A DNA stretch of 64,000 nt from positions 1 to 64,000 of the forward strand of contig CALAIL010000048.1 of assembly GCA_937923255.1 (NCBI GenBank), in the 5' to 3' direction. Every line of letters starts with the position of its first letter. Positions within the stretch are counted from its first letter, which is position 1. Below are positions 1 through 64,000 of the stretch, piece by piece. The notes beneath the pieces were generated by a model. It saw only the letters and a program-made list of their open reading frames with translations, searched no databases and was not told where the DNA came from. The stretch comes from an uncultured Propionivibrio sp. (GTDB lineage: Bacteria; Pseudomonadota; Gammaproteobacteria; Burkholderiales; Rhodocyclaceae). The position numbers and the translations under genes are program-made.

Positions 1-67
1 GCCTTGTCTTTTGGCAAAGTCGAGCCGCTATAAATTGTCTGGTTTCTAAAAAAGGCTGTCCGCAACC

Positions 68-275
68 CCGTATGGATAGGGCGTTTCCGGGCAGGCACCT
101 CTGTAACCCTTATAAATAAAGGGTTTCAGGGCAGTGGCACCGGAAACGCCCTAAATACGCGGGCTGGCGGGCAGGGCGCTCGGAGATGCCCTGTTTACGT
201 GGAGTTCAGGGCATTTCTTCTGAAATACCCTAAATATACGGGCTTCTGGGCGCCCCTTTCGGTGACGTCCGGAAT
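68..275. repeat. Hairpin array A (~40-bp period)
   Basis: Five modules of 30-31 nt start at 79, 121, 161, 201 and 240. Each begins with GG(G), ends with a run of C, and is an imperfect inverted repeat. They are joined by 9-11 nt AT-rich linkers such as TAAATACGC (152-160) and TGTTTACGT (192-200). The 5' arm of module 1 (79-90, GGGCGTTTCCGG) is the exact reverse complement of the 3' arm of module 2 (140-151). The array lies directly behind the stop of the symporter gene. Similar arrays occur at 31443-31848, 49311-49494 and 59640-59762. The function is unknown; 3'-end protection, termination or a gyrase/architectural site are possible. Confidence 0.85.
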
Positions 276-1640
276 TTAGATCCAGCCCAGGGTATTGGCG
301 AAGACGAGCAGGATCGCCAACGGCGCAAGGTAGCGCAATGCGGCCAGCCACAAGGCAGGCAGGGCGGATGCGGCGCTGCTGCCTTCGCGCATGTGCTGGA
401 GTACGTCGGTCTTTTGTTGGCACCAGCCGGTAAAGAGGGCGATGCACAGGGCGCCGACGGGCATGATCCACGCCGTGATCAGGTAGTCCCACAAATCAAA
501 GACGGTCTTGCCGAAGAAAGTCAGCTCTTTCCACGCGCCGAATGACAGCGCGGAAGGAATGCCAACGATAAAGATTGCCGTGCCGATCAGCCAGGTGTGA
601 CTGCGACGTTTGCCCTGGTTGTCGCGGATCGAAGAGGCGATCACCGTTTCCAGCATGGCGAACGCGGAGGTCAGGGTCGCAAACGAAACCAGCACCATGA
701 AAACGCCGAACAGCAGCCGGCCAAAAGGAATTTGCATGAAGACGGCGGGCAGCACCACGAAAATCAACCCCGGCCCCTGACCCGGCTCGAAACCGAGGGC
801 AAAAACCGCAGGAAAAATGACCAGACCGGCGAGCAGCGAAATCAGCAAATTGAGCCACATGACGCTGTTGCCGGCGCGGAAAACGTCCTGGTCCCGGCCC
901 AGATACGCCGCGTAAGTGATCATCGCCGAGACGCCGATGCTCAGTGCAAAGAACGCCTGGCCGAGCGCGATCAGCATGGTTTGCGGGTTCAGGTAGCGCC
1001 AGTCGGGCTTGAGCAGGAATTCGACGCCTTTCATCGCGCCCGGCAGCGTCAGCGAGCGTACGGCCAGCACGAGAAAAAGGATGAACAACGCCGGCATCAG
1101 ATACCGGTTGGCTTTTTCGATGCCTTCGGCAATGCCGCCTTGAACGACGGCGATCGTCAGCAGCATGAAAACCGCTTGGTAAGCCAGCGCGTTGGCCGGG
1201 CTGGCAATGGTTGCGCCGAACAGCGCCCCAAAATCCGCACCTGGATGTACTGCGCCGCTAAAGGCATGCACCACATAATTAAGCACCCAGCCGCCGACCA
1301 CGCTGTAAAACGACAGCAGCACAAAGCAGGCCGCAACGCCCATGCGCCCGACCCACGGCCATTGGCTGCCGGGTGCCAGCGTTCTGAATGCATCTACGGC
1401 GTTTTTGCCGCTTTTGCGACCGATATAAAATTCGGCCAGCAACACGGGCAGGCCGATCAGCACCGTAAATAACAGGAAGAGCATAAAAAAGACGGCGCCG
1501 CCGTTGGTGCCGGCCGTGTAGGGAAATTTCCAGATCGCGCCTAGGCCGATGGCCGAGCCGGCGGCGGACAGAATAAACCCGATTCGGGAAGACCATGAAG
1601 TAGATGCAGTAGATGCGGATGTGGACGCGGAAGTTTTCAT
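276..1640 (-). CDS. Sodium-dependent neurotransmitter:sodium symporter (SLC6/NSS family)
   Basis: A 454-residue inner-membrane protein with about eleven hydrophobic segments. The first helix carries the family signature around residues 20-45 (SAAGSAIGLGAIWKFPY followed by an NGG stretch), where bacterial NSS proteins unwind to bind Na+ and substrate. Bacterial members (LeuT, MhsT, TnaT types) usually import amino acids with Na+; the substrate here cannot be read from sequence. The N-terminus is unusually rich in Ser and Thr (residues 3-17). No strong Shine-Dalgarno is visible before the ATG at 1640. It is divergent from the degQ-like gene and ends at hairpin array A. Confidence 0.9.
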   Translation of the reverse strand: MKTSASTSASTASTSWSSRIGFILSAAGSAIGLGAIWKFPYTAGTNGGAVFFMLFLLFTVLIGLPVLLAEFYIGRKSGKNAVDAFRTLAPGSQWPWVGRMGVAACFVLLSFYSVVGGWVLNYVVHAFSGAVHPGADFGALFGATIASPANALAYQAVFMLLTIAVVQGGIAEGIEKANRYLMPALFILFLVLAVRSLTLPGAMKGVEFLLKPDWRYLNPQTMLIALGQAFFALSIGVSAMITYAAYLGRDQDVFRAGNSVMWLNLLISLLAGLVIFPAVFALGFEPGQGPGLIFVVLPAVFMQIPFGRLLFGVFMVLVSFATLTSAFAMLETVIASSIRDNQGKRRSHTWLIGTAIFIVGIPSALSFGAWKELTFFGKTVFDLWDYLITAWIMPVGALCIALFTGWCQQKTDVLQHMREGSSAASALPALWLAALRYLAPLAILLVFANTLGWI

Positions 1641-1967
1641 GGAAGATTTTTATTGTGGATGCGATGTTGAAAGGAACAATCCCTGAACGCTTCCGAATAC
1701 TGTGCGGAAATCTGGACGAACCAAGGATGCACTCAAGCGAGGGCGAAATTTTAACAAACCCCTCGGAGGCGACCAATTTGGCGCGCTGCGGATAGCATGC
1801 CTACAGTTGCGTTAGGTCTAAGTTTTACCCGAAATTATTTTTCTTAAGTCTGAGTTAAGTTTCCGCTGTTAGGATGGCTCCCGTAGAAATGGTCAGTGAT
1901 CTGCAATCTGCCCGTATTTCATCTTCCCTGTTTCTTTTGTATTTGGTTTTGCAAGGAGAATGTCGAT

Positions 1968-3419
1968 ATGACGCCGAAGAATTCCAGAACCTTTAAACGC
2001 GGCCTGACGGCCGCCGCCGTCGCCACCGTCGCCGCTTTCTCGATCATGGCGGTTTCGGCATGGCAGGAACGCCCGCTCTGGCCGGCTGAAGCGGCCGCGC
2101 CGGCGGCTTCGGCGCTGCCCGATATGAGCGCCATCGTAGAGCGTCACGGCGGCGCGGTGGTCAATATCAGCGTTTCCGGTACGACGAAAACCCAATCGGG
2201 GTTTCCGGGCTTCCCCGGCCTTGATCCGGATGACCCGTTCTTTGAATTTTTCCGCCATTTCCGCATTCCGGAGCAACGCGGCGAGCAGCGCATCCGCGGC
2301 CAGGGATCGGGCTTCATCATTCGGGAAGACGGCCTTGTCCTGACCAACGCGCACGTGATCGACGGCGCCGACGAAGTGGTCGTCAAGCTGACCGACAAGC
2401 GCGAATTCAAGGCAAAAGTCCTTGGCGCGGACAAAACGACCGATGTGGCCGTGCTGCGTATCGAAGGACGTAATTTGCCGACGGTCAAGATCGGTAGTTC
2501 GGCAAATACGCGCGTTGGCGAATGGGTGCTGGCGATCGGCTCGCCGTTCGGCTTCGAGAACAGTGCGACGGCGGGCATTATCTCGGCCAAGTCGCGCTCG
2601 CTGCCGGACGACAGCTACGTACCTTTCATCCAGACCGATGTGGCCGTGAATCCGGGCAACTCCGGCGGCCCGCTGTTCAATATGGCCGGGGAGGTGATCG
2701 GCATCAACTCGCAGATTTACAGCCGGTCCGGCGGTTATCAGGGGTTGTCGTTTGCCATTCCGATCGATGTGGCGATGAGTATCCAGGAACAGATCGTCAA
2801 ACACGGTAAAGTGCAGCGCGGAAAGCTGGGCGTCACGATTCAGGACGTCAACCAGTCGCTCGCCGAATCCTTTGGCCTGAACAAACCGGCCGGCGCCCTC
2901 ATTGCTTCGGTCGAAAACGGGAGTCCGGCCGCCAAGGCCGGGCTGGAAGCAGGCGACGTGATTTTGTCGATCAACGGCAAGGAAATCGTTTCATCGAACG
3001 AATTGCCGCCGTTGGTCGCTGCCGCCCGTCCGGGAGATACGGTCAAGCTGCAAGTCTGGCGTAAGGGCGGATCGCGCGAAATGTCGGTCAAGGTCGGCGG
3101 CCAGCAAAATGAGAAATCGGCCGGCGCCGGCAACAAGGATTCTTCCGAAGCGGCTAGCCGTCTGGGCGTAACGGCGCGCGCACTGAGCGGCGAAGAGCGC
3201 CGGCAGCTCGAACTGCGCGGTGGACTGCTGGTTGAAAATGCCCAGGGGGCGGCGGCGCGGGCAGGCATTCGCCGCGGCGATGTCATCCTCTCGGTTAACG
3301 GTGAGGCGGTATCGACGCCTGATCAGCTGCGCGGCATCATTGCCAAGGCGGGCAAGCGCGTGGCGCTGCTTGTCCAGCGTGAAAGCGTGCGGCTCTTTGT
3401 TCCGGTCGATCTGAAATGA
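1968..3419 (+). CDS. degQ: Periplasmic serine endoprotease, DegQ/MucD (HtrA) family
   Basis: A 483-residue HtrA protease. An N-terminal hydrophobic segment (about residues 15-30) acts as signal peptide or anchor. The trypsin-like domain shows the catalytic triad: His in NAHVIDGAD, Asp in TTDVAVLRI, and Ser in NPGNSGGPL. Two PDZ domains follow, one after LGVTIQDV and a second near the C-terminus. The family degrades and refolds damaged envelope proteins. The ATG at 1968 was chosen because AGGAG sits 9 nt upstream (1954-1958) and the product then starts with a normal export signal; upstream in-frame starts give an unlikely cysteine-rich extension. DegP and DegQ cannot be separated with certainty; mucD is an equal name. 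Confidence 0.9.
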   Translation: MTPKNSRTFKRGLTAAAVATVAAFSIMAVSAWQERPLWPAEAAAPAASALPDMSAIVERHGGAVVNISVSGTTKTQSGFPGFPGLDPDDPFFEFFRHFRIPEQRGEQRIRGQGSGFIIREDGLVLTNAHVIDGADEVVVKLTDKREFKAKVLGADKTTDVAVLRIEGRNLPTVKIGSSANTRVGEWVLAIGSPFGFENSATAGIISAKSRSLPDDSYVPFIQTDVAVNPGNSGGPLFNMAGEVIGINSQIYSRSGGYQGLSFAIPIDVAMSIQEQIVKHGKVQRGKLGVTIQDVNQSLAESFGLNKPAGALIASVENGSPAAKAGLEAGDVILSINGKEIVSSNELPPLVAAARPGDTVKLQVWRKGGSREMSVKVGGQQNEKSAGAGNKDSSEAASRLGVTARALSGEERRQLELRGGLLVENAQGAAARAGIRRGDVILSVNGEAVSTPDQLRGIIAKAGKRVALLVQRESVRLFVPVDLK

Positions 3420-3485
3420 GCTGAAATTCAGGCTTTTCATGGCGCCTGAACGCGTTTTCAGGTGCAGCGCCAATGGGTAGCGATA

Positions 3486-3516
3486 CAGGCCGGGCAGACT
3501 TGCCCGGCCTGTTGCC
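3486..3516 (+). terminator. Strong GC hairpin after degQ
   Basis: A perfect 11-bp stem (CAGGCCGGGCA, 3486-3496, and its complement 3501-3511) closes a 4-nt loop. Only two Ts follow, so it is a weak intrinsic terminator at best, but its position between degQ and aroC fits an end of transcript. A second imperfect stem around GCGCCTGAA / TTCAGGTGC lies about 25 nt upstream. Confidence 0.5.
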
Positions 3517-3612
3517 GTATGGCCGGCAGCGGCCAGAGGAAAAGCGCCTGCGGTATGCCGGGGAATGCTAGACTCCGCCCGTCTTTGCTTTTATCACGCG
3601 CGAGAAAATCCA

Positions 3613-4734
3613 ATGGCTGGCAATACGTTCGGAACCCTGTTTACCGTCACTTCTTTTGGTGAATCGCATGGCCCGGCGATCGGGTGCATCATCGATGGCT
3701 GCCCGCCCGGACTGGCGCTGGATAAGGCCGATATCCAGGCCGAACTGGATCGCCGCAGACCGGGGACTTCGCGCCATGTAACGCAGCGGCGTGAGCCGGA
3801 TACAGTGGAAATTCTTTCCGGCGTCTTTGACGGGCTGACGACCGGCACACCGATTGCCCTGCTGATTCGCAACCAGGATCAGCGTAGCAAGGATTACGCC
3901 AGTCTTGCCGAGACTTTCCGGCCGGGGCATGCCGACTACACCTATACGCAGAAATACGGCTTCCGTGACTATCGCGGCGGCGGCCGGGCTTCGGCGCGCG
4001 AGACGGCGGTGCGCGTAGCTGCGGGGGCTGTAGCGCGCAAGTGGCTAAAGGCGCGCTACGGCGTGTGCATCCGGGGATGGCTGAGCCAGCTGGGTGAAAT
4101 CGAGATCCCTTTTGTCGATGCGCTGGCAATTGGTAATAACCCGTTCTTTGCGCCGAATGCATCGTGCGTCCCGCAACTGGAAGCGTATATGGATGCGCTG
4201 CGCCAATCGGGCGATTCGGCGGGCGCAAAAATCTGCGTGACAGCCCACGGGGTGCCGCCAGGCTGGGGTGCGCCGGTGTTCGATCGGCTCGATGCCGATA
4301 TTGCTTACGCGATGATGGGCATCAATGCCGTCAAAGGCGTCGAGATCGGCGCGGGATTTGCAGCCGTGACGCAGAAAGGTTCGGAACACGGCGATGAAAT
4401 GACGCCCGCCGGTTTCCTCTCCAATCACGCGGGCGGCGTATTGGGCGGTATTTCGACCGGGCAGGACATTCGTGTCAATCTGGCCATCAAGCCTACGTCA
4501 AGCATCCGCCTGCCACGCCATTCGATCAATCTGGCCGGGCAGCCAGTGATGGTCGAAACGCAGGGTCGCCACGACCCGTGTGTTGGCATCCGCGCCGTAC
4601 CCGTAGCCGAGGCCATGCTCGCGCTCGTGCTTATCGACCATGCGTTGCGGCATCGCGGGCAATGTGGCGATGTGGTTTGCCAAACGCCAAAAATCGGCGG
4701 TGCAGCGCCGGTGCATTCGGAGCCTCCGGCATAA
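3613..4734 (+). CDS. aroC: Chorismate synthase
   Basis: A 373-residue enzyme catalysing the last shikimate step, EPSP to chorismate, with reduced FMN. Signatures seen include [18 protein letters not shown] near residue 15, the conserved [10 protein letters not shown] segment around residue 125 and [13 protein letters not shown] near residue 275. Length matches the family. The ATG at 3613 gives the standard start MAGNTFG; a longer frame from 3565 adds 16 non-conserved residues. Chorismate feeds the tryptophan genes found later in the window. Confidence 0.96.
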
Positions 4735-4867
4735 AACCATGCGCATACGGGATCCTGCCGGGTTTGCGGAAACGGAAAGCATCGAGCGAACAGGGCAACA
4801 GGGCAAACGATCCGGAAAGATCCGTTGTGGTATTGCACGTTGCGGGGCGGCAATCCCCCCGGATTTG

Positions 4868-4896
4868 CTGACAGTCATAGGTGTCCATGCGATAAT
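4868..4896 (+). promoter_or_regulatory. Sigma70-type promoter for leuCDB
   Basis: CTGACA at 4868-4873 and GATAAT at 4891-4896 are separated by exactly 17 nt, each one mismatch from consensus. Transcription would start near 4903, giving a leader of about 65 nt before leuC. No leucine-rich leader peptide is visible in that leader. Confidence 0.7.
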
Positions 4897-4967
4897 CTTT
4901 ACTCCTCGCGGCGAGGCCCAGCGGCGGCTTGGCTTCGTCATTTTGTAGGTTTGCGGGTAGTTGATCG

Positions 4968-6383
4968 ATGCCGAAAAGTTTGTACGAAAAATTGTGGGAA
5001 AGCCATGTCATCCATGAAGAGCAAGACGGCACGGCGCTGATTTATATTGACCGTCATCTGGTGCATGAGGTGACGAGTCCGCAGGCCTTCGAGGGGCTTA
5101 AGCTAGCTGGACGCAGACCATGGCGTGTTTCTTCGATCGTGGCGACTGCTGATCACAATACGCCGACGGATCATTGGGAATGCGGTATCGAGGACCCTGT
5201 GTCGCGTTTGCAGGTCGAAACGCTCGATACGAATATTCACGAAACGGGCGCGCTGGCCTATTTCCCTTTCAAGGACCGGCGGCAAGGTGTAATTCACGTG
5301 ATCGGCCCGGAAAACGGCACCATCCTGCCGGGGATGACGGTCGTGTGTGGTGATTCGCATACCAGCACGCACGGCGCATTCGCCTGCATGGCACTGGGTA
5401 TCGGCACTTCGGAGGTCGAGCATGTGCTGGCGACGCAGTGTTTGCTGCAAAAAAAGTCAAAGACGCTGTTGATTCGTGTCAATGGTCGGTTGGGCAGGGG
5501 GGTAACGGCCAAGGATATTGCTCTGGCGGTGATTGGCCGCATCGGCACGGCGGGGGGAACGGGCTACGCTATTGAGTTTGCTGGCAGCGCCGTGCGCAGC
5601 TTGTCGATGGAAGGGCGCATGACCCTGTGCAATATGGCGATTGAGGCCGGCGCGCGGATGGGCTTCGTCGGCGTCGATGAGGTGACGATCGACTACCTGA
5701 AGGGGCGCGACTTCGCGCCGAAAGGCGGGTTGTGGGATGCTGCCGTCGCTTACTGGCGGACATTGCATAGCGATGAAGGGGCGCATTTTGACCGCATCGT
5801 CGAGTTGTGCGGTGAAGACATCCAGCCGCAGGTGACGTGGGGAACTTCGCCGGAAATGGTTGTCCCGGTGGGCGGTAAGGTGCCCGATCCAGCGCGGGAA
5901 AGCGACCCGATTCGGCGTGAGGCTATTGAACGCGCCTTGCAGTACATGGGGCTGAACCCCAACATGCCGGTTGATGCGATTTCAGTAGACAAGATTTTCA
6001 TCGGTTCCTGCACCAATTCGCGCATCGAAGATTTGCGTGCGGCAGCGCAGGTGTTGAAAGGGCGAAAAATTGCCGCCAACATCAAGCAAGCGCTGGCAGT
6101 GCCCGGTTCCGGGCTGGTGCGTGAGCAGGCCGAGCGAGAGGGGTTAGATCGAGTGTTTATCGAAGCGGGTTTCGAGTGGCGCCAGCCGGGCTGCTCGATG
6201 TGCCTGGCGATGAATGCTGATCGGCTATTGCCGGGCGAGCGCTGTGCCTCGACCTCGAACCGAAATTTCGAAGGCCGTCAGGGCGCGGGCAGCCGTACGC
6301 ATCTGGTAAGCCCGGCAATGGCAGCAGCAGCGGCGATTGCCGGTCATTTCGTCGATGTTCGTAATTTATTGCAAGGAGACTGA
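4968..6383 (+). CDS. leuC: 3-isopropylmalate dehydratase large subunit
   Basis: A 471-residue aconitase-family protein that, with LeuD, isomerises 2-isopropylmalate to 3-isopropylmalate in leucine synthesis. The [4Fe-4S] ligands are visible as the Cys of GSCTNSR (about residue 348) and the two Cys of GCSMCLAMN (about residues 408-411). The HTSTHGAFA and GDSHT region around residue 127 is standard. It is first in a unit with an entericidin-like gene, leuD and leuB, and is preceded by a good promoter. Confidence 0.96.
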
Positions 6384-6384
6384 T

Positions 6385-6513
6385 ATGAAAAAAATCGTAA
6401 GCGTGCTTACTATCCTGGCGTCCCTGATGGCGCTTTCCGCCTGTAATACGGTACAGGGTGTTGGACGGGATATCGAACGCGGTGGACAGGCTATCGAACG
6501 TGCGGCGCGATAA
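6385..6513 (+). CDS. Entericidin A/B-family small lipoprotein
   Basis: A 42-residue lipoprotein. It starts MKKIVSVLTIL, has a lipobox LSAC (Cys about residue 20), then the typical entericidin tail with NTVQGVGRDIERGG. The ATG follows the leuC stop by one nucleotide and AAGGAG (6373-6378, inside the end of leuC) is its ribosome site. Entericidin-like genes between leuC and leuD are common in betaproteobacteria. In E. coli entericidin B is linked to stationary-phase lysis and A is its antidote; whether that applies here is unknown. Confidence 0.9.
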   Translation: MKKIVSVLTILASLMALSACNTVQGVGRDIERGGQAIERAAR

Positions 6514-6528
6514 GCGCAAAACCCGGTC

Positions 6529-7167
6529 ATGGAGAAATTCGATCGCCTGGAAGGCTTGGTGGCGCCGCTCGACCGCGTCAACGTCGATACCGACGCCATC
6601 ATCCCCAAGCAGTTTTTGAAGTCGATCAAACGCTCAGGGTTTGGCCCAAATCTGTTTGATGAATGGCGCTATATGGATGTCGGTCAGCCGGGGGAGGATT
6701 GCACTCAACGTCCCCGGAACCCTGATTTTGTGCTCAACCAGCCGCGCTACCAGGGCGCGACGATTCTGCTCACGCGCAAGAATTTCGGTTGTGGCAGTTC
6801 GCGTGAGCATGCGCCCTGGGCTTTGCTTGACTACGGTTTTCGCGTCATTCTGGCCGAGAGTTTTGCCGACATTTTTTTCAACAACTGTTTCAAGAATGGC
6901 ATTTTGCCGATTACGCAGCCGGCCGAAGAAATTGAGGCCCTGTTCCGGGAGGTGGAAGCTACGCCCGGTTTCCGGCTGACGGTCGATTTACCATCCCAGA
7001 CCGTGGTGCGCCCGGATGGACGTGTACTCCGTTTCGATATCGACCCCTTCCGCAAGGAATGCCTGCTCAACGGCTGGGATGATATCGGCCTGACATTGCG
7101 CCATGCCGACAAAATCCGTGCATTTGAGGAACGCCGGCGCGCCAGTCAGCCATGGCTGTTTGCATGA
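6529..7167 (+). CDS. leuD: 3-isopropylmalate dehydratase small subunit
   Basis: A 212-residue swivel-domain partner of LeuC. Recognised by the N-terminal [17 protein letters not shown] segment (about residues 15-32) and the [13 protein letters not shown] substrate loop (about residues 86-98). Length matches bacterial LeuD. It begins 15 nt after the entericidin-like gene and lies 37 nt before leuB, so one transcript is likely. Confidence 0.96.
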
Positions 7168-7204
7168 TGGTCAAAGAAAAGACGCAAAATAAAAGGAAAC
7201 GCGA

Positions 7205-8269
7205 GTGAAAATCTGTGTTCTACCGGGTGATGGCATTGGTATTGAGATTACAGCGCAGGCCGTGCGTGTGCTCGAAGCGCTTGGCCTGGGCTTTGAAATA
7301 GAACAGGCGCTGCTGGGGGGCTGTGCGGTAGACGCGACGGGGGATCCTTATCCGGAAGCGACACAAAAGCTGGCGCAGGCCGCCGATGCTGTGTTACTTG
7401 GCGCCGTTGGCGGGCCGAAATGGGACGGGTTGCCGCGTGAACAGCGGCCGGAACGCGGATTGCTCGGTATTCGCAAGCAGCTTGGTTTGTTTGCCAATCT
7501 CCGACCTGCAGTGCTGTATCCTGAATTGTCGAATGCTTCGACACTCAAGCCGGAAGTCGTATCAGGGTTAGATATTCTGATCGTGCGCGAATTGACGGGC
7601 GATATCTATTTCGGCCAGCCGCGCGGTATTGAATTGCGCTCGATTGATAACGTACAGCAGCGCTATGGCTACAACACCATGCATTACGACGAAGGAGAAG
7701 TCCGTCGTATTGGCCGCGTGGCTTTCGAAGCGGCGTGCAAGCGCGGCAAGCGACTGTGTTCAGTCGACAAAATGAACGTGCTGGAGACGACGCAACTTTG
7801 GCGCGATGTAATGAATGAACTGGCGCCCGAGTATCCGGAGGTGACGCTGACGCACATGCTGGTCGACAATTGCGCCATGCAATTGGTGCGTGCGCCGAAG
7901 CAGTTTGATGTGATCGTCACCGGCAATATGTTCGGTGACATTCTGTCGGATGAAGCGTCGATGTTGACGGGTTCCATCGGTATGTTGCCTTCGGCTTCGC
8001 TGGATGCGAACAATAAAGGGTTGTACGAACCGAGTCACGGCTCGGCGCCCGATATTGCGGGCAAAAACCTCGCCAATCCACTGGCGACAATTCTGTCGGC
8101 GGCGATGATGCTGCGTTATACCTTCGCTCTGGAAGAGGCTGCCCAACGTGTCGAAACGGCAGTCAAAAAAGTGTTGGCGCAAGGCTATCGTACAAGCGAT
8201 ATCTATGAACCGGGAACCCAAAAGTTGGGCACAAGGGAAATGGGTGAGGCAGTGTTGAAAAATCTGTAA
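7205..8269 (+). CDS. leuB: 3-isopropylmalate dehydrogenase
   Basis: A 354-residue NAD-dependent oxidative decarboxylase that makes 2-ketoisocaproate in leucine synthesis. Visible signatures: [10 protein letters not shown] at the start, [11 protein letters not shown] (about residue 138), and the metal-binding block with [17 protein letters not shown] (about residue 240), plus [13 protein letters not shown]. The start is GTG at 7205; the AAAAGGAAAC stretch a few bases upstream serves as ribosome site. Confidence 0.96.
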
Positions 8270-8354
8270 GAAACGCGATGAGGCAATCCGGATTTGCTTG
8301 TATTTTGATTTTTTGTTTTTACGATTTCTACGATTTTTAGGTTAAGGAATGGCA

Positions 8355-9482
8355 ATGAAAAAAGTCGGTCTGGTTGGGTGGCGCGGCATGGTGGGATCGG
8401 TGCTGATGCAGCGCATGGTGGAAGAGGGTGATTTTGCCCATATTGACCCAGTGTATTTTTCAACTTCTTCGGCAGGCAGCAAGGCCCCATCGCTGGGCGG
8501 TAAGGATGGTGGTGTGTTGCAAGATGCAATGTCCGTTGAAACGCTCAAAAAAATGGACATTATTGTTACCTGCCAAGGCGGCGATTACACCAAGGAGATC
8601 TTTCCAAAGCTCAGGGCAGCGGGCTGGAATGGTCACTGGATCGATGCGGCATCGACACTGCGTATGGACAAGGAGGCAGTGATTGTCCTTGACCCAGTCA
8701 ATTTACACGTCATCAAAGATGCGCTGGCTAAAGGGGGGAAGAACTGGATTGGTGGTAATTGTACGGTTTCGCTGATGCTGATGGGCTTGGGAGGATTGTT
8801 CCGCCAAGGCCTCATCGAATGGGTGTCGGCAATGACCTATCAGGCAGCCTCCGGCGCGGGCGCGCAAAATATGCGCGAGCTGCTCGAACAGATGGGGGCG
8901 CTGCATGAGGCAGTCAAAACGGAGTTGTCCAATCCTGCTTCGGCGATTCTTGATATTGATCGCAAGGTGGCTGAAACGATGCACTCCCCCACTTTCCCAA
9001 CCAAAAATTTCCGCAATACGGCATTGGCTGGCAGCCTGATTCCCTGGATCGACGTAGCTTACGAACATGGACAGTCGAAAGAAGAGTGGAAGGGTGGTGC
9101 CGAATGCAACAAGATTCTTGGACTGCCACCGTTCCGTTCGCCCGGCAGCATTCCGGTGGATGGGCTATGCGTGCGTATTGGTGCAATGCGTTGCCATTCG
9201 CAGGGGCTAACGATCAAACTCAAAAATGATGCGCCAGTCGATGAACTTGCTGACATCATTGCCAAAAGCAATCAATGGGCCAAGGTTGTCCCCAACGAGC
9301 GCGAACTGAGCGAACGCGAACTGACACCTGCCGCCGTGACGGGCACGTTGACCGTGCCGGTCGGCCGTTTGCACAAGCTGGCGATGGGGCCGGAATACCT
9401 TGGGGCTTTTACGGTGGGCGACCAATTGCTCTGGGGGGCCTCCGAACCTTTACGCCGAATGCTGCGCATCTTGCTCGACTGA
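8355..9482 (+). CDS. asd: Aspartate-semialdehyde dehydrogenase
   Basis: A 375-residue enzyme reducing aspartyl phosphate to the semialdehyde used for lysine, threonine, methionine and diaminopimelate. The N-terminus ([13 protein letters not shown]) is the NADP-binding loop and the catalytic Cys is in GGNCTVSLM (about residue 133). Two ATGs lie in frame, at 8349 and 8355. AAGGA ends at 8348, so only the second has a workable spacing (6 nt), and it also aligns with E. coli Asd. Confidence 0.95.
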
Positions 9483-9521
9483 AACCTGCCCGATTCAATG
9501 CCGTTGTGTTGTCGATATGAC

Positions 9522-9550
9522 AAAATCGGGGCTTATGCCCTGATTTTTTT
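9522..9550 (+). terminator. Intrinsic terminator after asd
   Basis: Stem AAAATCGGGGC (9522-9532), loop TTAT, and partner GCCCTGATTTT (9537-9547) with one G-U pair, running into seven Ts. It ends the leu/asd transcript before fimV. Confidence 0.9.
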
Positions 9551-9644
9551 ACAACGTTCTTAAGTTTAGAAGCATGTTTAGCTTGCATGCCTAACTCCAT
9601 GATGTTAATTTAATATTTCCAATAAAAGAAGTTCAGGGTGTGCC

Positions 9645-12560
9645 GTGAAAAATAATTCTTGTGGATTTACTAAGCCCTTAGGCTTGCGTGTGTCGGTTGC
9701 CGCTGTTGCGTCCAGCTTGGCGTTTTTGGCAATTCCGGGACAAGTTTCTGCTGCAGGACTGGGAAAAGTAGTCGTCTTTTCAGCGCTAGGACAGCCTCTG
9801 CGTGCGGAAATCGAAGTCAATGCAACGGCGGCAGAGTTGTCCGGCATGCGCGCGCAGCTGGCTTCGCAAGAGGCGTTTAAACAGGCGGGGCTCGACTACA
9901 CGACATCGTTGCGCGGGATCACATTTACGCTCGACAGACGAGCCGGTAAAAAACCAGTGATCCGGGTTGCTTCGGATACACCGATTAGCGAACCATTGGT
10001 TGATGTGTTGGTTGAACTGAATTGGCCGACAGGTCGCTTGGTGCGTGAATATACGTTCTTGCTTGATCCGCCTGAGGTTGCACTTAAAAATACACGGGTT
10101 GCGACTGTGCCAGTCGTATCTGCAACATCCTCGCCAAGGCAGTCCACGGTAACTTCTTCTTCATCTTCCTCGATTTCGGAAGAGACTCGTGCGCGTGCCA
10201 TGGCGGCAGTGCAAGGGCAAGGATATGCGCGCATTGCCAGCGGCAGTCAGGCGTCGGCGCCAGCAATGTCCGTCAAAACAAGGACAGCAAGCGCTCCTGC
10301 AGCCAATACTAGCGGTGCTGGCGGCGATACTTATGTCGTCAAACAGGGCGACACCCTCCACAAGATTGCTGGAGAGACTCGCCCAGATGGCGTGACATTG
10401 GAGCAAATGTTGATTGGTCTGTTGCGTGCCAACCAGCAGGCGTTTGGCGGTGGCAACATGAATCGTCTGAAGACAGGAAAAACTTTGACGATTCCTGACA
10501 AGGGTACTGTTGAATCGATTTCACCTAGAGAAGCAAGAAGAATCGTCGCTACACAGACGGCTGAATGGCATGCCTATCGCAGCAGGCTGGCGTCTATTGC
10601 GGCAAAATCACCTGCTGCGGATAGCGAGGCGCGTCAGGGCGTCGCCGGCAAGATTACGGCAAAAGTCGAAGATAGATTCCCAGAACCGGGAGAATCCGGG
10701 GATCAGGTCAAAGTATCCGGGTCTGGGGCCGGGAAGTCTGGTCGAGGTCAGACTGCCGGGAGAGAGGATGCCATTGCACGGGATAAAGCGCTCAAAGAGG
10801 CGAATGAACGTGTAGCAATGCTGGAGCAGAATGTTGCTAAATTGCAGCAATTGCTTGAACTGAAAGATCAAACACTTGCCGAGTTGCAGAAACAGGCCGA
10901 TACAACTCAAGGAAAGAGTGCGGCACCCGCTTCTGAACCGACACGCCCGGCAGTTGTTGAGCCACCTAAACCCGCCCTTGAATCTTCCGCAGCTCCTACT
11001 TTGCTGGCCGCTGGCTCGGCGGAACCACCAATTGATGCTGCACAGTCGCCGACAACTCCAACAGTTCCGGCTAGTCAGCCAGAAACACAGGCACAAACAG
11101 CCGTCCCATCAGCAGAGGCTCAGCCTGCGGCAGAGGAGCCACCCGCGCCCAAGCGCCCGGTAACGCCATCTCAACCACCGGCACCGGAACCGGGTTTTTT
11201 TGAATCTTTGCTGGAAGATCCAATGCTTCTGGCTGGTGGTGGCGGGATCCTGGCATTGTTATTAGGGGGGTGGTTGTTTCTACGCTACCGGAAATCGAAT
11301 AATTCCGGGCAGTCGTCGTTGGACCCTTTGAGTCTGTCGACCCCATCTGTCAGCGGCAGCAACCTGACGGCTAATTCTGTATTTCGTAACACCGGTGGGC
11401 AAAGTGTCGATACCTCGCATACTTCGCAAACTGATTTTAGCCAGGCCAGTCCTGGCAGTATCGACACCGAAGAAGTTGATCCGGTAGAGGAAGCCGATGT
11501 TTACATGGCTTATGGGCGTGATGCGCAGGCAGAGGAAATCCTTCTTGAAGCCAAGCGCAAAGAACCCTTTCCAACGGCCATCAATTTGAAGTTGCTGGAG
11601 ATTTATGCCAATCGTAAAGATGCAAAACAGGTCGATGCGGTGGCGAAGGAATTATATGCCGCCACTGGCGGTAGAGGGGCGGATTGGGAGAAGGCGGTAA
11701 CGATTGGTCAGCGCTTTGCACCGGAGAATCCGTTATTTGGGGGGGGGGCATCAAATTCCGCCGCGTCGATGGCATCAGGAGATCCCGTTACCGCTACGCC
11801 AAGAACCCCGCCGGCAGGGAACGCCTCATTGCAACAGGCTACGGCAGCAGCGGCCTCTTCGGTATCAAGTGGTAGTGCGAATATAAAATCCGAGGCATCG
11901 TCATCACTATTTGAAACGACGCTTGATATGAGCAGTCTGGACTTCGATCTTGGTGCAGGGAAGACGGATGCGGCCGGGCAAGCAGCAGCCTCTGCGACGA
12001 GAACGCAAGCTTTGGATTTCAGCCTGGATGCATCGCCTGCAACTGCATCGCAAACTCAGCCCCAGCATGCAGCGAAGGAATCATTATCGACATCTTCTGT
12101 ACTTGACTTTAGTTTGCCTGAGTCAGGAACGGATCAGACACCTGCACCTAAAGCCGATGCGACGGCACCTCTGGCTAACGACCTTGAGTTTGATGTTGAT
12201 CTAACGGCATCAACTTTCTTGGGCAACCAAATGCCACGACCGGATTCTAACGTTGCTTCCCGAGCTGCGTCACCCAAGACATCGCCGATCGACATGAGTT
12301 CGATAGACCTTAATCTTGAAGCGACACAGCCCGTTGCACGAGTCATGGGTGATGGGGCAACGCAATCGGCTGCAGTCGTCAATCCAGAGTCAGGCGTTGG
12401 GATGAATGAAGATGTGTCGACCAAGCTTGACTTAGCCAAAGCCTACGAAGAGATGGGTGATGTCGATGGTGCACGTGAATTACTGCGAGAAGTGGCCAAG
12501 GAGGGCAATTCCGAGCAGCGCGAGAAAGCCAATGAACTTTTGGCTCGACTCGGCAATTAA
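9645..12560 (+). CDS. fimV: FimV/HubP-family polar peptidoglycan-binding protein
   Basis: A 971-residue protein. An N-terminal signal peptide ends near ASAAGLG; the conserved FimV N-domain follows (GLGKVVVFSALGQPLRAEI). A LysM domain sits around residues 225-285 (YVVKQGDTLHKIAG). A coiled coil rich in Leu, Glu and Gln spans about 385-425, then a Pro/Ala linker, one membrane segment around 530-548, an acidic cytoplasmic region, and a C-terminal FimV/TPR-like motif (DLAKAYEEMGDVDGAREL). Relatives organise the cell pole and support type IV pili and twitching. The start is a GTG at 9645. A run of eight or more Gs near 11740 is a potential slippage site. Confidence 0.92.
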   Translation: MKNNSCGFTKPLGLRVSVAAVASSLAFLAIPGQVSAAGLGKVVVFSALGQPLRAEIEVNATAAELSGMRAQLASQEAFKQAGLDYTTSLRGITFTLDRRAGKKPVIRVASDTPISEPLVDVLVELNWPTGRLVREYTFLLDPPEVALKNTRVATVPVVSATSSPRQSTVTSSSSSSISEETRARAMAAVQGQGYARIASGSQASAPAMSVKTRTASAPAANTSGAGGDTYVVKQGDTLHKIAGETRPDGVTLEQMLIGLLRANQQAFGGGNMNRLKTGKTLTIPDKGTVESISPREARRIVATQTAEWHAYRSRLASIAAKSPAADSEARQGVAGKITAKVEDRFPEPGESGDQVKVSGSGAGKSGRGQTAGREDAIARDKALKEANERVAMLEQNVAKLQQLLELKDQTLAELQKQADTTQGKSAAPASEPTRPAVVEPPKPALESSAAPTLLAAGSAEPPIDAAQSPTTPTVPASQPETQAQTAVPSAEAQPAAEEPPAPKRPVTPSQPPAPEPGFFESLLEDPMLLAGGGGILALLLGGWLFLRYRKSNNSGQSSLDPLSLSTPSVSGSNLTANSVFRNTGGQSVDTSHTSQTDFSQASPGSIDTEEVDPVEEADVYMAYGRDAQAEEILLEAKRKEPFPTAINLKLLEIYANRKDAKQVDAVAKELYAATGGRGADWEKAVTIGQRFAPENPLFGGGASNSAASMASGDPVTATPRTPPAGNASLQQATAAAASSVSSGSANIKSEASSSLFETTLDMSSLDFDLGAGKTDAAGQAAASATRTQALDFSLDASPATASQTQPQHAAKESLSTSSVLDFSLPESGTDQTPAPKADATAPLANDLEFDVDLTASTFLGNQMPRPDSNVASRAASPKTSPIDMSSIDLNLEATQPVARVMGDGATQSAAVVNPESGVGMNEDVSTKLDLAKAYEEMGDVDGARELLREVAKEGNSEQREKANELLARLGN

Positions 12561-12584
12561 TACCTCCGGCGAGAGGTAAAATAC

Positions 12585-12616
12585 AGCCGCAATCCGTTTG
12601 GATTGCGGCTTTTTTC
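12585..12616 (+). terminator. Intrinsic terminator after fimV
   Basis: Perfect 11-bp stem AGCCGCAATCC / GGATTGCGGCT (12585-12610) with a 4-nt loop and five Ts directly after. Confidence 0.95.
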
Positions 12617-12997
12617 TTTGGGAAGCGCTGAAGATAAATAGGTCGAATACTAGACGAACCTAGACACTGTTATAGCCAGTGAAGTTAATTTTTCATATAA
12701 GACAGCGATCCAAAGACAGTATAAGAACTACGGCAAGGACAAACACATGCCATATGAAAAGGCCTAAAAACATAGTGCTTGACGACACTCAATGATGATG
12801 GGAACGGTAAACAAATTGCCGATACAAGAAATAGTCGAGGCACTCCGTTCACAATTTCTGCGCGGGTGTGATGTACATATTGCCTGTCGCGGCATTGCGG
12901 CATTAGCGGAGTGGGTGTCTTGTACCCATAAAAGCAGTCAAGCCCGGAGTATTTGCTTTGTCTTGCCGAAACTATTGCATACTGGTTGTACTACCTG
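12617..12997 (+). other. 380-nt gap between two terminators
   Basis: No convincing protein gene. An open frame at 12792-13052 (86 residues) has no family resemblance I recognise and runs through the terminator at 12998-13026. Because a terminator ends each side, any transcript starting here and ending near 13026 would be a short RNA or an attenuated leader for truA-trpF. I do not see a clear sigma70 promoter. Confidence 0.35.
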
Positions 12998-13026
12998 CGG
13001 ATCAATGCTTAGTCGATCCGTTTTTT
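12998..13026 (+). terminator. Intrinsic terminator just upstream of truA
   Basis: Stem CGGATC (12998-13003) and GATCCG (13015-13020) with an 11-nt loop, followed by six Ts. It lies only 34 nt before the truA start, so it may be a leader terminator rather than the end of an unrelated transcript. Confidence 0.7.
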
Positions 13027-13059
13027 CGGGTCTGACAGCGTATCGGAGCTGAAATCGGT

Positions 13060-13860
13060 ATGCGGATTGCGCTTGGCATTGAATACGATGGCTCCGAGTT
13101 TCGGGGCTGGCAGACGCAGCCTGGTGGTGGCACCGTGCAGGATTCGTTAGAAACTGCGTTAACGCAGATTGCAGGTGTGCCGATTGGCGTCGTGTGCGCC
13201 GGTCGCACTGATGCTGGGGTTCATGCAATAGGGCAGGTCGTGCATTTCGATGCCCCGGTTGTACGACCGCTGACCGCTTGGGTGCGTGGCACCAATACTT
13301 TTTTGTCGCCTGCGGTTGCTGTGCGCTGGGCACAACCAGTCAGCGATGATTTTCACGCGCGCTTTTCCGCTACTGCACGACACTACCGTTACCTGTTGCT
13401 TAATCGCCCGCAACGGCCCGGCATCGAACATGGACGTATGGGTTGGTATCACCGTCCGCTCGATATCGAACGGATGCAACAGGCAGCTGCGCAGATTGTT
13501 GGAGAACACGATTTTTCTGCTTTTCGCGCCGCAGAGTGTCAGGCCAAGACGCCTATCAGGACGGTATATGCGGCCCAGGTCAGGCAATGTGGTGAATTAT
13601 TCATTTTCGACTTCGAGGCCAATGCGTTTTTGCAGCACATGGTGCGTAATCTGGTCGGTAGTCTGGTCTTTATTGGTCAGGGCAAGCAGTCGACCGACTG
13701 GATGCTCGAATTATTGGCAACAAAAAATCGCCGCTTGGCTGCTCCGACGTTTGCAGCAGACGGCCTCTATCTTGTTGGCGTACGCTATGACGCACGTTGG
13801 GGAATTCCTGGAATGAAAGAATCAATGGCAGGAATGATGCTCGCATGGATAGGAGCATGA
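13060..13860 (+). CDS. truA: tRNA pseudouridine(38-40) synthase
   Basis: A 266-residue enzyme converting U38-U40 of the tRNA anticodon stem to pseudouridine. The catalytic Asp is in AGRTDAGVHA (about residue 51). The GIEYDGSEFRGWQ start and the C-terminal FLQHMVRNLVG block are typical. It lies between fimV and trpF, as in other betaproteobacteria, and its stop almost abuts the trpF start. Confidence 0.96.
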   Translation: MRIALGIEYDGSEFRGWQTQPGGGTVQDSLETALTQIAGVPIGVVCAGRTDAGVHAIGQVVHFDAPVVRPLTAWVRGTNTFLSPAVAVRWAQPVSDDFHARFSATARHYRYLLLNRPQRPGIEHGRMGWYHRPLDIERMQQAAAQIVGEHDFSAFRAAECQAKTPIRTVYAAQVRQCGELFIFDFEANAFLQHMVRNLVGSLVFIGQGKQSTDWMLELLATKNRRLAAPTFAADGLYLVGVRYDARWGIPGMKESMAGMMLAWIGA

Positions 13861-13865
13861 GGTCA

Positions 13866-14486
13866 ATGACGCGCATCAAAATATGCGGACTGACACGCCC
13901 TCAGGATGTTGATGCTGCCGTGGCTGCCGGCGCTGACGCTGTTGGGCTGGTATTTTATCCAGCCAGCCCGCGCTGCATTGATCTGGCGCGGGCAATAGAA
14001 CTTATCCGGCACGTACCGCCATTCGTCGATATCGTCGGCCTATTTGTTAACGCTGCACCGACGCAGGTGCGCGCAGTACTGGCCGCTATTCCTGTTCATT
14101 TACTGCAATTTCATGGCGATGAAGATGACGCCTATTGCCGCCAGTTCGGTCGCCCATTCCTTAAGGCGGTGCGTGTTTGTCCGGATATCGATTTGGCAGG
14201 TCAGATGGCAGCATTCCCTTCCGCCCAGGCGATCCTTCTCGATGCCTTCGTCGAAGGTTATGGTGGTGGCGGCCAAGCCTTTGATTGGACGCTGGTTCCG
14301 CATGAACTGCCTAAGCCAATCGTTCTTTCTGGTGGGCTTGATGCAAACAATGTCGGCGATGCCATTCGACGCGTGCATCCGGCCGCCGTAGATGTCTCTT
14401 CGGGCGTGGAATCGGGTAAGGGCATCAAAGATGTGGAAAAAATGCGCGCCTTTGTGATGGCTGTACACCGCGCCGATATGCAGTGA
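13866..14486 (+). CDS. trpF: Phosphoribosylanthranilate isomerase
   Basis: A 206-residue TIM-barrel enzyme of tryptophan synthesis. Signatures: KICGLTRPQD at the N-terminus, LQFHGDE (about residue 80), and the C-terminal phosphate loop with DVSSGVESGKGIKD. The ATG at 13866 was chosen: AGGAG (13851-13855) is 10 nt upstream, whereas the in-frame ATG at 13857 is only 1 nt away. It follows truA by 5 nt, so it is cotranscribed and probably translationally coupled. Confidence 0.95.
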   Translation: MTRIKICGLTRPQDVDAAVAAGADAVGLVFYPASPRCIDLARAIELIRHVPPFVDIVGLFVNAAPTQVRAVLAAIPVHLLQFHGDEDDAYCRQFGRPFLKAVRVCPDIDLAGQMAAFPSAQAILLDAFVEGYGGGGQAFDWTLVPHELPKPIVLSGGLDANNVGDAIRRVHPAAVDVSSGVESGKGIKDVEKMRAFVMAVHRADMQ

Positions 14487-14555
14487 TAGAATGCACACAC
14501 CTCCTTGAAATTCAAAGCGCCTCTTTCCGGCGTTTCTTTTGAATATTCTTGGTGT

Positions 14556-14584
14556 TTGATACATCCCGGTTGCCTGATTATATT
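14556..14584 (+). promoter_or_regulatory. Sigma70-type promoter for trpBA
   Basis: TTGATA (14556-14561) and TATATT (14579-14584) with a 17-nt spacer. The predicted start is near 14591, about 235 nt before trpB. A weak stem (AAAGCGCC / GGCGTTTC) with a T-rich tail just upstream, around 14514-14540, may end the truA-trpF transcript. Confidence 0.75.
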
Positions 14585-14613
14585 TTCATCATTATCTCGT
14601 CCTGACCCAAACG

Positions 14614-14685
14614 ATGCGAAAAACTCCTGGCGGACGTACCCGTGACTGGTGGCGGCGATCCTACGCTGACCATACTTGGCGCTGA
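14614..14685 (+). CDS. Candidate Trp leader peptide
   Basis: A 23-codon frame starting about 23 nt after the predicted transcription start. It has three TGG codons, two of them adjacent (14647-14652) and one two codons before the stop (14677-14679). Three Trp in 23 residues is far above background and fits a ribosome-stalling leader. No good Shine-Dalgarno is visible, which is the main weakness. I find no reason in protein families to call it; the case rests on position and codon content. Confidence 0.55.
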   Translation: MRKTPGGRTRDWWRRSYADHTWR

Positions 14686-14755
14686 AAGCACGTTAAGCGC
14701 GTGTTGAACGCGCCATTGCAAGCCTGTCATTGACGGCGCAGCCCATTCTCAATTT
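14678..14755 (+). promoter_or_regulatory. Candidate trp attenuator (four alternating arms)
   Basis: Four GC arms can pair in sequence: arm 1 GCGCT (14679-14683) with arm 2 AGCGC (14696-14700); arm 2 GCGCGT (14697-14702) with arm 3 ACGCGC (14708-14713); arm 3 GCGCC (14710-14714) with arm 4 GGCGC (14735-14739). Arm 1 overlaps the last Trp codon of the leader frame, as in classic attenuators. The weak point is the 3:4 stem: its loop is 20 nt and the nearest T run (14752-14755) is 12 nt away. Confidence 0.5.
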
Positions 14756-14825
14756 TAGTTCCCCTTTTCTACGGGTTTGCGCCTTTTGTGCGACGTGTAT
14801 TACGTCCCTGTCTTCAGGAGAACTC

Positions 14826-16031
14826 ATGAACTCATCTTACGACTTACCGGATGCCAGCGGCCATTTTGGCCGCTACGGTGGCATTTTTGTTGCCGAGACA
14901 CTGATTCCGGCGCTGGAAGAATTAAAAACCGCCTATTTTGCGGCGCAACGCGATCCGGCATTTGTTGCCGAATTCGAGCATGATCTCAAGCATTATGTCG
15001 GCCGTCCCAGTCCGATCTACCACGCAAAACGTCTGTCCGACGAGCTCGGTGGTGCCCAGATTTATCTCAAACGGGAGGACCTTAACCATACCGGCGCACA
15101 CAAAGTGAATAACTGCGTCGGTCAGGCGCTACTGGCGCGGCGCATGGGAAAACGGCGTGTTATTGCCGAAACGGGTGCCGGACAGCACGGTGTCGCAACG
15201 GCGACGGTCGCGGCCCGCTATGGCATGGAATGTGTCATCTATATGGGAGCAGAGGATATTCGGCGGCAAGCGGCCAACATGTATCGCATGAAGCTGCTGG
15301 GTGCGAGCGTCGTACCGGTGGAGTCCGGCTCAAAAACACTCAAAGACGCGATGAACGAAGCAATGCGCGACTGGGCGAAAAACGTATCGACGACTTTCTA
15401 TGTGATCGGTACCGTGGCCGGGCCGCATCCTTACCCAATGCTGGTGCGTAATTTTCAATCGGTTATCGGCCGTGAAGCCGTGGCCCAGATGCAGGAACAA
15501 TGCGGCCGTCAGCCTGATGCCGTTATTGCCTGCGTTGGCGGTGGATCCAACGCAATGGGCATTTTTCATGACTACATCGAACGGCGCAGCGTGCGCCTGA
15601 TCGGCGTTGAAGCGGCGGGCGAGGGCATCGCTACCGGCCGCCATGCTGCACCGCTGACGGCGAATGCTAGGGTTGGCGTGCTGCACGGCAACCGTACCTG
15701 CCTGATGCAGGACGAGAACGGCCAGATTATCGAAACGCATTCGATTTCTGCGGGACTCGATTATCCCGGCGTCGGGCCGGAACATGCATGGCTCAAGGAC
15801 AGCGGGCGCGCAGAATATGTGGCGGTCACGGATGATGAGGCGCTGGCGGCTTTTCATGCACTTTGCCGGCTGGAAGGTATTATCCCGGCGCTTGAATCAA
15901 GCCATGCCGTTGCGCAAGCCATCAAGCTCGCGCCAACGCTAGGCAAGGATGCGATTTTGCTTGTCAATCTTTCTGGCCGCGGTGATAAGGACATGCATAC
16001 TGTGGCCGAAAAATCCGGCATTGTGTTTTAA
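14826..16031 (+). CDS. trpB: Tryptophan synthase beta chain
   Basis: A 401-residue PLP enzyme joining indole and serine. The PLP lysine is in HTGAHKVNN (about residue 92) and the phosphate loop is GGGSNAMG (about residue 238). The ATG at 14826 has GGAG 5 nt upstream (14817-14820) and yields the usual N-terminus with FGRYGG; a longer frame from 14730 has no conserved extension. It is followed by trpA after 11 nt. Expression is probably driven from the promoter at 14556 and modulated by the leader. Confidence 0.96.
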
Positions 16032-16042
16032 GGAGGTGCGCC

Positions 16043-16846
16043 ATGTCCAAACTATCTGCAACGTTCGCTCGCCTGCAGGCACAAGGCCGCAAGGCGTTGA
16101 TTCCTTTCATTACTGCCGGAGATCCCGATCCGGCGCTGACCGTACCGCTGATGCATGCGCTGGTCGAATCCGGCGCCGACATCATCGAACTGGGCGTGCC
16201 GTTTTCCGACCCGATGGCCGACGGCCCAACCATTCAGCGCGCCTCCGAGCGTGCGCTGGCCAAGGGTGTCAGCTTACGCGGCGTGCTTGACATGGTCGCC
16301 CAATTCCGCCAGCGCAACCGGGAAACCCCGGTGGTCCTGATGGGCTATGCCAATCCGTTCGAAACGATGGGTGTCGAAGCATTCGCTCTAGCGGCGCGTG
16401 CGGCGGATGTCGATGGCGTCATCGTTGTCGATTATCCGCCGGAAGAGGCAAGCGAATTTGTCCAGACGATGCAGGCCAATGCGATTGATCCGATCTTTTT
16501 GCTTGCACCAACATCGACACCAGAGCGCATCGCGCAGGTTGCCCACCTGGCGCGCGGCTACATCTATTATGTTTCACTCACGGGGGTTACCGGCTCGACC
16601 GCGCTCGACGTACACGCCGTCGCGGCGCGCATTCCGGAAATCCGCGCTGTTACCGGAGTGCCGGTGGGGGTCGGTTTTGGCATCCGTGATGCGCAAACAG
16701 CAGGCGCAGTGGCTCAGGTAGCCGATGCTGTCATTGTGGGCAGTCGCATCATCGAAGAAATTGAACGCTCGACGCCGGATACCGTCATTGCCCGCATCGG
16801 TACGCTGGTGAGTGAATTGCGTCGGGGTGTGGACGCGGCAGTCTGA
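16043..16846 (+). CDS. trpA: Tryptophan synthase alpha chain
   Basis: A 267-residue TIM barrel that cleaves indole-3-glycerol phosphate and channels indole to TrpB. Catalytic residues lie in [14 protein letters not shown] (Glu about 51, Asp about 62). The ribosome site AAGGAGG (16031-16037, just after the trpB stop) is the strongest in this region. In most betaproteobacteria accD follows; here 250 nt of apparently non-coding DNA leads straight to folC. Confidence 0.96.
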
Positions 16847-16922
16847 TCATCGAAAGGACGGGGCATTAAAAAGCCAGGCAGGTACTTCTTTACAACCCAT
16901 GCCGTGTGACAATGTGCTGACT

Positions 16923-16944
16923 CCAGTGCAGCCTGCTGCACTGG
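16923..16944. terminator. Perfect hairpin in trpA-folC gap
   Basis: CCAGTGCAG (16923-16931) and CTGCACTGG (16936-16944) form a 9-bp stem with a 4-nt loop. No T run follows, so termination is uncertain. The rest of 16847-17096 shows no recognisable gene; I compared it by eye with the ends of AccD and saw no match. Confidence 0.4.
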
Positions 16945-17096
16945 ATGCTGAAGTATTTTGTCTGCTGCCGAAACACATTAGCCGCATTGCACACAGGAAT
17001 AAAGCGCTTGATTAGCGAGCAATATTTATGGCCGGATCAATTGGCTAAAAGATAATCTCGGCGAGAGGCTGTTGAAACGGAGAAAGTCAATATCCT

Positions 17097-18419
17097 ATGC
17101 GTTCATCCATAAAACCCGATTCTTTGCCGGATTGGCTGGCATATCTTGAACGCCTGCATCCGAAGGGGCAAGCCGGCATCGAGCTGGGATTGACGCGCAT
17201 CATGCGCGTCAAGGTGGCGTTGGCGCAGGTGCAGCATTGCCCGCTGATTATCGTGGGGGGCACAAATGGCAAGGGTTCGACCTGTGCGTATCTGGAGTCG
17301 ATTTATCGTGCCTCGGGCTACCGGACAGGCTGTTATACCTCGCCGCATCTGCTGGCATACAACGAGCGTGTGCGCATCGATGGCGTACCTGTAGCGGATG
17401 CGGATTTATGCGCCGCGTTTGCGCGCGTCGAGGCGGCGCGGCAACGGGCCGGCAACGTAATGCTGACCTATTTTGAATTTGGCACGCTGGCGGCGTGGGA
17501 GATTTTTGCCGCCCGGCGGGTTGAAGCGGCGATTCTTGAAGTAGGGCTGGGTGGGCGTCTCGATGCCGTCAATATCTACACGCCGGATTGCGCCATCGTG
17601 ACCGGTATTGCGCTGGATCATACCGATTGGCTGGGCGCAACGCGTGAAGCGATTGGTTTCGAGAAGGCAGGAATCTTCCGCGCTGGGCGGCCGGCAATCT
17701 GTGCCGACGCCGAACCCCCGCAATCCCTGTGCAATCATGCAGCCACGCTGGGCGCCGACTTACGGCTGATTGGCCGGGATTTTTCCTTCCGCCGCGCCAA
17801 TGCGGACTGGATGTTTGTTTCTAGTGAAGAGGCGGTCGAGCATTTGCCTTTTCCTGTCCTGCGCGGTGATTTCCAGTTGCGCAACGCAGCGGCGGCGCTG
17901 GCGGCAGTGCAATGTTTGCAAAAACGTTTGCCGACGACGCTTGCAGCCCTTGCGCAAGGGATTTGCAATGCGCGTGTACGCGGGCGTTTTGAGCGCGTGC
18001 AGGAGAAGCCAGCGATTATTCTCGACGTGGCGCACAATCCCCAGGCTATCGGCGAATTGGCGCGCAATCTTGACGAGATGCCGGTCGCGGGAAAAACGCT
18101 AGCCGTTGTTGGTATGCTGACGGACAAGGATATTGCCGGCGCACTTGCGGCGTTGGACGGGAAGGTTGACGTCTGGCTGCTGACAAGCCTGCCGGAAACG
18201 CCGCGCGGCGCCCTTGCCAGTACGATACGCGACGCCGTCATCGGGCTGGGGGGGCAAGTTGAACTGTTTCCTGCGCCGGCGGCGGCATTTGCCTGTGCGG
18301 CCGGCCTGGCAGGGGAAAATGATAGAATTATCATCTGTGGGTCGTTTTACACAGTGGCGGCAGCGATACGCGCCTTGGACAGTTCTGCCGGCCGTGCGGA
18401 ATGCCTGCTTCACGCTTAG
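17097..18419 (+). CDS. folC: Bifunctional folylpolyglutamate / dihydrofolate synthase
   Basis: A 440-residue Mur-ligase-family enzyme adding glutamate to (dihydro)folate. The ATP loop is GGTNGKGST (about residue 53), followed by YTSPHL (about residue 81) and the C-terminal ligase domain with DVAHNPQA (about residue 310). Length fits FolC. It lies upstream of the SPOR gene, cvpA and purF in the conserved betaproteobacterial order. Confidence 0.95.
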   Translation: MRSSIKPDSLPDWLAYLERLHPKGQAGIELGLTRIMRVKVALAQVQHCPLIIVGGTNGKGSTCAYLESIYRASGYRTGCYTSPHLLAYNERVRIDGVPVADADLCAAFARVEAARQRAGNVMLTYFEFGTLAAWEIFAARRVEAAILEVGLGGRLDAVNIYTPDCAIVTGIALDHTDWLGATREAIGFEKAGIFRAGRPAICADAEPPQSLCNHAATLGADLRLIGRDFSFRRANADWMFVSSEEAVEHLPFPVLRGDFQLRNAAAALAAVQCLQKRLPTTLAALAQGICNARVRGRFERVQEKPAIILDVAHNPQAIGELARNLDEMPVAGKTLAVVGMLTDKDIAGALAALDGKVDVWLLTSLPETPRGALASTIRDAVIGLGGQVELFPAPAAAFACAAGLAGENDRIIICGSFYTVAAAIRALDSSAGRAECLLHA

Positions 18420-18452
18420 TCTTAGTAATTCCGTCAACTTTTCGCACTGATA

Positions 18453-19412
18453 ATGCCAAACACCCAATCCTCAGATGATGATCTGCTATTGAAAAGAAGG
18501 GCACGCCGCCGTTTGCTTGGCGCAGCAGCTTTCGCGGGTTTCGCTGCTGTCGTGTTACCGATGGTGATGGACAAAGAACCAAAACAGCAGGTGCAGGACA
18601 TCCAGATTCGTATTCCCGGGCAGGATCAGACGACCTTTACGCCCCGGATCGAGCGCCAGATCAAGGTGCAGCCACCGAAGAAATCGGGCGAAGGACCGAC
18701 AGAAGAAAGCGCTGACAAGGATATCGTGCAGCCGGCGGAAATACCTTCGGAACACACGGCGGATAACGTGAATAACGCAGCCGCAAAGGTTACGGAGAAG
18801 GCGGCAAATCACGCGACTACTCAAAAAACGCCAAAAACGGAAAAAATTGTCGAGCAAAAGATTGATAAGCCAGAAAAACGGGAAAAGCTGAATAAAACAC
18901 CGGATAAAGCATCAGATAAAACACCAGATAAATCTGCAAAAACAGCTGAGAAGAAACCGGAAAAGACGCCGGAAAAAACGGCCGAGAAGCCTGCTGAAAG
19001 TACTGCGGAAAAAAATGGCGCCAAAGCACAGAACACCGATGCGGAACACACGGCAAAACGCACGCGCGCCGAAGAAGCCCGTCGTGCCGCCGCCGCGCTT
19101 GCTGGCAAAGATGTAGATACCGCAGGGAAAGCGAAAGAAGCAAAGGGAAAAACCAGCGCCGAGGCTGAAAAACCCGCCAAAAGCAGCGAGCATTACGTCA
19201 TTCTGATCGGTACCTTCTCTAATACGGATAACGTCAAGCAGTTGCAGGAAAAACTTGGTGGACAGGGCATCCGGGTTTTTACTGAACCGATCGAATCCGG
19301 CAAGAAAACGCGGGTACGCGCCGGCCCCTTCGCCAGCCGTGATGCTGCCGAAAAAGCTGCGCAAAAAATGAAACAGATCGGCGTCAATGGGGTAATCACC
19401 GGAAAACCATGA
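18453..19412 (+). CDS. SPOR-domain protein (DedD-like)
   Basis: A 319-residue protein. One membrane anchor lies near residues 18-40 after a basic start (RRARRR). The middle (about 110-230) is low-complexity, with many Lys-Thr-Pro-Glu/Asp-Lys repeats, and must be extended and periplasmic. The last 75 residues form a SPOR domain (YVILIGTFSNTDNVKQL ... VRAGPFASRDAAEKAA), which binds denuded septal peptidoglycan. It probably helps cell constriction. It overlaps cvpA by 4 nt. Confidence 0.9.
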   Translation: MPNTQSSDDDLLLKRRARRRLLGAAAFAGFAAVVLPMVMDKEPKQQVQDIQIRIPGQDQTTFTPRIERQIKVQPPKKSGEGPTEESADKDIVQPAEIPSEHTADNVNNAAAKVTEKAANHATTQKTPKTEKIVEQKIDKPEKREKLNKTPDKASDKTPDKSAKTAEKKPEKTPEKTAEKPAESTAEKNGAKAQNTDAEHTAKRTRAEEARRAAAALAGKDVDTAGKAKEAKGKTSAEAEKPAKSSEHYVILIGTFSNTDNVKQLQEKLGGQGIRVFTEPIESGKKTRVRAGPFASRDAAEKAAQKMKQIGVNGVITGKP

Positions 19413-19900
19413 CTTATTTCGATTATTTTGTTATTGCCGTCCTCGTCATCTCGTTGCTGCTTGGGCTGTGGCGCGGCATGATCGGAGAGATCATCGCGCT
19501 GACCGCCTGGGTGTTGGCCTTCATCGCGGCGCGTGAGTGGGGTGAAGAAGCGGCAAGCATGTTCCTGGCGCGTATTACTGATCCGACGGTGCGTCTGCTC
19601 GTTGCCTGGACGTTAATCTTTATTGCCGTGCTTGCCCTGATGGCGCTGTTGCGCCTGCTGTTGCGCAGCCTGCTCAAGGCACTGGGGATGACCATTACCG
19701 ACCGCCTGCTCGGCCTGTTTTTCGGCCTGGCGCGCGGCGTTCTGATTCTTCTGATTCTGGTGGCGGCAGGCGGCATGACACCGCTACCGCAAGAGCAATG
19801 GTGGCGCGAGGCGCAGTGTGCGCCGCCACTGGAAACAGCGGTACTCGCTGGACGGCCCTGGTTGCCGCCGGATGTTGCCGGACAAATTCGTTTTAGGTAG
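19409..19900 (+). CDS. cvpA: CvpA family membrane protein
   Basis: A 163-residue protein with four predicted membrane helices. The N-terminus (YFDYFVIAVLVISLLLGLWRG) and the following MIGEIIALTAW segment match CvpA, named for colicin V production in E. coli and now linked to envelope and bile stress. The start overlaps the SPOR gene stop, and purF begins 9 nt after its end, the usual cvpA-purF pair. Confidence 0.92.
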   Translation: MTYFDYFVIAVLVISLLLGLWRGMIGEIIALTAWVLAFIAAREWGEEAASMFLARITDPTVRLLVAWTLIFIAVLALMALLRLLLRSLLKALGMTITDRLLGLFFGLARGVLILLILVAAGGMTPLPQEQWWREAQCAPPLETAVLAGRPWLPPDVAGQIRFR

Positions 19901-19909
19901 GGGTTTGAT

Positions 19910-21442
19910 ATGTGCGGCATTCTTGGCGTCATGGCAACGACACCGGTCAATCAGCTTCTTTATGATGGCCTGATGGTTTTGCAACATCGCGGACAGGATG
20001 CGGCGGGTATTACCACGGCCGATGGCGGCGCCTTTTATATGCATAAGGCGCCCGGACTGGTGCGTGATGTGTTTCGCACGCGCAATATGCGTGCCCTGCC
20101 GGGCCGGATGGGCATCGCTCATTGCCGCTATCCGACAGCCGGTTCGGCGCTGGATTCAGCCGAATCCCAGCCTTTTTACGTAAATTCACCTTTTGGCCTG
20201 GTGCTGGCGCATAACGGCAACCTGACCAACACGCAGCAATTGCAGAAGGAAATGTTCCTTCAGGATTTGCGTCACATCAATACCAATTCCGATTCGGAAG
20301 TGCTGCTGAACGTACTGGCGCACGAACTGCAGGCAGCTGCTACCGGCTACCAACTTGATCCGGAAACCATCTTTAGTGCGGTAGCCGGTGTTCATCGCCG
20401 TTGCAGGGGGGCGTATGCCGTCGTTGTTATGATCGCCGGTTACGGTTTGCTGGCTTTCCGCGATCCTTTCGGCATTCGCCCACTGGTCATTGGTGAAAAT
20501 GATGCACCAGAAGGCAAGGAGTATCTCGTGGCTTCGGAGTCGGTTGCGCTCGACACACTGGGTTTCCGTGTCATGCGTGACGTAGCGCCGGGCGAAGCGA
20601 TTTTTATCGACATGGCGCACCGGCTCTATACGCGCCAATGTGCGGACAACCCCGTACTTTCGCCCTGCATTTTTGAATATGTTTATCTGGCGCGTCCCGA
20701 TTCTGTGATCGACGGTGTCTCGGTATACGAAACGCGCCTGCATATGGGCGAGCATCTGGCCGAACGCGTTGCCGCCGAAATCCCGGTCGAAGAAATCGAT
20801 GTCGTTATTCCCATTCCCGATTCAAGCCGGCCATCAGCGATGCAACTGGCGCAGAAACTTGGGCTGCCCTATCGGGAGGGCTTTGTTAAAAACCGCTATA
20901 TCGGCCGTACTTTCATCATGCCCGGCCAATCGGTACGTAAAAAATCGGTGCGCCAAAAACTCAATACCGTCGCCCAGGAATTCAAAAACAAGCGCGTGCT
21001 GCTTGTCGATGATTCCATCGTGCGCGGGACGACCAGCGGCGAAATCGTTGAAATGGCGCGCCTGGCCGGTGCGCTCAAAGTCTATTTTGCCTCGGCAGCG
21101 CCCCCTGTGCGGTTCCCCAACGTTTACGGCATCGATATGCCGACGCGCAGCGAACTGATCGCTACCGGGCGCAGCAGGGAAGAAATTTGCCGCACAATTG
21201 GTGCGGATGCGCTGGTCTATCAGGATCTGGAAGCACTCAAGGCTTCTGTGCGTGAACTGAATCCGGCGCTCATCAACTTTGACGCCTCCTGCTTCAATGG
21301 TGAGTACGTGACCGGCGACGTGACGCCCGAATACCTGGATACCCTCGAGCAGGTACGGGACGAAAAACTGGCAGAAAAAGGCGCCGGCGGACGGAACGGT
21401 AAAACGCTGCTGGATATTAATTCCGGCTCGGTTCCCGAATAG
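19910..21442 (+). CDS. purF: Amidophosphoribosyltransferase
   Basis: A 510-residue enzyme making phosphoribosylamine, the first committed step of purine synthesis. Cys2 (MCGILGV) is the glutaminase nucleophile; [10 protein letters not shown] and the PRPP loop [14 protein letters not shown] (about residue 365) are present. In many relatives metZ follows, but here the next thing is an insertion sequence. Confidence 0.96.
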
Positions 21443-21577
21443 CGCCTGATTGTGGGTCAGATTGTGGCTATATCGTCGGTAAACTTTAATGCCCGCCTTA
21501 GCGCAATTAGTGATTGCGGATTTAAATACGGCGTCAACCAGAACGACAGCTTGGCTTTTTACAGAAGCAGAAATCGC

Positions 21578-22644
21578 GGTGTAATGGACAAAATAGGTGT
21601 TAAAAATCGCTGTATTCCTTACGCTGCAAGGCTTTATAAGAGGTCAAAACCTTTGAGCACAAAAAATGCCTTTTTTGCGGCTCAAAACAGGTCAGGAAAG
21701 ATGGCACCCAAAGTGGCAAACAACGCTACAGATGCCTGTCCTGTCACAAGCGTTTCAGCGGTGGGAAAAAGCTAAACCCCAACACCCTTTGGCAGCGCTA
21801 CAGCGAGGGCAAGCAAAGTGCCGCACAGCTTGCCGCGCAGTACGGATGCAGCCTCAAAACCATCCGTCGTCACCTTGCCAAAGCCGCTACACAGGCCGAT
21901 TGCACGCTGCCACAGGCACCCGTGAACCTCATCATGGACACCACCTATTTCGGCCGAAAATGGGGCGTCATGGTTCTCTACGACGCTCGCAGCAAGCGCG
22001 CCTTGACGGTCGTGGCAGTTGAGCGGGAAACCAACGCGCCCTACACGCAGGAAGTCGCTGCGTTGCAAGAAAAAAGGGGGGGGGATACAAAGCATTATCT
22101 GCGATGGCAAAAGCGGCTTGCTAGGCTCCTTCCCGGATATACCCGTGCAAATGTGCCAGTTTCACCAAATCAAAATCGTCGTGCGCCACCTGACCAGAAG
22201 GCCTAAAAGCCCGGCAGCACAGGCGCTGCGTGCCCTGTCACTGACCCTGACGGAGACCACTCAGGCGGCGTTTGAAGCGGCGCTCAAGCGCTGGTACGAG
22301 CAGTACGCCGCCTTCCTGAACGAACGCAGCGTGAACGAGAAAACAGGCCGCTCACACTACACGCATAAGCGTCTGCGCGCCGCGTACAACAGCCTGAAAC
22401 GGCATCTGCCATGCTTGTTTACCTACGAGCGTTTTTCCAGGCTAGGCATCCCGAATACGACCAATCTGCTGGAAGGGAAATTCAGCGAAATGAAGCAGCT
22501 TTTGCGGTGTCATCGGGGTTTGAAAAAGGAGAATAAGTTGCGGTTTATAAAACATTATTTCGCAAAGGATCCGTCCTAAAAACACCTATTTTGTCTATTA
22601 GAGCGTTACGTCTCGAAAAAAACACCTTTTTTGTCCATTACGCC
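21578..22644 (+). mobile_element. IS element, IS256/IS1249-like, with 8-bp target duplication
   Basis: A 1067-bp element. Its terminal inverted repeats begin GGTGTAATGGACAAAA (from 21578) and end with the near-complement finishing CCATTACGCC (to 22644). Exact 8-bp direct repeats GAAATCGC flank it at 21570-21577 and 22645-22652. A second, even closer copy of the right end lies inside, at 22579-22600, so the right end is duplicated. The interrupted sequence had a short frame through the target site, seen as TEAEIA on the left and EIAKLAAPNL on the right, ending in a stop. Confidence 0.9.
21584..22579 (+). pseudogene. Disrupted transposase of the IS element
   Basis: Joined across frames, the product has an N-terminal zinc ribbon (CLFCGS ... 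CLSC), a helix-turn-helix, an RNase H-like catalytic core starting MDTTYFGRKWG, a CQFHQ motif and a C-terminal TNLLEG ... HRGLKKEN segment, as in IS1249-type IS256 relatives. Two frame changes are needed. One is at A6 (21661-21666), where the frame from the ATG at 21584 must slip by -1. The other is at A6G9 (22070-22084), where a +1 change joins the halves. Either the gene is dead or these homopolymers are programmed slippage sites; I lean to decay because there are two. Confidence 0.8.
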
Positions 22645-22756
22645 GAAATCGCCAAATTAGCTGCTCCAAATTTATGAGCGAGCGAACTGACCCCGCTTAT
22701 CAATGTGTCTGATGCGCTGAAACTCGGAAACTACAACGGGTAGGGCCGATCGTTGT

Positions 22757-23512
22757 TTATCCGATGATCAACCGATTCTGAACCAGTTTTCCGGCGGCTT
22801 GCAGGCGTGGCAGGAGAGGGAATAGGTCGATACCCGCGTCGGTTTTTAGCTGCCGGGCGCGTTCTGCCATTTCAGTCAAATGGACATCGACACCTTCTGT
22901 GCCTGTACCGAAGGCGATGGTGTTGCCGCTGTCACAGGATGGGAAAACAAGGGCGCGTCCGTCAAAAGCTTCCGCAATGCGCTGCGTACTGGCGGCAAAC
23001 CCCCGGCTGCGCCCCAGCAAATTGACCGACATTAATCCCTGCGCCGTCAGTCGTGCACGGCAGCTTTGATAGAAGGGCAGGGTATCCAGGATGCCCGCGC
23101 GACCGTGTTTGTCGAAGCCATCAACAAAAATGGCGTCGAACGCGGGACCGGGTTGCCGCATGTAATCAGCGCCATCCCCGATGACGATGCGCAGACGCTG
23201 AGGATCGTCGGGCAATTTGAAATGCAGTTTGGCAATGATTTCGATCTGCGGATCGATCTCGACAACCGTAATGCGCGTCTCTGGCAACTGGCGGTAGATA
23301 AATTTAGCCAGCGAGCCGGCGCCCAGGCCAACGATCAGCACTTCGCGCGGCCACGGCGGTTCACGCAGTAACAGACAGGCCATCATGTCGCGGGTGTAAG
23401 CAAGCTCAAGTGCATCCGGTTTGCGGACGCGCATCGCGCCTTGAATCCATTCGGCGCTGAAATGCAGGTAACGCACGCCGGCTTTTTCACTGACTTCGAT
23501 GGAAGTGGCCAT
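22757..23512 (-). CDS. Spermidine-synthase-like methyltransferase-fold protein
   Basis: A 251-residue protein with a Rossmann methyltransferase fold. The nucleotide loop is VGLGAGSLAKF (about residue 62), followed by VVEIDPQ at the end of strand 2 and a DAIFVDGFDKHG segment (about residue 128) where SpeE has its catalytic acid. It is shorter than typical SpeE (about 285) and lacks the N-terminal tetramerisation domain, so it need not make polyamines. It stands alone between the IS and the sugar-acid block. Confidence 0.7.
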   Translation of the reverse strand: MATSIEVSEKAGVRYLHFSAEWIQGAMRVRKPDALELAYTRDMMACLLLREPPWPREVLIVGLGAGSLAKFIYRQLPETRITVVEIDPQIEIIAKLHFKLPDDPQRLRIVIGDGADYMRQPGPAFDAIFVDGFDKHGRAGILDTLPFYQSCRARLTAQGLMSVNLLGRSRGFAASTQRIAEAFDGRALVFPSCDSGNTIAFGTGTEGVDVHLTEMAERARQLKTDAGIDLFPLLPRLQAAGKLVQNRLIIG

Positions 23513-23590
23513 AGGGAGAGTAGTAAATAGGGTTGAGGAAACGCTAATCGGAAATCAATAATCTGGAATCTTTAAAAGATTACCTGCGCT

Positions 23591-24373
23591 TCATAATACC
23601 GAAAGCCAGCCGCCATCGACGTAAATGATCTGGCCATTGACGTAGTTTGAAGCAGCGGAAGCCAGATAAACGGCGGTGCCGGCCAGTTCATCCGGTCTGC
23701 CCCAGCGGCCCGCCGGATTACTGCTTTTGACCCAGGCATCGAATTCCGGATTTTCGATCAGCGCCGTATTCATTTCGGTCAGGATATAACCGGGGCCAAT
23801 GGCATTGGCTTGAATGTCGAATTGCGCCCATTCGGCGGCCATGGCCCGGGTGAGCAGTTTGATGCCGCCTTTGGCCGCGGTGTAAGGGGCGACCGTGGCG
23901 CGTGCGGCTTCACTGGTCAGGGAGCCGATGTTGATGATTTTGCCGCCGCGCCCGCGCGCGATCATGCGCCGTGCGGCTTGTCGCGCGACGATGAAGGCGC
24001 CGGTCAGATTGGTGTCGACGACGCGCCGCCAGTCTTCGACGGCGAGTTCAACCATCGGCTTGCGGAACTGGACGCCCGCATTGTTGATCAGGATGTCGAC
24101 TTCGACGCCCTGTGCATCAAGTGCTTCAAATGCCTGAATCACCGAGGCTTCGTCGCTCACGTCGAAGACCGAGCCAAGCGCCGCGCATCCCTGCGCCGAG
24201 AGCCGGTCGACCGCCGCCGCGACGGCCGCTTCCCGACGTCCGTTGACGACGATTCGCGCGCCGGCGGCAGCCAGCCCGTCGGCCAGCGCCTGACCGATGC
24301 CGCGCACCGAGCCGGTAATCAGGGCGGTGCGGCCGGATAAATTGAATAATGAAGTATCGAGCGGTGCGGCCAT
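23591..24373 (-). CDS. SDR oxidoreductase, gluconate 5-dehydrogenase type
   Basis: A 260-residue short-chain dehydrogenase. Cofactor loop TGSVRGIGQA (about residue 18), NNAG (about residue 94), catalytic Ser (about 147) and YTAAK (about 160) are all present. The closest family memory is IdnO/gluconate 5-dehydrogenase or KduD; it would interconvert a keto-aldonate and its alcohol. The ATG at 24373 was chosen: GGAG lies 9 nt upstream, while the longer frame adds 33 unlike residues. It is divergent from the kinase gene and probably shares its regulatory region. Confidence 0.85.
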   Translation of the reverse strand: MAAPLDTSLFNLSGRTALITGSVRGIGQALADGLAAAGARIVVNGRREAAVAAAVDRLSAQGCAALGSVFDVSDEASVIQAFEALDAQGVEVDILINNAGVQFRKPMVELAVEDWRRVVDTNLTGAFIVARQAARRMIARGRGGKIINIGSLTSEAARATVAPYTAAKGGIKLLTRAMAAEWAQFDIQANAIGPGYILTEMNTALIENPEFDAWVKSSNPAGRWGRPDELAGTAVYLASAASNYVNGQIIYVDGGWLSVL

Positions 24374-24637
24374 GATGTTTTTCTCCATATTCTTGTCTGA
24401 CAAACCGAAGGTAGCGCGGTTTCCTACGTATCCTCCAGAGCGGTTTGTGATGCGCCTCCATGAAAGCGCCAAATATTGCCTCTCCAGCGATGGCGCGCTA
24501 TTGACAGCACGCTGCGGTCAAGTGCAGACTTGTGCGCGCCGCGCCGGGGGGTGGCGCGAGGCAATCATAGCAATATTCCCTTATTCGCGGAGTGCTGGTT
24601 CCGGCCTGCTGACACTGAAGACAAACACGAGGAATAT

Positions 24638-25720
24638 ATGAGCAACGGTTTAACTATTTCCAGTCAGGGTTCTCTTGACTTCGTTTCCCTTGGCGCCCTG
24701 ATTCACCGGCTTGATACGGGCATCGTGCCCTTCCGGCGCGCCAGCCATTGCGAGATTCATGTCAGCGGTGGCGAATTTAACTGTGCCGCCAATCTGTCAA
24801 CCTGTTTTGGCCTCAAGACCGGCATCGTGACGGCGATGGTGGATTATCCCGTCGGCGAGCTGATCGATAACGCCGTGCGCACGCTCGGTGTCAAACCGTT
24901 TTACAAGCGCTTCAAACACAATGGCGTCAACGGCCCGAATATGGCGACGGTCTATAGTGACCGCGGGCAGGGCGTGCGTCCGCCGATCGTGTTCTATAAC
25001 CGCGCCAACGAGGCGGGCGGCATGCTCAAGGCCGGCGATTTTGATTGGAAAGAGATTTTTTCCGGGGGCGTGCGCTGGTTCCATAGCGGCGGTATTTTTT
25101 CCGCATTGTCGGAAACGACTCCGGAAGTCATCGTCGAAGGTATGCAGGCCGCTAAACAGGCGGGGGCGGTGGTGTCCTTCGATCTGAATTACCGTGCCAA
25201 ATTGTGGAATATCGCCGGTGGCGAACGGCACGCCGTCGCAGTGCTCGATAAAATTCTCCGGCATGTCGATGTGCTGGTCGGCAATGAAGAAGATTTGCAG
25301 AAAAGCCTGGGTATTCCGGGGCCGGAGGTCGCGGCCAAATCGAGCCTTGATCCGGCAGCCTTCTTCAGCATGATCGACAAGGTACTCGCCAAGCATCCGC
25401 AGATTAAGGTGGTGGCAACGACTTTGCGCGAAGTTCTTTCAACTAACCGCCATCGCTGGAGCGCCGTCGCCTGGGTCGATGGCAGGACCTATACTGCGCC
25501 AACGGCCGAACTTGATGTCTATGACCGGATCGGTGGCGGTGACGGCTTTGCCTCCGGTTTCTTTTACGGCCTGCTGACGGGTGAAGCCCCTGAAGATGCG
25601 CTGCGGCTCGGTTGGGCGCACGGTGCATTGCTGACGACTTTCCCCGGAGATATTTCGATGGCCTCGCTCGACGAAGTGCGCGCCTTTGCCAAAGGCGGGT
25701 CAGCGCGTGTGCAGCGCTGA
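24638..25720 (+). CDS. PfkB-family sugar kinase (2-keto-3-deoxygluconate kinase-like)
   Basis: A 360-residue ribokinase-fold kinase. It shows the N-terminal GG motif (HVSGGEFNCAANL) and the C-terminal ATP/anion-hole motif DRIGGGDGFASG, where the Asp is the catalytic base. KDG kinase is the most likely role given the gluconate-type dehydrogenase opposite and the TRAP importer downstream, but other sugar or sugar-acid kinases are possible. GAGGA (24629-24633) precedes the ATG. It is the first of a plus-strand run that continues to dctM. Confidence 0.78.
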   Translation: MSNGLTISSQGSLDFVSLGALIHRLDTGIVPFRRASHCEIHVSGGEFNCAANLSTCFGLKTGIVTAMVDYPVGELIDNAVRTLGVKPFYKRFKHNGVNGPNMATVYSDRGQGVRPPIVFYNRANEAGGMLKAGDFDWKEIFSGGVRWFHSGGIFSALSETTPEVIVEGMQAAKQAGAVVSFDLNYRAKLWNIAGGERHAVAVLDKILRHVDVLVGNEEDLQKSLGIPGPEVAAKSSLDPAAFFSMIDKVLAKHPQIKVVATTLREVLSTNRHRWSAVAWVDGRTYTAPTAELDVYDRIGGGDGFASGFFYGLLTGEAPEDALRLGWAHGALLTTFPGDISMASLDEVRAFAKGGSARVQR

Positions 25721-25770
25721 GATTTTTAGCGGTTTTTAGTTTTTTGCCCTGGTTGTTGCGGAGTATTACG

Positions 25771-26907
25771 ATGCGGAAAATCAGAACGGCCATCATCGGT
25801 TGTGGCAAGGTCAGCGATCTGCATGCTGCGGCACTCAAACATTTACCCGAAGCGGAATTCGTCGCCATCTACAGCCGTAGCGCGGAAAAGGCAAAGCAGT
25901 ACGGCGAGAAATACGGCGTCGAGGGCTTTTGCGATATCGGAAAAATGGTCGCCACGGCGGGTGTCGAAGCAGCAATCATATGTACGCCACATCCGGCGCA
26001 CTGTGATGCCGCCGTCGCCGCGATCGAAGCGGGTGCGCATGTGTTGGTCGAAAAACCGTTGGCAGCTACGCTGAAGGACTGCGACGATATTCTGAATGCG
26101 GCAAAACAGGCGGGCGTCAAGGTCGGGACAGTCTGCCAGAGACGCTTTTACGCGCCGTCGCAGCGAATGCGGCGCGCCATCGACAGCGGCAAAATTGGGC
26201 GTCCAGCACTGGGTACGGTGCTGATGCTTGGCTGGCGCGACCGCAAGTATTATGAAAGCGATGCCTGGCGCGGCAAGTGGCGTTCGGAGGGCGGCGGCGT
26301 ACTGGTCAACCAGGCGCCGCATCAACTCGATCTGCTGCAATGGTTCATGGGGCCGATTGATGAGTTGTTCGGCGTCTGGTCAAACATCAACCATCCGTAT
26401 ATTGAGGTAGAAGATACGGCGGTGGCTGTTATCCGTTTCCGCAGTGGCGCACTCGGCAATATTGTCGTCAGCAACGCGCAGAAACCGGGCATTTACGGCA
26501 AAGTGCATGTCCATGGCGATAACGGCGCTTCAGTAGGTGTGCAGACCGACGGCGGTGCGATGTTCATCGCTGGCATGTCCTCCGTAACCGAACCGCCCAT
26601 CAATGATTTGTGGACGGTGCCCGGTGAGGCGGCAATGCTTGCACAGTGGCAAAAGGAGGACAGCGATCTGTTCAACAGCCACGAGGATTCGATGGAGTAT
26701 TACTTCCGCCAGCAAATTGCCGATTTTCTGGGCGCGGTGGCGGGAGGGCGCGAGCCCTTGGTTACGGGGGAAGACGGCCGCAAAACGGTAGAAATTTTCA
26801 CGGCGATTTATCGTTCGCAGAAGAGCGGCAAGCCGATCAAATTTCCGTTGGCGCCGGATGCTTCCGATCTGGATTATGAAACCTACGCATCGATGCCGAT
26901 GCACTGA
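25771..26907 (+). CDS. Gfo/Idh/MocA family oxidoreductase
   Basis: A 378-residue NAD(P)-dependent sugar oxidoreductase. The N-terminal Rossmann loop is IIGCGKVSDLH (about residue 8), the conserved VEKPLAAT (about residue 94) holds the catalytic Lys, and HQLDLLQWFMG marks the substrate domain. Members oxidise inositols, glucose or hexose acids; the substrate here is open. The ATG at 25771 has a GCGGAG site 7-12 nt upstream. It follows the kinase by 50 nt. Confidence 0.88.
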   Translation: MRKIRTAIIGCGKVSDLHAAALKHLPEAEFVAIYSRSAEKAKQYGEKYGVEGFCDIGKMVATAGVEAAIICTPHPAHCDAAVAAIEAGAHVLVEKPLAATLKDCDDILNAAKQAGVKVGTVCQRRFYAPSQRMRRAIDSGKIGRPALGTVLMLGWRDRKYYESDAWRGKWRSEGGGVLVNQAPHQLDLLQWFMGPIDELFGVWSNINHPYIEVEDTAVAVIRFRSGALGNIVVSNAQKPGIYGKVHVHGDNGASVGVQTDGGAMFIAGMSSVTEPPINDLWTVPGEAAMLAQWQKEDSDLFNSHEDSMEYYFRQQIADFLGAVAGGREPLVTGEDGRKTVEIFTAIYRSQKSGKPIKFPLAPDASDLDYETYASMPMH

Positions 26908-26978
26908 GGCGGGCGAGGGCGAAATAGATACGAAAAGAATATGAACAGCGCAAAAAATCAGAGGGAAGGAAAACAGTT

Positions 26979-28010
26979 GTGAAAGCATTGGTGTTGAAGG
27001 CGTACAAGCAGTTTTCTTACGAGGACGTGCCTGAACCTGAGATCGGTGCGGAAGATGTTCTGATCCGCGTTAAGGCGTGCGGCATTTGTGGCAGCGATGT
27101 CCATGGGATGGATGGCAGCACGGGCCGCCGGATTCCGCCGATTATCATGGGGCATGAGGCCGCGGGCGTAATCGAGCGGGTTGGTGGCAGCGTCAGCGAA
27201 TGGCGCGTGGGCGACCGGGTCACGTTCGATTCGACCATCGTGATGCGGTCGGACTTTTATTCGCAGAAGGGACTGTTCAACCTGAGCGACTATCGCAAGG
27301 TGCTCGGTGTCTCTTGCGGCGAATATCGCCAACATGGCGCTTTTGCCGAGTTCGTCGCAGTGCCGCAGTCGATTCTTTACCGCTTGCCGGATTCGCTCAG
27401 CTTTGAACGCGCAGCCATGACCGAGCCGGTTTCGGTTGCTTTCCACGCAGTCAACCTGATGACGAATGAGCTTAACGACAGCGCGATCGTCGTCGGTTGC
27501 GGCATGATCGGCTTATTCGTTGTGCAGGCGCTGCGCATCAAGGGGTATGGCAAAATTATCGCCGTCGATCTGGACGCATCGAAGCTCGATACGGCGATGG
27601 AATTTGGCGCCGATCATGCGCTCAAGGCGGATGCGCCCGATGTCGTCGATCAGATTCATGCACTAACGCACGGGCGCGGTGCGGATGCCGCAGTCGAGGC
27701 CGTCGGCATTACGCCAACCATTGATTTGGCGATCAAGGCGGTGCGCAAGGGAGGCAAAGTCGCCCTGGTCGGCAACCTGTCGCCCAAGGTCGAACTGCCT
27801 TTGCAGGCGGTGGTCACGCGGCAGATTACGCTCTACGGTTCATGCGCTTCCGCCGGTGAATATCCGGCCTGCCTCGATATGATCGCCAATGGCCGTGTCA
27901 GGGTGGATGAAATGATTTCCGCGGTTGTCCCGCTGGCTGATGCGGCGATATGGTTCGAGCGCTTGTACAAGGGCGAACCCGGCTTGAAAAAAGTCATCGT
28001 GACGCCCTGA
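26979..28010 (+). CDS. Medium-chain dehydrogenase without structural zinc site
   Basis: A 343-residue medium-chain dehydrogenase like polyol or galactitol-phosphate dehydrogenases. The catalytic zinc ligands are intact (Cys37 in GICGSD, His59-Glu60 in GHEAAG) and the NAD loop is VVGCGMIGLF. The lobe that normally holds four cysteines (about residues 88-103) reads IVMRSDFYSQKGLFNLS, so none of the four structural zinc cysteines remains. The enzyme can still be active, as some family members lack this zinc. The start is GTG at 26979 with AGGGAAGGA just before. A polyol or aldonate oxidation step in the block is inferred. Confidence 0.88.
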   Translation: MKALVLKAYKQFSYEDVPEPEIGAEDVLIRVKACGICGSDVHGMDGSTGRRIPPIIMGHEAAGVIERVGGSVSEWRVGDRVTFDSTIVMRSDFYSQKGLFNLSDYRKVLGVSCGEYRQHGAFAEFVAVPQSILYRLPDSLSFERAAMTEPVSVAFHAVNLMTNELNDSAIVVGCGMIGLFVVQALRIKGYGKIIAVDLDASKLDTAMEFGADHALKADAPDVVDQIHALTHGRGADAAVEAVGITPTIDLAIKAVRKGGKVALVGNLSPKVELPLQAVVTRQITLYGSCASAGEYPACLDMIANGRVRVDEMISAVVPLADAAIWFERLYKGEPGLKKVIVTP

Positions 28011-28172
28011 TTTTGCACTCTGCGGCGGCCGCATGCCGGTCATGCAGCCGCTGTGGATTTCCGATTTTCTGTTTACGCTGAATATCGGGTATCGTTGCAG
28101 TTCTCTGGTTTCGTGCGGAACAGATTTTTTGGCAGAGCGGCGCAAGCTGTTCTTATACTTCGAGGAGGAAGC

Positions 28173-29174
28173 ATGAATAAAACGTTTTTCAGAAAATTTG
28201 CACTAACCGCCGTATTGGGCGTTTTTGCGAGCAGCAGCGCGCTGGCTGCTGTGACCGGAAAAGTCGGACACGCCATGCCGGAGGAGCATCCACAAGCCGT
28301 TGCGATGAACAAGTTTGCCGAACTGGCGGCAAAATACACCAATAACAACGTGAAATTGAAAGTTTTTCATAGCTCCGTTCTGGGCAGTGACGAAAAGATG
28401 CTGCAAGCGGTTCAGGCGGGCACACAGGAATTTTATATCGGTACGCTGGCGCCTTTCTCGGCCAAGGTCAAGGAAGTGCAGGTGTGGGATTTACCGTTCC
28501 TGTTTGCCAATACCAAGCAGGTGTATACCGTGCTTGATGGCGCCGCATCCAAGAAGATTTTCACCAAGCTCGAACCGATCGGCGTGCATGGTCTGATGTG
28601 GACGGGAATGGGCTTTCGCAACCTTTCCAACAGTAAGCATCCTGTTACCAAACTTGAAGACATTGCTGGTCTGAAGCTGCGTGTCATGGCGAATCCTGTC
28701 GCGATGGAAACCTGGAAGACACTGGGCGCTAACGCGGTTCCAATGGCCTTTGCCGAAGTCTTTACGGCGCTGGAAATCAAGGCGATTGACGGTCAGGAAA
28801 ACCCGCTTGTGCATATGTATACCAACAAGATGCAGGAAGTGCAGAAATATATTTCCTTAACCAATCACGTCTACACGCCGGTTGCGCTGATCGCTTCCAA
28901 GAAATTCTGGGACAAACTGAGCGCTGCTGACAAGGAAGGGGTGCAGAAGGCAGCCGAAGAGGCCAAGATCCTCCAGCGTCAATTGCTCGATCAGGGCGAC
29001 AAGGATGTGATCGAAAAATTCCGCAAGGTGGGTGTCCAGGTGGATGAAGTTTCTGCGGCAGAGCTGGCCAAGATTCAGGAAAAAGTCAAGCCGGTCATTA
29101 CCAAGTTCACGCCGCAAATCGGCGAAGAATTCCTGAAGGAATTTCAGGCGGAAATCGCCGCTGTCGCAAAATAA
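28173..29174 (+). CDS. dctP: TRAP transporter solute-binding protein (DctP family)
   Basis: A 333-residue periplasmic protein with a signal peptide ending at ALAA (about residue 24). The DctP fold shows GHAMPEEHPQ at the start, LKLRVMANPVAMETWK around residue 168 (the Arg that usually binds the substrate carboxylate) and DGQENPL near residue 208. GAGGAGGA (28162-28169) precedes the ATG, a strong site for the most abundant subunit. The substrate is probably a sugar acid, judged from neighbours. A 330-nt spacer separates it from dctQ. Confidence 0.92.
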   Translation: MNKTFFRKFALTAVLGVFASSSALAAVTGKVGHAMPEEHPQAVAMNKFAELAAKYTNNNVKLKVFHSSVLGSDEKMLQAVQAGTQEFYIGTLAPFSAKVKEVQVWDLPFLFANTKQVYTVLDGAASKKIFTKLEPIGVHGLMWTGMGFRNLSNSKHPVTKLEDIAGLKLRVMANPVAMETWKTLGANAVPMAFAEVFTALEIKAIDGQENPLVHMYTNKMQEVQKYISLTNHVYTPVALIASKKFWDKLSAADKEGVQKAAEEAKILQRQLLDQGDKDVIEKFRKVGVQVDEVSAAELAKIQEKVKPVITKFTPQIGEEFLKEFQAEIAAVAK

Positions 29175-29196
29175 GCGGTGAATTGATGTCGTAAGA

Positions 29197-29250
29197 GCGG
29201 CGGCCGAAATAGCGTGAGGAACTCCTCTCGAAATTTTCGGCGCCGCCCGC
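29197..29250 (+). promoter_or_regulatory. Large stem-loop after dctP
   Basis: The arm from 29197 (GCGGCGGCCGAAAT) pairs imperfectly with the arm ending near 29250 (TTTTCGGCGCCGCC), and GAGGA / TCCTC pair inside. No T run follows. A stable stem behind the solute-binding gene would let dctP mRNA outlast dctQM, a common way to overproduce the binding protein. Confidence 0.6.
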
Positions 29251-29260
29251 TCATGCGGGG

Positions 29261-29274
29261 CAGTAACGTTACTG
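29261..29274. promoter_or_regulatory. Perfect 14-bp palindrome, operator candidate
   Basis: CAGTAACGTTACTG is a full dyad. Its TAAC/GTTA half-sites recall operators of LacI-type gluconate repressors. No regulator gene is adjacent. A -10-like element downstream is not obvious, so an internal dctQM promoter is only inferred. Confidence 0.45.
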
Positions 29275-29373
29275 AGTGCACCGACCGCCGTAAAATCAAT
29301 GAGAAAGTGATACGGTTTGGAACAAGTGGGACAAGAAAAAGGCGGCAAAGCGTATCGTTATGCAAGGCGCAAA

Positions 29374-29403
29374 TGGCACATGTGGCACATGTCTGGTACA
29401 TGT
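29374..29403 (+). repeat. Three ACATGT repeats before dctQ
   Basis: TGGCACATG occurs twice in tandem (29374-29391) and a variant TGGTACATG follows at 29394-29402, each centred on the palindrome ACATGT. They lie 100 nt upstream of dctQ. A regulator-binding array is possible; chance or slippage duplication is also possible. Confidence 0.5.
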
Positions 29404-29504
29404 CTTTGCGGTTGAACGGTACGAGTATTTTTCATTGATTTTACGTACGGTATCTTGCCAAGGCTGGCCGTGTGATGCACCAAGAGGGGTAAGGAGTCGG
29501 AAGG

Positions 29505-30083
29505 ATGGAAAATCTGGAGCGAGTTAAAGCCGGTTTTTACCGTCTGCTGGAAATCATTATGGTCATCACCATGATCGTGATGTTTGTGCTGGTTTTCATC
29601 AACGTCATGTTGCGGATGATTTTTAACACCGGTATCGATTTTGCCGAAGAGTTGCCGCGCTTTGCCTTTATCTGGATGACCTTCATTGGCGCAATCATCG
29701 GCATGCACAAACATACCCATCTCGGCGTAGATATGCTGGTGGCAGCCTTGCCTGTGCTGGGGCGCAAGATCTGCTGGGGCATCAGCCAGGTCATCATGAC
29801 CGTTTGCAGCCTCTACATGTTATATGGCACCTGGTTGCAGCATGAAATCATCGCTTCCAATGCCTCGGCCGTCATGCAGATGAGCATGCTCTGGGTGTAC
29901 GGCGTGAGTTACCTGACTGGCACCGCCATCACCATAATCTGCCTTTCCAACCTCGTTCGCCTTTTCCTTGGGCAAGTCGACGAAAGTGAGCTGGTCGATG
30001 TGCAGGAAGAGGGCATGGAGGACGCGCATGAAGCGCAGAGGGAAATTAAAGAGCAGATGCATCGTGAAGGGGGACAGCCATGA
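29505..30083 (+). CDS. dctQ: TRAP transporter small permease (DctQ family)
   Basis: A 192-residue membrane protein with four helices and the family motif FAEELPRFAFIWMTFIGA (about residues 46-63). The C-terminal 40 residues are charged and cytoplasmic, longer than in many DctQ. GGAAGG sits before the ATG. It overlaps dctM by 4 nt. Confidence 0.93.
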   Translation: MENLERVKAGFYRLLEIIMVITMIVMFVLVFINVMLRMIFNTGIDFAEELPRFAFIWMTFIGAIIGMHKHTHLGVDMLVAALPVLGRKICWGISQVIMTVCSLYMLYGTWLQHEIIASNASAVMQMSMLWVYGVSYLTGTAITIICLSNLVRLFLGQVDESELVDVQEEGMEDAHEAQREIKEQMHREGGQP

Positions 30084-31360
30084 TCGTCTTTATCTTCATC
30101 GTCTCGCTGCTCGGACTCATGGCGCTCGGCATGCCGATTGCCTTCGCGCTGGTCGGCTGCGGCCTGTGCATGATGTATTACATGGGGATGACCGATCCGC
30201 AGATCGTCATCCAGAACATGTGGGACGGCGCTAACAGCTTCCCGCTACTGGCTGTTCCTTTCTTTATGCTGGCCGGCGAGTTTATGAACGCAGGCGGCAT
30301 GACGCGACGCATCATTGCGATGGCCATGGCCTGGGTTGGCCATATCCGCGGTGGGTTAGGCTACGTCGCCGTCATGGCAGCGGTCGCCATGGCAGCGCTT
30401 TCCGGTTCGGCTGTCGCCGATACGGCGGCGCTGGCAGCAGTGCTGGTGCCGCTGATGCGCAATGCCGGCTATAACATCAGCCGCTCTTGCGGCCTGATTT
30501 CCTGCGGCGGCCTGATCGCGCCGATCATTCCGCCCTCGATCGGCTTCATCCTGTACGGCGTTACGGGCAACGTATCGATTACCAAGCTGTTCATCGCCGG
30601 TATCGTTCCCGGCGTCCTGATGGGTGCTTCGATCATGCTCGCTTGGTACTGGTGCACGAAAAACGACCCGATGCGGATCGAACCCAAAATGAGCATGCGC
30701 CTGCGTTTGCAGGAAACGCGCAGGGCCGCCTGGGCATTGGTGCTCCCCGTTGTTGTCGTGGGCGGCCTGAAAATCGGCGTATTCACGCCGACTGAAGCTG
30801 CGGTCATCGCGGCATTTTATTCATTGGTTGTCGGCCTGTTCATCTACCGCGAGATCAAGCTCTCACAATTATTCGGATTGTTCCTCAAAGCCTCGGAAAC
30901 GACGGCGGTCATCATGTTCCTCGTCTCGGCGGCCGGCGTATCGGCCTGGCTGATCACGGCAGCCGATATTCCGGGGCAACTCGCCCAGATGGTCGAGCCG
31001 TTCATGGGTAACAAGATGCTGCTGACCTTCATCCTGATGGTGCTGGTCATGCTCGTCGGCACGGCGCTGGACATGACGCCGACAATCCTGATCATGACGC
31101 CGGTACTCATGCCCGTGCTCAGGCAAGCTGGAATTGATCCAGTCTATTTTGGCGTATTGTTCATGATCAACAACGCTATCGGACTGGTGACACCGCCGGT
31201 GGGGACTGTGCTCAACGTCGTTTGTGGCGTAGCGCGCGTGTCGATGAGCAGCGCCATTTCAGGCGTCATTCCTTTCATGATCGCCCAGTTTGCCGTCATG
31301 TTCCTGCTTGTTTTCTTTCCTGACATCGTTATGCTGCCGCTCCAGTGGATGACACGCTGA
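30080..31360 (+). CDS. dctM: TRAP transporter large permease (DctM family)
   Basis: A 426-residue membrane protein with about twelve helices. Typical motifs are the FALVGCG start, the VPFFMLAGEFMNAGG segment (about residue 60), LIAPIIPPSIGFILYG (about residue 150) and GLVTPPVGTVLN (about residue 370). It carries the Na+-coupled transport path and works with DctQ and DctP. Hairpin array B follows its stop. Confidence 0.95.
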   Translation: MIVFIFIVSLLGLMALGMPIAFALVGCGLCMMYYMGMTDPQIVIQNMWDGANSFPLLAVPFFMLAGEFMNAGGMTRRIIAMAMAWVGHIRGGLGYVAVMAAVAMAALSGSAVADTAALAAVLVPLMRNAGYNISRSCGLISCGGLIAPIIPPSIGFILYGVTGNVSITKLFIAGIVPGVLMGASIMLAWYWCTKNDPMRIEPKMSMRLRLQETRRAAWALVLPVVVVGGLKIGVFTPTEAAVIAAFYSLVVGLFIYREIKLSQLFGLFLKASETTAVIMFLVSAAGVSAWLITAADIPGQLAQMVEPFMGNKMLLTFILMVLVMLVGTALDMTPTILIMTPVLMPVLRQAGIDPVYFGVLFMINNAIGLVTPPVGTVLNVVCGVARVSMSSAISGVIPFMIAQFAVMFLLVFFPDIVMLPLQWMTR

Positions 31361-31442
31361 AGGCAGAGACAACTCCCAACCCCGCGCCGCAGCCGGCTGG
31401 GCATCATTGCCGCACTCCTTGCGGAATGTGAGATATAGGAAG

Positions 31443-31848
31443 GGTGCCCGGGAAGCCCTTGTAGATAGGGCGTTTCCGGGCAGGCACCGCTGGAACCCGC
31501 GTGGATAAAGGGTCTCCGGGCAGGGCGCCCGGAGATGCCTTATTTACAAGGGTTTCAGAGCTCTCTCCCCGGAGAAGCCCTAAATACGTGGGCTTCCGGG
31601 CAGTGGATTTTGGAAGCCTGCTGTCCATCAAGCCTAAAACGGTGCCCGGCCAGTGCCTCCATATTCCTGCCGCCCACCAACAATCCACCGCTGGAGCCCG
31701 CGTAAACAGGGCGTTTCCCGGCAGTCGCCGCTGAAACCCGCATGGATAAAGGGTCTCCGGGCAGGGTATTCTGAGATGCCTTATTTACAAGGGTTTTAGA
31801 GCACCCTCCCCGGAGAAGCCCTAAATACGCGGGCTTCCGGGCAGGGGG
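31443..31848. repeat. Hairpin array B (~40-bp period, duplicated)
   Basis: Located between convergent dctM and asnS. Modules start at 31468, 31510, 31550 and 31590, separated by linkers such as TTATTTACAA (31540-31549) and TAAATACGT (31581-31589). After an irregular stretch (about 31619-31690) the same four-module series returns from about 31709 to 31848 with few changes, so the array was duplicated. The best hairpin is TCTCCGGGC / GCCCGGAGA (31513-31535). The remaining gap 31361-31442 shows only small dyads. Confidence 0.88.
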
Positions 31849-31917
31849 CGGTGAGTCAGTAGTTAGCCGGCAGCCGATCGGTAATCTGGCGGATTGCCCG
31901 AGTTTCAGTAGCGCCCT

Positions 31918-33318
31918 TTAGTAGCGTGCATTGCCCGGCGTTCTGGGGAAGGGGATCACATCGCGGACATTGGCAAGCCCCGTGAGATAGGAAATTGTCC
32001 GTTCAAAGCCGAGGCCAAAGCCAGCGTGCGGTACTGTCCCATAGCGGCGCAGGTCGCGATACCAGGCGTAATGCGTCGGATCGAGGCCGGTTTCGGCGAT
32101 GCGCGCATCAAGAATATCCAGACGTTCTTCGCGTTGTGAGCCGCCGATAATTTCGCCGATACCGGGTGCCAGCACATCCATTGCCGCCACGGTTCTGCCA
32201 TCGTCGTTAAGGCGCATATAAAACGCCTTGATCTTTTTCGGATAGTTCATAAGCACCAGCGGCCCTTTGACGTACTTTTCGGCCAGATAGCGCTCATGCT
32301 CGCTTTGCAGATCGGCGCCCCAATAAACGGGATACGTAAAACCCACGTTTGCCGATTCGAGGATCTTGATCGCTTCACCATAGTCCATGCGCACAAAGTC
32401 GCTGTCGATCATGCCTTGCAGCTTGGCGATGATGCCTTTCTCGACGCGGTCGTCAAAGAAGGCCATGTCATCGGCACGCACGTCAAGCACCGTTTTGAAT
32501 ATATATTTAAGCAGCGCCTCAGCCAACGCGGCATTGTCGTCGAGATTGGCGAAGGCGATTTCCGGCTCGATCATCCAGAATTCAGCAAGGTGCCGGCTGG
32601 TGTTCGAATTCTCGGCACGAAAGGTTGGGCCGAAGGTATACACCTTTGACATCGCCATGCAGTAGGCTTCGACGTTCAACTGACCAGAGACCGTGAGATA
32701 GGCTTCACGCCCGAAAAAATCCTTGGAAAAATCGACTTTCCCTTCGGCCGTGTACGGCAAATTCATCATATCCAGCGTCGACACACGGAACAACTCGCCC
32801 GCACCCTCAGCGTCAGAGGCGGTGATGATCGGTGTATTGACCCAGAAAAAGCCATTTTCGTCGAAAAAGCGATGGATGGCCTGAGCGATCGTATGTCGCA
32901 CGCGCGTTGCTGCGCCGATGACGTTGGTGCGCGGTCTTAGATGGGCAACCTCGCGCAGGTATTCCATCGTATGGGGCTTGGGCTGAATCGGGTAAGCGTC
33001 CGGATCGTCGACCCAGCCGACGACCTTGATTGCCGTCGCCTGCATCTCGAAGGCCTGTCCTTCAGCGGGTGAGGGCACGATCATCCCCGTTGCCTCGATG
33101 GCGCAGCCCGTCGTCAGATGACTGATTTCATCCGCATAATTTTCCAGACTTTCCGGCGCAACGATCTGCATCGGGCGAAAACAGGAGCCGTCCGAAAGCG
33201 CGATAAAAGAAATGCCCGCTTTGGAGGCGCGCCGAGTGCGCACCCAGCCTTTGACGACGACAGGTTGATTGGCAGGCGCCTTGCCATCGAGAATTTGTCT
33301 GACGCTAAAGGTTTGCAT
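31918..33318 (-). CDS. asnS: Asparaginyl-tRNA synthetase
   Basis: A 466-residue class IIb synthetase. The N-terminal anticodon-binding OB fold ([22 protein letters not shown]) is followed by the catalytic core with motif 2 ([15 protein letters not shown], about residue 235) and motif 3 ([15 protein letters not shown] near the end). Asn-tRNA synthetase is recognised over AspRS by length and by the AENSNT motif. It lies 9 nt behind lysS on the same strand. Confidence 0.95.
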
Positions 33319-33327
33319 GGCACCTTC

Positions 33328-34842
33328 TTATTCCGGACGCATCTGCGGGAAGAGAATCACATCACGGATGTTTGCCGAATCGGTCAGCAGCATCACCAGG
33401 CGGTCGATGCCAATGCCGCAGCCGCCAGTCGGCGGCAAGCCATATTCCAATGCACGAATGTAATCGGCGTCGTAGTACATGGCTTCTTCGTCACCGGCTT
33501 CTTTGGCCTTGGCCTGCGCAAGGAAACGCTCTGCCTGATCCTCCGGATCATTGAGTTCAGAAAAGCCGTTGGCGATCTCTCGGCCGACGATGAACAGCTC
33601 GAAGCGCTCGGTAATTTCCGGATTGCTGTCGCTCTTGCGTGCCAGCGGGCTGACTTCGGCCGGATAATCAACGATGAAGGTCGGATTCCACAGATCGGCT
33701 TCGACGGTTTCCTCGAACATCAGTAATTGCAAGGCGCCCAGTCCCATATCCGCCTTCAGTTCGATTTTCATGCCGGTGAGTTTATCGCGCAGCCAGCCGG
33801 CGTCGGTAAGCTGTTCTCGCGTATATTGCGGGCGGTACTTGAGAATGGCCTCAACCATCGTCAGGCGGTCAAAGGGGCGTGAAAGATCAAGCGTGCGGCC
33901 TTGGTATTCGAATACTTCCGCACCCAGTGCATCGCGCGCGGCATAACGCAGCAGCCCTTCGGTAAAGTCCATGAGCCGATGGTATTCCGAATAGGCTTCG
34001 TAAAACTCCATCATGGTGAATTCGGGATTATGGCGCGGACTCATTCCTTCATTACGGAAATTGCGGTTCAGCTCGAAGACCTTCTCGAAACCGCCAACGA
34101 CCAGTTTCTTGAGGTATAGCTCAGGAGCAATGCGTAGATACAGCGCCATGTCGAGCGTATTGTGATGAGTGACGAACGGGCGCGCCGACGCCCCCCCCGG
34201 AATCGGATGCATCATGGGGGTTTCCACTTCGAGAAATCCGTGATTCGTCATGTAATTGCGGATCGACTGAATGATGCGGCTGCGCGCCATGAAAGTGAAA
34301 CGCGACGACTCGTTCATGATCAGATCGAGATGGCGCATACGGTATTTTTGTTCCTGATCGGTCAGTCCGTGGAATTTTTCCGGCAATGGCCGCAGCGATT
34401 TTGATAGCAGACGGATTTGCGTGCATTGCACAGTCAGCTCGCCCGTCCGGGTGCGGAATAGCACTCCCACCGCACCGATGATGTCGCCGATGTCCCAACG
34501 CTTGAACTCGGCATACACCGCTTCGCCCACTTTGTCGCGCGCGATATAGAGCTGGATGCGACCGCCCATGTCGGCGATGGTGACAAACGAAGCTTTGCCC
34601 ATGACGCGCTTGAGCATGATGCGGCCGGCTATTTTGACTTCAACCGGCTGTGCTTCCAGCGCTTCGTTGCTCTTGTCGCCATACTGTTCGATGAGCTTGC
34701 TCGAAATATCCTCGCGCGCAAAATCGTTAGGATAGGCTTTACTGCTGGTGCGCCATTCAGCAAGCTTGGCACGGCGTTCCGCGATGATGTGGTTTTCATC
34801 CTGTGATGGCTCGTTGAGCCGGGTTTGAATATTCTCGGTCAT
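33328..34842 (-). CDS. lysS: Lysyl-tRNA synthetase (class II)
   Basis: A 504-residue class IIb enzyme. OB-fold anticodon domain first, then motif 2 ([20 protein letters not shown], about residue 265) and motif 3 ([14 protein letters not shown] near the C-terminus). The ATG at 34842 was preferred over an upstream TTG that would add ten residues. lysS usually follows prfB directly; here an AT-rich lipoprotein gene lies between them. Confidence 0.96.
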
Positions 34843-34902
34843 GGCACGTTTTTGATAGGTGAAATACTGCAAACAATAAAAATGGTTCTTCGAATATCAA
34901 GA

Positions 34903-35514
34903 TCAGTGAATATTCTCCATATTCTCCTGAGATCTATTGTTTTTTTCTTCGCACATTAAAAAAGGAAACGATAGGATTGGCTCTTTCATCCCATTGGGGT
35001 TAATTTGAAAAGCCTTTAGAATACATTTTTCCGAAATAATTGAAAACTCGAATAAATATTTCTTATTCTGCTCAGCAAAAATAGATGATACGATTCTTGG
35101 ACAAGATGTTTCTTCCATCATAGAAATAATAAATCCAGGGTTAAGATTCCTAACTTCTGAAAAGTTGGCTGTAATAGAAATGAATGTATTTGCAGGCAAT
35201 CTGATTCCTTTGCCTTTCTCTATTTCATTCTTGATTTTTTCATCTTTGATCGGTCTTCCAAGACTTTTTCGCCAGCTTCTTTGACAATTTCCTTTCTCAT
35301 CTCTATAAATTCCATAAAATACTGTTCCTAGTGAAAAATTCGTGTTTGTTCCTGGCATAAATCGCGTAGATTGAACAAATATAAGTGGGTCACTATCTTT
35401 TGGTTTGTAAGGAGTATCATAAAAACGAGTTGAGCATCCAGCCAAATTCATTATCAAAGCTAAAAACAATACATGATAGGCGCTTTGGCTTGATTTTTCT
35501 TCCATGGTATTCAT
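34903..35514 (-). CDS. Hypothetical lipoprotein, AT-rich
   Basis: A 203-residue protein with a basic start, a hydrophobic stretch and a lipobox LAGC (Cys about residue 27), so a lipid-anchored envelope protein is likely. Four other cysteines (in GNCQ, TSCP, KCIL and MCEE) could form disulfides. I do not recognise the family. The gene is markedly more AT-rich than prfB and lysS, with codons such as AAA, ATA and TTT, which suggests recent acquisition or a fast-evolving gene. It is transcribed with its neighbours. Confidence 0.75.
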   Translation of the reverse strand: MNTMEEKSSQSAYHVLFLALIMNLAGCSTRFYDTPYKPKDSDPLIFVQSTRFMPGTNTNFSLGTVFYGIYRDEKGNCQRSWRKSLGRPIKDEKIKNEIEKGKGIRLPANTFISITANFSEVRNLNPGFIISMMEETSCPRIVSSIFAEQNKKYLFEFSIISEKCILKAFQINPNGMKEPILSFPFLMCEEKNNRSQENMENIH

Positions 35515-35541
35515 AATTTAGAGTTGAGTTTTGGATATTGT

Positions 35542-36646
35542 TCAAACGCCCTGCTTGAGGCTGGCTTCGATGAAAGTATCGAGATCGCCATCAAGCACGC
35601 GCTGTGTGTCGCCAATTTCGACGTTGGTGCGCAGATCCTTGATGCGCGACTGGTCGAGAACGTAAGAGCGGATCTGGTGCCCCCAGCCGATGTCGGTCTT
35701 GGCGTCTTCCAGCTTTTGCTGCTCGGCCTGACGTTTGCGCAACTCAGCCTCGTAGAGGCGCGATTTGAGCATTGCCATTGCTTCGGCGCGGTTACGGTGC
35801 TGCGAACGGTCGTTCTGGCATTGGACAACGATACCGGAGGGCAGGTGAGTGATCCGCACCGCCGAATCGGTTTTGTTGATGTGCTGGCCGCCCGCTCCGG
35901 ACGCGCGGTAAGTGTCGATGCGCAGATCGGCAGGATTGACTTCGATTTCAAACGAGTCGTCGACTTCCGGGTAAACGAACACCGAAGCAAAGCTCGTATG
36001 CCGGCGGGCGTTCGAGTCAAACGGTGATTTGCGCACCAAACGGTGGATACCGGTTTCCGAACGCAGCATGCCAAAGCAGTAGTCGCCGGAGAGTTTGATC
36101 GTCGCCGTTTTGATGCCGGCAACGTCACCTTCGGATTCATCCAGCACATCGACCGTATAGCCTTTTCGCTCACCGTATTTCACATACATGCGCAATAGCA
36201 TCGATGCCCAGTCCTGCGCCTCGGTGCCGCCCGCGCCGGCCTGGATGTCCAGAAAGCAGTTGAGCGGGTCGGCCGGATTATTGAACATACGGCGAAACTC
36301 CAGCCCGCCGACATTTTTCTCGATTTCGTCAAGATCGCTGGATACGGCATTCAATGTTTCATCGTCATTTTCCTCGTGCGCGATTTCAAAGAGTTCGCTT
36401 GCGTCCTTGAGTGCGGCGGATACCGCATCGAGCGTCAGTACGACGGCTTCCAGAGATTTTTTTTCCTTGGCCAGATCTTGCGCACGCTCGGCGTTATTCC
36501 AGACTGAGGGATCTTCTAATTCCCGATTGACCGCATTGAGCTGATCGGCTTTGCGATCGTAGTCAAAGATACCTCCGCAATTGACTGGCACGCTGGCCGA
36601 GATCGTCAAGACGACCGGTAATGAGATTAATATTTTCGGCTTCCAT
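35542..36646 (-). CDS. prfB: Peptide chain release factor 2, with +1 programmed frameshift
   Basis: Zero frame starts at the ATG at 36646 ([15 protein letters not shown]) and hits TGA at 36565-36563. Reading resumes in the +1 frame as DYDRKADQ and continues to 35542, giving about 367 residues. RF2 marks are the SPF tripeptide (RKSPFDSN) that reads UGA/UAA and the catalytic GGQ (GAGGQHINK). AAGG before the ATG is a ribosome site. Release factor 2 terminates at UGA and UAA; its own in-frame UGA makes synthesis self-regulating. The downstream lipoprotein gene starts 27 nt after its end. Confidence 0.96.
36561..36577 (-). promoter_or_regulatory. RF2 frameshift signal
   Basis: On the minus strand the sequence reads CGGAGGTATCTTTGAC. 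The Shine-Dalgarno-like GGAGG lies 3 nt before the slippery CTT, and TGAC is the weak stop context. This is nearly the E. coli arrangement. Confidence 0.95.
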
Positions 36647-36776
36647 AAATTCTGCCTTGGGCAAAAATGACAAAAATCGCATTATATCGGTTACACGTCG
36701 CCCGAATACACTGGCTGCGTCCAACCTTCCGATGAATACAAGGCATCTATGCAATTAAGCAGCAGTGCGCTGGCGC

Positions 36777-37928
36777 TTAGCCGCGTTTTTGCATGCGCCA
36801 GGCCAGGCGCGACCCGACGGCCACCATGATGCCGACCCCCCAAAATACACCCAGCAGACCAATGGCCTGACCGGCTCCGCCAAAAACTATGGGCATCAGC
36901 GCACCGGCGGCAGTGACTGACATCATCCGCAGTCCGAGCGCTTCTCCCTGCCGGTGTTCGGGGGTGATCTGGTGCAGGGAACTCATGATCATCGGCTGAA
37001 CCGAACCTAGCGTTGCGCCGAGCAGTAGCGAGCAGATCCCCATCGCCAGGGGCGATTCAAGCAGCGGGTAGATGCTATATAACGTGGCGGTTATCAGCAT
37101 TGCTGAAAAAATGACCGCCCATTCCTGCAAACGTGCGGCAATGAGCGGCAGAACCAGGCGGATAATGGCAGCGGCGACAGCAAATACGCCGAGAATCGTA
37201 CCAATAACCGAAGCGCTAAAATCGCGTTCATGCCCCAGCAGCGGCACAACAAAGGTGTGTACATCCCAGCTTGAGGCAATCAGCCAGTTGAGCGCCAGTA
37301 AGCGGCGTAGCGGCGCTTCCCTGAGCAGATCCCAAAAATGCTGCTTTTTCGCCGTTTCCGTCTTGGCTTTGGGCGCTTTAGATACAGGCGCGTGGCGTAC
37401 GAGAAACCAGGAAGTGATCGGTAGGGCGGCCATCAAGGCAAAAGCGACACGGAAATTGGCGTGGTCGATGACCAGACCAGACAAAAAAGGTCCGATAACA
37501 CTGGAAATGGCCGTGCTCAATGCAAGCCAGCTAAAAACCTGCCGAAGTTCCGTCTGGTTTGTCGCCATGCGTCCGGTGTGGCGCTGCAAAGCAATCAATG
37601 CGCTGCTCGCTGCGCCACCGATCATCAGGGCAGAGAAACAGAGAACAGGAAAAATTGGGAAAGCCGCCGCGAGGGCTGCACTAGTTACGGCACAAATAAT
37701 GCTGATCGCAACAGGACGTTGAAGCGTATTGCGATCGGCGAAACGCCCCGCAGGAACAGAAAGAAAAACAGGCGCCAGGGCAAAAAGTGAAATCAACGCA
37801 CCGGCAGCGATAGCGCTATGGCCCTGACGCAACACCAGCAGGGGAGCTGCCATACGCATCCCCGTCATGCTGGCGTGGATGAGCACCTGAACGGCAATCA
37901 GGCGAATCAACAGAGGGCTGGCGCACAT
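36777..37928 (-). CDS. Major facilitator superfamily transporter
   Basis: A 383-residue protein with about twelve hydrophobic helices and the MFS loop 2-3 motif in the form GRFADRNTLQRP (about residues 61-72). Drug or metabolite efflux is typical of proteins this short, but nothing points to a substrate. The start MCASPLL has no strong ribosome site. It lies 130 nt downstream of prfB's N-terminus on the same strand, but is upstream in transcription order, so it may be a separate unit. Confidence 0.85.
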   Translation of the reverse strand: MCASPLLIRLIAVQVLIHASMTGMRMAAPLLVLRQGHSAIAAGALISLFALAPVFLSVPAGRFADRNTLQRPVAISIICAVTSAALAAAFPIFPVLCFSALMIGGAASSALIALQRHTGRMATNQTELRQVFSWLALSTAISSVIGPFLSGLVIDHANFRVAFALMAALPITSWFLVRHAPVSKAPKAKTETAKKQHFWDLLREAPLRRLLALNWLIASSWDVHTFVVPLLGHERDFSASVIGTILGVFAVAAAIIRLVLPLIAARLQEWAVIFSAMLITATLYSIYPLLESPLAMGICSLLLGATLGSVQPMIMSSLHQITPEHRQGEALGLRMMSVTAAGALMPIVFGGAGQAIGLLGVFWGVGIMVAVGSRLAWRMQKRG

Positions 37929-37976
37929 CGCTCCATCGTGAGCTTGGCTTTACCCTGCGCCCGATTTCCGCTGAAT

Positions 37977-39518
37977 TTATCTCGCTAGGCCTTGAAACGG
38001 ATTGAACAGCTTGTCATTGCACAGCAACTTGCCAGAATGAAATTCGATTCTGCTCTTGAGCATACCGTCTGCGCGTTTGATATAGCCTTGTTCGATAAGA
38101 CGCGCCACTTGTTGCTGGATAGCTTGTTGGCGGGCGAGGGCACGCTGAGCTTTGTCCTCCTGATGCGCACTACTTTTGTCGTCACTCGGCAACTTGCTTG
38201 CCAGCAACTCGTTCAACAACGGTTCCGGAACATTCAGATCGGCCATCAGGTCCAGCTTGCCAATCAACATTAGAGGGTTATACCAATCCTCTTTGACGGC
38301 GTCGTTTAACTTGATTTTGGCGCTGAGTCGGGTTTCTCCATAGGGTGTATTAAAACTCAGTCGGTCGACAGCAAACTCAGCGTTATCAAGCGTTAAGTCT
38401 TGCAGTGAGGCCAGTATGGGCTGGAAAACATTAAGCGCATTAAAAGAGGGTGTATCACCATTCGGTGGCAGATACTTGTAGACTTCCAGCGTATTACGGT
38501 AAAGGGCAGAGAGCTTACGCGGATTGAGGTGGCGGGCAGAAAAGTCGTAGTGTGCCGGCCCATAATTCTGTTCCCCAAATTTGAATTCTTCGATACCCAT
38601 CTTGGCAATCATGTCGAGAAACTGGTTCGGCGCGGAATTGCCTGGCGCAGAAATTTCGCCCTCAGCAACAAAATTTTTTATCTGTATCGGCAGGGTCTTT
38701 TCCTCCGGCATGCCGGCCTCAATGTGCTCCATCGTAAAGCGCTGTTTGCCCGAGTAAAGCAGCGGATCGTCGTCGAATACACGCTTTTGGTCACTAGAGA
38801 ACGTCATTCCATTGATAACCAGTTTGGCATCGTCGATCAGCTCAATTTTCGGCGCTTTGCCCGTCATTGAGTAATGCTTGAGGCCGCGCGAGAAATCGAC
38901 ACGCCACGCTATTTCATCCCCAGAAAAAACGTACTCGCCATTGCCATTTTCCTTCGGCGCGCTGTAATGGAAGGCAGCAATGTGTGCGACGCTGTAACCC
39001 CCGCCGGTAAAGCCAAAAAACGTGCTCGCTGTCAACGGTGATTTGCCAGCAAAAGCGGCATCGACCATTTTCTGCGTTTGCGGATCAAAACTGACACGGC
39101 TTTCCGCTGATGCAGCGCCCAATGCCTTAAAACCAGGGAATGGGCCGTGTTTGATATCCGTGTTAATCGTAAGCTGGATGAATTTCTCAGATCCTGCTCC
39201 CGTGTTTTCCTGCGACTCACCCGCAGGTTCAGATTCTTTTGGCGCGTTGTTTGGGTCGGTGGCCGTTTGGCCAGAGCCGGCAGGCAGTTGCATCGTGAAC
39301 AGTGCCGCAGGAAGTTCGAGCGTCACTGTTTGCGTTGCGTCAAAGATACGGCGGTTATATTCATTCCGTACAAGTTTGATATATGGCACTGCGGATAATT
39401 GTTCGTGCAACTGCGCGTTACAGGTGTCTTCAACCTGTTTGCCCAAAAACCAGGAAGTGGCCGGATACGCCAAAATGACTGCCAGCGCAACGCCAGCAAA
39501 AGTAGTAGAACGACTCAT
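37977..39518 (-). CDS. YdgA-like protein (DUF945)
   Basis: A 513-residue protein with an uncleaved N-terminal membrane segment (FAGVALAVILAYPATSWFLG, about residues 7-26), then a large periplasmic domain rich in beta strands. The pattern, including LKYMTGK-like blocks and a Leu/Lys/Gln C-terminal helix, fits the YdgA/DUF945 family of conserved gammaproteobacterial and betaproteobacterial proteins of unknown role. A low-complexity Asn/Glu/Ser insert (about residues 85-110) is unusual. Confidence 0.75.
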   Translation of the reverse strand: MSRSTTFAGVALAVILAYPATSWFLGKQVEDTCNAQLHEQLSAVPYIKLVRNEYNRRIFDATQTVTLELPAALFTMQLPAGSGQTATDPNNAPKESEPAGESQENTGAGSEKFIQLTINTDIKHGPFPGFKALGAASAESRVSFDPQTQKMVDAAFAGKSPLTASTFFGFTGGGYSVAHIAAFHYSAPKENGNGEYVFSGDEIAWRVDFSRGLKHYSMTGKAPKIELIDDAKLVINGMTFSSDQKRVFDDDPLLYSGKQRFTMEHIEAGMPEEKTLPIQIKNFVAEGEISAPGNSAPNQFLDMIAKMGIEEFKFGEQNYGPAHYDFSARHLNPRKLSALYRNTLEVYKYLPPNGDTPSFNALNVFQPILASLQDLTLDNAEFAVDRLSFNTPYGETRLSAKIKLNDAVKEDWYNPLMLIGKLDLMADLNVPEPLLNELLASKLPSDDKSSAHQEDKAQRALARQQAIQQQVARLIEQGYIKRADGMLKSRIEFHSGKLLCNDKLFNPFQGLAR

Positions 39519-39746
39519 GAGTAGAATTTTTGTGAAAAGAAGAAACTGACAATACCCTTAATTAAAAAACCCCCAATGCGTTTTTTTCGGGTGTTTATTA
39601 CATTGTTATTTTACCGAAAATTTATAAACAGAAATATATTTTGAAGGTATAGCTTATAGTCGATAAGCATACTAAAAACACCTTCTGCAATTTCGTATAA
39701 TTTGTATTATGTAAAATCAATCTTGGCCGTAGCATAAAAGCGTAGC
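39519..39746. other. AT-rich gap with hairpins
   Basis: No gene seen. A long imperfect stem at 39643-39685 pairs GAAGGT with ACCTTC and AGCTTAT with ATAAGC. Nearer ydgA, a weak ACACCC / GGGGGT stem with a run of T on the minus strand (about 39546-39597) may end the transcript of the small secreted protein. Confidence 0.4.
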
Positions 39747-40187
39747 TCAGCATCCATACTCATATAACTTATTGTCGATTGCCTTATGTTTATTGTTGAG
39801 TTGGGGCGTACTGCGGATTCGTTGCTGAGAAATTATTTTTTCCTTTTGTTTGTTCAATTTTCCGCATATGCGTTCTTTATCATGCTCCTGACGGACATGA
39901 TTTTCCGCGGATTTCTGCATACGCTTTTGATACTGAGATTCTTCATTACGGAGTCGATCATTTATTTGCTTGACGCGCTTGCGGTCATTTTCAGATAGGC
40001 CACCTCCCGAACTGATTGGATATAACTCTTCCGGACTAACTTTTTTTGTCAGTTCTGCCCCTTGTTCCTCACAAGGTCGGTCAGATACGAGCTTCCTTCC
40101 ACCTTTATTGCAGTAGTAAAAGGCACTTTGCGCGGAAGCAGCACTTACCACAAAAATGCAACTCAGTAGAAATAGCTTTTTTGTCAC
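39747..40187 (-). CDS. Small secreted DUF4124-like protein
   Basis: A 146-residue exported protein. A signal peptide ends near AQSA (about residue 21), followed by FYYCNKGGRKLVSDRPC, the short Cys-containing domain seen in DUF4124 proteins of betaproteobacteria. The rest is a highly charged helical region (Lys, Arg, Glu, Gln) ending in YEYGC. Function unknown. The gene is AT-rich compared with its surroundings. Confidence 0.7.
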   Translation of the reverse strand: MTKKLFLLSCIFVVSAASAQSAFYYCNKGGRKLVSDRPCEEQGAELTKKVSPEELYPISSGGGLSENDRKRVKQINDRLRNEESQYQKRMQKSAENHVRQEHDKERICGKLNKQKEKIISQQRIRSTPQLNNKHKAIDNKLYEYGC

Positions 40188-40252
40188 ATTACATACTCAT
40201 CAAAAGATCCGTAACTTTCGAGGAATATCGGCGCTTTAAACCAGGGGGATAT

Positions 40253-41173
40253 TTATCCGCATATCGCCAGGCGGCAGCAATATAAGGAGCGCGTGGCGCA
40301 GATATAGAGAATATTCCCTTTAATTCCTCCAAACTGTAGATTCGCCACCGTTTCGGGTAACCGTAATTTTCCGATCAAAGCGCCATTGTGGTTATAGACA
40401 TGTATGCCATCTCCAGCACTGATCCACAAGCGATCGTTACGATCGACGCGGAAACCGTCGAATAATCCAACGGTACATTCAGCAAAAATATGCGACTCCC
40501 CTAGCCGCTTTCCGCCGTCAATAACGTCAAAAACGCGGATATGTTTAGGCCCGTCGGGATCATGGCTTGCACCGGTATCGGCAATATAGAGCTTTTTGCC
40601 GTCGCGCGAGAAGGCTAGCCCATTGGGCTTGACAAAATCGTCAGCAACACAATCAACCTGACCGGAAATTGGATCGACCCGATAGACCTGACAGCAGCCG
40701 ATTTCACTATCAGCCTTGTCGCCCTCATAGTCCGAGAGAATTCCGTAGTCAGGATCGGTAAACCATATAGCGCCATCTGTAGCGACAACGACATCATTGG
40801 GTGAATTCAGGCGTTTGCCTTGCCAGCGATCAGCGATTACAGTCAGGCGACCATCATGTTCCTGACGAATCACACGCCGTCCAAGGTGTTCGCAACTAAT
40901 CAAACGCCCCTGCGAATCGACCGTATTGCCGTTGGCGTGGTTGGATGGCGCACGGTAGATGCCCGTAACGTTGTTGCGTTCATCGAAACTGAGCATTCGA
41001 TTATTCGGGATATCCGACCATACCAGCAAACGGTGTGCCGGAAACCATGCCGGACCTTCGCACCAGCGTCCGCCGCTCCATAGCCGCTCAACTTGCTCGT
41101 GGGGAAAAAAACATGCATTGAATTCAGGTTCTATCGCCTCGAATCCCAACTTTTCCTGTTTATCGGCATTCAT
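40253..41173 (-). CDS. SMP-30/gluconolactonase family lactonase
   Basis: A 306-residue beta-propeller. Metal and active-site segments are visible: EGPAWF (Glu metal ligand, about residue 39), LNSPNDVVV (Asn about residue 127) and KPNGLAFSRDGKKLY with the following ADTG (Asp ligand). Members open sugar lactones such as glucono- or galactono-lactone. As last gene of the ABC importer unit it probably acts on the imported sugar or its oxidation product. It starts 61 nt after the last permease gene. Confidence 0.9.
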   Translation of the reverse strand: MNADKQEKLGFEAIEPEFNACFFPHEQVERLWSGGRWCEGPAWFPAHRLLVWSDIPNNRMLSFDERNNVTGIYRAPSNHANGNTVDSQGRLISCEHLGRRVIRQEHDGRLTVIADRWQGKRLNSPNDVVVATDGAIWFTDPDYGILSDYEGDKADSEIGCCQVYRVDPISGQVDCVADDFVKPNGLAFSRDGKKLYIADTGASHDPDGPKHIRVFDVIDGGKRLGESHIFAECTVGLFDGFRVDRNDRLWISAGDGIHVYNHNGALIGKLRLPETVANLQFGGIKGNILYICATRSLYCCRLAICG

Positions 41174-41234
41174 GATTTTCTCCGGAAAAAACAGTCAAGC
41201 TGTTTATCTGCCCTACTCCACTGAGCCGTTAGTC

Positions 41235-42167
41235 TCAACGGTCTCCCGGCCGTGTACTGCTTAACGCAATGACGGTAATAATGATCAAGCCTGTCAGTAC
41301 CAAACGTACTCCCGAGCCGGCACCCGCAGCATTGAGCATTGCTACTACCAGAAACATGAATAGCGCGGCCCCCCAAATACCAGGGACACAGGGGCGTCCG
41401 CCAATGACAGAGGTGCCACCGATGACAACAACCGCAATCGTACCCATCAAATACTCTTCGCCCTGGTTGAGGGAGTTTCCGCCGGCAAAACCGGCAATCA
41501 GCGCGCCGGTCAGCCCCGCCATCGCGGCACATAAAACATACGTCAATAAATGCGTACGTTTGACGCGGATTCCCGCCAGTTCAGCGGCGCGCGGATTTTG
41601 GCCGATGGCGCAGAGTGCCCGTCCATAGGCCGTTCGTTCAACGGCAAACCATACGGCAATGCTGACTGACACCGCCAAAATGGCCAATAAAGGAATACCC
41701 GAAATGCGCATCGTAGTCATTTCGGCAAATAGCGGCGGCGGTTTGATCTTGAGGCCACGCCCGATGCTGATGGCGCAGGACATGACAATGAGTGAAGCCG
41801 CCAGCGTAGCAATAATTGGTGGAATGCGCAGAATATGAATCAGGCAGGCATTCGCCAATCCAACAGCTGCTCCGGCTAGACAGGCAGCAAGCAATCCCGG
41901 GAAAATCAGGGAATTCTGTCCGTCCATCACCAGCATTGCAACGGCGCTGGACAATGCAATCGATGAAGGAATGGATAAATCCGCATTGCCTGGACCCGCC
42001 GAAATTACTAGCATCTGGCCCAGCGCCGCCAGTACGGTCAAGGCCGAAAAACTCAGTGCGGCGCCAAGCAACCCGCTGCCTGACGTGGCCTGCCCGCCGA
42101 TCAGCGTCAATGCGAAAGCCGCCACCGCGGCAACCCAAGCGCCCAACCAGGGATAACGCGACATCAT
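41235..42167 (-). CDS. Sugar ABC transporter permease (RbsC family), second
   Basis: A 310-residue membrane protein with eight to ten helices and the family EAA-like loop around GQNPRAAELAGIRV (about residue 187). Two separate permease genes next to one fused ATPase resemble ytfT-yjfF type or similar systems. Its start overlaps the stop of the first permease by 4 nt. Confidence 0.9.
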   Translation of the reverse strand: MMSRYPWLGAWVAAVAAFALTLIGGQATSGSGLLGAALSFSALTVLAALGQMLVISAGPGNADLSIPSSIALSSAVAMLVMDGQNSLIFPGLLAACLAGAAVGLANACLIHILRIPPIIATLAASLIVMSCAISIGRGLKIKPPPLFAEMTTMRISGIPLLAILAVSVSIAVWFAVERTAYGRALCAIGQNPRAAELAGIRVKRTHLLTYVLCAAMAGLTGALIAGFAGGNSLNQGEEYLMGTIAVVVIGGTSVIGGRPCVPGIWGAALFMFLVVAMLNAAGAGSGVRLVLTGLIIITVIALSSTRPGDR

Positions 42168-43102
42168 CGCTTGTCCTCCAGGCGATCAATGGCAGCACGC
42201 AGCGCCAGCACGGCAATCAGAATTGCGCCCTGCATGCCTACCTGCCAGTCCGGTGAGACATTGACGAAAGTCAGGAATGAGGCAGCCAACGTCATCGTTA
42301 ATGCACCGATGACAGCACCCGCGGGCGCAACGCGCCCGCCAATGAATTCACAACCGCCGAGAATTGCCGCCGCGATGGAAACCAGCGTATAGCGAGAAGC
42401 GATATTCGCGTCAGCCGAGGTGGTTTGCCCGACCAGCATCAAACCGGCGATGACGCCAAACAACCCTGCGCAGGCATAAACCTGCGCGCGTAATCTGACC
42501 AGCGATTCACCGGCACGCGCCAGAGCAGCTGGCTGACCGCCGAGGCCGCGCATGCGCGTACCGAAAGCACTACGTGAAATCAGTAGATGGCCGAATACAG
42601 CAGCCGCTAATGCAACCCAGATCGGCAAAGGCACAAACGGCGGCTGCAGACGTAAGGCACTGCTCAACCAGCCGGGCGCTGTGCCGCCGGGCGTTGGCAG
42701 CAAGAGTACGGCGCATCCAAGCCAGACAAACGACATGCCCAGGGTGACAACGATGGCTGGCAAACCGCGCCACTCGACCAATGCTCCGACCGCAGCGTAG
42801 GCGGCAATACACAGTACATAGGCCGTGACAGCGATGCCCGGGCTGTTCGGCAACAATGTTGCGCCTATGGTTGCTGTCAAGGAAACAAAGGCGCCGATTG
42901 AAAGATCAATGTCACTGACCGCCAAAATCACGACTTGTGCCAGGGTAGCAAAAATGATCGGAATAGCTAGATTGAGCAGCAGATTAAGACCAAAATAGCT
43001 GGCTGCCCGCGGTTGCTGTGAGATGACGGCAATCAGCAATCCGGCCAGTGCAACTGCCGGCAGCAGTGTGCGCAAATGCGCAGCGGCGCGGGTGGAAATC
43101 AT
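42164..43102 (-). CDS. Sugar ABC transporter permease (RbsC family), first
   Basis: A 312-residue membrane protein of the same family as its neighbour, with the conserved [15 protein letters not shown] segment near residue 64. It overlaps the ATPase gene upstream and the second permease downstream, each by 4 nt, so the three are translationally coupled and should be made in equal amounts as a heterodimer. Confidence 0.9.
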
Positions 43103-44655
43103 CCCCTCGCCTCACCCAAGGATTCATTGAAAGACATGGCAATGACCTTGGCTTCGCTCAGTTCATGTCGGGCAAGCTCGCCGACGATGCGGCCGCTATT
43201 AAACACGAGCACCCGGTCACACTGAAAAAGCTCGCTAAATTCCGTTGTGTACCACAGGAAACTGCGCCCGGCTGCGGCTTCGGAAGCGATGAAACGATAG
43301 ACATCGTGCTTGGTGCCGATATCGACGCCGCGCATAGGATCGTCCATGAGGACGATCTGCGCTTTCGAGCCAAAGGCACGGGCAAAGAGTACTTTTTGCT
43401 GATTGCCACCGGAAAGAGAAAGAATATCCATCTCCACACGCGGTGTTTTGAGTTCGAGTATTTCCCGCCAGCGTTCGGCATGCTGATGTTCCGCGTCGGG
43501 GTTGATAAAACCGATGCGCCCCAAAAGCTTGAGCCAGGAAATACTCATATTGCGCTTGATTGACCAACGCGGAAAAATCCCGTCCGCCTGGCGGTCGCCG
43601 GCAACCAGTGCGGCGTTGCCATCGATACGGATCGTGCCGCGAGCGCTGTGAGGTTTATCTGCCGCACGCTTTAGGGCGACCAGCAGTTCAGTCTGCCCGT
43701 GCCCGGCCAGTCCTGCTAATCCGAGCACTTCACCGCGGTGTACGACCAGACCTGCCCCACCGTGCCAGGAAGACACTTCAACGACGGCATGCGGCGTTAT
43801 TGCGCTGCCATGATTTTCGGCGGCCGATCTATTTTCACGGTGTACGTTGCCATGACTCGAATTCTCCTCAACCGGGTGCGCTTCCTCCTGCCCCATCGCC
43901 ACTACCAGTGCGGCACGGCTGCTTGTACTGGCGGCGCGGTCGTCGACAATCGCTCCATCACGCATGACCACCACGCGGTTGGCAACGGCAAAAATTTCAT
44001 TGAGCTTGTGGGTGATGAATATGCACGCGCCGCCCGAAGCGACAAAGCGGCGAACGTACTCCAGAAGTTGTTCTGCTGCCCGCTGATCAAGCGATGAAGT
44101 GGGTTCGTCCAGAATCATTAAAGTTACCGGAGAATCACCTTCTGCTTCGGACGGAGTAAATGCCCGGGCAATTTCGATAGCCTGCCGCTGACCAATCGGC
44201 AATTCGCCAACTACCCGGCCTGGATGGAATGTATGTCCAGGAAATATTTCATCGAGCTTCAGCAAAATCGCTTCCCCAGCGCGCCTGCGCCAGTTTCGTC
44301 CGCGCCGCGGCAGTGCAATCTGCAAATTTTCCGCCAGAGTCAGGTTGTCACACAGCGAAAGTTCCTGGAAAACACGACGCACGCCATGCCGCCGAGCTTC
44401 AATCACGCTCCAATCATATGGATTGATTTTTTGCGTGCCGAAGCTCAGCTCGCCGCTATCTGGCGTAAGCGTGCCACAAAGAACGTTCATCAGCGTCGAC
44501 TTGCCGGCGCCATTGTGTCCGGCAAGCCCCAGGCACTCACCTGCGCGCACCGTCAGACTGACGTCGCGTAAGGCCTGAACCGCACCAAAAGACTTGCTGG
44601 CCTGGCGGATCGAAAGCAACGGCGCTGAACTCGGGACTTCCAGCAACCCTGTCAT
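43099..44655 (-). CDS. Sugar ABC transporter ATPase with two nucleotide domains (RbsA/MglA type)
   Basis: A 518-residue cytoplasmic ATPase. The first domain has Walker [10 protein letters not shown] (about residue 45), a Q-loop, signature [14 protein letters not shown] and Walker [11 protein letters not shown]. The second has the degenerate Walker [12 protein letters not shown] and signature LSGGNQQKV, as is normal for carbohydrate CUT2 importers. A stretch of about 30 residues between the domains is rich in Ser, Asn and His. Confidence 0.94.
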
Positions 44656-44685
44656 CGCCTGGACTCGCGTCGTTTAGGCCGCTGC

Positions 44686-45726
44686 TTATTTACCGGCTTT
44701 TCCGATGAGATCGATGACTTCCTGCTGCGTATATTCGACATTCACGACGCCGCCCGGCTCGGTTGCCTTGAGCGAGGCTTCGAGCGTTTCCTGCGTTACG
44801 ATGGTCCTCGGTAGCTCGATTTCTTTCGGCACCTTGGCGCCCGCAAGCACCTGCTGCGCAACCCAGAAGGCAAAGGTCGAAGCCCCCGGAGCAATAGCTA
44901 CCGACATGGTCTGATAGCCATTGGCCTTATGCTGTTCAGCCCACCAGGTCAATTCGTCATGACGATTGCCAAGGAAAATGACCGGCATGGGCCGCCCCGC
45001 CGCCTTAAATGCCTGGGCGACGCCAAAGCCATCACCGCCCTGCGTTGCTACGACATCAATCTTTGGCAGCGTCGATAAAATGCCAGCGACTTCTTTCTGG
45101 GCAACAGTCTGCGTCCAGTTGCCGTGCACGCTGCCGACCAGTTTGAATTGCGGATGTTGTTTAAGACCATTGACAACGCCTTGGTGGATGGCATCGTCGA
45201 CAAAAACGCCCGCAAGTCCGCGTACTTCCAGCAAATTTCCTTTCAGGCCACGACTGGCAAAGTAGTCGATCTGCATGGATCCCATTTTCTTGAAATCGAC
45301 CGCAATCCGATAAGCACATGGCTCGGTCACAATGCCATCGAAGGAAACGACGACGATACCCGCATCACACGCCTGCTTGACAGCGCCGTTCAACGCGGTG
45401 GGCGATGCCGAATTAATCACGATGGCGTCGTATCCCTGAAGGATCAAATTCTGCACCTGTGCCGCCTGTTCAGTAGCCTGGTTTTCGGCGGTAGTAAAGC
45501 TTGGTGCGGCGGCGACGATACCTTTGGCTACGGCATCTTTGGCATTCTTTTCCCAGCTTTTGAGCATTGCCTGACGCCAGGAATTCCCTGCGTAATTATT
45601 CGAGAGTGCAATTTTTTTCTTGGCCGTATCTGCGGCATAAACAGGCCTGCCGACAGACAGGGTGGTCATCAGGCCCAAAACGACGGCAGTCATCAATGTG
45701 CGCTTTGTCATCTGGTTGCTTGGCAT
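44686..45726 (-). CDS. Sugar ABC transporter substrate-binding protein
   Basis: A 346-residue periplasmic binding protein of the ribose/galactose (type I) fold. The signal peptide ends near VYAAD. Conserved pieces are IALSNNYAGNSWRQ, YDAIVINSASPTAL and VATQGGDGFG. Two ATGs are close: the outer one (45732) abuts AGGAGG with no spacing, the inner one (45726) has 6 nt and is preferred. First gene of the unit; 250 nt of leader separate it from the terminator at 45981. Confidence 0.92.
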   Translation of the reverse strand: MPSNQMTKRTLMTAVVLGLMTTLSVGRPVYAADTAKKKIALSNNYAGNSWRQAMLKSWEKNAKDAVAKGIVAAAPSFTTAENQATEQAAQVQNLILQGYDAIVINSASPTALNGAVKQACDAGIVVVSFDGIVTEPCAYRIAVDFKKMGSMQIDYFASRGLKGNLLEVRGLAGVFVDDAIHQGVVNGLKQHPQFKLVGSVHGNWTQTVAQKEVAGILSTLPKIDVVATQGGDGFGVAQAFKAAGRPMPVIFLGNRHDELTWWAEQHKANGYQTMSVAIAPGASTFAFWVAQQVLAGAKVPKEIELPRTIVTQETLEASLKATEPGGVVNVEYTQQEVIDLIGKAGK

Positions 45727-45980
45727 TCTCATCCTCCTTTTAGGTTATACGTCGTACCAAATGGCACCGTCGCCACACGGAGTGTTTTACCTATTGCCTC
45801 ATGATGGGCGACAGAGCCGAAGGCTCAGGCATAGGCCACAACTACAAAAGCAGCCGCTTTGAAAGCTTGTCGGCACTCTAACAACATTGCTTCATGGCTG
45901 CAAGATGCTCATGGCAATACCCATGGCAACGTGCTGCCGGCAATATTTTTGCCTGTTTTCCAGGAGTGTCCGGGCGCATA

Positions 45981-46013
45981 AAAAATACGGGAACTGTCGG
46001 CTCCCGTATTTTT
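45981..46013. terminator. Bidirectional intrinsic terminator
   Basis: Perfect 12-bp stem AAAAATACGGGA (45981-45992) and TCCCGTATTTTT (46002-46013) with a 9-nt loop and A/T runs on both sides. On the minus strand it ends the manD-dlgD transcript before the ABC importer genes. Confidence 0.93.
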
Positions 46014-46074
46014 AATTGCGTAATCTATTGTGGCCGCTTTTAATCGCTGTAGATACAGCTTGCCGCCTGGAGGG

Positions 46075-47094
46075 TTACGCCGCGATTCCAGCCAGTTTTT
46101 GTACCTCGGCCCAAACGCCTTCGTCGACGAGAATGCCCTTCTCCCGTTGTTCGAGACGTTTCTGCAGCGTCGATTCGCCGGGATAGCGTACTGATCCGAC
46201 GCCTTCCGCAGGAATCGAACCGTTGACGTATTCTGCAACGCCATCGGCGACTCGGTTGGAAAACTCGGCGCCGCCAAGCTGGCGCGGATCGATGATGATG
46301 AATACCTGAGAACAGCCGGTGCAACTGCCACGCTGGATCTTGTCGATCTCGTTCGTCGCCAGCCCTTCTGAGAGCACAGCCGCCAGTGTATCGAGCACAA
46401 TAGCAAACGCCGAACCTTTCCAGTATCCGGTCGGCAGGATGCGCATGGTTTGCTCGATGGCGCCCGGTTCAGAAGTTAGCCGACCATCGGCATCGAAGCC
46501 GCCGGGGTACGGCAATTGTTCGCCTTTGAGACGTGTCACCTGCAACTTGCCATAAGAGTACTGCGACATGGCCATATCGAGAACGATAGGGCCTCTTTGC
46601 CGCGGCACGGCCATCACGAAGGGATTGTTGCCGAGCCGTGTATTCTTGCCGCCCCAGGCCGGCATGCAGGATTCCGTATTCGTCCAGCAGATGGCGACAT
46701 ATCCCTCCTCCGCGGCTTTCCAGCCATAGGAACCGCCGCGCATCCAGTGCGTGGTATTGCGTAATGTGACAACGCCGATACCGTGCCCGGCGGCAATCGT
46801 CATCGCGCGGTCGGTCGCAAAAAGCGCGTTGAGGATACCCGGACCGCGCTGCCCGTCGTAGATCTCGATGACGCCGAGTTTTTTGACTTCAATGGGTTTG
46901 GCTGCAGCGTCGACCCAGCCGCGTTGCAGGTAATCGACAAAGCGGGCAACACGATTAAGGCCATGCGAATACACGCCATCACAGCTTGATTCGGTATGAA
47001 CCCGGGCGCACACGCTTGCATCTTCAGGACACATACCCGCTTTGATAAAAGCCTGCGTGACGGTTTCGCACATCGTTTCAAAAGGGATTCGCAT
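46075..47094 (-). CDS. dlgD: 2,3-diketo-L-gulonate reductase-like (YiaK/DlgD, Ldh_2 family)
   Basis: A 339-residue NAD(P)H-dependent reductase of the malate/L-sulfolactate dehydrogenase fold. Similarity to E. coli YiaK is clear along its length: ESSCDGVYSHGLNRV with the catalytic His (about residue 43), RNTTHWMRGGSYGWKAAEEGY (about 111-131) and MRILPTGYWKGS (about 223). YiaK reduces 2,3-diketo-L-gulonate to 3-keto-L-gulonate. The exact keto acid here may differ. It is 45 nt downstream of manD. Confidence 0.85.
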   Translation of the reverse strand: MRIPFETMCETVTQAFIKAGMCPEDASVCARVHTESSCDGVYSHGLNRVARFVDYLQRGWVDAAAKPIEVKKLGVIEIYDGQRGPGILNALFATDRAMTIAAGHGIGVVTLRNTTHWMRGGSYGWKAAEEGYVAICWTNTESCMPAWGGKNTRLGNNPFVMAVPRQRGPIVLDMAMSQYSYGKLQVTRLKGEQLPYPGGFDADGRLTSEPGAIEQTMRILPTGYWKGSAFAIVLDTLAAVLSEGLATNEIDKIQRGSCTGCSQVFIIIDPRQLGGAEFSNRVADGVAEYVNGSIPAEGVGSVRYPGESTLQKRLEQREKGILVDEGVWAEVQKLAGIAA

Positions 47095-47139
47095 AGGAAT
47101 GCTCCGGTGTTGAGGGGACCGATGGATGCCGGGTAACGC

Positions 47140-48345
47140 CTACCAGTTCCACAGCGTGCCGTCTTCCAGCCGTGCGACCGGAAGATAGGCCGGCTCATAG
47201 GGGTATTTGGCAGCCAGTTTTTCATCGATCTCAACACCCAGACCCGGCGTGTCGCTTGGGTGCATGAAGCCATCATTGAATGACCAGGCGCACTTAAAGA
47301 CTTCCATCGTCTGTTCGTGATAGCCCATGTATTCCTGCATGCCGAAATTCGGCGCCCAAAGGTCGAAATGCAATGCCGCCCCCATGCAGACCGGCGACAG
47401 ATCGGATGGCCCGTGGCAGCCGGTACGCACCTGGTACATCGCAGCAAAATCGGCCACGCGGCGCATATGCGTCAGCCCGCCGCCGTGCGTGATGGTCATG
47501 CGGATATAGTCAATTAACTGCTCTTCAATCAATTGCTTGCAATCCCAGATGGTATTGAGCACCTCACCGACGGCGATCGGCGTCGTCGTATGCTGGCGGA
47601 TCAGGCGGAAGCCCTCCTGATTTTCTGCCGGTGTTGGGTCTTCCATCCAGAACAGATGGTAATCCTCGATTTCCTTACCCAGACGCGCCGCCTCGATCGG
47701 CGTCAGACGGTGATGTACGTCATGCAGCAGATGAATATCGAAGCCGAATTTTTCACGCACGGCAGCAAAAAGCTGGGGAACGTAATTCAGATATTTTTCC
47801 GAAGACCAGGACTGTTCTTCCGGCCAGCCCTTGGTTGCTGGCTCATAGGCTCCGCCCTTGGAAACGCCATAGACCGACTTCATGCCCGGAATACCACATT
47901 GGACGCGGATCGCTTTGAAGCCCTTTTCTTTATATTTTGCAAAAGCATCCAGCGTTTCCGGAATATCCCGTCCGGTGGCATGACTGTAGGCGATCACATG
48001 CTCGCGCGAAGCGCCGCCCAGCAGTTGATAAACAGGAAGATTGGCAACCTTGCCCTTGATATCCCACAGCGCCATGTCGACCGCGCCGATCGCCGACATC
48101 GTCACCGGCCCGCGCCGCCAGTAAGCCCCCCGATAGAGATACTGCCAGGTATCCTCGATCTGATGCGCATCACGGCCGATCAGCAGCGGGCAGATATGAT
48201 CCTTGAGGTAGGAAGCAACGGAAAGCTCACGTCCGTTGAGCGTCGCATCGCCCAAACCGGTCACGCCATCATCGGTCGTCAATTTCAGCGTAACGAAGTT
48301 ACGCCCCGGGCAACAAACGATGACTTCAGCTTTGGCAATTTTCAC
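47140..48345 (-). CDS. manD: D-mannonate dehydratase family protein (ManD/RspA, enolase superfamily)
   Basis: A 401-residue enolase-superfamily enzyme. Metal ligands lie in LLHDVHHR (Asp about 209), WMEDPTP (Glu about 235) and AVGEV (Glu about 261); the HGPSDLSPV loop around residue 312 is the ManD signature. Active members dehydrate D-mannonate (or slowly D-gluconate) to 2-keto-3-deoxygluconate; others are inactive and only 'starvation-sensing' by old name. The GTG at 48345, with AAGGA 7 nt upstream, was chosen over a longer frame from 48429. KDG could feed the kinase at 24638. Confidence 0.9.
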
Positions 48346-48572
48346 TGGATTTCCTTTCGCGCGTGTCAATGAAAAAAATGAACCGGCTAAAAAACGAAAC
48401 GGGCCCGTCGATGACCAATATCGATACACCGAATAAGCCGGGTCAAACCGGATAACGACTCACTGGAACAACATCCGCTTAACGTTTGCCAGACTACCAC
48501 GGCTATTCAAAATATCCAGCCTTTTTGACGGGCTTCAACATTATCCGTGACATTGACACACTGTTCCCTGCC

Positions 48573-49293
48573 GTGGCACTCACGCCCTCTTCTACCGACG
48601 CATGGAAGAATCTGCAAAGCACACAAAATGGTTCGTTCTCGACCCGTGCCCGGCGTTATCGTCGTCTGCGCAATGCCGTGATCGGCAGCGAGCTCCCGCC
48701 TGACCATACCTTGTCCACAGCGGAGATCGCACGATAATTCCCAATGAACCGGCAACCATGCACAAAGCCTGCATCCAGTTAGCAGAAGAACGACAAGGGG
48801 TCATTCAACCGCAGCGCGGCACCTTCGTTGTCAAGATTTCCGTCGAGGACGTGCTCGACGCCTGCTTTGTTCGGGAAGCCATTAAAGTAGCCATCGTTGC
48901 CGATCTGGCGGCATTGGCCGCGCCCGCAGCGATACGCATGTTGCGGGAAATCCTGCGACAGCAGCGTCAGTTCCGGCATGGCCATAATGCCGAATTTCTG
49001 GCGTTCGATGAACAGTTCCAGCGTGCGCTGGTCCTGTCCGCGGGGGGCTACGCCTGGCGGACTATCGAAAACATCAAGGCGCAGATGGATCGCACCCGCT
49101 ACCTGAGCCTCGATAATGCGACGCCGATTCCTCTGCTGATCAAACGTACAAGCGGATTGTCGATGCGATCGAATCGGGCGATCCGGACGCGACATCCGCC
49201 GCCGTCCGCACGCACATGCAGCAAATCGTACAATCGCTGCCAGAAATTGCCCGGAAATTCCTGGATATGTTTGAATCGCGCAGAACAGCCTGA
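48573..49293 (+). pseudogene. Decayed GntR/FadR-type regulator
   Basis: Read across frames, this is a GntR regulator: winged helix (YRRLRNAVIGSELPPDHTLST ... RQP-HKACIQLAEE), then an FCD ligand domain ending EIARKFLDMFESRRTA at a stop at 49291-49293. Three lesions break it. TAA at 48735-48737 stands where CAA would fit. A base is missing near 48755-48757, between codons for RQP and HKA. A further frame change occurs around 49125-49145. It is divergent from manD, so it was probably the repressor of the manD-dlgD and ABC genes. Confidence 0.8.
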
Positions 49294-49310
49294 CGGCGCT
49301 GGATAGCGCA

Positions 49311-49494
49311 TCGCCGGAGAAGCGCCTGGAACCCCTTATAGACAGGGCTTCTCCAAGGGGATGCTTGGACCCCTTTGTAAACAGGGCATTTGGTGGGCAC
49401 CTGCCCGGAGATCCTTTATCCACGCGGGTTTCCGATAAGGTGGGCTGGAAATGCCCTATTCGCGCGGGTTTCCGAGCACCCGCCCTACCGGCCC
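49311..49494. repeat. Hairpin array C (~40-bp period)
   Basis: Modules start at 49345, 49384, 49426 and 49466, with linkers TTATAGACA, TTTGTAAACA, TTTATCCACGC and TATTCGCGC. Less regular than arrays A and B. It lies between the regulator pseudogene and the ankyrin gene, which converge. Confidence 0.8.
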
Positions 49495-49516
49495 TTTTCG
49501 TTAGTGGCGCCTGCGA

Positions 49517-50272
49517 TCAGGTTGGCGGAGCGGCGGCTTGTGGTTGCGGCTGCGCTTCGGGCTCTTTATCCTTGCCCGCGTCCTTGTCCTTGCCTGAGCG
49601 GGCGCCCGCCGCCCGGAGAAGCTCAATGGTTGCCCCGTTATTTTCGGCCTTTTGCGCCGCATCGATCGCCGTTTCCTGGCGCTGATCGGCAATCGATGGG
49701 TCAGCGTGATGCTTCAGCAACAGCTTGACGATATCTGTGTGTCCATAACGCGCAGCGAGGAAAAGCGGCGTCGCACCCGTTTCCGTTCTGGCATTGATGT
49801 TTGCACCCTTTTCTATCAGATATTCAACAACTTGCGGGTGATTGTTAAATGCCGCGTAAGCAAGCGGCGGCCACCCCGGAAAATCAATTCTTGCACCTGC
49901 CTCGGCGAGCCGCCGCACATATTCCAGCTTGCCGAGATAGGCGGCGATACTGATCGCTGTCTCGCCGCTACGATTGCGGAAATCCAGGCGCGGGCGCCGT
50001 TTCAGTAACGCATCGAATAATTCGGGCATATCTTCACGCACGGCCTGAATAAGCAGCGTATCCCCCTGGCGATCGACCGTATTGACATCCATGCCGCGTT
50101 TAAGCAGGTCGATGACATCGGACGTATTACGGCGAATCATCGCCGTTTCCATGTCTTCGTAAGCGCCTGCCTGCGCCGATAGCGGCAGCGCAGTCAGGCA
50201 CGACAGAAACAAGAAGCGCGCCAGACAGGATCGCGCGAGGGATGATGCGGCGGCGTAGCGAAATTGTTTCAT
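49517..50272 (-). CDS. Exported ankyrin-repeat protein
   Basis: A 251-residue protein with a signal peptide (LFLSCLTALPLSAQAGA) and five to six ankyrin repeats (about residues 40-215), the clearest being TGATPLFLAARYGHTDIVKLLLKHHADP. The tail is rich in Lys, Asp, Pro and Gln. Ankyrin repeats bind proteins; a periplasmic partner is likely but unknown. The ATG at 50272 overlaps the tatD stop by 4 nt, so the pair is coupled. Confidence 0.88.
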   Translation of the reverse strand: MKQFRYAAASSLARSCLARFLFLSCLTALPLSAQAGAYEDMETAMIRRNTSDVIDLLKRGMDVNTVDRQGDTLLIQAVREDMPELFDALLKRRPRLDFRNRSGETAISIAAYLGKLEYVRRLAEAGARIDFPGWPPLAYAAFNNHPQVVEYLIEKGANINARTETGATPLFLAARYGHTDIVKLLLKHHADPSIADQRQETAIDAAQKAENNGATIELLRAAGARSGKDKDAGKDKEPEAQPQPQAAAPPT

Positions 50273-51051
50273 GGCGTGATTTTCTTTCTGGCCGTAGGAA
50301 ACAGCCGGAAGCAATTATGGGTCGTGGCATGTGCTACTTCGTCAAAAGCGATATCACGCAAACGGGCGATTTCCTCGGCCACGTATCTGACGTAACCGGG
50401 TTGGTTGATCTTTCCACGATAAGGTACGGGAGCCAGATACGGCGAATCCGTTTCCACCAGCAGGCAATCGAGCGGCACTTTGCGGGCAACTTCTTTGACC
50501 TGCGCCGCATTCTTGAAGGTGACGATTCCAGAGAAGGAAAGGTAGAAGCCCAGATCGAGAAATTTTTGCGCCATTTCCCAACTCTCGGTAAAACAGTGCA
50601 TGACGCCCCCCGCTTCATTTGCCCGCTCCTCAACCAGCAGATGCAGAATATCTTCCGTCGCTTCGCGGTTATGGATCACCAGCGGTTTACCCAGCTCACG
50701 CGCGGCGCGGATATGCGTCCGAAAACGTTCGCGCTGCCATTCCGGGCGATCCTTGTGCCAGTAATAATCCAGGCCGGTTTCGCCGATGGCGACGACATCC
50801 GGATGTTGCGCCAGTTCGCACAACGCGGGCAAGGACGCTTCCTGAACGTCCGTATTTTCAGGATGTACGCCCACCGTCGCCAGCAGGTTCGGGTGGCGTT
50901 CGATCAGCGCCAGGATGCTGGGGAAATCTTCGATCGTCACGCCAACGCAAATGGCTCCGCCGACCCCATTTTTCGCCATTTCTGCAAAAATTTCTGCGTG
51001 TTTGCCAGCCAGATCGGGCAAATGGAGGTGGCAGTGCGAGTCAATCAGCAT
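50269..51051 (-). CDS. TatD-family metal-dependent hydrolase (YcfH-like)
   Basis: A 260-residue TIM-barrel nuclease. Metal ligands: DSHCHLH at the N-terminus, GETGLDYYWH (Glu about residue 91), the His of VIHNRE (about 125), HCF (about 150) and ETDSPYLAP (Asp about 202). YcfH-type TatD proteins lie near holB and tmk in many bacteria, as here. DNA or D-aminoacyl end-processing has been proposed for the family. Confidence 0.93.
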   Translation of the reverse strand: MLIDSHCHLHLPDLAGKHAEIFAEMAKNGVGGAICVGVTIEDFPSILALIERHPNLLATVGVHPENTDVQEASLPALCELAQHPDVVAIGETGLDYYWHKDRPEWQRERFRTHIRAARELGKPLVIHNREATEDILHLLVEERANEAGGVMHCFTESWEMAQKFLDLGFYLSFSGIVTFKNAAQVKEVARKVPLDCLLVETDSPYLAPVPYRGKINQPGYVRYVAEEIARLRDIAFDEVAHATTHNCFRLFPTARKKITP

Positions 51052-51109
51052 GCGGTCGCGGATGATACGTGTACAGAATTCAAATCTGTCGGGGCTATAC
51101 GCGACGACG

Positions 51110-51478
51110 CTACAGGGTATGCGTCGGGCGCGTCGATTGCATCACGCCGCCCAGCAGTCCTTCAATTTTTCGCTTGGCCTCCAAGCCGCTTTCGTCGTTC
51201 CTGAAATGCACGCCGATCCCCTGCGTCTTGCTGTTCTGCGCATCAGGCGGCGTGACCCAGACAACGGTGCCGGCAATTGGCAGGCGATCCGGGGAGTGCA
51301 TCAGCGTGAGGAACATATTGATCTCGTCGCCAATATTGTATTGGCGCGTCGTCGGAATGAAAATTCCCCCGTTCTTCAGAATCGGCATATACGCCGCATA
51401 TAGCGCGGACTTTGAATTGATGTTCAGCGAAAGAACCTTGGAACGCGGACTCGAAAGATTTGCAGAACTGGTCGCCAT
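51110..51478 (-). CDS. pilZ: PilZ-domain protein (type IV pilus)
   Basis: A 122-residue small PilZ-fold protein with ALYAAYMPILKNGGIFIPT and GTVVWVTPPDAQNSKTQGIGVHF. It lacks the classic c-di-GMP RxxxR motif at its N-terminus, like the P. aeruginosa PilZ that aids pilus biogenesis without binding the nucleotide. The place behind holB is the usual one. FimV in this window is another pilus-related factor. Confidence 0.9.
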   Translation of the reverse strand: MATSSANLSSPRSKVLSLNINSKSALYAAYMPILKNGGIFIPTTRQYNIGDEINMFLTLMHSPDRLPIAGTVVWVTPPDAQNSKTQGIGVHFRNDESGLEAKRKIEGLLGGVMQSTRPTHTL

Positions 51479-51496
51479 GAATAATCTCGGATGTTT

Positions 51497-52570
51497 TCAG
51501 GAAGGGGTGAACGTCGCCGCGTAATTTAGGAAAAACGCCTCAAGAAACAGGCGACTATTCACGGGTTGCTCACATTGCATACGGTATTGTAGCGCTTTCC
51601 GCTGGAATGCCAACAGCCGGAAGGCATCCGTTGTCCGCGCCAGGCGTTCGAGCGTTGCCGCTTGCGCGACGAAATAGCGCGGTGTCTGCGCAAGGCCGAC
51701 CAGCGCGAGATCAAGCAGCCATTTCTGCATCCAGTCGATTAAACGCTTCAGCGGCAAGGGGCGTTTGTCCGCTTTAACAACCTTGTCGAGCGCCGCCGCC
51801 GCCGCAAGCGGGTCAAAAGCCGATGCGTGCGTGATTTCAGCCAACAGCGCGTCGAGTAGCACCCGTTCTTCACAGGATCCCAGACGCGCTGCCAACAAGG
51901 GAGAGCCGCCGGCCAGTGCCAGCCAGCGCTCGCCATCCTGTACGCCCGACTGCCGCAGCCAGGCAAGCGCCCGATCGGTAGCGGGCAGCGGCACCGATAA
52001 CACCTGGCAGCGGCTGCGAATCGTCGGCAGCAGCCGTTCGGATTCGTCGCTCACCAGAATGAACAGCGTGCCCGATGCGGGTTCTTCCAGCGATTTGAGC
52101 AAGGCGTTGGCTGTCGCCCGGTTCATGGCCTCGGCAGGATAAATGAGTACAATGCGGCGACCGTGGCGATGCGTACCGATACGCAGAAAATCATCAAGTG
52201 CGCGTACCTGATCAATCGTGATCTGCTGTCCGGGCGACTTTTTTCTAACACCGTTTGAAGTGTTGGGCGCAGTGTCGGCCGCCACGCCGGATACATTGCC
52301 GGCATCCGCCGCTTCGCTGGCAAAGATTTCTGGTTGCAGCAAGCGAAAATCGGGATGATTGCCCTGCGCCAGCCAGCCGCAAGCAGGGCATTGGCCGCAG
52401 GCATCATGCGTCGGTGTTAGTTGTTCACACAACAGCGATTTGGTAAAACGACGCGCCAGCTCAAACTTGCCGATACCGCGCTGACCGGCCAACAATAAGG
52501 CATGCGGCAGACGCTCTCGCCAGGCATCGAGTGTGCCCCACACTTCAGCATGCAGGTCGGTTATATCCAT
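51497..52570 (-). CDS. holB: DNA polymerase III delta' subunit
   Basis: A 357-residue clamp-loader subunit. It has the non-hydrolysing P-loop AGQRGIGKFELA (about residue 29), the zinc module CGQCPACG with an earlier Cys, and the SRC-like motif TIRSRCQVLSVPL (about residue 170). The ATG at 52570 (MDITDLHAEV) is preferred to an upstream TTG. A 139-nt AT-rich spacer separates it from tmk. Confidence 0.93.
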   Translation of the reverse strand: MDITDLHAEVWGTLDAWRERLPHALLLAGQRGIGKFELARRFTKSLLCEQLTPTHDACGQCPACGWLAQGNHPDFRLLQPEIFASEAADAGNVSGVAADTAPNTSNGVRKKSPGQQITIDQVRALDDFLRIGTHRHGRRIVLIYPAEAMNRATANALLKSLEEPASGTLFILVSDESERLLPTIRSRCQVLSVPLPATDRALAWLRQSGVQDGERWLALAGGSPLLAARLGSCEERVLLDALLAEITHASAFDPLAAAAALDKVVKADKRPLPLKRLIDWMQKWLLDLALVGLAQTPRYFVAQAATLERLARTTDAFRLLAFQRKALQYRMQCEQPVNSRLFLEAFFLNYAATFTPS

Positions 52571-52709
52571 AACAATTATCAATCAATAGCTTAAAAATTA
52601 TTTTTAATTAAATACTTTAAGTTAAAAGAAAATAGATCAGAAATTATTGGAAGATTGAGAATTGAAAAATCACGATGATAATCAGCAATCAAAAATTTAT
52701 AAAAACTAT
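52571..52709. other. Very AT-rich spacer inside the tmk-holB unit
   Basis: About four fifths A/T by eye, in contrast to both flanking genes, which normally abut or overlap. No gene or clear terminator is seen. It could hold a promoter for holB or be an insertion remnant. Confidence 0.6.
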
Positions 52710-53354
52710 TTATAAACATAATGATAAAAGCTTTTCATCAAGTATTTTCTCAGACTCTTCCCTGGCACGGCCACTGTCAATGACAAAAATGCGCCCTGCT
52801 TGGGCGGCAGCACGTTCAAGGTACGCTGCACGCACGCGCGCATGGAAATCGCGTTTTTCCTGCTCGAAACGGTCAAGCGCCCTGCCTTGCGCTGCAATCC
52901 GCTGCCCGGCAACGTCGGGAGACACATCAAACAAAAAGGTCAGATCGGGTTGTCGATGCGGATGCGTCCATCGCTCCAGTTCAAAGAGCTTTGCCGCATC
53001 GAGACCACGGCCGCCTCCCTGGTAAGCATAGCTGGCATCGCTAAAACGGTCGCAAACCACCCAATCACCGCGCGCCAGCGCCGGTTCGATAACCTGCGCC
53101 AGATGCTCCCGGCGCGCGGCAAACATCAGCAATGCCTCGGTTTCTGGGTGCATCGTCTCATGCAGCAACAGTTCACGCAGTTTTTCACCCAACGATGTGC
53201 CGCCCGGTTCGCGGCTGATGACAACGCGCTTGCCGCACTGCCGCAGCAGTTCTGCGGCATGCGCGATGCAGGTGCTCTTGCCGGCGCCGTCGATTCCTTC
53301 AAAGGTAATGAATTTGCCTTGCGGTTCTCCGTGTTTTTGCTGCATCTGGCTCAT
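52710..53354 (-). CDS. tmk: Thymidylate kinase
   Basis: A 214-residue P-loop kinase making dTDP. P-loop [11 protein letters not shown] (about residue 18), DR[FY] motif in [17 protein letters not shown] (about residues 99-115) and a lid region near residue 155. The last residues ([12 protein letters not shown]) extend into AT-rich DNA and may be a changed C-terminus. Its start overlaps the mltG stop by 4 nt. Confidence 0.95.
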
Positions 53355-54406
53355 GGCTTCCCTTCATCACTCCCCTGCTGCGCCGGTGCCGACGGCACTT
53401 CACGCCGTCCACGCTGATAGCGGTTGACGGCTTGACTGTGCTCCTCGAGCGTCTGCGAAAAATGGCTGGAGCCATCGCCGCGTGCGACGAAGTACAGCGC
53501 CGGATCGTCCTCCGGATGCAGCGCTGCGCGCAGGGATGCCAGCCCCGGCATGGCGATCGGCGTCGGCGGCAGACCGGGACGGGTATAGGTGTTATATGGC
53601 GTATCGGCCATCAGGTCGCGCTTGCGCAGGTTGCCGTCAAACGCTTCGCCCAGGCCATAAATGACGCTGGGGTCGGTTTGCAGCAGCATGTTCCGGCGCA
53701 GACGGTTGACGAAAACGGCCGCGATCATTGGTCGATCCGCATCGCGCCCGGTTTCTTTTTCGATGATCGAGGCCATCACGAGCGCCTGTGCTGCATTGGT
53801 ATAAGGTAATCCCGCATCGCGTTCAGCCCATTCGCGCGCCAAATGACGCTGCATGGCATGGTAGGCGCGCGTCAGGATATCGATATCACGGCTCTGCTTT
53901 GAGAATCGGTAGGTATCCGGAAAAAAACTGCCCTCTGCCGATGTTTCCGGCGCGCCGACACGGCGCATGATTTCGGCCTCCGGCAAACCTTGTGTTTCGT
54001 GACGAATATCCGGATGCGCGTTCAGCTTCTCGCGCAACTGACGGAAGGTGATGCCTTCGACGAATGTAATTTCAGCCATCAACACATCGCCGCGCGTCAG
54101 TTTGTCCAGCAGCTCCAGGGCATTGATTCCACGGGAGATTTCATAATTCCCCGCCTTGATGGCGGCTTCGGCGCGTCTAAATTTGCCCAGTGCGGTAAAC
54201 ACACGTGGCTCGATGCCGACACCGGCGGCACGGATGTCCTGCGCCGCGCGCCATAGACTGCTGCCGGGCGACACCTGGAATTCGACCCGCTCACTCGGTA
54301 GCGACAAGGGTGAAGTCACGTACCAATAGAGGGCGCTGCCTGCAAGCACGCCGATCATGACGCCCGACATGCACAGCTTCAACAGGAATTTGAGAAATTT
54401 CAGCAT
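53351..54406 (-). CDS. mltG: Endolytic murein transglycosylase
   Basis: A 351-residue inner-membrane YceG-family enzyme that cuts nascent glycan strands and so sets their length. One membrane segment near residues 9-30, a LysM-like region ([14 protein letters not shown]), and the catalytic Glu in ASIIEKETG (about residue 226), followed by [21 protein letters not shown]. The ATG at 54406 was chosen because earlier in-frame residues precede the membrane helix without similarity. Divergent from ygfZ. Confidence 0.95.
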
Positions 54407-54646
54407 GTGATCAAACCGGCATTGATAGGCCAAAAAAGTAGCGAAAAATGGTGAACACAGATGGCAAAGCGAATCGTTTTTGCTGCGTTAGAAACATTGA
54501 CAGCGGCGCTATGATAGCCGAAAGGTTCTCCGCGAGACACGCCGCACCGGACGAAGCCGCATGGAACCGACGGCGGGCGCTCCAGTCGAAATTGAAAAGC
54601 ATGGGGGATTCTTCCCGCCTCCCGATTCCATACCGAAGGAAAACCG

Positions 54647-55819
54647 ATGAACACCGAAAGCCTTACGAAAACTCCCATGAACATGACGGATAACGCCCCA
54701 ACCGACACACAGCCCAATCCGGAATGGCTCGCTTTTTTGCGGACACGCGGCGCGCGCGAAAATGGAGCGCAGATTGCGGATTTTGGCCAACCAGCAGAAG
54801 AACTGGCAGAGCTGACGGCCGCACGCCACGACACTCTGCTGGTTCCACTCACCCATCTTGCTCTACTCGACTGCACGGGCGAGGACGCGCAAAGTTTTCT
54901 GCAAAATCTGACGACGAACGATGCGGCGCACCTGCCTGCCGACGGCGCACAGCATTCGGCCTGGTGTTCGCCGCAAGGGCGCATGCTGGCCAGCTTCATC
55001 CTTTACCGTCAGGGCGCCGGTTTCCGCGCCCTGCTCGCTGCCGACCTGTGCTCGGCCACGCTGACCGGGTTACGGAAATACATCCTGCGCGCGAAAGTCC
55101 GGCTTAATGCACTATCTGGCAGCCACGTCCTGTTGGGACTGGCCGGCACGCAGACAGAAGCCGCGCTGCACGCTGCCGGCCTTGCCCTGCCCAACCGGCC
55201 CATGACGACGATTGCCGGCGCAACGGCCACGGTCATCCGCCTCGGTGACATCGACGGCACGAACAGCGCTCATGACAGCCATGACGCCGCTGATGTGAAA
55301 TGGCCACGCTGCATCATTGCCGCCGAAACCACTGCCGCACCTGCGCTGTTTGATGCGTTGGCCGGAAGCGCCCGTCCTGCGGGCATTTCCGCCTGGCAGC
55401 GTCTCGACGTGCAAACGGGCGTGGCCTGGATTACCGCCGCGATGCGGGATGCCTTTGTGCCGCAGATGCTCGCCTTCGACAAAATCGGCGGCGTCAGCTT
55501 CAACAAAGGCTGCTACCCGGGGCAGGAAATCATTGCCCGCGCGCACTATCTCGGCAAGGTCAAGCGCAGCCTTTATCGTTTGCACAGCGAAACACCGCTT
55601 TCGGCGGGCGAAGCCATTTACCCGACCGACAGCCTGGAAACCTGTGGCACCGTTGTGCAGGCCGCGCCAGATGGCCAAGGGCATTCCGGTTACATTGCGC
55701 TCGCCGTAATCAAAGACAGCGTTGCGCAGGCTGCGCAGTCCGCTGTGGCGTCACTGACCGCGGCAGGTAAGCTGATTGATGTGGTCGAAACCGTCGTAGA
55801 TGAATCAACATCCGCATAA
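54647..55819 (+). CDS. ygfZ: Folate-binding YgfZ protein
   Basis: A 390-residue GcvT-like protein. The diagnostic KGCYPGQE motif (about residue 288) contains the Cys needed for function. YgfZ helps assembly or repair of some iron-sulfur enzymes, such as MiaB, using folate. The first 20 residues are not conserved, so the true start may be the Met at residue 11 or 13. An 11-bp dyad (CAGCC / GGCTG, 55833-55848) follows the stop. Confidence 0.92.
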   Translation: MNTESLTKTPMNMTDNAPTDTQPNPEWLAFLRTRGARENGAQIADFGQPAEELAELTAARHDTLLVPLTHLALLDCTGEDAQSFLQNLTTNDAAHLPADGAQHSAWCSPQGRMLASFILYRQGAGFRALLAADLCSATLTGLRKYILRAKVRLNALSGSHVLLGLAGTQTEAALHAAGLALPNRPMTTIAGATATVIRLGDIDGTNSAHDSHDAADVKWPRCIIAAETTAAPALFDALAGSARPAGISAWQRLDVQTGVAWITAAMRDAFVPQMLAFDKIGGVSFNKGCYPGQEIIARAHYLGKVKRSLYRLHSETPLSAGEAIYPTDSLETCGTVVQAAPDGQGHSGYIALAVIKDSVAQAAQSAVASLTAAGKLIDVVETVVDESTSA

Positions 55820-56430
55820 AACCGCCGCAAAACAGCCAATATCGGCTGCCCTCTTCCTTGCCCGAATCCAAATCTGAAAACGACTCACCAGAAACCGCAT
55901 GCCCTCGGCTTTGCCCATGTGCCTGATGCTGATGACCCGGCAAGCGCGCGTATCTCCCGGCAAGCGCACTGGCAGCCGCTCACCGTGACGCATTTTATGA
56001 CCCGCTCATTACGCTCATTACGTCTGCCGCCTTCTGCCCGGATGCTCTTCAAATCCTCGCTGGCAGCTGGCTGAACACCATGCACAACGCCCGTCGCAGC
56101 CTTGACAAACGGTCGTGATTACCATCTATTGCAACACGGCGATACGTCTTTGCTCAGCGTGCAGGTAATCTGCGCGTTGAAGGCCAATTGGCGCTTTAGC
56201 TTTCCGGGCGACCATGCTTGCACGGACCCAGCATAGGCCAGATCGCCCTGAAGCCCCCCGTATTGGCGGGCTTTTCAACCACAGATTAGCGATGTCCTGG
56301 CTTCAGCGGTCCGCCACCCAAGGCGTTTTTGCGCGTACACTGGTGTCTTCACCGGGAAATCCGCCAAAAAGCTTGCCACGTTCTTGGGATTGCCGGCCGG
56401 CAGCATCACGCCTGATGAGAGTGTAAGCGC
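55820..56430. other. 610-nt gap, possibly a gene remnant
   Basis: No intact gene. Short frames break repeatedly and show no family I recognise. TTGACA (56102-56107) and TCTATT (56125-56130), spaced 17 nt, form a possible promoter about 300 nt before the flavoprotein gene. Confidence 0.4.
56102..56130 (+). promoter_or_regulatory. Possible promoter of the flavoprotein-DegT unit
   Basis: A perfect -35 box TTGACA with a 17-nt spacer and a four-of-six -10 box TCTATT. It is the best candidate upstream of the three-gene unit, but leaves a 5' leader near 290 nt in which I see no structure. Confidence 0.4.
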
Positions 56431-57966
56431 ATGACACGTCAGCAACAGTGGGAACGACTTCAGGAAGAAACCGATTTCGATGTCGCCATTCTTGGCGGCG
56501 GTGTCAATGGCGCTTGCCTGTATGACACGCTTTGCCGCCATCGTTATAAGGTTCTGCTGATTGAACGCGGCGATTTTGCTTCCGGATCGAGCCAGTCCTC
56601 CGGGATGATGGTCTGGGGCGGCCTGCTTTACCTGAAAAATTTTGATTTTTCCACGGTTTTGCAGCTCTCCCGCGACCGCGACCGGATGATTGCCCAGAAA
56701 GCAGGCTGGATGAAGCCGACCATGATGCGTCTCATTTCCTCGGCCAAAGATCGGCGTGCTGCGTGGTGGCTGTATTCCGGGCTATGGTTTTACTGGCTGA
56801 TGGGTGTAGGCCGTCGACACAGGCCGTACATTGAGGCGGCTTTTCCCGAAATGGCGATGCTTCGTCCCGGTGTGGCGCAAAAATCGCTGTGTTATGAGGA
56901 GGCTTTCCTCAATGAATCGGATGCACGCTTCGTTTTTCGCTGGATTTCCGCGCAACGTGCCCCCGGCCAGATTGTCCTCAATTATTGCTACGCTCAGGGA
57001 AGCTACACGGCCAAAGAAAAACGGTGGCACCTGGAACTGACCGATGCTTTGTCGGCCAGCACGCATAAAATCCGGGCGGCAATGGTCGTCAACTGCGCCG
57101 GGGTCTGGACAGATCGGGTTAACGTCGAGTTCGGCATCGACTCCCCTTTCCGTCACGTCTTGAGTAAAGGCGTGTATCTGGGGCTTCCCCGCTCCGGGGA
57201 ACATCATTCTTCCCTGTTTTTTGAGCTTAACGATCAGGATGATGTAATTACGCATGTGCCGTGGGGGCCAATTGCCCTGTGGGGGCCGACCGAAACGCCC
57301 GTACAGAGCATTGAGGAAGGCTTTTTCACAACCCGCGAAGACATCGACTTTCTCTTGGAGCAATACGCCTTGCGTTACCGTGAGCCGATCGGCACCGGCG
57401 ATGTTGTCTCGGTGCGCTGCGGCATACGGCCTTTAGTGGTGGATAAATCGTACACGCTGGATTGCTATCCGCTGGATCTGTCGCGTCGGCAAGAAATCGT
57501 CCAGCATCATGACAAGCCCTGGATTTCCTGTTATGGCGGAAAACTCACCGGCTGCATGCATATGGCAGAAATGGCGCTGCAGCGCATCAAACGCTCGGTT
57601 GCACCGACGGGAGAAGCCCGCAACGGTGTTCCGGACGGAGAGATGTATGTCCGGCAAACCCGCTTCCCATGCATCGACCAGCCGGTTGTCTCGCCAGCCT
57701 GGAGTGTTGAACATGAACAATGTTGCACCTTGGAGGACTACTTGCGGCGCAGAACCAATATCGCACAATGGACGGCATGCGGCGGTCTGGGCAAAAATGA
57801 TGCGTATGCCAGGATACTCAGAGACATTGCGCTCGAAATTGCCGGCGGCGAGGCTCAACGCGCTGCACGGCTATTTGACGATTACCGCAAAAAGATGATG
57901 AATAGTCTGTCCCCCCTGTTCGCCGAATCAAAAACCCCTGAGACTGTATCGAGGCACATCCAATGA
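56431..57966 (+). CDS. GlpD-like FAD-dependent oxidoreductase with altered active site
   Basis: A 511-residue flavoprotein of the glycerol-3-phosphate dehydrogenase family. The FAD loop is ILGGGVNGA (about residues 20-28) and the acidic residue of ERGD ends strand 2. The C-terminal domain (EDYLRRRTNIAQWT ... GLGKNDAYARIL) is that of GlpD. In GlpD the GGLRYLE motif has an Arg that contacts the substrate phosphate; here it reads GGLLYLKN with Leu66. The later Arg of IRPL and the Lys of GGKLT remain, but the following TTYR is TGCM. A substrate other than glycerol 3-phosphate is therefore likely. It overlaps the aminotransferase by 4 nt. Confidence 0.82.
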   Translation: MTRQQQWERLQEETDFDVAILGGGVNGACLYDTLCRHRYKVLLIERGDFASGSSQSSGMMVWGGLLYLKNFDFSTVLQLSRDRDRMIAQKAGWMKPTMMRLISSAKDRRAAWWLYSGLWFYWLMGVGRRHRPYIEAAFPEMAMLRPGVAQKSLCYEEAFLNESDARFVFRWISAQRAPGQIVLNYCYAQGSYTAKEKRWHLELTDALSASTHKIRAAMVVNCAGVWTDRVNVEFGIDSPFRHVLSKGVYLGLPRSGEHHSSLFFELNDQDDVITHVPWGPIALWGPTETPVQSIEEGFFTTREDIDFLLEQYALRYREPIGTGDVVSVRCGIRPLVVDKSYTLDCYPLDLSRRQEIVQHHDKPWISCYGGKLTGCMHMAEMALQRIKRSVAPTGEARNGVPDGEMYVRQTRFPCIDQPVVSPAWSVEHEQCCTLEDYLRRRTNIAQWTACGGLGKNDAYARILRDIALEIAGGEAQRAARLFDDYRKKMMNSLSPLFAESKTPETVSRHIQ

Positions 57967-59240
57967 ACCATCTAACCAACGCCCCGACTGCCGAGCAACC
58001 GGTCATTCTTGGCGGCAATCCGGCCGTCACACTGGATCAGGAGGCCGCCAACCGCTGGCCCGTCCTGACGACGGACGATGAGCGGGCGGTCATCCAAATC
58101 CTGCGTGATGGCGACATTTCAACTCATCCCGTGATTCGGCAACTGGAACAGGATTACCGAGAATTTTCGGGTCTGCCCTATGCGCTTGCACACTGTAACG
58201 GCACGTCGGCGCTGATGGCTGCTTTCTGGGCGATCGGCCTTCAGCCAGGAGATGAAGTGTTGGTGCCTTCGGCCACTTTTTGGGCATCTGTTCTCCCGTT
58301 GGTCTGGCTGGGCGCCGTGCCGGTTTTTTGCGAAAGCGAACCCGAACGGCTCGGCCTCGATCCGGTCGATATGGAAAAAAGGATCACCGCGCGCACCAAG
58401 GCCATCGTTGTCGTGCATTTGTGGGGCATGCCGTCAAAAATGACAGAAATCAAAGCCCTGGCGAAAAAACATCACCTCAAAATCATCGAAGACGCATCGC
58501 ACGCACAAGGCGCCTCATGGCGGGGCCAGGCGTGCGGCACCCTGGGCGATATTGCCGTGTTCAGCCTGCAAGGCGGCAAACTGGCGCCCGCCGGCGAAGG
58601 CGGCATGCTGTTGTGCAAGGATAGGGATTATTGGGAGCGTGCGGTCTGCTTTGGCGATATTACCCGCATCATCGAACTGGAAACGCCCGCGCGCCGCTTT
58701 GCCGCCACCAGCTTCGGTATCAAGACGCGAATTGCGCCTGTCTCCGCTGCCATCGCCCGCACCCAACTGGCCAGGCTCGCCGAAAACAACCAACTTCGCA
58801 ACAGCAATCTGCAATACCTCTCAGCCGGGCTGGAAGCCTTGGGCATTCATACCTTTCTCCCCCCGCCCCATATCGAACGGGTCTATTTTGAATATCTGGT
58901 CAGACCCGATTTCGCTTCGATTGGCTTGTCGAAACAATCTTTCATCAAGGCGCTACAGGCGGAAGGCTGCCTGGCCGCCCTGCCCCGCTACCCGCTGCTG
59001 CATCAGCAGCCCTTCTTCACTGAAGGGGCATTCATGGCAGTCATGCGTCCCCAGGGCGGACAAACACCGGATTATTCGTCGGTGTCACTTCCCGTCACCG
59101 AGGCCGCCAACGATAGCATGATGAAACTCCCTTCTTTTCCCTGGGCTTCACGTGAATTGCTGGATCAGTATCTAACGGCATTCGAGAAAGTGATTCGGCA
59201 CGCTGACAAAATCGCCCGGCACTTCGACGAAAAAAGATGA
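57963..59240 (+). CDS. DegT/DnrJ/EryC1/StrS-family aminotransferase
   Basis: A 425-residue PLP enzyme. It shows the NGTSAL substrate/PLP segment (about residue 79), the Asp of EDASHAQGA (about residue 178) that contacts the pyridine nitrogen, and the Schiff-base lysine Lys206 in FSLQGGKLAPAGEGGM. Members aminate keto-sugars on nucleotides or, less often, small keto compounds. No nucleotide-sugar genes are nearby; its coupled partner is the GlpD-like oxidase. Its start overlaps that gene and its stop overlaps the next. Confidence 0.88.
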   Translation: MNHLTNAPTAEQPVILGGNPAVTLDQEAANRWPVLTTDDERAVIQILRDGDISTHPVIRQLEQDYREFSGLPYALAHCNGTSALMAAFWAIGLQPGDEVLVPSATFWASVLPLVWLGAVPVFCESEPERLGLDPVDMEKRITARTKAIVVVHLWGMPSKMTEIKALAKKHHLKIIEDASHAQGASWRGQACGTLGDIAVFSLQGGKLAPAGEGGMLLCKDRDYWERAVCFGDITRIIELETPARRFAATSFGIKTRIAPVSAAIARTQLARLAENNQLRNSNLQYLSAGLEALGIHTFLPPPHIERVYFEYLVRPDFASIGLSKQSFIKALQAEGCLAALPRYPLLHQQPFFTEGAFMAVMRPQGGQTPDYSSVSLPVTEAANDSMMKLPSFPWASRELLDQYLTAFEKVIRHADKIARHFDEKR

Positions 59241-59617
59241 TCCGGCTAAATGGGCGTGCGCTGTACCCCTTCCTGAATGTCGTCTTTCATGGGGTGCACA
59301 TTTCGATCATCCTTTTCGCCCTGCTTGGCTGGGTGCTGCCCTCGCTGCGACAACTGCATCTTGCCCTGCTTGGGCTGACTCTAGGCTCATGGTTCATTCT
59401 TGGACAATGGCTGGGAATCGGTTATTGCCCCATTTCGGATATGCACTGGAAGCTTAAGGAATCCTTCGGTGAAGGACGCCCCGAAGGAACGTACATCCAC
59501 TACGTACTGCAGAAACTAACCGGCAAAACACTGAGCTCTCCGCGCGTAGACAAAATGACTACGCGGGTAACGCTGTCGCTTGCGGCCTTATCGCTCACAC
59601 TGTGGCTGCTGGGGTAA
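59237..59617 (+). CDS. Small membrane protein, DUF2784-like
   Basis: A 126-residue protein with four hydrophobic helices. The order LHLALLGLTLGSWFILG, then GYCPISDMHWKLKESFG, with a C-terminal helix, resembles DUF2784 proteins, which have a CPL-type motif at this place. Similarity is from memory and modest. It is coupled by a 4-nt overlap to the aminotransferase, so it likely works with it at the membrane, for example as an anchor or exporter. Confidence 0.6.
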   Translation: MIRLNGRALYPFLNVVFHGVHISIILFALLGWVLPSLRQLHLALLGLTLGSWFILGQWLGIGYCPISDMHWKLKESFGEGRPEGTYIHYVLQKLTGKTLSSPRVDKMTTRVTLSLAALSLTLWLLG

Positions 59618-59639
59618 CGGATAAATAGCTTGTGGACAC

Positions 59640-59762
59640 CGCCTCTGAAACCCGCGTGGATAAAGGGTTTCCGGACAGGTGCCTGGAGATGCCCGATTGA
59701 CGCGGACTTCAGGGCGCCCTCCCCGGAGATGCCCTAAATACGCGGGCTGGCGAGGTGCGGTG
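59640..59762. repeat. Hairpin array D (~40-bp period)
   Basis: Modules start at 59665, 59704 and 59744. The flanking words match the other arrays closely: CCCGCGTGGATAAAGGG (59650-59667) is shared with array B, and CCCTAAATACGCGGGCTGG (59732-59750) with array A. It lies between convergent genes (the DUF2784-like gene and the ClC gene). Confidence 0.85.
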
Positions 59763-59776
59763 ACATTGGCAAAGTG

Positions 59777-61273
59777 TCAGGCTTGGCGCTGGCGGTCAAT
59801 CATCTGGTTGGCAAGACTCAGATAAAGCGGTGGTGAAATGAAGCGGGAAACAGTCGAAGCGATCAGGGCAGCGGCCATCAGTTCAAACACGATGGGGTAA
59901 CCCTCGACCATTTCCATGACGATGATGAAGGCGGTGATCGGCGCCCGCGTGGCGGCGGAAAGAAAGCCGACCATGCAGAGAACGATGAGGGCGCTGGGCA
60001 GCACGGCGCCGATTAGCGTGCCAGAAAACAGCGCGCTGATGTTCTGCCCCAGTCCCGCGCCGATAGCCAGCGACGGGGCGAAAATGCCGCCGGGCAGGCC
60101 GGAAAGATAGGCGGAAACGGTGGCAACGAACTTGGCCAGACCGAAGAACCATGGGATATCACCGTGGCCGTCAAGGATCGCATGGGTTTCGGTATAGCCG
60201 CTGCCCCAGGTCAGCCCGCCGCAGGCCCAGCCGAGCGTAGCGATGAACAGGCCGATCAGCGCGGCAAAAACGTAGGGATGTTCGGCACGCAGCCGGGCGA
60301 ACGGCCCGCGCCAGCCGGCGCCCCCCAGCACCAGTATACGGGCGAACAGACCGCCGGCCACGCCGCTAGCGACGGCACAGACCAGCACGGCGAGCAGCAG
60401 TCCGCCATCGGCCAGATAAACGTGTCCGTAATAGGCGTGATCGCCAAGCAAACTTTTGGCGAGCATTCCGGCAAGCGCAATGGCGGCAATCAGAACGCCG
60501 GACATGCGCGATTCGACATTGCGGAATAATTCTTCCAGCGCAAAAGCGATGCCGGCCAGCGGCGTATTGAAGGCCGCCGCAATGCCCGCCGCGCCGCCGG
60601 CCACGAGCAGATGGTGGCGCTGGATGCGCAGCGTCGCCGGCAGAAAGCGTTCGGCCGCCGCCATCAGGCAGGCGCCCACCTGCACGGTCGGCCCTTCGCG
60701 TCCAAAGGAAAAGCCCGCGCCTACCGCAGCAACGCCAATGAGCACCTTGCCGAAAGCGATGCGCAGCGAGACCAGCGGCCTCCAGACATTAACGACAGCG
60801 TACGGCCGACGCAGTTCGGCGATGACTTGTGGAATCCCCGAACCTTCCGCCCCCTGAAACCAGCGCCGCGTCACCCAGAGCAGCCCCGCGCCGGCCAGCG
60901 GCGAGATCAGGAATGGGGCCCACGGATAGCGGCCGGTTAATTCGATGAAAAGATGGGCGGCTTTATCGGTCAGCAGGGCAAAGCCAACGGCCGCCAGACC
61001 GACGGCCAGCGAGGCCAACCAGAATGCGCTGCGCCCCAGCCAGACACGCGACTGCGCCAGCAGATACGGCCAGCGCCGGCGCAGATCAGCCTGAATCAGC
61101 GCCACGTACCGCGCCAAAGGCGTCGCCCGCATCACTTGGGCATCCGGGTCGAATGAGGCGGTATTTTCTGCATCGGAATCGCCCGTCTCGGCAGTTTCCG
61201 CCTCGGCGCGCACGGCGTCCGCATGATCCGCGCTCCTGTCCGGATCTTGGCTTTTACGCCCGTCGGCATTCAT
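59777..61273 (-). CDS. ClC-family chloride channel/antiporter
   Basis: A 498-residue membrane protein. Family selectivity motifs are GSGIPQ (about residue 142), GREGPTVQVG (about residue 188) and GGIFAPSLAIG (about residue 395). The Glu of GREGP is the proton-gating residue, which suggests H+/Cl- exchange. It lacks C-terminal CBS domains. The N-terminal 50 residues are acidic and unrelated. Last gene of the tadA-ldt-clc unit. Confidence 0.92.
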   Translation of the reverse strand: MNADGRKSQDPDRSADHADAVRAEAETAETGDSDAENTASFDPDAQVMRATPLARYVALIQADLRRRWPYLLAQSRVWLGRSAFWLASLAVGLAAVGFALLTDKAAHLFIELTGRYPWAPFLISPLAGAGLLWVTRRWFQGAEGSGIPQVIAELRRPYAVVNVWRPLVSLRIAFGKVLIGVAAVGAGFSFGREGPTVQVGACLMAAAERFLPATLRIQRHHLLVAGGAAGIAAAFNTPLAGIAFALEELFRNVESRMSGVLIAAIALAGMLAKSLLGDHAYYGHVYLADGGLLLAVLVCAVASGVAGGLFARILVLGGAGWRGPFARLRAEHPYVFAALIGLFIATLGWACGGLTWGSGYTETHAILDGHGDIPWFFGLAKFVATVSAYLSGLPGGIFAPSLAIGAGLGQNISALFSGTLIGAVLPSALIVLCMVGFLSAATRAPITAFIIVMEMVEGYPIVFELMAAALIASTVSRFISPPLYLSLANQMIDRQRQA

Positions 61274-61303
61274 AAAGCGCTTTCATTTCCGGCCAACGCC
61301 TCC

Positions 61304-62978
<1,675 letters not shown>

Positions 62979-63146
62979 ATGAACCCCAAGCGAATGGATG
63001 CAGACCTTCCCGCTCGCCTGTCCGCGCTGTCGCCTGACAGGCGCTTGCCTTATTCGGCGATCCGCACCAGCGCGGCAATGCGCCTGGTCTGGTGCGCCGG
63101 CGCACTGCTGATGCTCTGGTTATGTGTTTTCTGGGCACTGGATTGA
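62979..63146 (+). CDS. Small single-pass membrane protein
   Basis: A 55-residue protein: a charged N-terminal half with Arg and Asp residues, then one hydrophobic helix (LVWCAGALLMLWLCVFWAL) at the end. No known domain. It ends 9 nt before the metal ABC ATPase and AGGAG (63147-63151) for that gene directly follows its stop, so it is a true operon member or leader frame. Confidence 0.55.
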   Translation: MNPKRMDADLPARLSALSPDRRLPYSAIRTSAAMRLVWCAGALLMLWLCVFWALD

Positions 63147-63155
63147 GGAGCGGCA

Positions 63156-63995
63156 ATGAGACCTGACTCAACGATTGCCCCGGCCGCGCCGCCCATTGTG
63201 CGTTTCGATAATCTGACGCTGGGCTATCAGCGGCATCCGGCGGTGCACCATCTGCACGGCGACATCGCCGCCGGCAGCCTGCTTGCTATCGTCGGCCCGA
63301 ATGGCGCCGGCAAGTCGACGCTGCTCAAAGGCATCGTCGGCGATATTGCGCCGATGGAAGGGCGTGTAAGGTTACACGGCGTCGAACGCCGGAATATTGC
63401 CTATCTCACCCAGCAGTCCGGCGTCGATACGGCTTTCCCCATCGTCGTCCATGATTTCGTCGCCTTGGGGCTATGGCACGAATTCGGCGCTTTCCGCGGT
63501 CTTAACCGAGCAGCGCAACGACGCATTGAAGCGGCCATCGCTGCTGTTGGGCTGGAGGGGCTGGAAAACCGGCCGATCGGGCATCTTTCCGGCGGACAAT
63601 TGCAACGCGCGCGTTTTGCCCGACTGACACTGCAAGATTCCCCGTTGGTGCTGCTCGACGAACCCTATAGCGGCATCGACGCCAGTTCCGCGCGCGATCT
63701 GGCGGCGTTGATTCAACGCTGGAACGCTGAGGGGCGCACCATCGTCAGCGTCCTGCACGATCTTGAACACGTGCGCCGCGATTATCCGCAAACCTTGCTG
63801 CTGGCGCGCGAGGCGGTCGCCTGGGGCGCGACAGCCGAGGTTCTCAGCGAAGCCCATCTGGCGCGGGCACGCCGTTTGGCCGAAACGGCGAGTGCAACAG
63901 CCAGCCGTAGCGAAGCGGAAATTTGTCATGCCAATGCTGTCGGCAGCGAACATTCGCCCCTGGAAAACCGGAGAAATGCGCATGAGCCTCGCTGA
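63156..63995 (+). CDS. Zinc/manganese-type ABC transporter ATPase
   Basis: A 279-residue ATPase of the metal-chelate branch. Walker A GPNGAGKST (about residue 47), Q-loop TQQSG, signature HLSGGQLQRAR (about residue 145), Walker B VLLDEPYSGID and switch HDLEHV. Similar to the AztA-type zinc and the Mn/Zn permease ATPases. A C-terminal tail of about 40 polar residues is outside the domain. It overlaps the next gene. Confidence 0.9.
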   Translation: MRPDSTIAPAAPPIVRFDNLTLGYQRHPAVHHLHGDIAAGSLLAIVGPNGAGKSTLLKGIVGDIAPMEGRVRLHGVERRNIAYLTQQSGVDTAFPIVVHDFVALGLWHEFGAFRGLNRAAQRRIEAAIAAVGLEGLENRPIGHLSGGQLQRARFARLTLQDSPLVLLDEPYSGIDASSARDLAALIQRWNAEGRTIVSVLHDLEHVRRDYPQTLLLAREAVAWGATAEVLSEAHLARARRLAETASATASRSEAEICHANAVGSEHSPLENRRNAHEPR

Positions 63996-64000
63996 TGTTC
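63982..64000 (+). CDS. Start of metal ABC permease (partial, cut by window end)
   Basis: Only the first codons (MSLADV) are inside the window. GGAG (63970-63973) is 8 nt upstream of this ATG; another in-frame ATG at 63976 is too close to it. The product is inferred from gene order only. Confidence 0.5.

Follow-up and report, generated by a model that had tools for sequence, protein, structure and literature searches.

Four arrays of a shared module lie at gene 3' ends

The window, by which we mean the whole 64-kb stretch of DNA that was analysed, carries 20 directional modules of approximately 36 nt, spread over four arrays (A1 to A4); this copy count covers the four loci on one contig. A covariance model, R1, was built from the 20 modules, and its matches are given below together with the genes whose 3' ends point towards the arrays (no strand is assigned to the arrays themselves).

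58-251: array A1, five modules; R1 matches at 58, 98, 137, 177 and 216
276-1640, minus strand: sodium-dependent transporter gene (NCBIfam NF037979), 3' end towards A1
30080-31360, plus strand: TRAP transporter large permease gene (TIGR00786), 3' end towards A2
31447-31601: A2a, the first A2 element, four modules; R1 matches at 31447, 31487, 31526 and 31566
31607-31687: A2 spacer, without module; no R1 match, between the two 153-nt copies
31688-31842: A2b, the second A2 element, four modules; R1 matches at 31688, 31728, 31767 and 31807
31918-33318, minus strand: asparagine--tRNA ligase gene, asnS (TIGR00457), 3' end towards A2
48758-49306, plus strand: FCD-domain regulator-like gene (PF07729), 3' end towards A3
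49324-49477: array A3, four modules, aligning to A2 when inverted; R1 matches at 49324, 49363, 49402 and 49442
49517-50314, minus strand: ankyrin-repeat protein gene (PF12796), 3' end towards A3
59237-59617, plus strand: DUF2784 gene (PF10861), 3' end towards A4
59642-59755: array A4, three modules; R1 matches at 59642, 59680 and 59720
59777-61273, minus strand: ClC-type chloride channel gene (NF003640, below the curated cut-off), 3' end towards A4

When R1 was run over both strands with filters off, all 20 modules were recovered at E <= 3.2e-7, these being by construction matches of the model to its own modules; no 21st module was found in the 64-kb window, the next best match (E 0.066) being the opposite strand of a module. 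The modules use both strands and share a mean identity of about 65%. Searches with consensus words yielded 4 matches against 0.00 expected and, in a second such search, 6 against 0.13. Module starts are 38-40 nt apart in the R1 frame and 39-42 nt apart in a GGG...CCC frame, the latter reproducing the period reported in an earlier note on this DNA; that note had also ascribed one shared design to the four arrays, which the R1 results bear out. Tandem Repeats Finder, applied to the window, did not list the arrays.

Two further features of the arrangement go beyond the earlier note. The modules follow an orientation rule, + and then - (A1, + + - - -; A2, + + - - [spacer] + + - -; A3, + + - -; A4, + - -), and A2 consists of two copies of a 153-nt stretch, which are 88% identical, have starts 241 nt apart and are separated by 88 nt. 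The interval 31607-31694, in which the A2 spacer lies, is flanked by an inverted pair, GTGGATT / AATCCAC, seen by eye.

Three of the arrays occupy gaps between convergent genes

A2, A3 and A4 lie between convergent genes, as had been noted before, and A1 lies approximately 20 nt past the stop of the gene at 276-1640 (minus strand). With a codon-based caller the window contains 31 gaps of at least 40 nt, and the arrays occupy three of the 5 convergent gaps, none of the 21 co-directional gaps and none of the 5 divergent gaps (exact p about 0.002), a count that depends on a crude caller, one convergent gap being inflated by uncalled ORFs and another based on a doubtful ORF. A1 was left out of the count because its other neighbour lies beyond the window. 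Terminator-like sites, consisting of a GC stem and a T run, numbered one in A2 and none in A1, A3 or A4, near the shuffled expectation; simple intrinsic termination by the arrays, one form of the termination role raised earlier, is not supported.

Several side observations concern the surroundings of the arrays. Around A2 (31360-31918) the gene strands change from mostly + to mostly -, and cumulative GC skew is maximal in the 28-36 kb bins of the window; this strand switch and skew peak may reflect a replication terminus or plain strand bias. The ankyrin-repeat protein (49517-50314) has three distant relatives in IMG/VR, at 31-39% identity, and a viral scan with a second window protein found no relative. 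For the DUF2784 protein (59237-59617), ten metagenomic homologues of 94-98% identity were found; close kin of the window's species are therefore present in metagenome assemblies.

A ~160-bp element is repeated at the four loci

Because + modules come first and - modules after, each array is a long inverted repeat; in A2 the inverted arms measure 74 nt, are 73% complementary and lie 5 nt apart. Elements of ~160 bp are colinear across the four loci, linkers included (five sequences, 174 columns, mean identity 74%), with A3 entering the alignment inverted and A4 without the first module. The nearest neighbour of a module tends to be one that holds the corresponding position, as is the case for a2m2, a2m6, a4m1 and a3m3, at 85-94%. 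From this colinearity and the closeness of position-equivalent modules, it appears that whole elements were probably copied between loci.

Such copying could also be accounted for by a MITE, in which a cut-and-paste transposase would have moved the ~160-bp inverted-repeat element as a whole and the 40-nt period would be internal only. The ~160-nt colinear homology between loci, the long inverted arms and the tandem copies in A2 are consistent with this reading; yet the number of modules varies, from three in A4 to five in A1, and the related units of another genome, G005 (see below), are mostly single and not ~160-bp elements. The MITEs ERIC, YPAL and NEMIS, named in PMC3733652, resemble the arrays in their size (70-300 bp), inverted arms and position beside genes, but differ from them in that the arrays are built of internal 40-nt modules without a demonstrated target duplication. 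We consider a MITE quite unlikely.

Long hairpins fold strongly, without signs of maintained pairing

For each of the five elements the long-hairpin fold was better than that of all 200 shuffles (A1 58-256, z -7.82; A2a 31443-31608, z -8.50; A2b 31685-31848, z -5.55; A3 49311-49494, z -3.45; A4 59637-59762, z -3.74), and these strong folds follow from the inverted order of the modules. Single hairpins were assessed in two module frames: compared with shuffles, the GGG...CCC units (n=16) gave a mean z of -0.48 and a median of -0.43, and the R1-frame modules (n=20) a mean z of -0.89, with five below -2.5. The 30-31-nt palindromes were previously read as hairpins; on average the GGG...CCC units do not stand out as such, though two of them do (z -4.18 and -2.17). 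RNAalifold found no consensus hairpin for the modules. Module arms pair above shuffled arms (10.45 vs 8.17), and a module's own arms have no advantage over those taken from different modules (10.45 vs 10.59). The palindrome belongs to the family as a whole and decays in single copies.

At the level of the element, the A2a structure holds in 78.8% of cells over the five elements, against 28-52% when slid, A2a being itself one of the five elements scored. No covariation was detected in the element pairing (69 of 500 shuffles reach the score); an element's own arms had no pairing advantage over swapped ones (18 of 120 permutations); and A2b retains 52 of 63 pairs where 50.1 are expected under random change, a value reached in 27% of simulations. 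All tests of maintained pairing were thus negative, and it is not supported.

These results bear on whether the arrays constitute a selected bidirectional 3'-end element, whose long hairpin would terminate transcription, protect mRNA or prevent polymerase collision. Seen from either of the facing genes the + + - - order is identical, and the transcripts of both would therefore carry one and the same long hairpin at their end; the occupation of 3 of the 5 convergent gaps and none of the 26 others, the + then - order of every array, the element folds (z -3.45 to -8.50) and a convergent bias in G005 all point in this direction. Set against them are the lack of covariation, the failure of own arms to surpass swapped ones, the near-random retention of pairs in A2b, the single terminator-like site across four regions, and the distribution in G005, where half of the strict intergenic copies are non-convergent and many copies lie in called ORFs. 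We regard a selected element of this kind as doubtful, and a termination or 3'-protection role of the arrays is unproven.

Related units are dispersed in the genome of a more distant relative

The window's AsnS has its top identities (76-81%) to AsnS of Burkholderiales genomes, and in an AsnS tree, read without four minus-strand loci which formed an artefactual outgroup, it groups with G367, G253, G001, G072, G155 and G192 (support 91/94). Among 28 genomes of this AsnS-nearest family, no module was found at E <= 0.001 in the 150 candidates scored out of 449-1131 per genome. R1 was also run over 399 Burkholderiales genomes with stricter filters, 17 candidates being scored per genome listed, and gave matches at E <= 1e-4 in three (G327, G005 and G281). 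Single near-module units were seen at L318 in G327 (30.2 bits) and L320 in G281 (27.7 bits), and a wider R1 look at these two genomes found no strong series of matches. G005 gave 15 matches at E <= 1 (top scores 29.1, 27.6, 25.3, 24.9, 20.6 and 19.7 bits), and 31 other genomes gave 0-9 each, with a best E of 0.0023; R1 E-values are rough, and the models were calibrated on little sequence. Nine R1 matches among the 31 genomes were inspected and judged to be chance. G005, a more distant relative, is the one genome of the 399 scanned to carry a clear series of related units.

Other searches added little. A 22-nt pattern had no exact match in GTDB representative contigs or IMG/VR; BLAST of A2 gave no match against three AsnS relatives, nor did A2 match plasmids, and across 29 AsnS-bearing genomes it produced 9 matches in 7 genomes (E <= 0.1, 19-48 nt), judged chance or unclear. 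The pattern CCCGYRTGGATAAAGGG, searched with two mismatches in 28 genomes, occurred at 38 places in 21 genomes, a search that was uninformative because the reversed-pattern control gave 21 matches.

A G005 profile was started from 12 seed copies and iterated across 40 stretches (761,615 bp); 13 of the 40 were picked for R1 matches, so that the copy density is biased upward. The number of copies found with the iterated profile was 78 at E <= 0.05, mostly as single units, and rose to 91 at E <= 0.5; five pairs of neighbours, of which three are parallel and two inverted, have a spacing of 39-45 nt. When applied to the window, the starting profile gave 21 matches at E <= 1, all 21 in arrays (15 of the 20 modules), and the iterated profile 13, of which 11 were in arrays; a model derived from the window had supplied the seeds, so that these matches are support and not independent proof. 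On 1.2 Mb of G072, the G005-derived profiles gave none at E <= 0.5. On average, the folds of the G005 units do not surpass those of shuffles (mean z -0.81, median -0.4).

The consensus of 48 strict G005 copies is TGCCCtGAAACCcTTGGTGGgAGCGGnTcTCcGG and that of the window modules TGCcCgGAAaCCCGCGTAaATAGGGCaTcTCCGGGCA; the arms agree, whereas the centres differ, GCGTAAATA in the window and TTGGTGGGAGC in G005. This difference weighs on the proposal that the arrays might be binding sites for a protein (gyrase or a nucleoid protein, for instance) where positive supercoiling builds up between convergent genes. A regular pitch near four helical turns would suit such a role, as would a module centre as conserved as the arms, with columns 14, 27, 30 and 32 invariant; a centre that changes between genomes while the arms agree would not. 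The word TTATCCAC, which resembles a DnaA box, is exact in just 3 modules; a DnaA-box reading was considered and dropped. A DNA-binding array is, in our judgement, very unlikely.

With respect to genes, the strict G005 copies (E <= 1e-3, n=48) comprise 15 in convergent gaps, 14 in co-directional gaps, 1 in a divergent gap and 18 in called ORFs, 9 of these 18 lying no more than 125 nt from the longest possible start. At E <= 0.05 (n=78) the corresponding numbers are 20, 21, 4 and 32, with 1 at an edge; the 41 copies measured at this threshold lie a median of 13 nt from the closest 3' end. Convergent gaps account for 22% of the gap length and hold 15 of the 30 strict intergenic copies (p 0.0008), and 1 of 30 is divergent, fewer than expected (p 0.0017). 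The enrichment between convergent genes that the earlier note had proposed as a check is therefore seen both in the window (3 of 5 vs 0 of 26) and in G005. Its claim that the arrays sit only at gene ends, against which it had counted copies inside genes, stands for the window and not for G005, where, with 18 of 48 strict copies in called ORFs, the copies are not confined to gene ends.

A 67-nt dyad repeat in the AsnS-nearest family

A second repeat was noticed during the search for relatives, a 67-nt dyad with ends AAACTC / GAGTTT and core GGGCGTTTTCAG...CTGAAAACGCCC. Among the 28 genomes of the AsnS-nearest family it was found at E <= 0.01 in 13 (G072, G192, G155, G408, G409, G410, G253, G001, G406, G407, G411, G412 and G413; 150 candidates per genome scored), and at 66 places in 1.2 Mb of G072 (loci L125-L144 and L248-L287), where it weakly favours convergent gaps (13 vs 8.8 expected at the middle threshold). 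In G001 a copy lies approximately 18 nt beyond the end of asnS. Fourteen loci of the repeat had no match in Rfam. Five G072 copies (L195, L201, L206, L209 and L214) have long identical flanks in common, which suggests segmental duplication, and at L201 the copies adjoin a long repetitive ORF that looks RCC1-type-like by eye. Y1 transposases do not track the repeat, being present in 12 of 13 genomes with it and 11 of 15 without, and the five in the examined part of G072 are at least 2.2 kb from the nearest copy.

Like the window arrays, the 67-nt repeat is an abundant hairpin, in its case in the AsnS-nearest family, and the word TTTATCCACG beside GGG is common to both; unlike them, it has the different ends AAACTC / GAGTTT. 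The model R2 gave six matches at E <= 10 on the window, four of them in arrays, and because the best reached only 14.2 bits (E 0.48), a common origin of the repeat and the arrays is unproven. A profile of 13 copies, selected by a word seen in the window, scored the arrays at 16.6, 9.4, 6.2 and 3.5 bits (reached by 0, 0, 1 and 15 of 500 shuffles), and one of 115 copies at 7.7, 5.7, 2.6 and 2.0 bits (0, 2, 23 and 17 of 500); with each of three 67-nt profiles, the real arrays outscored backwards arrays in 4 of 4 cases. Given the low scores and full-window E-values of 0.48 and 2, the G072 repeat was not adopted as the source of the arrays. A match to R3 at 56251-56329, with a fold z of -0.86, was set aside.

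Comparison with known repeats and interpretation

PMC3733652 describes REPs as tagged palindromes of 20-40 bp, in GTAG and CGTC super-families, lying mainly between unidirectional and convergent ORFs; dimers may fold as a single large stem-loop, and untypical families may have gone undetected. The present repeats resemble these as there described: they are repeats of 20-40 nt with a palindromic tendency, found singly, as dimers and in clusters, they are often intergenic, near gene 3' ends in unidirectional or convergent gaps, with some copies inside genes, and adjacent inverted units may form one large stem-loop. In the window and in G005 alike, convergent or unidirectional gaps are favoured and divergent ones avoided, and G005 holds 78 copies in 762 kb, 45 of them intergenic (13 of the 40 stretches having been picked for matches). 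The family consensus is dyad-like and its arms pair above shuffled arms. In contrast to GTAG and CGTC REPs, the tags are absent (GTAG in 1 of 20 modules and CGTC in 1 of 20, with array counts at or below shuffled means), single units are weakly palindromic, on average no better than shuffles, and no RAYT, the Y1 transposase associated with the GTAG type, was found when the window and 762 kb of G005 were searched by tblastn with 27 Y1 proteins.

BIMEs, according to PMC2817692, are REPs regularly spaced in alternating orientation, REPs there being tied to RAYT genes; the arrays share the regular spacing of palindromic-unit clusters and the use of both orientations, but are ordered + + - - and not alternating. 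REPs are frequent between convergent genes according to PMC1525189, as the arrays are, although species and sequences differ and no insertion sequences were seen in the arrays. As the tags are missing, the order does not strictly alternate and no RAYT was found, we class the arrays as REP-like rather than as members of the GTAG or CGTC super-families.

A CRISPR reading was dropped, the modules being ~65% identical, abutting at 38-40 nt and using both strands; an integron attC reading was considered by eye only and also dropped. Rfam gave 0 matches at gathering score in the window and three sub-threshold ones near A2 (E 0.5-1.3). The earlier note knew of no named family with this layout, and none matched in Rfam or in a search of open-access literature.

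The explanation that we favour, and hold to be fairly probable, is that the arrays are BIME-like clusters of REP-like palindromic repeats, probably a form of non-autonomous mobile DNA that is tolerated at the 3' ends of genes. The unit would be a REP-like sequence of ~36-40 nt with the dyad-like family consensus TGCCCgGAAACCC - centre - GGGnnTCTCCGGGCA, placed ~40 nt apart in both orientations and, in the window's lineage, assembled into the ~160-bp + + - - element, which would itself have been copied between loci, once in tandem. Copies would persist mostly just past stops or between convergent genes, where they would harm neither coding sequence nor promoters; mobility of the repeats and selection against other sites are inferred. 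Read-through transcripts would form the long hairpin, which might slow polymerase or exonucleases as a by-product. Among the roles suggested previously, that of a mobile-unit remnant agrees best with the data, given the dispersal of related units in G005; neither the Y1 search in the window and part of G005 nor a Pfam scan of 40 window ORFs, at the limits used, revealed a transposase. It seems unlikely that the + + - - clusters of a tagless Burkholderiales REP-like family would serve as an orientation-independent barrier, providing the same long terminal hairpin for both facing transcripts.

If this is only another dispersed repeat, its significance is moderate. A REP-like family without a GTAG or CGTC tag or a known transposase would bear on how REP-like repeats originate and spread, and its symmetric clusters at convergent junctions make possible a direct test between a safe landing site and a function for the facing genes.
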